From the IMG/VR virus record IMGVR_UViG_3300042691_013166, positions 1 through 23,299 of that record: DNA of 23,299 nt. The stretch is one strand, 5' to 3'. A program made the position numbers and the translations under genes. The stretch's first letter is position 1; every line of letters begins with the position of its first letter. Source of the stretch: a virus. A model generated the notes under the pieces. It was not told the DNA's origin, searched no databases, and was given only the letters and a program-made list of their open reading frames with translations. Shown here piece after piece: positions 1 to 23,299 of the stretch.

Positions 1-724
1 GACGGACGTACTGCGTGGCCTCGTTGTCCGCGAGCAGGGAGCCGATAGCGGTTGCGCCACGCGGGTAGCCAAAGACATCGGCCTCAAACGGACGGCCCAT
101 CTCCAAGTCGCGGAAGTGGAGCATATCCTCAACCGGCACATTCACGATGATGCCCGCCCAGTTCGCGTAGTCGTACCGACGCGGATCGCCCTCGGTGTCA
201 ATCCAGACCTGTTGGATGGACTCGGGGTTGACGGCAGACAGGCCGAACGGCGGACGGTTCGGGCTGGTGCGGTTCATCGTGAAGAACGCATTGCCGTAGC
301 CCAAGAAGTCCACGGCGAACCGCGCACGGAACTGGCGAGCGGTAAAGCGCGGGCCGGGGTAATCAAGGAGCTTCTGGAGCGGGTGATCGGCACCGACGCG
401 GGACTCGAAATCCCCACGCTCCTTCAGCACGACCAGCGGCACCGACGCAACGATGTCCGCAATAACCCGCATACAGGCGTGAACGACGGGGTGGGCATTG
501 AAGCCCTGCACGCGCACGGTGCGTCCGTCACGGCGGTATTCGGTCGGGTCAGCGGTGCGGACCAACTGCATCTGCTGTGTCCCGGCACCGAAGTTCGGAT
601 AGGTTGTCGGAATAATGGCGCGGGTTTCCTCACCGCTTGCGGCTCGCTCCTCACCGCTGGTCGATAAGGCGCGGAGTGCATCACTCACACGCAATAGGAA
701 CGGCTTGCGCTTACTGTCGGACAA
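1..724 (-). CDS. Portal protein, N-terminal part (runs off the left edge)
   Basis: Portal proteins form the dodecameric ring at the capsid vertex through which terminase pumps DNA. The open frame continues past base 1, so only about 241 residues are visible. The translation has typical HK97/SPP1-type portal wording: a stretch reading HPVVHACMRVIADIVASVPL (about residues 84-103), then DHPLQKLLDYPGPRFTARQF, then FLGYGNAFF, and later the VEDMLHFRD element found in the Phage_portal family. It follows terminase directly, the normal order. The frame has no ATG: an in-frame TAA lies just upstream, and the first usual start is TTG at 724 (a GTG at 688 is the alternative). No good ribosome binding site is seen for either. 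Identity is fairly sure; the exact start is not. Confidence 0.85.
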   Translation of the reverse strand, partial: MSDSKRKPFLLRVSDALRALSTSGEERAASGEETRAIIPTTYPNFGAGTQQMQLVRTADPTEYRRDGRTVRVQGFNAHPVVHACMRVIADIVASVPLVVLKERGDFESRVGADHPLQKLLDYPGPRFTARQFRARFAVDFLGYGNAFFTMNRTSPNRPPFGLSAVNPESIQQVWIDTEGDPRRYDYANWAGIIVNVPVEDMLHFRDLEMGRPFEADVFGYPRGATAIGSLLADNEATQYVR

Positions 725-791
725 TGATGCGCCCCGCGTCAGAGGTTATGCAACGTCAAGGGTAACGCGAAAGCAAGCAATGGGCAAGCCC

Positions 792-1991
792 TTACACGAC
801 AAACACGCTCGGTCCTTTCTTGATAAGTGGCGACAGGGCATAGCGTATCGCGTCCCAGCAATGGTCGTTGCCGTCCTTCAGGATAGGTAAGACCTCATCC
901 GTCCGAGCGTCGGTCTTGTACCGCCAGAGCCGCGCTTCTTCGATGGTGCGCTTGCATCGCGGGTGAATCACGATGGTGGCGTAGGATCGGAGATGCTGGA
1001 TGCCGTCCTCAACGGAGCCTGACCACTTGGGTGCCGCCTCACACCGGAAACCCCGCTTCTTCATCTCGGCAATCGTTTCCGGTCTGGCAGAATCGGCTCG
1101 CATGACATACTTCCGCGCATCTGGTACCGTGTCAAACACTCGGGCCGTGGCATCGCTGTCAAGCTGGATACCGCCAGCCTCATGCTCAACGTACAGCACG
1201 TTGTCGTACGTGTAGCATTTGACAAGCGCCGTGGCGTCCCGAGCAAATCCCCAGTCCACGCCGAAGTACGGCCCCTGCCATTCCGCCTTTGGCTCAAACT
1301 CTTGCACCTGCCACTTGCCTGACAAGACCTGTGCGTCGGACCGCGCCCACGGATCACCGCCCCAGATGTGCGCGAATGCTTCGGGGTCGGCCTTGAGCAA
1401 CGCATCGGCCTCGGCTTGCAAGACCTCGGGGAACCACGGGTTGTCGCGGTACGTCACCTTGCGGCAGACGGCGTTGGCTGGCTGGCTCTTGACGAACCGC
1501 TGGTAGGTCGGGTCGGACTCCAGCGCGGGGTTGAACGTCACCCAGATCTCGGACCCCGGCTTACGGATGGTCGGGATAAGGGTATGCCAGCTATGGTCGG
1601 AGACGGCCTCGGCTTCTTCGACCCAGCATACGTCAATGCCTTCCGTGGACTTGATCTGCGCGATGTCGCGCCGTAAGCCCTTGAACAGAAACTCGGTCCC
1701 GTTGGCCCCCAAGATGGCGGACTCTTGGACCGTGTAAAAGGCACCGAGGTCAAGCCGCTCTATCTGGTCCGCCAAGACGCGATGCACCGAGTCGCGGATA
1801 CTGGCTTGGTACTCACGCGCACAGAGGATGCGGAGGGGACGCGACAGGCCGTGGACAAGCAAAGCTCTGGCGAATTGCCACGACTTTGCCGAGCCTCGAC
1901 CGCCATAGGCGATGCGATAGCGCAAGCCCCCGAGGGCAGGGTTGAACAGGAACGCAAAGGATCGCGGCGTCTCGACTGCTAACGCGGTCAT
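792..1991 (-). CDS. terL: Terminase large subunit (ATPase/nuclease), PBSX-like
   Basis: This is the packaging motor that drives DNA into the prohead and cuts concatemers. The 399-aa protein has a Walker A motif GGRGSAKS (residues 30-37), a Walker B/acid patch VCWVEEAE (121-128), and a coupling motif VTFNPA (151-156). The C-terminal RNase H-like nuclease begins with GVDWGF (D246), with further candidate metal ligands D300 and D380 (NDHCWDAIRY). The layout and wording fit the PBSX/Terminase_3 family. The start ATG overlaps the TGA of the upstream methyltransferase by four bases (ATGA), so the two are translationally coupled. Length is normal to slightly short for the family. A headful (pac) packaging mode would fit this TerL type, but that is inference. 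Confidence 0.96.
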   Translation of the reverse strand: MTALAVETPRSFAFLFNPALGGLRYRIAYGGRGSAKSWQFARALLVHGLSRPLRILCAREYQASIRDSVHRVLADQIERLDLGAFYTVQESAILGANGTEFLFKGLRRDIAQIKSTEGIDVCWVEEAEAVSDHSWHTLIPTIRKPGSEIWVTFNPALESDPTYQRFVKSQPANAVCRKVTYRDNPWFPEVLQAEADALLKADPEAFAHIWGGDPWARSDAQVLSGKWQVQEFEPKAEWQGPYFGVDWGFARDATALVKCYTYDNVLYVEHEAGGIQLDSDATARVFDTVPDARKYVMRADSARPETIAEMKKRGFRCEAAPKWSGSVEDGIQHLRSYATIVIHPRCKRTIEEARLWRYKTDARTDEVLPILKDGNDHCWDAIRYALSPLIKKGPSVFVV

Positions 1992-3340
1992 CCGAACAGG
2001 TCAGGTTCCGGTGTTTGACTGGCCCAATGCGCGATGCGCTTGCGGGCAATCTCAACGTACTCGGCGTCAAGCTCTGCCCCCAAGTAGCGGAACCCTTCAA
2101 GGACCGCCGCGCATCCGGTCGAGCCAGAGCCGTTGAACGGGTCAAGCACAAGGCCGTCGGGCGGCGTAACGAGTCGGCAAAGCCAGCGCATCAACGCGAT
2201 CGGCTTGACGGTCGGGTGATGATTGGCGGTCTTGATCGTCGCGTATGGGTCGCCTTCGCTAAAGCCACGCCCGCTGGCGTTCTTGATCCCGCCGTCACGC
2301 TTGTGCATCCCGTCCAGCCCCGCCTCTCGTTCGCGGCGTGAGGCCTTTGCGGTATAAAAGAAGCGCGACTCGGGGAACAACGCCGCCGCGTCCTCGTCGA
2401 GGCAGACGTTGGCGGGCCAGCGACCGACTTGTATGCGGGTGGTGTACGGCTCACCAACGGCACCACCAAACGGCTTGGCCCCGTTGTCAAACGTGTTGAT
2501 GGTGACGGCATCCGTTCCAATCCGGCACGCGTCCACGTTGATTCCGCCTGTCCCGTACTGCGTGACGTTCGCCGCGACCGTACCGACCAGCGGCTTGCGG
2601 GCAAGGACTATGGGTTCCCACGCGGGCTTGAGCGCCGTCCCCCAGCCGTCCCATTGCTTTGCGGCGTCGGTAGCTGGGCGGGTGATGTCGTATTCGCCGT
2701 CAGGTGTTCCGCCACCGTGGGCAAGGGATGGCGAATTGACAACAAGGTCGGTGCGGTGAATTACCACTTCCCGCTCGGCGGCTTCGATGCTGGCAAACGG
2801 CAATCCGAATGTGTTGCGAATCAGGTTAAACTGTTCAGGCGTTGGCAAGTTAAACCCGAGTTCCCAGTTCGCCACACATCCCGTCAGGTTGCCCGTTTTA
2901 CTTGGAAACAACGCCGCAACTTGCTTTTGCGTGACGCCGTGTTCTTCGCGCCATTTGCGGAACCACGGCCCGAACCACGAAGGTGGTGTGCCGCCGTGCT
3001 TGTCTATCGCCTTGCCGATGTTCAGCGACTTCGGAAACCCCGATCCGTACAGCCACGACAGGCAGTCCCGCACTTCCCACCCCGCGTCCTCAATCGCCAC
3101 CGCCAGACGGTGAAACGTGCGGGTGCCGCCAAAGGCTACAAGGTGTGCGCCGGGCTTGGCAACGCGCAGGGCTTCGGTCCAGAACTCGACGCCGGGAACG
3201 CCGTGGTCCCATTCTTTGCCCATAAAGGCGAGGCCGTAGGGCGGGTCGCTGACGATGGCGTCCACGCTGTTGTCGGGCAGGGTCCGCATGATGTCGCGGC
3301 AATCGCCGTGCCGGACTTCCCATCGGTTGTCGGTTGTCAT
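1988..3340 (-). CDS. Beta-class DNA methyltransferase with an embedded XRE-type HTH
   Basis: It probably methylates adenine N6 or cytosine N4 in DNA, to protect phage DNA or mark it for packaging. Motif IV is SDPPYGL (31-37) near the N-terminus and the SAM-binding motif is LDPFNGSGSTG (399-409) near the C-terminus, preceded by HHPTVKP (374-380); this order marks the beta group. Between them, residues about 124-185 read as a Cro/C1-type helix-turn-helix: FRKWREEHGVTQKQVAALF, a turn, then NWELGFNLPTPEQFNLI. This replaces or sits inside the usual target-recognition region. At 450 aa it is longer than simple family members because of that insert. It overlaps the TerS-like gene (ATGA at 3340) and terL (ATGA at 1991), so it lies inside the packaging operon. 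Specificity cannot be read from the sequence. Confidence 0.93.
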   Translation of the reverse strand: MTTDNRWEVRHGDCRDIMRTLPDNSVDAIVSDPPYGLAFMGKEWDHGVPGVEFWTEALRVAKPGAHLVAFGGTRTFHRLAVAIEDAGWEVRDCLSWLYGSGFPKSLNIGKAIDKHGGTPPSWFGPWFRKWREEHGVTQKQVAALFPSKTGNLTGCVANWELGFNLPTPEQFNLIRNTFGLPFASIEAAEREVVIHRTDLVVNSPSLAHGGGTPDGEYDITRPATDAAKQWDGWGTALKPAWEPIVLARKPLVGTVAANVTQYGTGGINVDACRIGTDAVTINTFDNGAKPFGGAVGEPYTTRIQVGRWPANVCLDEDAAALFPESRFFYTAKASRREREAGLDGMHKRDGGIKNASGRGFSEGDPYATIKTANHHPTVKPIALMRWLCRLVTPPDGLVLDPFNGSGSTGCAAVLEGFRYLGAELDAEYVEIARKRIAHWASQTPEPDLFG

Positions 3341-3609
3341 TCCGCTGTGGAGGAGTCGGAGTCAATGAGGACGATGTTGACGGCGCTCGGCGCGATGGGC
3401 TTGTCGCCCGAGGTGACGTCAATGGGGATGAGCTTGGTCGCTAGCGGGTAGAACTTCTCGGGGTTCGCCGCGCCCCACTCATGCAACGGGATGCGCTCGT
3501 TGACCAACTCAAACGCCTCGACCCACGCTTCGCGGATGGTCTTGGTCGCCTTGTTCGGAGTGCCTTTCTGTCGGCCTCCGGTTTTGGGTATGCCTTTCGG
3601 TCTCGCCAT
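3337..3609 (-). CDS. Small basic protein, candidate terminase small subunit
   Basis: This 90-aa protein begins with a basic, glycine-rich segment (MARPKGIPKTGGRQKGTPNK), a signature often seen at the start of short phage proteins annotated as small terminase subunit or DUF5681-like. A helical middle (KTIREAWVEAFELVNERI) and a beta-like tail (NIVLIDSDSS) follow. Position supports a DNA-recognition role in packaging: it is two genes upstream of terL with ATGA coupling to the methyltransferase in between. A six-base gap separates it from the glycosyltransferase stop. The protein is shorter than classical TerS and I see no clear HTH, so the TerS call is mostly from context; a general DNA-binding protein is the alternative. 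Confidence 0.6.
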   Translation of the reverse strand: MARPKGIPKTGGRQKGTPNKATKTIREAWVEAFELVNERIPLHEWGAANPEKFYPLATKLIPIDVTSGDKPIAPSAVNIVLIDSDSSTAE

Positions 3610-3615
3610 TTCTTG

Positions 3616-4266
3616 TCAATCTACAACAGATTGCGGAGTAAACAAGTCGGGATGCTTGCGGTGTAAAGCGGCGAAGGCGCGTTCGCGATTGCTGGAGGTC
3701 GTGACGCGGTGAGCTTCGTGCGTGTAGTGGACCCAGCCGTCAATCGGAACGTAGAGGGCTTGACCGCCAGACTTGAGGACGCGGAGCCAGAAGTCCCAAT
3801 CGTGGACGTATTCGAGGGTCATGTCATAGCCATTGACGCGATCCCACGCCGCTTTACGGACAACTGAGGACTGCCAGATCTTGTTGCCTTCCGTCATTTC
3901 CTTGAGCGTCACCGAGGCTGGCGGGTAGTAGCTGGCTCCGACCCAGACCTTATGTTCGTGGTCGCGGTGTGCGCTCTTCACGTTGGTGTAGGCGATGTCG
4001 GCACCCGTGCTGTCAAGCGCAGAGAGGGTATGCTCGAAGTAATGCGGTTCGAGGGTATCGTCATCGCCCAAGATGCAGAGGTAGCGGCCTCGGGCGATCT
4101 TCGCCATGTCGTTCCATGCGGTGTGGAAGTTGGCGGGGTCGGTGCAGTAGTTGACAAGGATCTGAATGCGGCTGGGCGGGAGCGTCTGGTCCCAGACGGA
4201 TTGCAGGGCGTACTGAAGGAACGGCGACCGATGGGACGCGATGAGGACCGTAACGTCAGGCGTCAT
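3616..4266 (-). CDS. Family 2 (GT-A fold) glycosyltransferase
   Basis: It transfers a sugar from a nucleotide-sugar donor. The 216-aa protein starts with the GT2 strand VTVLIASHRSPFLQYALQSVWDQT (residues 5-28), has a DXD-type metal/donor site LGDDDTLEP (66-74), and an EYVHDWDFWLRV segment (152-163) matching the GT2 acceptor/base region. There is no membrane segment, so it is cytosolic. The target could be a virion protein, phage DNA or a host surface glycan; nothing in the sequence decides. Its start overlaps the upstream 54-aa gene by 11 bases. A second, GT-B glycosyltransferase lies at 15824-16939. The fold call is strong; the substrate is unknown. Confidence 0.9.
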   Translation of the reverse strand: MTPDVTVLIASHRSPFLQYALQSVWDQTLPPSRIQILVNYCTDPANFHTAWNDMAKIARGRYLCILGDDDTLEPHYFEHTLSALDSTGADIAYTNVKSAHRDHEHKVWVGASYYPPASVTLKEMTEGNKIWQSSVVRKAAWDRVNGYDMTLEYVHDWDFWLRVLKSGGQALYVPIDGWVHYTHEAHRVTTSSNRERAFAALHRKHPDLFTPQSVVD

Positions 4267-4420
4267 TGGACGGCGCTGGCGTAAAGACCAACGCCTGATG
4301 TCCGGTGTCTACGTCAACCACTTCGAGCGTGTTGCCGAAGGTGGCGTTCCACTTCTTTGCGAACTCACGCAAGTCAATCGTCATTGGGCGTGGGGTATCG
4401 CCTTTGCCATTGTCCGTCAT
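4256..4420 (-). CDS. Small hypothetical protein (54 aa)
   Basis: This short gene sits between two well-coupled genes. Its ATG overlaps the stop of the upstream 54-aa gene by four bases (ATGA) and its end overlaps the glycosyltransferase start by 11 bases. The protein begins MTDNGKGDTPRPMTIDLREF and continues with KKWNATFGNTLEVVDVDTGHQ, a mixed charged sequence that looks like a single small alpha/beta domain. No known motif is recognised. The tight packing and lack of any other frame across this interval are the main support. Confidence 0.6.
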   Translation of the reverse strand: MTDNGKGDTPRPMTIDLREFAKKWNATFGNTLEVVDVDTGHQALVFTPAPSNDA

Positions 4421-4581
4421 TCTTCGGGATCTCCGAGGGTTTCGAGTGGTTTGGGGATAAGCGCCTTTGCCGCGTCAAGGAGCGTCTGCATATCGTTCCG
4501 CCATTGCTTCGCCTCGTCACCGAGAATGTCGGTGAGTTCTTTGGCGAAGTCATCATCCGAGATGTCAAAGTCCCCCGGCAT
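4417..4581 (-). CDS. Small acidic hypothetical protein (54 aa)
   Basis: The protein starts MPGDFDISDDDFAKELTDIL and is strongly acidic and predicted helical, with an amphipathic middle (GDEAKQWRNDMQTLLDAAKAL). No family is recognised. Upstream it overlaps the end of the small membrane-protein gene by 17 bases; downstream it is coupled by ATGA to the next gene. Genes of this size are easily missed in annotation. A bridging or regulatory protein is possible but unsupported. Confidence 0.6.
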   Translation of the reverse strand: MPGDFDISDDDFAKELTDILGDEAKQWRNDMQTLLDAAKALIPKPLETLGDPEE

Positions 4582-4783
4582 AGTGTTCTCCTGATTGACG
4601 TAGACGCGCCTGATCGCGCAGAGTATCGACTTGAGCTTTGGTCAGTCCGGGCGGCATTTGCTTCTTGAGGTAGCCGAACGGGATGCTGGCGAGCCAGAGG
4701 AAGGCCAGCGCTGGGATGGTCAAGAGCGCCATGCAAAGAACCATCAGCAGATTAGCGACGGCTTGGACGAGTGAACGGAACAT
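4565..4783 (-). CDS. Small membrane protein (72 aa)
   Basis: The protein starts MFRSLVQAVANLLMVLCMAL and has one long or two short hydrophobic segments between about residues 5 and 37 (LLMVLCMALLTIPALAFLWLA), followed by a charged helical tail (LTKAQVDTLRDQARLRQSGE). It is therefore probably an inner-membrane protein with a cytoplasmic tail. I chose the ATG at 4783 because upstream codons in the frame, back to an ATG at 4855, lie inside the zinc-finger gene and look like its shadow. No ribosome binding site is obvious; translation is probably coupled to the overlapping upstream gene. Function is unknown; it is far from the lysis module, so it is not a prime holin candidate. Confidence 0.55.
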   Translation of the reverse strand: MFRSLVQAVANLLMVLCMALLTIPALAFLWLASIPFGYLKKQMPPGLTKAQVDTLRDQARLRQSGEHYAGGL

Positions 4784-4925
4784 AGCGGGGTTCGGGGTAG
4801 GCACGTTCGCCTGTCCGCGCACAGGCTTCGTTGTGCTGTTTGACGGAAAGCGCATCGGTCTTGCCGTAACTACAGACGGGGCAGAACCGATGCGGCGGGA
4901 GCGGCTGGGGGGTATGGCGGGTCAT
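4752..4925 (-). CDS. Small C2HC zinc-finger protein (57 aa)
   Basis: The protein has CPVC (C15, C18) followed by HNEAC (H31, C35), a spacing that fits a zinc finger of the CxxC-x12-HxxxC type. The rest is basic and proline-rich (TRHTPQPLPPHRF at the start, FTRPSRR at the end), which suggests nucleic-acid binding. The ATG overlaps the TGA of the upstream HTH gene by four bases, which fixes the start; a longer frame upstream would simply read through the HTH gene in another frame. Exact function unknown. Confidence 0.65.
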   Translation of the reverse strand: MTRHTPQPLPPHRFCPVCSYGKTDALSVKQHNEACARTGERAYPEPRYVPFTRPSRR

Positions 4926-5398
4926 TGAAAGACGATGCGGACGGAGCGAGCGATGTAGCGTTGTCGCATCGCCTCCAAGTACGAAGCGCGGCGTTTGCCA
5001 ACCGAGGCGCTGGATTGTTCCAATGTGGTCTGATGGAGCTTGGCAATCTGTGCAATCTGCCGTTCCGTAAAACCATAACGCCGATGCTCGAACAGCGCCA
5101 CCGGCATCGCGGATCGCTCCACCAACAACTGCACCCGGCGCGGCGTAATGCCGAGTCGCTTGGCAACCTCCGCCGTGCCGTAATAGCCTCGGGGCATCTT
5201 CTGCAACCGCTTGGCGGCTTGCGGCTGAATGATGTCCGTCACCACGGTTTCGACGGGCTTCCACTTGTGGACATCCAGCTTCCATGAGGCGTCTGATACC
5301 ACCGAGCCGGAGCCGAGGGCGGCTTGCGCCTCGGCACGGGTTCTGGCGGTGACGGATCGGACGATGGTGCCGCGATTGTTGATGAGATGCCAGAGCAT
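4922..5398 (-). CDS. MerR-like helix-turn-helix protein (158 aa)
   Basis: The centre of the protein (about residues 71-118) reads YGTAEVAKRLGITPRRVQLL and then a wing-like FEHRRYGFTERQIAQIAK, which matches MerR or excisionase-type winged HTH domains. The N-terminal 60 residues resemble a small separate domain (WHLINNRGTIVRSVTARTRA) and the C-terminus is basic. It is probably a DNA-binding regulator or a replication/packaging accessory. The start overlaps the stop of the upstream gene by one base (TAATG), with AAGG just before it. It is coupled by ATGA to the zinc-finger gene downstream. Whether it binds the TTGACAAGTCAA palindromes in this genome is an open question. Confidence 0.75.
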   Translation of the reverse strand: MLWHLINNRGTIVRSVTARTRAEAQAALGSGSVVSDASWKLDVHKWKPVETVVTDIIQPQAAKRLQKMPRGYYGTAEVAKRLGITPRRVQLLVERSAMPVALFEHRRYGFTERQIAQIAKLHQTTLEQSSASVGKRRASYLEAMRQRYIARSVRIVFQ

Positions 5399-5592
5399 TA
5401 GCTGACCTTATCCAACTGGCGGTTCACCGATGTCCAGAGCATCACGGCGGCTACGTCCTTTGGCGTCATTGGCCCACCGCGCATCGCGGGGATGACATAG
5501 GCATACCGAAACACCCGCGCCCCGCACTTAATCCGTGCTGACATGAGGCCGTGCTTGACAAGCATCCGTCGAGCGATTCCCTTGTACGTCAT
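5398..5592 (-). CDS. Small hypothetical protein (64 aa)
   Basis: A basic protein (starts MTYKGIARRMLVKHGLMSAR) with no recognised domain. The ATG has a clear ribosome binding site, GGAGG, seven bases upstream (5598-5602 region), which fixes the start. It is the first gene after a 52-base gap that holds a strong hairpin (5612-5630). Its stop overlaps the start of the HTH gene. It probably shares that operon and may have a nucleic-acid-related role, but nothing in the sequence proves it. Confidence 0.65.
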   Translation of the reverse strand: MTYKGIARRMLVKHGLMSARIKCGARVFRYAYVIPAMRGGPMTPKDVAAVMLWTSVNRQLDKVS

Positions 5593-5611
5593 ACCAACCT
5601 CCGATGAGAGG

Positions 5612-5630
5612 GGGCCGCACCACGCGGCCC
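5612..5630 (-). terminator. Strong GC hairpin between genes (possible terminator or attenuator)
   Basis: A perfect 7-bp inverted repeat, gggccgc / gcggccc, with a 5-base loop lies between the stop at 5645 and the start at 5592. No U-run follows it on the minus strand, so it is not a classical intrinsic terminator. It could still stall polymerase, protect RNA ends, or fold near the next ribosome binding site. Confidence 0.4.
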
Positions 5631-5644
5631 GTTAAGTGAGAGAC

Positions 5645-6208
5645 TTACTTTTGCTTCGGGGCGCAAGGAACAACCTTCGCGTCGGTCCACCGCTTGTTCT
5701 CGCTCGCCATCGCCTTGACCGCCAGCAAGTTCGAGTGATGGAAGGTCGCCGCCTCACGTGGCGCGTCAATCTGTGTGGCGCGATATGCTTTGGCGCGGTT
5801 GATATTGGCCTTCTCGTACGTCCGATATTCAGCCGCCTTCTCTGCACGGGTACAGCGCGGAACGTAGCTGTAGGTGTCAGCAAACTTGCCATCGACAATG
5901 TGGTACTCTATCGCATCCCACTCCGTACGAACGCCAGCACGATACTGGTTGATAGTAAAGGCAACACTACCAAGCGGCTTGCAGAGCTTGTGGCTTGCGT
6001 CAGGCGTGGTGCCGTTCTCAAGAAACGTGGCGATCTCGTTGTATTTCATCGCCTGTGCATCGCAAAACTTGGCATCGTTCTCGGCCCGAATCTGTTGAGA
6101 TTCCATGCTCTCCAAGTAAATGACAGCAAAGGTGTAGCCGCGCTCCGACTTGCGGGTGAACTGCTCGCCAGTAAACGGTGAGGTGGCAACGAAGGTGGTC
6201 TTGGGCAT
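5645..6208 (-). CDS. Hypothetical protein (187 aa), first gene after a promoter gap
   Basis: Starts MPKTTFVATSPFTGEQFTRK; the sequence is soluble, charged and largely helical toward the C-terminus (RTYEKANINRAKAYRATQ). I recognise no family. Its ATG is preceded by GGAG at a good distance, and the 83-base upstream gap carries a candidate promoter (TTGACA-N16-TAGATT) with an overlapping palindrome. It therefore seems to head a transcription unit. A well-expressed early phage protein is the natural guess. A 13-base leader (CCTCTCATCGGAG on the coding strand) is shared with the gene at 5398-5592. Confidence 0.7.
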   Translation of the reverse strand: MPKTTFVATSPFTGEQFTRKSERGYTFAVIYLESMESQQIRAENDAKFCDAQAMKYNEIATFLENGTTPDASHKLCKPLGSVAFTINQYRAGVRTEWDAIEYHIVDGKFADTYSYVPRCTRAEKAAEYRTYEKANINRAKAYRATQIDAPREAATFHHSNLLAVKAMASENKRWTDAKVVPCAPKQK

Positions 6209-6251
6209 TGCTGGCTCCGATGAGAGGTCGGGGGCAGTCCCGACACAACGG

Positions 6252-6279
6252 AATCTACCCCCCTCTCTTGACTTGTCAA
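6252..6279 (-). promoter_or_regulatory. Candidate promoter with overlapping palindromic operator
   Basis: On the minus strand TTGACA (6274-6279) is followed after 16 bases by TAGATT (6252-6257), a good sigma70-like pair. The -35 box is half of a perfect 5-2-5 palindrome, TTGAC-AA-GTCAA (6268-6279). The same 12 bases occur at 10420-10431. A repressor bound there would cover the -35 box. The promoter would drive the gene at 5645-6208 and those after it. Confidence 0.55.
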
Positions 6280-6291
6280 TAGCCGTTATAG

Positions 6292-6546
6292 CTACCCTTG
6301 CATATCGCTTGCATATGCAGTCTTGGGCTTCTTGGGCTTGCCAGCCAGCCGCGCCCGAAGCTCATGCGATTTGGCAAGGTCTGGGCTATTCAGCATCGCT
6401 TGGACGGCCTCTGCCGACACGGACCACGACACCCGCCCCTCCGACCGTTCCCCGGCGAGTTTGCCCGTCTTGACCCAATGGTGGACCAACTGGCGGGATA
6501 GGCCGAGCTTGGTGGCGGCTTCTTTGATAGAAAGACGATCCGACAT
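6292..6546 (-). CDS. Small MerR/excisionase-like HTH protein (84 aa)
   Basis: The protein begins MSDRLSIKEAATKLGLSRQL and continues VHHWVKTGKLAGERSEGRVSW, which is the winged-HTH pattern of MerR-like and excisionase-type DNA-binding proteins. I chose the ATG at 6546 because AAGGAG lies 10 bases upstream and the previous gene stops four bases before; a longer frame back to 6618 would run through that gene. The C-terminus is basic (ARLAGKPKKPKTAYAS). It ends next to the promoter/palindrome at 6252-6279, so it is a candidate for the regulator that binds there; this is inference. Confidence 0.78.
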   Translation of the reverse strand: MSDRLSIKEAATKLGLSRQLVHHWVKTGKLAGERSEGRVSWSVSAEAVQAMLNSPDLAKSHELRARLAGKPKKPKTAYASDMQG

Positions 6547-6550
6547 TGCG

Positions 6551-6802
6551 TTACTTCTCCTTACGGTTAACGGTGATTTTCTTGGTCTGCTTGGTGGGCT
6601 TGGCTGATTTGCGCCCATCTTCCCACCCCCTCTGGTACTTCTGCTCGCCGTACTTGGTCCCTACATCGTACCCATCGGCCCAGCCTGTCTCGTACTGCTC
6701 CACCTCGGCGTCCAGCATTTCCTCGAGCTTGTCGATCCGCTTCCACGCCTTGACCATCGCCACGCCAAACAGACCCGCCAGACACAGCGCCACAATCGTC
6801 AT
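6551..6802 (-). CDS. Single-pass membrane protein with coiled-coil tail (83 aa)
   Basis: It begins MTIVALCLAGLFGVAMVKAW, a single N-terminal membrane anchor, then a charged coiled-coil-like stretch (KRIDKLEEMLDAEVEQYETG) and a tail rich in Gly, Tyr and Lys. The ATG at 6802 has GGAGG six bases upstream and overlaps the previous stop by four bases, so it is preferred to the ATG at 6820. The tail would probably face the cytoplasm or periplasm. Such small anchored proteins are common in phage early regions; a spanin- or superinfection-type role cannot be excluded. Confidence 0.65.
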   Translation of the reverse strand: MTIVALCLAGLFGVAMVKAWKRIDKLEEMLDAEVEQYETGWADGYDVGTKYGEQKYQRGWEDGRKSAKPTKQTKKITVNRKEK

Positions 6803-7113
6803 ACGGCCTCCGTGCGCCATTGCAAGGCGCGGTTGATAGCGTCCAAGACGCCGGGGGTGAACAACTCCTTCGGCTGACAGCGGATGATGCGCCAGCCTAA
6901 CGCCGCCGCCTCCCGCCCCTTCTCCTGATCCCGCACGATACCTGTGCCTCTGCCGTGCGCTCCGCGTACCCAGACCCCGCCGTCAATCTCCAGCGCGAGC
7001 TTCTGATCCGCCCACGCCCAATCGAAGCGCCACTTGCGGGTCGGATGGAACCGGATCTCGGCCTCTGGGATAGGCCAGCCCTTCGCCTTGCAGAAGGTAT
7101 CAAGCGACACCAC
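6799..7113 (-). CDS. Vsr/DUF559-like PD-(D/E)XK endonuclease
   Basis: The 104-aa protein has the core of a small restriction-endonuclease-fold nuclease: FDWAWADQKLALEIDGGVW (residues 30-48, with D31, E42 and D44), then a HGRGTGIVRDQEKGREAAALG helix and WRIIRCQ strand. This wording is close to Vsr-like and DUF559 phage proteins that nick or cut DNA. The start is GTG, supported by GAGG about seven bases upstream; no ATG is available. It overlaps the preceding zinc-binding HNH-like gene by 14 bases and the next gene by four. It may act in recombination, mismatch handling or degradation of host DNA. The family call is good, the exact activity is not known. Confidence 0.8.
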   Translation of the reverse strand: MVSLDTFCKAKGWPIPEAEIRFHPTRKWRFDWAWADQKLALEIDGGVWVRGAHGRGTGIVRDQEKGREAAALGWRIIRCQPKELFTPGVLDAINRALQWRTEAV

Positions 7114-7459
7114 GTTCGGCCCTCGTCACCCAAAGCCATTGCGTCCGTAGCGCGGCGGCTTCCAAGAGCATCTGGTTTAAGCCTAACGCCTTCCAGCCAC
7201 GGGAATGCTGAAGGCTGTGGCACTTCTTACATAAAGGGATGATGTCGGTGTAGTCCGCCTTGCGTCCCATCCCGCCTGACTTGATGTGGGCGTTCTCGCT
7301 CGGCCCAGAGTTACAAGCCGTACACGGCAGACGCTTGACGAACTCCACGCGAGTCTTGCTTCCGTAGATCCGCATGAAATCAATCTTCGAGCGCGGCTTG
7401 GTCTTCGGCTTGCCCGACTTCTTCATCGCGGTCTTGCGCTTGAGCGGCGTCTTTTTCAT
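7100..7459 (-). CDS. HNH-like zinc-binding nuclease (DUF968/Ref-like)
   Basis: After a very basic N-terminus (MKKTPLKRKTAMKKSGKPKT), the protein has CTAC (C46, C49), AH (H58), then CKKCHSLQH (C77, C80, H81, H85). This is the treble-clef/HNH pattern of phage recombination-type nucleases, including DUF968 and Ref-like proteins. The basic N-terminus would bind DNA. The ATG overlaps the stop of the upstream gene by four bases. The neighbouring Vsr-like gene suggests a small DNA-processing pair. I cannot assign a precise family without a profile search. Confidence 0.75.
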   Translation of the reverse strand: MKKTPLKRKTAMKKSGKPKTKPRSKIDFMRIYGSKTRVEFVKRLPCTACNSGPSENAHIKSGGMGRKADYTDIIPLCKKCHSLQHSRGWKALGLNQMLLEAAALRTQWLWVTRAERGVA

Positions 7460-7650
7460 CGCCGCGTTTTCCAGTATTCGGTTTGCATTTGCTCGTTGTA
7501 AATCAGGGCCGCGACCTCATCAATCCGCAGTTGCATTGTCTTTTGGTTGGGCCTGACATCGGCAAAACGCACCAGCACATTCGCCAACCGCGCATTGTGT
7601 TCGTCAAACTCGACATCGGTGATGGTGTGCATCTGCTTGGTCTGTTTCAT
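7456..7650 (-). CDS. Small hypothetical protein (64 aa)
   Basis: Begins MKQTKQMHTITDVEFDEHNA and is predicted mainly helical. The ATG at 7650 has GGAGG a few bases upstream and overlaps the methyltransferase stop by four bases, so a longer start at 7767 is rejected. Its end is coupled by ATGA to the HNH-like nuclease. No domain is recognised. Confidence 0.65.
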   Translation of the reverse strand: MKQTKQMHTITDVEFDEHNARLANVLVRFADVRPNQKTMQLRIDEVAALIYNEQMQTEYWKTRR

Positions 7651-8228
7651 GCTTTCCTCCGACAAGCCCACGCAACGCGCTGGAACTCGTCTTGCATATG
7701 TGGGATGAGCTTCTGGGCCTTCGAGACGGGTTGCACATCGAACTCGGTAATCTCCAGCCAGTTCCAATGCTGGTCAAACATCACGCCCTGAAAGTATTCC
7801 ATCGTCGGCGCGTAGTCGTGCGCCATGATGATATCCCCCGACTTGAGATGCGGAGCGAAGGTACGGAACTCCCGACGCTTATCGCCGCCGTCGCACAGCA
7901 CTAACGTCGGCCCCGGCTCGGCAACGTAGCCTTGCAAGCACCCAAGCAAGTTCGGCTCAAACGCATCGGCCTCGATGTAGTTGATCATCGCCGCCGCAAG
8001 GTACGGGCGTGGCATCGGCATCGGGTCCACGGTCCAGATGGGCGTCTTGGCACACCCGGCCTCATCTAGCAAATCGGAAAGCAAGAGCGTCAGGCCACCC
8101 GCCGCCGTGCCAATCTCCAGCACACGCACCGGCTTGAACGTGCGGAACAGGGCGCGGAACACCGAGGCCACGTGTTCGTTCTGGTGCGCCGACACGCCAC
8201 GGTATTCAAAGAACATCCCATCAGGCAT
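7647..8228 (-). CDS. Class I SAM methyltransferase (Methyltransf_24/CmcI-like)
   Basis: The 193-aa protein has motif I VLEIGTAAGG (36-45), an acidic strand end TVDPM (66-70), an ADAF segment (87-90), LCDGGDK (111-117) and GDIIMAHDY (131-139). These match the family of small-molecule O-methyltransferases that includes cephalosporin-hydroxylase-like and rhamnose O-methyltransferase-like proteins, not DNA methyltransferases. It may methylate a sugar, perhaps one added by the glycosyltransferases of this phage. The start ATG at 8228, preceded by GGGGGA, overlaps the previous gene by eight bases; the frame continues upstream only as a shadow of that gene. Substrate unknown. Confidence 0.85.
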   Translation of the reverse strand: MPDGMFFEYRGVSAHQNEHVASVFRALFRTFKPVRVLEIGTAAGGLTLLLSDLLDEAGCAKTPIWTVDPMPMPRPYLAAAMINYIEADAFEPNLLGCLQGYVAEPGPTLVLCDGGDKRREFRTFAPHLKSGDIIMAHDYAPTMEYFQGVMFDQHWNWLEITEFDVQPVSKAQKLIPHMQDEFQRVAWACRRKA

Positions 8229-8421
8229 CGGTCCCCCAGCGTTGCATGGTGGCCCGCGCCAACTGGACTTGCGCCCAATGCTCGGGGTAGAAGTGTGAGA
8301 TGACGCGGTTGCCGTAGTGTTGCGAATAGGTTGTGATGACCTCCGGCAACCGGCGTTTGGCAACGCGATCCTGCAAGGTCGGCGTCGGCTCGACCATCTC
8401 CTGCACATCGTCAATCGTCAT
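8221..8421 (-). CDS. Small hypothetical protein (66 aa)
   Basis: Begins MTIDDVQEMVEPTPTLQDRV, then a basic stretch (AKRRLPEVITTYSQHYGNRV) and a helical C-terminus. No family is recognised. The ATG overlaps the upstream stop by four bases and its stop overlaps the methyltransferase start, which supports it as a real gene of the operon. Possibly a partner of the methyltransferase, but only by position. Confidence 0.65.
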   Translation of the reverse strand: MTIDDVQEMVEPTPTLQDRVAKRRLPEVITTYSQHYGNRVISHFYPEHWAQVQLARATMQRWGTDA

Positions 8422-8786
8422 ACGTTGCTCCTCCCAAGTCGGGCGGGTTGCGGGACGCGTTGATCAAGCATCTCGCGCCCAAGTTGAGTGATGCCGCAGA
8501 CCTGTGCCTGTACGCCCATCGAGGTCTGCCGCAAGTCGCCGGTCGGAACGATGGCCTTCCAGTTCCGCAGATCCGAACACCGCTTCCAGCCGCCGACGAT
8601 ACCCGCCTTGAGCGCGGCCTCCTCGTCCGTCATCTCCCCCCACTCCGCATAGGCCCGCAAGAGCTTGATGGCTTGGCTCTCGCGCTTCGGACGGTTGGCG
8701 CGGTCGGCGGCATGAGAGGTCGACGGATCGGTAGTGCGGGCGTGAGGCTCGTCCTCGAGCCAGCGGGTGAACAGGTCAAGCACCAC
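8418..8786 (-). CDS. Winged-helix-like phage protein (122 aa)
   Basis: The sequence contains TDPSTSHAADRA, a phrase typical of small phage DNA-associated proteins, then a predicted winged helix: AIKLLRAYAEWGEMTDEEAALKAGI followed by a region where helix three reads WKRCSDLRNW, and a wing VPTGDLRQTSMGVQAQVCGIT. The start is GTG at 8786, supported by GGAGGTGA at good spacing; two GTG codons stand side by side here. It overlaps the previous zinc-finger gene by 11 bases. A regulator or replication accessory is likely. Confidence 0.7.
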   Translation of the reverse strand: MVLDLFTRWLEDEPHARTTDPSTSHAADRANRPKRESQAIKLLRAYAEWGEMTDEEAALKAGIVGGWKRCSDLRNWKAIVPTGDLRQTSMGVQAQVCGITQLGREMLDQRVPQPARLGRSNV

Positions 8787-8991
8787 GAGTCACCTCCACG
8801 ACATCGGCAAGGGTAAAGTGCAGACCGCACACCGGCAGTCTGGTCTCGGTAATCCGAGCGTAGGTATCGCCAGCGAGAATCGGGTGCTGGCAGAACACAC
8901 ACTCGGTCGGCTTGCGAGCGATTCGTACCCGAGCGTTGCGTAGCTCGTACTCTGGCAAGTCCATTCGCAACCGTCGCTCGGGGCTACGCAC
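8776..8991 (-). CDS. Small CxxC/CxxH zinc-binding protein (71 aa), GTG start
   Basis: Starting at GTG 8991 the protein has CVFC (C31, C34) and CGLH (C55, H58), a small treble-clef-type zinc site, in an otherwise charged sequence. I prefer this GTG because a full AGGAGG stands eight bases upstream; an ATG at 9045 in the same frame has no ribosome binding site and lies inside the SSB-like gene. Another ATG at 8964 is also possible. The chosen ribosome binding site and start are buried in a strong nested inverted repeat (8980-9024). Function unknown. Confidence 0.65.
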   Translation of the reverse strand: MRSPERRLRMDLPEYELRNARVRIARKPTECVFCQHPILAGDTYARITETRLPVCGLHFTLADVVEVTRGA

Positions 8992-9024
8992 AGGAGTCAC
9001 CTCCTGCGTTTCTAGCGTAGCCCC
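8980..9024 (-). promoter_or_regulatory. Nested inverted repeat hiding the ribosome binding site of the 8776-8991 gene
   Basis: The outer arms are a perfect 10-bp repeat, ggggctacgc (8980-8989) and gcgtagcccc (9015-9024). Inside is a second perfect stem, caggag (8991-8996) and ctcctg (9001-9006), with a four-base loop; on the coding strand this loop reads GTGA, a GNRA-type tetraloop. The inner stem contains the AGGAG of the ribosome binding site, and the GTG start lies at the stem junction. It begins just after the stop of the SSB-like gene. It could repress translation of the next gene, bind a protein, or stabilise the SSB-like mRNA. Confidence 0.6.
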
Positions 9025-9025
9025 G

Positions 9026-9682
9026 TTAGTCAAAAGGAAGGTCATCGTCGGTCGGCGGCGGGAACTTGGAGAAGTCCGGCGGCGCATCATTGGTCGGTGG
9101 CGCGAGACGCTTGCCGCTTGGCGCTGGCATCTTCACCTCTGGAGCTTTTTCCGGCGTCTTGATCTCCGGCAGTCCGTCAGGCTGGATGCCCTTGTCCTTC
9201 CAGCTAATCCAGATGGTAGCAACCGCCGCTTGCACCGCTGATGCTTCCGTCGTGGCAAGTGCCGTCGCTACGGTCTGCCACAGCATGAGATAGTCGCGCA
9301 CAATCGCTTCACGGCGCTGTTGCACATTCACGCTGACGGAAGGCGCGGTCGGCTTGGATGGCTCGGCGCGTGGCATAGTCTTGAGATGCTGTGAAATCAT
9401 TTTTGCTTCGGCATCCGTTCCGGCGTAGCTCATGCCCCAATACGGCTTGGCTCCCTTCTTTGGGTTCGGGTCGCGGCTGAAGGTGATGTTCATCCCGACC
9501 ACGCTGGACTCATCCAGCCCGAGGCGTTCCAACTGACGATCCGCCGATTGCTTCGGGAGGTACAACGTATCGGTGCCGTCCGAGAACAGCACTTGCTCAC
9601 CGTAGTTCCCCGCGACGGTCTTGCACTCCGCGACCTTCATCGTGTGTTCGTCGCCTTCGTTCTGCAACTTGATAATTGCCAT
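9026..9682 (-). CDS. SSB-like single-stranded DNA-binding protein
   Basis: The 218-aa protein has an N-terminal part with beta-rich wording (KTVAGNYGEQVLFSDGTDTL, then VVGMNITFSRDPNPKKG) that would suit an OB-type fold, a helical middle (residues about 121-163), and a disordered Pro-rich tail that ends PPPTDDDLPFD. That tip closely matches the acidic DDDIPF end of bacterial SSB, which recruits replication and repair proteins. I therefore call it a divergent phage SSB. The ATG at 9682 has GGAGAGG upstream. The upstream and downstream genes are small. No DNA polymerase is seen in the window, so the phage may recruit host enzymes through this tail. Confidence 0.72.
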   Translation of the reverse strand: MAIIKLQNEGDEHTMKVAECKTVAGNYGEQVLFSDGTDTLYLPKQSADRQLERLGLDESSVVGMNITFSRDPNPKKGAKPYWGMSYAGTDAEAKMISQHLKTMPRAEPSKPTAPSVSVNVQQRREAIVRDYLMLWQTVATALATTEASAVQAAVATIWISWKDKGIQPDGLPEIKTPEKAPEVKMPAPSGKRLAPPTNDAPPDFSKFPPPTDDDLPFD

Positions 9683-9685
9683 CTG

Positions 9686-9955
9686 CTACCTCTCCTGCTC
9701 GATGTCTGCGGGGATGCCGTCCCCGTCGCGGAGGCGACGATCTGCCGCCCGTAAGTATCCAATGGTCTCTGTGATGTCCCACCACGCCGACCAGACCATC
9801 CCGAGGGCTTTGTGCAACCGCTCGTCCTCGTCGCTGTCGATGCGTTGCATCGCCTCGTACTGCTCAACGAGCGGGTCCATCCGGCGCTGTAAATCGTGGA
9901 GGTCAGCGCGGAACTGCTCGACCAACTCTAGGACTTCCTCGGTCTTATTCGCCAT
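9686..9955 (-). CDS. Small coiled-coil protein (89 aa)
   Basis: Begins MANKTEEVLELVEQFRADLH and is almost wholly helical with heptad-like spacing up to about residue 45, followed by WSAWWDITETIGYLRAADRRL. No family is recognised. It starts inside the end of the preceding gene (11-base overlap) and stops three bases before the SSB-like start. It may be an SSB-interacting or regulatory protein; that is only context. Confidence 0.65.
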   Translation of the reverse strand: MANKTEEVLELVEQFRADLHDLQRRMDPLVEQYEAMQRIDSDEDERLHKALGMVWSAWWDITETIGYLRAADRRLRDGDGIPADIEQER

Positions 9956-10106
9956 TGAGCTTGGCCTCCAGTTCGTCGATGCGCTTGAGTAAGAGCTTGG
10001 CCTGACCGCTGGCTAGAGTGCAGTCGGGGTAGCGGCGGAGGAAGGCGATAAGCTCCTCAATCTTGTCGGCCTCGGTGCCGTACCCGGCGCGGTGATTAGA
10101 GGTCAT
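9945..10106 (-). CDS. Small helical protein (53 aa)
   Basis: Begins MTSNHRAGYGTEADKIEELI and ends with a helical segment (LLLKRIDELEAKLNGE). The ATG at 10106 overlaps the previous gene by 11 bases; the frame is open further upstream only as a shadow of that gene. No domain recognised. The arrangement of successive 11-base overlaps with both neighbours supports it as a real coupled gene. Confidence 0.6.
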   Translation of the reverse strand: MTSNHRAGYGTEADKIEELIAFLRRYPDCTLASGQAKLLLKRIDELEAKLNGE

Positions 10107-10362
10107 CGTAGCCTCGGGCATAGCGCTCGCCGTAGTAGATCGTGTCGCGGGTCCGCATCGTCTCATTGCGGCAACGGGCGACCATCGCATCTAGCTCTTG
10201 GCCCGTCTCGTCGCAGAAGCACCAGCTTATCGTGTCGCCCCACGACCAATCCTCGTCGGAGCCGGGCGAGCTATAGCTTTCCTTCTCGGCGGGATACCAG
10301 CAAATCTCAATCTCTCGGATTGCATCGCACTTGCCGCAATGCTCGCTGTACGTCTCTGCCAT
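10096..10362 (-). CDS. Small Cys-rich hypothetical protein (88 aa)
   Basis: Begins MAETYSEHCGKCDAIREIEI, with CGKC (C9, C12) and a second pair CFC (C48, C50), so it may bind zinc. The middle is acidic (SPGSDEDWSWGDTI) and the end basic. The start at 10362 has GGAG at about seven bases; an ATG two codons earlier is too close to that site. It is the first gene after the promoter-like gap with the palindrome at 10420-10431. Function unknown. Confidence 0.65.
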   Translation of the reverse strand: MAETYSEHCGKCDAIREIEICWYPAEKESYSSPGSDEDWSWGDTISWCFCDETGQELDAMVARCRNETMRTRDTIYYGERYARGYDDL

Positions 10363-10402
10363 TGCCATTCTCCGCGATAGGCGTGAAGTGGAACGTGGAT
10401 GT

Positions 10403-10431
10403 ACGGTAATATGGGCTCGTTGACTTGTCAA
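10403..10431 (-). promoter_or_regulatory. Second copy of the TTGACAAGTCAA palindrome with -35-like box
   Basis: The 12 bases at 10420-10431 are identical to 6268-6279. On the minus strand they give a perfect TTGACA (10426-10431) in a gap before the gene at 10096-10362. The -10 match is weaker: TACCGT at 17 bases, or TATTAC at the short distance of 14. It is better supported as an operator or motif than as a strong promoter. Confidence 0.45.
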
Positions 10432-10437
10432 GAGGGC

Positions 10438-10776
10438 CTATCTGTCCAGCCCAAACGCCACGCAAATCGCCTTGTGCTTGGCTTTCGGGTATGTGCCGCC
10501 ACAATGCCGACAAACGTTCGCTCTGGCCTTTGCCCGTTGCCGTCTGGCTTCGGCGCGTTGCGCTTGCTGGGCTAGCGTCAGGAACGTGTGGTGCGGATGG
10601 TACTCGCCGTGACACTTGAGGCAAACCAGTTGCAACCACTCGAGCTTTTCATGTCCCCGCCGCTGGGCATAGCGCAAGTGGTGAACGTGAGCGCCTTTGG
10701 CAATCTGGCACTTCTCGCAGATCCCGTGCGCCCGTTGCCAGACCAACCGTTTCTTTTCTGCCCATGCCTCGTTCAT
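10438..10776 (-). CDS. HNH endonuclease with extra C-terminal zinc finger
   Basis: The 112-aa protein has a classical HNH/treble-clef domain: GICEKC (C20, C23), AHVHHLRY (H32, H33), LVCLKCHGEYH (C52, C55, H56, H60). After a basic Gln/Arg/Ala-rich helical linker comes a second finger CRHCGGTYPKAKHKAIC (C89, C92, H101, C105). HNH proteins near packaging or replication genes either act in genome cutting or are homing-type nucleases; here it is free-standing. The start ATG has GAGG upstream. It follows a 322-base gap with no convincing gene and ends next to the second palindrome. Confidence 0.88.
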   Translation of the reverse strand: MNEAWAEKKRLVWQRAHGICEKCQIAKGAHVHHLRYAQRRGHEKLEWLQLVCLKCHGEYHPHHTFLTLAQQAQRAEARRQRAKARANVCRHCGGTYPKAKHKAICVAFGLDR

Positions 10777-11098
10777 ACCGCCTCGTCAGGATGTGACTAG
10801 CCATGTCGGGGCAGTTACCCCGAAACGCGACTCCGAACCGAAGGTACCGTACTCACCGCCTCTGTCGCGTCCCGTAGTCAGCGGGGGTGCTGTCGAGGGT
10901 GGGTGTCCGTGTGACGGCTCCACGCCCTGCCACTACACCGCTCATACTCGTCGTGTCAGTCTGCCCCACCAAGTTCTAGGCCGAGAGCGCTTGGATTTGT
11001 GAATGGAACGGACGGATGAGCGCACGGTCAGGATTGGTCGGTGGCTGTCGGTACAGGCACCACGCGGGAGACCGAGAGTAGGCCCGCGGTTCGTCAGA
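10777..11098. other. 322-base gap with no convincing gene
   Basis: Neither strand has a frame with good start, ribosome binding site and protein-like sequence. A 30-codon frame on the minus strand (MSGVVAGRGAVTRTPTL...) is possible but weak. There is a small hairpin tcgggg-cagtta-ccccga at 10806-10823 near the start of the HNH gene and a distal 5-bp repeat ccaag/cttgg around 10969-10992. I saw no tRNA-like pattern. It may hold a promoter or an RNA, or be a decayed gene. Confidence 0.5.
11063..11088 (-). terminator. Hairpin just after the methyltransferase stop
   Basis: A 6-bp inverted repeat (cgcggg at 11063-11068, cccgcg at 11083-11088) with a 14-base loop lies about 10 bases past the stop at 11099. 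No U-run follows. It could be a weak terminator or an RNA-end protector. Confidence 0.3.
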
Positions 11099-12067
11099 TT
11101 ACTTGCGCGTCACCTCCGCAAAGAGGGAGTTGTCTTGCCGAATGCGGTTCTCCGCAAGTTCCGCATACGTCGGGTTCAGTTCACATAGCACGGCATTCCG
11201 TCCGAGCCGATCCGCCACCAGCCCAGTCGTGCCAGCCCCGCCAAACGGGTCCAGCACCGTATCGCCAGACTTGCTCCCCGCCTTGATGCATGGCTCAATC
11301 AGGTCAGGCGGGAACGTGGCAAAATGAGCGCCCTTGTACGGCGAGGTCGGCACGGTCCACACGCTCCGACGGTTGCGCCCATTAGGGTGCAGAAAGCGCG
11401 ACATATCGCCATCCTCCGGCTGATTGACCGCTCGGCCTTCAACGTGTTCTGACAAATGGAATGGACGCTTGACGCGCTCGATGCTCACCTCCGCATGAGG
11501 CTCACGTATCGCATCCGCATGGTAGTAATAGCGATCTGACTTGGACAGCAAGAAGATGTATTCGTGCGCCTTTGTGCAACGGTCCTTGACGCTTTCCGGC
11601 ATCGGGTTCGGCTTATGCCAGATAATGTCTTGCCGCAAATACCAGCCGTCGGCTTGCAACGCAAACGCGACCCGCCACGGGATGCCAATCAAGTCTTTGT
11701 GCTTGAGGCCAGACGCCCGAAGGTTCGCAGGGTTGCGGTTCGCGGCCTTGCCTGACTCGACAAGCGTACCGTCCGAATCTCCGCGCAATGTATCAGGGGT
11801 CGCTTTGCTGTCCCGCATCGCGGCGTAGCTGTCACCGAGGTTAAGCCACAGAGTCCCGTCATCCCGCAACACGCGCTTGACGGCGCGAAACACCGAAACC
11901 AGTTCCGCGACAAAGGCGTCTGGCGTCTGCTCTAGCCCAATCTGCCCGTCGTGTCCGTAGTCCCGTAACCCAAAGTACGGGGGACTCGTCACGCACATCT
12001 GCACGGACTGATCCGGCAGTTCCGCCAGCCGCGTCCGGCAATCGCCAACCAGAATGTCAATGGACAT
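11099..12067 (-). CDS. Beta-class DNA methyltransferase (TSPPY type)
   Basis: The 322-aa protein (counted from MSIDILVGDC) has motif IV TSPPYFGLRDYG (27-38) and a C-terminal SAM-binding motif LDPFGGAGTTG (272-282), with a GAHFATFPPDLIEPCI segment before it. This is the beta-group layout of N4-cytosine or N6-adenine methyltransferases common in phages. The TSPPY form is seen in both types, so the target base is not settled. The start at 12067 has AGGTG upstream and follows a long structured leader; a start at 12082 lies in the hairpin arm and lacks a site. No cognate restriction enzyme is visible, so it looks like an orphan, protective or regulatory methyltransferase. Confidence 0.93.
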   Translation of the reverse strand: MSIDILVGDCRTRLAELPDQSVQMCVTSPPYFGLRDYGHDGQIGLEQTPDAFVAELVSVFRAVKRVLRDDGTLWLNLGDSYAAMRDSKATPDTLRGDSDGTLVESGKAANRNPANLRASGLKHKDLIGIPWRVAFALQADGWYLRQDIIWHKPNPMPESVKDRCTKAHEYIFLLSKSDRYYYHADAIREPHAEVSIERVKRPFHLSEHVEGRAVNQPEDGDMSRFLHPNGRNRRSVWTVPTSPYKGAHFATFPPDLIEPCIKAGSKSGDTVLDPFGGAGTTGLVADRLGRNAVLCELNPTYAELAENRIRQDNSLFAEVTRK

Positions 12068-12077
12068 TTGGCACCTA

Positions 12078-12170
12078 AACACAAGGCCCGAACGTTCTCT
12101 CCTGTGAGAAGGCTCAACCCCCGTAGAAGGATTAGAGCAGGAGATACTTGTTCGGGCCGTCTCTTGTGTT
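12078..12170 (-). ncRNA. Large hairpin in the leader of the methyltransferase gene
   Basis: On the coding strand AACACAAG (12170-12163) pairs with CTTGTGTT (12085-12078), and GCCCGAAC (12157-12150) pairs with GTTCGGGC (12093-12086). The two 8-bp stems are contiguous on the 3' side and have a 5-base bulge on the 5' side. Further in, TCTCCT (12144-12139) pairs with AGGAGA (12103-12098) and GCTC with GAGC. The 3' end of the structure abuts AGGTG, the ribosome binding site of the methyltransferase. No protein-like frame covers it. It may be a cis-acting RNA or a small RNA; I recognise no known class. Confidence 0.5.
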
Positions 12171-12329
12171 CTGCGGACGCTATGCTTCTCACGACACAGC
12201 GCACTCCCAAGATACCACTTCTTCCACGTTCCGCAAGTCTGCGCTTCGCTTACGTTCTAACGCTTTGTGTAGCAAACACTTGCGCGATTTATCCTTCAGG
12301 CACGGACACTATATCAAAACTGATATAGC
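12171..12329. other. Gene-free, repeat-rich part of the leader
   Basis: The stretch between the 97-aa gene and the large hairpin has no gene I can support. It holds an inverted repeat cgcaagt (12232-12238) / acttgcg (12278-12284) enclosing small hairpins such as GTGT-TTGCT-ACAC, and a pair tgcgga / tccgca. A 39-codon minus frame (12189-12308) lacks a good start. Together with the hairpin at 12078-12170 this looks like an untranslated leader. Confidence 0.5.
12288..12328 (-). promoter_or_regulatory. Candidate promoter with AT-rich palindrome
   Basis: A perfect 8-4-8 palindrome, ctatatca-aaac-tgatatag (12309-12328), stands right after the stop of the 97-aa gene in otherwise GC-rich sequence. 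Its half gives TTGATA (12312-12317), followed after 18 bases by GATAAA (12288-12293). Transcription from here would begin near 12281 and give a leader of about 210 bases before the methyltransferase start. The palindrome could also act as an operator or hairpin. Confidence 0.4.
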
Positions 12330-12623
12330 CTATAGCATAAAACCGATACGCCGCCGTCTGGCCTCTGGCGGGATCACGAACTCCTCAAAGTCATCATCGT
12401 CCGGCACTTCGCCAAACGCCCCGCCGTGTGCGCCCCCGGCATCTGGCATCAACTCCTCGTACCCTGCTTGCACCAACGTCCGCATCATGTCAAGCAACTC
12501 TTTGGCAACCGCGCCAGAGTCCGTCGCGGCAACGTCGGCAATCTCAATCGACAGCCCGTTCCGATGCACCGACACCGTGGCCTTGCGGTTGGTGAATGGG
12601 TTCGTCTTACGCCTCGTCGCCAT
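12330..12623 (-). CDS. Hypothetical protein (97 aa)
   Basis: Begins MATRRKTNPFTNRKATVSVH, with a beta-like middle (RNGLSIEIADVAATDSG), a helix (AKELLDMMRTLVQAGYEELM), an acidic patch (EVPDDDDFEEF) and a basic end (PPEARRRRIGF). No family is recognised. The ATG has GGAGG at good distance and lies inside the end of the previous gene (17-base overlap). It is the last gene before the structured leader. Confidence 0.65.
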   Translation of the reverse strand: MATRRKTNPFTNRKATVSVHRNGLSIEIADVAATDSGAVAKELLDMMRTLVQAGYEELMPDAGGAHGGAFGEVPDDDDFEEFVIPPEARRRRIGFML

Positions 12624-12843
12624 CCCAGCCTCCGTGCAGAATTCCGTGCTTGACTACGCCCACCATTGTCGGCAACAATCCGTCGCACCACGGGCAACGC
12701 TCCCACGGTTCGAGGACGTTCTTGGACTTCCACCAGACCCAGCCCAACCCCCAGACATACGAGATGTCCCCGCGATCCCGAGCCGCCTTGCGCTCGTCGC
12801 ACGGGATAGGGGACCAATCACGGCAGATGGTTCGCTCTGTCAT
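12607..12843 (-). CDS. Small Trp/Cys-rich protein (78 aa)
   Basis: Begins MTERTICRDWSPIPCDERKA and contains CPWC (C50, C53) plus C7 and C15, with several tryptophans (VWGLGWVWWKS). A zinc-binding role is possible though the ligand spacing is loose. The start overlaps the stop of the metallophosphoesterase by four bases. Function unknown. Confidence 0.65.
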   Translation of the reverse strand: MTERTICRDWSPIPCDERKAARDRGDISYVWGLGWVWWKSKNVLEPWERCPWCDGLLPTMVGVVKHGILHGGWDGDEA

Positions 12844-14168
12844 CTGACCGTACTCCGCCGCATCCCAAGCAAGTACCCGTCCGCGTGATACACGTAGCTG
12901 TCCATCGCTCGCGGTGCGCCAACAAATCCTTCGGCACTATGCCAGCCGTCCGGTGGGCAGAGCGCCGGGTGCTGGCGGATCGTCACGCCGCCGACCGTCT
13001 CCACCATCGCGTCCGAGTGCCGATGCCCGTGATGCACCTCACGGAGCTTGGCAGTTCCCCATTGCTCTCTGGCTTCGAGGGCCATTAACTCGCCTAACCG
13101 CTTCTGCGCCTTGTCGCCGTGCGTCAGACCAACGAGACAATTTCCAAACGACACATACTTTCTGGTAGTCTTACGGGCGTCTATGGTCACGCGTTCGTCG
13201 TTCGCGAACGTTGCAGAAAGGATATGCCGAAGGGCAACCGTCATGACCGCATCGTGATTGCCCGGGACCAGCACAACCTCAAGCGGTCCGCGCTGTGCCG
13301 CCGCCTCAATCACATCACACAACACCGCGACGGCTTCCTCGATCATCTTGTCCACCCGCCCATCGCGGTCGAGCGGGGTGCCTTTGGTCGTGGTGCCGTG
13401 CGGCGTGTCGTAGTGCAAGATATCCCCAAGCATCCACAAGGCTCTGTGGGAAACGTTCTCGTTGTCCCCCCACGCCAGCAGTTCGGCGGCGGCGTTGCGA
13501 ATCAGCCGAGTGGCAATGCCGATGTCGTAGTCCTCCCAGCCCGTCTCTTGCCCCCACGCATACTTACCAATGTGCGGATCTGCGAGGACGACGGCCTGTA
13601 GCGCATTCGCCTTTGGTTTTGGTTTGTGCGCGGAAATCTTCGACCGTGGTTGAATGGCCCCACGAATCATCCCTTCCACCACCTCAATGACGCTCGGCCC
13701 CGCTTTCGGCTTGAGCTTGACGAACACGCGATGCAGTTCGGTGACCGTCACCTTGCCAGTCGCAGGGTCTTTACTCGCCACTTCGTACTTGGTTGCCTGA
13801 CTCTCGGCAACCTCAAAACACGTCAGGTCCGCACCGATGTGCTGAAGCAAGTCCTCAACGGTCTTGATGCGAGCGCCGTGCGCCCGCGCCTCAATGCCCT
13901 TCTCTGTCTCAATCCGCTGGACTTCTTGCTCGGTGACGCTATGCCCCACCGCATCCGGGAGCGGTTGCGTATAGTTGCGGTTGGTCTTGATCTTGGCCTT
14001 CGTCCGCCGATTGACGACGCTCGGTTCCGTGCGGATCGGCTGGCCTTTGTGGAACTCCGCGTTCAATCGCTTGGCGGTGTCCGAGGCCGAAACACCCGAC
14101 GCGGATAACACCGCGAGTCGCTGAAGCTCCTGAAGGGTCCATGCGGTTTTATCGCCGCGAACTGGCAT
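12840..14168 (-). CDS. Calcineurin-like metallophosphoesterase with N-terminal HTH-like region
   Basis: Counting from the ATG at 14168 (442 aa), the metal-binding motifs are ADPHIGKY (196-203), MLGDILHY (246-253), VPGNHD (301-306), THGD (349-352) and HHGHRHSD (379-386), in the order of the Mre11/SbcD-like phosphoesterase fold. The first 60 residues (WTLQELQRLAVLSASGVSAS and on) look like a small HTH, followed by a basic linker. Phages carry such proteins near replication or lysis genes, and a DNA exonuclease or phosphatase role is likely. A longer start at 14213 is possible, but no ribosome binding site favours it. It overlaps the zinc-ribbon gene by 20 bases. Confidence 0.88.
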   Translation of the reverse strand: MPVRGDKTAWTLQELQRLAVLSASGVSASDTAKRLNAEFHKGQPIRTEPSVVNRRTKAKIKTNRNYTQPLPDAVGHSVTEQEVQRIETEKGIEARAHGARIKTVEDLLQHIGADLTCFEVAESQATKYEVASKDPATGKVTVTELHRVFVKLKPKAGPSVIEVVEGMIRGAIQPRSKISAHKPKPKANALQAVVLADPHIGKYAWGQETGWEDYDIGIATRLIRNAAAELLAWGDNENVSHRALWMLGDILHYDTPHGTTTKGTPLDRDGRVDKMIEEAVAVLCDVIEAAAQRGPLEVVLVPGNHDAVMTVALRHILSATFANDERVTIDARKTTRKYVSFGNCLVGLTHGDKAQKRLGELMALEAREQWGTAKLREVHHGHRHSDAMVETVGGVTIRQHPALCPPDGWHSAEGFVGAPRAMDSYVYHADGYLLGMRRSTVR

Positions 14169-14355
14169 AGGTGGGCAGGGTGGGGGGAACCCATGCGTGA
14201 ACCACACGACCATCGGGGTGCATCAACGGCATCGTACCATCTGGCGCTTTGTCGATGTCAATCCAGCCTTGATCCAAGCACCACCCACAGGCGGGGTGGT
14301 AGGCATCCGTCGATGTCCCGCCACAATCGGGACAAATCACGCGCACCGCATTCAT
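14149..14355 (-). CDS. Small zinc-ribbon protein (68 aa)
   Basis: Counting from the ATG at 14355, CPDC (C8, C11) and CGWC (C23, C26) form a four-cysteine zinc ribbon; the rest is acidic to neutral. AGGAG stands nine bases before this ATG, and the ATG three codons earlier would touch the site. The gene is coupled to the metallophosphoesterase downstream. Zinc ribbons of this kind are common in small phage proteins that bind nucleic acid or partner proteins. Confidence 0.7.
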   Translation of the reverse strand: MNAVRVICPDCGGTSTDAYHPACGWCLDQGWIDIDKAPDGTMPLMHPDGRVVHAWVPPTLPTYASSRR

Positions 14356-14367
14356 CGCTGGCATCTC

Positions 14368-14901
14368 CTAACGTAGCACCAGAATCGTCGCGGCGACACC
14401 AACGCCTATCGCAAACGCTTGCCACCGCGTCGGACACGGTATGCCGAAGGTGGAACACCGCGCACGATCCTCCGCGTCCCGCAGAGCAGATCGCAACGCA
14501 TCTTCTTGCAACGTCAAAGCGACCCGCTCCGCTTGATGCGTCAAGAGCAAGGTGTCAACAAATCCTTGATAGCGCAAGACCTCAAAGCGATACAAACGCG
14601 CCGTTCTTGACAGCGTATCCAACAGCATAGCAACGCTATCCGCCGTCAACGTTTCGGGCGCAACATTTTCTGTGACCTGCAACACAGAATCCAACTGCTC
14701 GCCAGCCAGCGTGATGGTCTTGGCTTGGGTCTTGACGCGGCTGGTGGCGACTTGGGTATGCTGAACGGCCTGTTCGACCGTCTGCTTGACCGCCTCCGTA
14801 GAGGCATCTATCTGCCCGTTAGGGGCCGTTTTGGGGGCTAACTGATATCCCACTACCCCTCCCGCGACAAACGCCGCTAAAAGCCAATTACGCGAAATCA
14901 A
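14368..14901 (-). CDS. Two-TM protein after the endolysin, spanin-like candidate
   Basis: From the TTG at 14901 the 177-aa protein has an N-terminal membrane segment (NWLLAAFVAGGVVGYQLA), a long helical, coiled-coil-prone middle (about residues 30-150, with VKQTVEQAVQHTQVATSRV) and a C-terminal hydrophobic end (WQAFAIGVGVAATILVL). This is what a spanning lysis protein could look like, and the place right after the endolysin fits. No ATG is available in the frame except one deep inside the lysin gene, and the TTG has only a weak ribosome binding site; it overlaps the lysin by 14 bases. A general membrane protein is the alternative. Confidence 0.6.
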   Translation of the reverse strand: MISRNWLLAAFVAGGVVGYQLAPKTAPNGQIDASTEAVKQTVEQAVQHTQVATSRVKTQAKTITLAGEQLDSVLQVTENVAPETLTADSVAMLLDTLSRTARLYRFEVLRYQGFVDTLLLTHQAERVALTLQEDALRSALRDAEDRARCSTFGIPCPTRWQAFAIGVGVAATILVLR

Positions 14902-15340
14902 GGAGCCGGAAGTTGGGGACGCCCTCGGGATCGGTCTTGCGACCCTTCGGCAACGCAACGGCGGCGTGTGTCGTGACGGCCTCAATCGGGAACTTCTGCC
15001 GCCAATACTGAATCACGCCTTTGGCAATGGCAATCTGCTGGGGCGTCAATGGCGTCACGCCGTTATTCGGATTGACAAAGGAGAGGCCCAGCGAGATGCC
15101 GTTGATGTTCTGGACGCCGTTCCACTCGCTGACTCCGCAATGCCACGCCGCTCTGTCATCAGGTACGACTTGATAGTACGTCCCGTCAGGAGCAATCACG
15201 CCGTGATAGCTGACCTTGCTTTGGGGAAGCCGCATCCAGTCCAACACATTGCGCGTAGTCCCCGGCCCCGTGGCGTGGAGGACGATGACCCGTGGCGGGC
15301 TAGGACGCTTACTGTGATTCGGGCTGTCGATTCGTGGCAT
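14888..15340 (-). CDS. N-acetylmuramoyl-L-alanine amidase endolysin (Amidase_2)
   Basis: The enzyme cuts the bond between muramic acid and the peptide stem of peptidoglycan at lysis. The 150-aa protein is a single catalytic domain without a cell-wall-binding part. Visible features are the first zinc ligand in VIVLHATGPG (H22), YHGVIAPDGTYYQVV (45-59), AWHCG (65-69), SLGLSFVN (83-90), then THAAVALPKGRKTDPEG (124-140) with H125 and D137 as the other likely ligands and K135. No signal peptide, so it would need a holin to reach its target. GAGGGG precedes the ATG. It overlaps the small membrane gene by 32 bases. A single-domain amidase is typical of Gram-negative hosts, which is suggestive only. 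Confidence 0.92.
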   Translation of the reverse strand: MPRIDSPNHSKRPSPPRVIVLHATGPGTTRNVLDWMRLPQSKVSYHGVIAPDGTYYQVVPDDRAAWHCGVSEWNGVQNINGISLGLSFVNPNNGVTPLTPQQIAIAKGVIQYWRQKFPIEAVTTHAAVALPKGRKTDPEGVPNFRLLDFA

Positions 15341-15500
15341 GACGCCCCTCGATGTAGCTATTGGCCCCAGAGTAGGCCGTGACGATCAAGGCGATGGACC
15401 CGAAGGCCGCGATGTCCTTTCCGAACATCGCCAAAAAGACAATCGCCCCCACGCCAACCAGCGAGAGAGCGAACTTCCGACCACCCATTTTCTGCAACAT
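15309..15500 (-). CDS. Small two-TM membrane protein, holin candidate (63 aa)
   Basis: The sequence MLQKMGGRKFALSLVGVGAI continues into a first membrane segment to about residue 26 and a second around FGSIALIVTAYSG (33-45), with a charged C-terminus (IEGRHATNRQPESQ). Length, two helices and the place just before the endolysin suggest a holin or antiholin. Its ATG (15500) overlaps the previous stop by one base; a GTG just before at 15503 is also possible. Which of this and the 102-aa neighbour forms the lethal hole cannot be told. Confidence 0.65.
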   Translation of the reverse strand: MLQKMGGRKFALSLVGVGAIVFLAMFGKDIAAFGSIALIVTAYSGANSYIEGRHATNRQPESQ

Positions 15501-15808
15501 CACCGCTTGATGACGCCTTCAAGCGTGGCGACCCGCTCCGACGTATCCCGCATGAGGCCGTAAATCTCCCGCAAGTCCTCTCGCATCTCCCGCCGCATCG
15601 TCTCTTGCATCTGGTCAAGCCGTTGCATCCAGAACTTTAGCACCGCCACGCTCACGACCAGCGTGACAATTACGTTGACAAAGATGACGAAGAACGGTGA
15701 GGCGATTCCCGAGGAGGTCGCCTCGGTCACGACCGTCCCACCAACAGTCGCGGCGGAGGCAATCAAGGCGGCAACGGGAGAGATATGCATGACTTCCAAT
15801 TTAGCCAT
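15500..15808 (-). CDS. Membrane protein with coiled-coil tail, holin/antiholin candidate (102 aa)
   Basis: The N-terminal half has two hydrophobic stretches (AALIASAATVGGTVV at about 13-27 and FFVIFVNVIVTLVVSVAVL at 39-57), followed by a charged helical tail (MRREMREDLREIYGLMRDTS) with heptad character. Such a layout is seen in several phage holin families and partner proteins. GAGGAAAA lies before the ATG at 15808. It is the first gene of the lysis block after the glycosyltransferase. Confidence 0.65.
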   Translation of the reverse strand: MAKLEVMHISPVAALIASAATVGGTVVTEATSSGIASPFFVIFVNVIVTLVVSVAVLKFWMQRLDQMQETMRREMREDLREIYGLMRDTSERVATLEGVIKR

Positions 15809-15823
15809 TTTGAGTTTTCCTCG

Positions 15824-16939
15824 TCAACCGTTCCAGCCGGTGACCGGAAAGGCTCCGGCGTCCGTGCGCTCCTTGATGACTCGAAACGCCGCATCATACG
15901 CCCGGCCCACCGACCGCAACCCATACAGCCGTCTGGCCCGAGCGCGAACGTCCTTGCGGTTCAGCGTATGTACGTTGTCAATCGCGTCTAAATACTGCTT
16001 GACGGTCTGGCACCGGAACCCCGTGCGATCCTGCGCGACGGTCTCCGTGAATGCCCCGAAGTGCGAGGTAATCGCTGGCGTCCCGCAAAGGGCCGCTTCC
16101 ACCACGGTTCCGCAAAACGGCTCAATGTAGTGCGAGGGTGCAATGATTGCCCTAGCGTTCCCCAAGTACGCCGCCCGCTCATGCGTCAACGGACCCACCA
16201 CCTCGACGTTTTTCGGGAGGTCGCCAAACTCCGCGATGTTGCCCTGCCCAGCCAGCTTGAACTGGATGCGCGGACGCTGACGAGCCAACTCGAGAATCAG
16301 CGGGACGCCCTTGCCTTCGGTCAGTCGCCCGAGAAAGACAATCTCGTCCCCGCCCTGCCCCTCAGCCCACTCGTCCACATCGTAGCTGTTCGGCACGACA
16401 AACTCCAAGCGACTGCTCGACGAATGCACTCCCGCTCTGCCTTCCTTCGCCATCACGCCATGCCGCACAGCCTCGGACTCGTAGATTCGCCACGGCAAGA
16501 GGCAGTCGTAATACCCGATGCCGGATTCGACTGCCGAGGCTCCGGCCTTGAGGTTCGGCAAGTCGCGTAAGGCGGGGGCGTGAGCGTGACCGAACGGGGC
16601 CAGCACGATGTCGCCGGGCTGGACTCGCGCCTTCAGTTCGTCGCGGGCGTACAGGTTCCATTGCGTGTAACAGGCCGATCCTGCCTCGGCATCGCTCCCA
16701 AAGAAGGCCGTCTTGTCGTGGTGATACGGATGACCCAACAGCTTTTGATGCTCGGCCTGACTCATCAGCACCACATCCTCCGTGGCCCCCGAGTCCGACC
16801 CCTCGACGCCGTAGTGGATGACCTCGTACCCCAACGGCACCATCATGCGCGAGAACTTGTAACACTTCTGCGTGAAGGCGCAATGCGCGAAGTCTTTGGT
16901 CGTAACCGTGTGGGGGATGCCTAACAAGTGGAGCCGCAT
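15824..16939 (-). CDS. GT-B glycosyltransferase (GT4-like)
   Basis: The 371-aa protein has the C-terminal Rossmann half of GT4 enzymes: EIVFLGRLTEGKGVPLILEL (199-218), FKLAGQGN (227-234), then YIEPFCGTVVEAALCGTPAI (271-290) with the EX7E pair E273/E281, and TSHFGAFTETV. The N-terminal half begins with the MRLHLLGIP strand. It transfers sugars from nucleotide donors, probably in the cytosol. It stands between the tail-tip gene and the lysis genes, so it could decorate the tail fibre or another virion protein; that is inference. GAGG precedes the ATG. The C-terminal stop is 15 bases before the next start. Confidence 0.9.
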   Translation of the reverse strand: MRLHLLGIPHTVTTKDFAHCAFTQKCYKFSRMMVPLGYEVIHYGVEGSDSGATEDVVLMSQAEHQKLLGHPYHHDKTAFFGSDAEAGSACYTQWNLYARDELKARVQPGDIVLAPFGHAHAPALRDLPNLKAGASAVESGIGYYDCLLPWRIYESEAVRHGVMAKEGRAGVHSSSSRLEFVVPNSYDVDEWAEGQGGDEIVFLGRLTEGKGVPLILELARQRPRIQFKLAGQGNIAEFGDLPKNVEVVGPLTHERAAYLGNARAIIAPSHYIEPFCGTVVEAALCGTPAITSHFGAFTETVAQDRTGFRCQTVKQYLDAIDNVHTLNRKDVRARARRLYGLRSVGRAYDAAFRVIKERTDAGAFPVTGWNG

Positions 16940-16957
16940 TCAATCCTCGATGGAGGG

Positions 16958-19900
16958 TTATTGTGCTGGCACGGTAAAGTACGCTCGATCCTCAAACCCG
17001 TCGCGCCGTGCGCCGATGGTGAATAGTGCATCCGTTCCCACGCCACGCGCCAACGTGACCGGCGAACTGGTGTAGTCAGGCGGAAAAATAAGCGGCGACG
17101 CGCTCAAGTCCCCGCTCCACACGCCACCGCCAGTCACATCATTGTTGACACCGCCAGCTTGTCCGTTGATGTCAAAGCTGACAATCGCCTGTGTCGCAGT
17201 TAGCCGAATGCTGTAGCTGATTGTCGGCGGCACCTGCGGAGGAATGATGAGGTCAGGCGGAACGTTGCCAGCGGTGGTCGAACCAATCGTCAGCCACGCC
17301 GAGTCATTGACGAGCAGTTGTATAGCCTTGATGCGATACCAGTAAGTCGTATTGTCCACCGGCAACTGGTCCACATACATCGTCTGAAAGCCATCAATAC
17401 GCGCAATGGTCGCGTAGGTGCCGGAACTGCCAGCCACATTGGGCGCACGTTGTAGCTCAAAATACAGCGGCCTATCTGGAACACCATACAGCGCAATCGG
17501 CACTCCACTCAAGAACCGCACATCGCGAACCGTGTTGATAAACTTGGCAAATGGGCGATCGGCACTTGCGACATAATACGAACTGCTTGTTGTCGTAAAT
17601 GTCTTTGTTGCAATGCTTGACCGCGAGTTGGTTATCACATCACGAAACGCCACGCCCGCGATGTAGTTCGTGCTGGCGATCAGGTTGATAAGGTTGGTTC
17701 GTGTGGTGCCAGCCGACAACGTATTGATGCGGTACGGCGTCCAATCGCTCGGCGCAACCGATCCCGGCGCAAGATAGACCTCGACCTGATCGTCGGTATT
17801 CGACCCGATACTCCAGAGCAACTGTGTGGACTTATTCTCCAAGTAGTCTGTGGTCACCGTGGTCGGAGCCGACCAACTCGTGAGCGTCACCGAGGTCCAC
17901 GTAGTCCACGGCGAAGGCCGAAGCCCCTTCTGAATTACCCGCGCCCGCACCCACACCTTCGAGGCGGGAATCACGGGAGGCAGTAGCACGGCAGTCGTTG
18001 GCACGGCTGGCGTCTGGTATGCGACAAACGGGGTGCCGTCCTCGGTTGGACTCGACGAGCCGGTGGCGTACTGCACGGTCACGCTTGCATCACCCAAACT
18101 ATTGAGCAATCCGGCATTGGTAATCGTAAACGATGCACGGCGTCTCGGATCTTCGCTTGATGCCGCAATCGTGACACTCGGAGTGAGCGTTGGCTGTTGA
18201 ATCAGGCCAGAGTCCACCAACTTAAAGTTCGGGCCTTCCGGCGTTTCGTCGCGACGAACAATCTGCAAGACACGCGGCCCGACGGAACTCTCCCCAATAC
18301 GGAAGTTGCGGTTCGGATACCATGACGCATACAACTCCACCTCATCTCCAATCTGCAACAAGGCGGCTGGCGAACTGCCCAAGACTTGCACCTCGGCAAT
18401 CGGCGCACCCCGCGTAAAACGCCATTGCGTATCTGCCAAGACACTCTGATTGAACTCGTCAATCTTTCCTTGAAAGGTGCCTTCGTCATGCACCATACCG
18501 GGAATGTCATACTCGACCACGCGAGTGCTGTAGGTCGTGGTATCCCCAAACGAGTACGCCTTCGGCACCGCCTGTTCCACCAAGTTGTCTGGCGGCGGCA
18601 CCTCGGTCGTGTTCTCAATCTGCACCCACGGCGCAAGCAATCGCTGGGTAATCTTGAATCCCGTGACCGCCGTGCTTTCATCCAACGAGTAAATGGCTGG
18701 CGGCTGATCGCCACGCAAATCGTTGTTCGTAATTATTCCCGCCACGCTTACCGATGAGGACAACCGGCGCGTGATGAAAAACTCTTTGAGACCAGAACTG
18801 TTGGTGCGAACGGCAAAGCCAAATGGCCCAAAGATGGCTCGCTCCAAGAACTCTGCCATGTTCTGCGGTTCGGTGATGCGAGCCGCCAAGCGGAGCGTCG
18901 GGCCAAGCCGTTCCTTGATCCAGCCAAGCGACCCCGCCAGCCCATCATCGCGGTACGGAATGTTCACCGTCTTGTAGAGCTTTGCCGCAACATCAGCGGG
19001 ATGGAAGTCGAAATAGAGCGGCGACTCTGGCGTCACATCGCGACTAATCGCTCGCACCCGATAGGTCTTGTCCACCGTCATCGCTGGCGTAGGCGACCCA
19101 CCGCTGACGCTGGCCTCGTCAAACGTCACATACAGGTACGTGTTCTCAACAAACTTTCCGCCCGTCGAGAACCCGTTGGTCGGCGTCAAGAACCCACGCA
19201 ACGTGCCGCGCCACTTGTTCGCTACGTTGGTCGGGTCTGAAATCAGAATCGTAATGTTCGGAAAGGAGAAGGTGGTGCCAAAGTTCCGAAGCCCCTGCCA
19301 GACCGTCAGGTTCGGCACGGCCTTGTTTGGCGTGTTCATCTCCAGATAGTTCTTCAGCACACCCCAGAGCGTATTGAGATACGCAACGGGAATGGCGGCA
19401 ATGCGATTGTAGTCAGGCGGCACAGCCGCACTCTGGAACTGAAAGACGGCGATGCCGTTGGAGAAGTCCTTGTAGGCAAACTCCCAGCCATTCGTGTCAA
19501 TCGCAGTCGTGGTGCCACCGACCTGTGCGCCAAAGCCCCCAATGACCGGACCACCCCAAATGCACCCGCGTTGCGGAAACTCGGTCTGCTCAACCGTCGA
19601 GGACCACGTGAAGATCTGTTGCGTCTGCTCCACCCGCCGCGAATCGCTGACCGTGAAGCTGTAGGTGATGGCATCGTCTTGCGTAATGTTGGTGATGTAC
19701 CCCGCCATCCATACCGCACCACCAACCGGAGGCCAGTCGGTGCCATTGGTACTCATCTCAACAAATGCCTTGCGCGAGAGCAAGTCAGGCCGTGCATAGG
19801 CGTAATCTGCCGAGACCGTGATGTTGTCCCCGTTCTCAAGCAAGATGTAGCCCGACCCATCTTCCTTCGCCAGAAAGCCAAAGCCCGCATCGTACAGGTA

Positions 19901-20137
19901 TTGCGTAACGGTGCGTACCGTGCCGATGGGATCAAATGTTCCGGTATCGGCATCCGCCACCCGCACTTGATACGCGCCCGTGCGAACGGCTCCGGTGAGC
20001 AAGTCCACCTCTTGCCCATCGCCACTCGGCGGCTCAATGATGTACGGGTTCGTCCCGCCCCGAACGGACGAGAAGATGAACGCATCTGCCGTGTCTGCGG
20101 CATTGCGTACACGGAGGCGGTAGTAGCGGTCAGGCAT
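16958..20137 (-). CDS. Tail tip / central hub protein with Fn3-like repeats (1059 aa)
   Basis: This is the largest gene of the tail block and lies after tape measure and a small tail protein, the usual place of gpJ-like or Tal-like proteins that close the tail and often bind the host receptor. The N-terminal part (about 1-640) is rich in beta strands and Gly/Asn turns (e.g. TVSADYAYARPDLLSRKAFV), as in tail hub domains. Then follow three stretches with Fn3-like spacing, about 645-755, 755-850 and 855-955, the last with YWYRIKAIQ, and a C-terminal Ig-like domain (965-1059). It overlaps the upstream gene by one base (TGATG). Receptor specificity cannot be read. Confidence 0.85.
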   Translation of the reverse strand: MPDRYYRLRVRNAADTADAFIFSSVRGGTNPYIIEPPSGDGQEVDLLTGAVRTGAYQVRVADADTGTFDPIGTVRTVTQYLYDAGFGFLAKEDGSGYILLENGDNITVSADYAYARPDLLSRKAFVEMSTNGTDWPPVGGAVWMAGYITNITQDDAITYSFTVSDSRRVEQTQQIFTWSSTVEQTEFPQRGCIWGGPVIGGFGAQVGGTTTAIDTNGWEFAYKDFSNGIAVFQFQSAAVPPDYNRIAAIPVAYLNTLWGVLKNYLEMNTPNKAVPNLTVWQGLRNFGTTFSFPNITILISDPTNVANKWRGTLRGFLTPTNGFSTGGKFVENTYLYVTFDEASVSGGSPTPAMTVDKTYRVRAISRDVTPESPLYFDFHPADVAAKLYKTVNIPYRDDGLAGSLGWIKERLGPTLRLAARITEPQNMAEFLERAIFGPFGFAVRTNSSGLKEFFITRRLSSSVSVAGIITNNDLRGDQPPAIYSLDESTAVTGFKITQRLLAPWVQIENTTEVPPPDNLVEQAVPKAYSFGDTTTYSTRVVEYDIPGMVHDEGTFQGKIDEFNQSVLADTQWRFTRGAPIAEVQVLGSSPAALLQIGDEVELYASWYPNRNFRIGESSVGPRVLQIVRRDETPEGPNFKLVDSGLIQQPTLTPSVTIAASSEDPRRRASFTITNAGLLNSLGDASVTVQYATGSSSPTEDGTPFVAYQTPAVPTTAVLLPPVIPASKVWVRARVIQKGLRPSPWTTWTSVTLTSWSAPTTVTTDYLENKSTQLLWSIGSNTDDQVEVYLAPGSVAPSDWTPYRINTLSAGTTRTNLINLIASTNYIAGVAFRDVITNSRSSIATKTFTTTSSSYYVASADRPFAKFINTVRDVRFLSGVPIALYGVPDRPLYFELQRAPNVAGSSGTYATIARIDGFQTMYVDQLPVDNTTYWYRIKAIQLLVNDSAWLTIGSTTAGNVPPDLIIPPQVPPTISYSIRLTATQAIVSFDINGQAGGVNNDVTGGGVWSGDLSASPLIFPPDYTSSPVTLARGVGTDALFTIGARRDGFEDRAYFTVPAQ

Positions 20138-20580
20138 CAGTCGTAAATGCAGAGCATCGAGGACGGCGATGCGGCTCCGTTAATCAACACAAACGACATC
20201 GAATACAGCAACAGGTTCTTGTCTTGCAAGGTGATGGTGATGTCCCCATCTGGCGCAAGATAGCACGTGGCGTAGGATCGGCTTGACGCATCTCCCGTAT
20301 TGACCGTCACGGCATTGCCGTTCAGGAGCCACGCCTGACACCGGAGCATATCCGACATCTTGGTGTTCGGGATATCGGTCATGCTGAAGCTGGCCCCGTA
20401 GTCCGTGCGGAACCGGAACTGGTACGGAACGCCCGTGCCAATCGCGGTCACACGAGGGCCAATCGGACGCTGGAATGGCACCCAATCTGCAAACCGCGAG
20501 CCGACGCCATTGCTGATAGCGGTCGTGCCGTTGTCAAGAGTGACCGACCCACCGCCGTCGTTGAATACAATCGTTGCCAT
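20137..20580 (-). CDS. Small tail protein (147 aa), between tape measure and tail tip
   Basis: The protein begins MATIVFNDGGGSVTLDNGTT and is beta-rich throughout (FRFRTDYGASFSMTDIPNTK, SYATCYLAPDGDITITLQDK). It is coupled to both neighbours by TGATG overlaps. Its place suggests a distal tail or tail-tip adaptor, or a minor tail protein. I do not recognise a specific family from the sequence alone, so this is a context call. Confidence 0.65.
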   Translation of the reverse strand: MATIVFNDGGGSVTLDNGTTAISNGVGSRFADWVPFQRPIGPRVTAIGTGVPYQFRFRTDYGASFSMTDIPNTKMSDMLRCQAWLLNGNAVTVNTGDASSRSYATCYLAPDGDITITLQDKNLLLYSMSFVLINGAASPSSMLCIYD

Positions 20581-22361
20581 CAGCCAATCCTCCCACGGCT
20601 ATTGGCCTTCGTGATAAGCTCCTGAATTGACCGCTGGGCGGCGGGATCGTTCGGGCCGATGACCGTGACGTTGACCGACTGACGCGGCGTCATGCCCGCC
20701 GCCGTCGTAGCCGAGGTCTGCCCGAAGATGATTTGCTGGGTCGGCAGATTGCTCGCGAACCCACCGAGGTTGCCGCCAAAGCTACTGATGCTCCCAGCCG
20801 ACCCACCGCCCTGCCCACCGAACATCCCGCGAGCCGCACCCTTCAAGGCCGCACCGACGCCAATCAAGGCAAGCGAGGCGGCAAGGCCAGCGGCAGGGTT
20901 GAGGGTTGCAAGCGCGGCCTGAATCTTCGCCATGAACTGTGCGAACGCGGCAGTGCTGGTGCCGAACTTGATCATCGCGTCTCCGATGCCAGCCAAGAGC
21001 ATCGAGGTCAACGCCTTGAACCCTTGTCCGATATTGCCAGACGCCACCGCTTGCTCAATGCCACCGACGATGCCACCGACCAGCGCATTACCGATGGTCT
21101 CTTGGAACGTGGTCTGCAACTGAACGGCAAGCGCATCGGCTTCGCTAATCGCAATCGCGCCAAACTGCGGAATCATCCCACGAATCAACTCGGCGCGGCG
21201 ATCACGACCCGGCCCAAACTGCTCTCGCGTAAATGCTGTCGTGCCAGTCCGTTCGCCAAGCTCTGCGGCAGTCGGCGCACGACGCGCTCCCATTCCACCA
21301 CCAGCGGCACCGCCTTCTCCACCACCTAGCGCGTTGTTGAATTGCTCGGCGGCATTCGTACCAGCCAACACTTCGCCACGCCATGACTTCAGCGTGACTT
21401 GAAATGCCGCCATCATTTGATCCGCGGCGGCGGCTTTTGTGTTGAGCGTGTCAAGAAAGCTGACAATCGGACCAGACAGGCCGGGTATCAATGACAACGG
21501 CGTCAATATCATATTGACGATGACCGTGCCAATACCCATCACGATTCGGATGATGGCGGTGCCAATGACCGTAAAGGTGGTTCCTAACGCTACCACCAAC
21601 TTGATGATACCAGAAATCACGCCGGTGATAAGCGGCTGGGCTTTGATTAGCACATTCGTGAAGCCGTTGATGGCTTGTACCATCGTGGCTCCGGTCTCGT
21701 TGCTTGCCTCAAACAAGTTCCCAAACTGCTCGCCCAATGCCGCCAATGCACCGCCGAGCGTGTTGCGATATGCCTCGGCCTGTCCCTCAACGGCAACGCG
21801 GGTTTGTGCAAGGATAACGCGCTGTGCGCCGAGCAAATCGTTTGTCGCTACCAGCCGCTTGATAAGCTCTTCTTGATCGTCAGTAAAGGTGACGCCAGCC
21901 GCTCGCAAAGCACGTAGACCACGCTCGGGATCGTTGAGTGCCTTGCCAAGCAACTGCGCGGCTCCACGCAAATCACCTTCCATTGCCTGACCTAAATCCA
22001 ACGTCACTTGCACCGTCTCCGCAAAGACATCACGGATATTCGTGAAGCGGAGCAAGAGCGCCTGTGCCGATCCGATGGCCTCATCGCCAAAGGCCGACAC
22101 GCGCATCAACGCTTCCGCTTGAGCATTGAGCGATTGGATGGTCTGTCCGCTCACGCCATTGGTTGAGCGGAGAACCGTTTGCAATTGTGTCTGAACGCGC
22201 TGGGATTCTGCGGTTTCTGTGACCAGTTTCTTGAAGGCACCAGTCACCGCACCAACCGTCAAGACAGTCTTGGCAAGCTCGGCTCCGAGGCGCTTGATGC
22301 TGGCTTCAACCGTTGCCGCGCCTTCCTCTTTGATTTTCAGACCAAGCCCAAAGACTTCCAT
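20580..22361 (-). CDS. Tail tape measure protein (593 aa)
   Basis: It sets tail length and is ejected with DNA. It has the typical wording: a helical N-terminus (GLKIKEEGAATVEASIKRLG), a conserved LLLRFTNIRDVFAETVQVTLDLGQA region with DLRGAAQLLGKALNDPERGLRALRAAGVTFT (130-159), a long hydrophobic segment (about 243-303) that may enter the host membrane, and a Gly/Ala/Gln-rich low-complexity end. At 593 residues it is short; by the usual relation of about 0.15 nm per residue the tail would be near 90 nm (inference). GGAGG precedes the ATG at 22361. It follows the frameshifting chaperone genes exactly as in lambda-like phages. Confidence 0.94.
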   Translation of the reverse strand: MEVFGLGLKIKEEGAATVEASIKRLGAELAKTVLTVGAVTGAFKKLVTETAESQRVQTQLQTVLRSTNGVSGQTIQSLNAQAEALMRVSAFGDEAIGSAQALLLRFTNIRDVFAETVQVTLDLGQAMEGDLRGAAQLLGKALNDPERGLRALRAAGVTFTDDQEELIKRLVATNDLLGAQRVILAQTRVAVEGQAEAYRNTLGGALAALGEQFGNLFEASNETGATMVQAINGFTNVLIKAQPLITGVISGIIKLVVALGTTFTVIGTAIIRIVMGIGTVIVNMILTPLSLIPGLSGPIVSFLDTLNTKAAAADQMMAAFQVTLKSWRGEVLAGTNAAEQFNNALGGGEGGAAGGGMGARRAPTAAELGERTGTTAFTREQFGPGRDRRAELIRGMIPQFGAIAISEADALAVQLQTTFQETIGNALVGGIVGGIEQAVASGNIGQGFKALTSMLLAGIGDAMIKFGTSTAAFAQFMAKIQAALATLNPAAGLAASLALIGVGAALKGAARGMFGGQGGGSAGSISSFGGNLGGFASNLPTQQIIFGQTSATTAAGMTPRQSVNVTVIGPNDPAAQRSIQELITKANSRGRIG

Positions 22362-22364
22362 CGC

Positions 22365-23056
22365 TTACGCCTCCGGTATGGGCTTGGCCTTTGCCGCCTC
22401 TGCCGCTATTCGTGTCAGTCGTGCCTTCGTCGATTCCATCATCTTCGAGAACTGCCCCGCCGCCTTCAAGTACCGCATCTCCATCTTCTGCAAGTCCTGT
22501 GGCTGATGGAACGCAATCGCCACCTGACCCGCCATATCCGTCCGTTCGCCCATCCGCTCCACGACCGCCTCACGATGCATCTGCCGCAACTCGGCCCATG
22601 TCCACAAAGTCACCGCAAACGCTTCCCCCGCTACCACGCGGACGGGTTGCCCCGTTGCCCGCGATACTTCCACAATCACCCGCCGAACAAACTGCTCCGC
22701 ATCCATCGTGACGGCGACGGCAGAACTGCCCGTCGCCTCGGTCAGTTTTTTTCCGACCGCTCCGCTAACATCGCCTCAACCTCGGTCACTTGATTCCGGC
22801 TCAACTGCACGAGCGCCGCAATCTGATCCACCGTCAAGGCATTGATTTCCTTCTCCTTCAGGTCAGGACACGACCCGCGCACCACATCCAGCAACGCGGC
22901 GAGCATCCCTTCCCCTGCATCACCGGAGGCGGCAACCGCCGCAACCTTATGCGCGGCGGCTCCCGTCAGCGGCTTGACCACAATCTCACGCCCGAAGATG
23001 GTGACACGCGGTAGGCGTGAAGGGTTAACCAGATCGTCCAGATTGATAGTCGGCAT
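22365..23056 (-). CDS. Tail assembly chaperone G-T, made by -1 frameshift (230 aa)
   Basis: The frame of protein G is open to 22742. At 22745-22751 the coding strand reads A AAA AAC in the zero frame, and a one-base backward slip leads through CTG ACC GAG GCG into the frame that contains the ATG at 22706 and stops at 22365. The fusion has G's 104 residues plus about 126 more, with helical wording (FAVTLWTWAELRQMHREAVV, then MEMRYLKAAGQFSKMMESTK). In lambda-like phages, G and G-T hold the tape measure protein during tail assembly. A separate product from the ATG at 22706 (113 aa) is possible but has no clear ribosome binding site. Confidence 0.88.
22713..22751 (-). promoter_or_regulatory. -1 ribosomal frameshift signal (slippery site plus hairpin)
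   Basis: The slippery heptamer A AAA AAC (22751-22745) is followed by a seven-base spacer and a hairpin in which GGCGACG (22737-22731) pairs with CGTCGCC (22719-22713), with a bulged G and a further GCA/TGC stem and four-base loop. Spacer length and stem strength fit known stimulators of -1 shifting. Confidence 0.88.
22742..23056 (-). CDS. Tail assembly chaperone G (104 aa)
   Basis: This is the main, unshifted product. It starts MPTINLDDLVNPSRLPRVTI, has a small beta part then helices (AAAHKVAAVAASGDAGEGML and QIAALVQLSRNQVTEVEAML) and ends ERSEKN at the slippery site. It lies between the major tail protein and the tape measure gene, which is the conserved place of the lambda gpG-like chaperone. 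The start is preceded by a weak GGA only, with the previous stop seven bases before it. Most ribosomes should make this form; a few percent make the fusion in known relatives (established for lambda, not measured here). Confidence 0.9.
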   Translation of the reverse strand: MPTINLDDLVNPSRLPRVTIFGREIVVKPLTGAAAHKVAAVAASGDAGEGMLAALLDVVRGSCPDLKEKEINALTVDQIAALVQLSRNQVTEVEAMLAERSEKN

Positions 23057-23063
23057 TTATCCG

Positions 23064-23299
23064 TTAGACAGAGGTGAGGTATTCGATGCGGAACGGCGCG
23101 GACCCGATGTTGCTGAAGCCCGACACGGTGGGGTCCAGTCGCGCCTCAATCTCAATCGCAATCGCGACCTCGGCCCCGTCCTGTCCGGTGATGTCGTACT
23201 TGGTGCAAAGCCCCGACGGGAAGCGCACTTGCACGTACTGTGCGCCAGTTGACGCCCCACGCTTCCAGATGCATCGGACTTCGGAGAGATAGTCGCCCG
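23064..23299 (-). CDS. Major tail (tube) protein, C-terminal part (runs off the right edge)
   Basis: The minus frame is open from the right edge to TAA at 23064 (about 78 residues visible). The translation (DYLSEVRCIWKRGASTGAQY, then VRFPSGLCTKYDITGQDGAE, and ending GSAPFRIEYLTSV) is beta-rich and has alternating Ile/Glu strands (AIAIEIEARL), as tail tube proteins do. It lies directly before the tail assembly chaperones, the normal place of the tube protein. The call rests on position and composition; a head-tail connector is less likely. Confidence 0.7.
   Translation of the reverse strand, partial: GDYLSEVRCIWKRGASTGAQYVQVRFPSGLCTKYDITGQDGAEVAIAIEIEARLDPTVSGFSNIGSAPFRIEYLTSV

Follow-up and report, generated by a model that had tools for sequence, protein, structure and literature searches.

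ROOL and GOLLD are ornate phage RNAs with no function described (PMC12286853). They are the nearest known kind to two RNAs that we describe here, RNA1 and RNA2, which resemble them in being phage-encoded, noncoding and strongly covarying, with pseudoknots or kissing loops. The differences lie in family, size and organization: neither RNA1 nor RNA2 matches an Rfam model (gathering threshold, or a looser limit of E = 5), and at ~130 nt and ~300 nt, respectively, they are much smaller than ROOL and GOLLD at ~600 to over 800 nt. Unlike ROOL and GOLLD, RNA1 and RNA2 fold as separate units; assembly into RNA-only multimers (cages) is a further trait of ROOL and GOLLD. ROOL and GOLLD often lie near tRNA genes. 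RNA2 sometimes does, in two contigs only, L111 and L103, where a tRNA-Gln (TTG) gene is found ~80-125 nt downstream of it (L111:388-458 and L103:1372-1444).

RNA1 also invites comparison with the phi29 pRNA, likewise a small phage RNA in which a loop is complementary to a second single-stranded element and the pairing could form within or between molecules. However, RNA1 has no Rfam match, and instead of a phi29-type packaging system the phage considered here has a TerL terminase, along with a tape-measure protein. The topology of the phi29 pRNA also differs from that of RNA1. Similarly, SAM- and SAH-sensing riboswitches are brought to mind by the position of RNA1 before the gene of a SAM-using enzyme, in this one genome, and by its pseudoknot, a feature of several riboswitch classes, but RNA1 has no family match and is not tied to SAM-using genes in its relatives.

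The DNA analysed here (the window) is a stretch of 23,299 nucleotides, positions 1 to 23,299 of IMG/VR record IMGVR_UViG_3300042691_013166, with the RNA1 locus on its minus strand. A first-pass annotation had pointed to a structured, gene-free gap at 12067-12329 and read it as the leader of the adjoining DNA methyltransferase gene, leaving a SAM/SAH riboswitch, a protein-bound autoregulatory leader or a separate small RNA as options. The gap does hold a real structured RNA, but the leader reading finds no support in gene context, in 80 further methyltransferase loci or in Rfam; it is the separate small RNA that context and comparative evidence favor. With a probability of roughly 0.7, we regard 12206-12076 on the minus strand as a phage RNA gene in its own right, one that has a sigma-70-like promoter and a knotted fold and may act in trans.

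Fold and pseudoknot of RNA1

The gap is indeed free of conserved genes: 12 of 23 homologues is the most in which any of the six frames stays open, and the homologous gaps mostly have lengths that are not multiples of three. A conserved protein running through the gap was looked for in the six frames of these 23 homologues and none was found, ruling out a hidden protein on either strand. A tRNA/tmRNA search of the window likewise found none. Compared with 200 dinucleotide shuffles, the whole gap folds with a z-score of -4.54, better than all 200. RNA1 itself occupies 12076-12206 (minus strand), where our covariance model R1 matches 12207-12078 with 114 bits. Folded alone, this 131-nt core has a z-score of -4.23; its shape recurs in seven homologues, whose z-scores run from -4.5 to -5.3.

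An alignment of 23 distinct RNA1 sequences supports a 5' hairpin, three stems (P1, P2 and P3) and a pseudoknot that joins the hairpin loop to the bulge between P2 and P3. Both sides change in 27 of the 41 pairs. The alignment contains 97 compensatory cells, compared with 39 in shuffles (none of 500 shuffles reaches the observed number), and its covariation score is 0.302 against 0.161 when shuffled; sliding the pairing partners abolishes the covariation (0.08-0.11). In the 5' hairpin, 12195-12202 pairs with 12177-12184, with both-side changes in five of eight pairs, and single-sequence folding of homologues recovers it. P1 pairs a 5' strand of the form AACACAAG-bulge-GCCCGAAC (12150-12170) with 12078-12093, and six of nine pairs in its upper part show both-side changes. 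The two stacked stems reported previously (12078-12085/12163-12170 and 12086-12093/12150-12157) prove real as P1, and the inner stem (12098-12103/12139-12144) as P2. P2, 97% paired, is flanked on its 5' side by an AAGUA junction (together 12139-12149) and on its 3' side by a GAAC junction (together 12094-12103); the resulting AGUA/GAA junction between P1 and P2 bears a resemblance, and only that, to a bulged-G motif.

In the window, the pseudoknot is a perfect 8-bp pairing between the hairpin loop GUGAGAAG (12185-12192) and the bulge CUUCUCAC (12104-12111), with both-side changes in six of eight pairs. The two strands change together across homologues, reading GUCAGAAG/CUUCUGAC in L082, CUCGAAAG/CUUUCGAG in L085, GGUCAA/UUGACC in L095 and GGGAAC/GUUCCC in L164. 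In an alignment-free test that compared each loop with its own bulge, none of 2000 loop-bulge permutations matched the true pairing, and when homologues are folded singly, precisely these two strands stay unpaired in most of them. The same pairing could instead link two RNA1 molecules.

We also applied an unguided, phylogeny-aware permutation test, purpose-written after the published R-scape idea. Four proposed RNA1 pairs rank first among all column pairs, with a best E of 0.03 and one pair only below E = 0.05. The RNA1 and RNA2 structures were partly read from sequences that also entered the pair counts, a shared use that the slid control and the alignment-free test offset only partly. Overall, comparison among homologues argues firmly for both the fold and the pseudoknot of RNA1.

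The check for covariation and stem conservation came out differently for the two domains that had been proposed: the first is covarying and conserved, and the second, with arms at 12232-12238/12278-12284, is neither. That second domain shows no significant folding (z-score -1.23), and L082, the closest relative, has no counterpart of the stretch that holds it. It lies (12232-12284, minus strand) upstream of the likely RNA1 start and is probably not part of RNA1; because it overlaps the -35 box at 12236-12231, it is probably not transcribed with RNA1 either. The first-pass annotation included neither the promoter nor RNA2, and within RNA1 it lacked the 5' hairpin (12195-12202/12177-12184) and the pseudoknot (12185-12192/12104-12111).

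Predicted promoter and genomic context of RNA1

A sigma-70-like sequence, TTGCGG-N16-TATCTT, spans 12236-12209 on the minus strand, with its -35 box at 12231-12236 and its -10 box at 12209-12214. Promoter-like sequences lie at a fixed distance before RNA1 in the 23 homologues, as TTGNNN or TTTACT, a spacer of usually 16-17 nt, and TANNNT. Their mean best score is 7.8 of 12, compared with 6.3 for shuffled sequence, where the top value among 200 shuffles was 6.8; the window promoter scores 7 of 12 only and is missed by a strict scan. These comparisons establish the geometry of the element across homologues, and RNA1 is predicted to have its own sigma-70-like promoter at a conserved position. At the other end, reading of the sequences finds a U-rich run after P1 in every RNA1 member, which makes the 3' end terminator-like, resembling an intrinsic terminator, though it goes undetected in a simple terminator scan. 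Just past P1 comes the ribosome binding site that serves the methyltransferase gene, so the methyltransferase could come from RNA1 read-through.

Directly upstream of the gap lies the gene of a conserved 97-aa protein (12330-12623, minus strand) that marks the phage group. The protein is highly conserved and has no Pfam or PHROG match, and its relatives are encoded by 42 viral (IMG/VR) contigs. Between this gene and the RNA1 promoter, 12237-12329 (minus strand) holds ~70 nt of lineage-specific sequence and a short palindrome, CTATATCAGTTTTGATATAG, a region that is possibly an operator. Further upstream of RNA1, an exonuclease gene (phrog_704, 12840-14213) used as query retrieved 15 related viral contigs, and the exonuclease is 49-90% identical across the group.

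All relatives of RNA1 are uncultured contigs from this one phage group, in which RNA1 is present in 26 of 30 contigs; in L155 its row is masked by an overlap filter, and RNA1 is present in the same contig as locus L086. The covariance model finds a single copy per record in 19 of 26 records searched. In most contigs RNA1 follows the 97-aa gene; elsewhere it lies a few kilobases further on, after other genes (L173, L174, L175, L181, L182, L183, L187 and L188). The element that follows RNA1 varies: RNA2 in 17 contigs, a 204-aa gene (p204) in three, a DUF5843-like gene in three, a C5 methyltransferase gene in one, and the methyltransferase gene of the window in two (the window and L105).

The product of this last gene (11099-12064, minus strand) is an N4/N6 DNA methyltransferase (PF01555, E = 3.8e-53), encoded between RNA1 and RNA2; this arrangement recurs only in L105. 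Thus, a methyltransferase gene of any kind directly follows RNA1 in three of 26 contigs (two N4/N6, one C5), and in 24 of 26 the next element is not this methyltransferase gene. Conversely, the RNA1 covariance model has no significant match in 80 other loci with relatives of the methyltransferase; the best has E = 0.052 and lies ~1.4 kb from the methyltransferase gene on the other strand. Because the next element varies and none of these 80 loci gives a significant match, RNA1 is not a methyltransferase leader, and the options that tied it to the enzyme find no support. Together with the Rfam results below, these observations led us to reject RNA1 as a methyltransferase riboswitch or leader. 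Sequence comparison instead casts the methyltransferase gene as a lineage-specific passenger between RNA1 and RNA2. The window encodes a second N4/N6 DNA methyltransferase at 1988-3340 (minus strand), adjoining the terminase gene.

Searched against Rfam at the gathering threshold and again with a limit of E = 10, RNA1 matched no family, SAM/SAH riboswitches included; one sub-threshold snoRNA match lies outside RNA1. For RNA2, searches at E up to 5 gave chance-level, far sub-threshold matches only, and gathering-threshold searches of the window and five relatives returned a tRNA and nothing else. A search of 50,697 phage and 72,556 plasmid records with the RNA1-RNA2 locus from L112 turned up no copies, nor did an RNA2 pattern occur in any of 84,980 prokaryote genomes. 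Viral pattern searches for RNA1 variants returned known members and chance coding DNA only. Relatives of the terminase are spread across many phyla and share no more than 53% identity along most of the gene. The 97-aa marker has no match in the 395 genomes searched from the phylum to which L191, labelled as a Gemmatimonadetes MAG, belongs.

RNA2 and its relation to RNA1

In the window, RNA2 directly follows the methyltransferase gene, at 10796-11087 on the minus strand (nhmmer E = 3.8e-39); in relatives without a passenger gene it follows RNA1, mostly at a distance of 4-35 nt. It is a structured noncoding RNA of ~300 nt, and the helices that an unguided helix scan identified in an alignment of 25 sequences include several pseudoknots or kissing loops. 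Both sides change in 44 of the 63 pairs, 97.3% of cells are paired, and the covariation score is 0.446, compared with 0.138 when shuffled and 0.04-0.08 when slid. Ranked against every column pair, the top hairpin pairs have E = 0.0005, and a further pairing, of a hairpin loop with the 3' end, beats all 2000 permutations. Single-sequence folding is uninformative (z-scores of -0.58 and 0.87), and support for RNA2 comes from covariation among homologues. The window and L137 carry a divergent RNA2 subtype, after which comes an HNH gene. In L085, a strong hairpin resembling an intrinsic terminator follows RNA2 (3628-3661), and similar hairpins are seen by eye in L083, L084 and L087; a hairpin of this type may end an RNA1-RNA2 transcript.

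A test for mutual covariation between RNA1 and RNA2 found none and yielded no convincing helix between them, and we reject pairing of RNA1 with RNA2 for this lack of covariation. Each RNA also occurs without the other, in contigs that may be fragments: RNA1 without RNA2 in L164, L167 and L168, and RNA2 without RNA1 in L169 and L148. For the RNA2 of L169, a separate promoter-like sequence is found on the opposite strand. In L148 (RNA2 at 4338-4638, minus strand), another hairpin-rich stretch lies ~70-250 nt upstream, at the place of RNA1; its start is promoter-like, its end resembles a terminator (GAGGGUCAGAG...CUCUGGCCCUC, U-rich), and it is not RNA1 by the model.

Alternative readings and proposed role

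The main rival to an independent RNA gene is that RNA1 acts in cis as an attenuator, because something always lies directly downstream of it. P1 and the U-rich run would then form a conditional terminator, with read-through set by the pseudoknot, a ligand or a protein. In every case RNA1 comes first behind its promoter, all 26 contigs have something directly downstream, a U-rich run follows P1, and the methyltransferase gene of the window would have RNA1 as its 5' untranslated region. However, the downstream elements are unrelated between genomes, unlike those of known riboswitch regulons, and single-sequence folds converge on one stable state with no obvious competing hairpin, so that we consider attenuation unlikely. 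A SAM- or SAH-sensing riboswitch controlling the methyltransferase, suggested by the SAM-using product downstream (PF01555), is very improbable given that Rfam has no SAM/SAH match at E up to 10 and that 24 of 26 contigs lack this methyltransferase gene after RNA1.

The absence of a covarying helix between the RNAs also bears on whether RNA1 and RNA2 each form one half of a single, larger ornate RNA whose linker tolerates genes. The two are adjacent in 17 contigs, mostly 4-35 nt apart, no separate RNA2 promoter is evident in those contigs, and ROOL and GOLLD RNAs also have a linker, in GOLLD sometimes with tRNAs (PMC12286853). Yet each RNA occurs alone, in L169 with a promoter-like sequence for RNA2 on the opposite strand, and we judge the union of the two improbable. 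The chance that the pairing is fortuitous, in noncoding or unrecognised coding DNA, is negligible: an open frame of 86 codons does run along the plus strand (12068-12328), but no frame is conserved, gap lengths are mostly not multiples of three, covariation far exceeds the shuffled and slid controls, and none of the 2000 loop-bulge permutations equals the true pairing.

In the independent-gene reading, the sigma-70-like promoter at 12236-12209 would start RNA1, whose 5' hairpin and long P1-P2-P3 stem are held together by the 8-bp loop-bulge pairing, and the RNA would end at P1 and the U-rich run that resembles an intrinsic terminator. In this genome the methyltransferase gene, as passenger DNA, may be translated from RNA1 read-through. 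We infer transcription, termination, action in trans and protein binding from these features: RNA1 would most likely be a stable structural RNA that works in trans, bound to a phage or host protein, and taken by itself we hold this trans-acting, protein-binding role tentatively, at a little under even odds. RNA1 and RNA2 each appear to represent a new family of trans-acting phage RNAs. That they cooperate in trans as an RNA or ribonucleoprotein device, in which RNA1 assembles by its loop-bulge pairing (possibly between molecules) and RNA2 supplies a compact core with multiple pseudoknots, perhaps catalytic, is conceivable but doubtful.

Phage genomes are packed with genes, and noncoding DNA kept over divergence as deep as that of this group (exonuclease identity 49-90%) signals a strong function. 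The locus illustrates that a gap before a phage gene need not be the leader of that gene; the gene can be the insertion. With its small size and clean fold, RNA1 is a practical subject for structural and pull-down work. Moreover, two covarying RNA families, one of them with several pseudoknots, would extend the short list of ornate phage RNAs.
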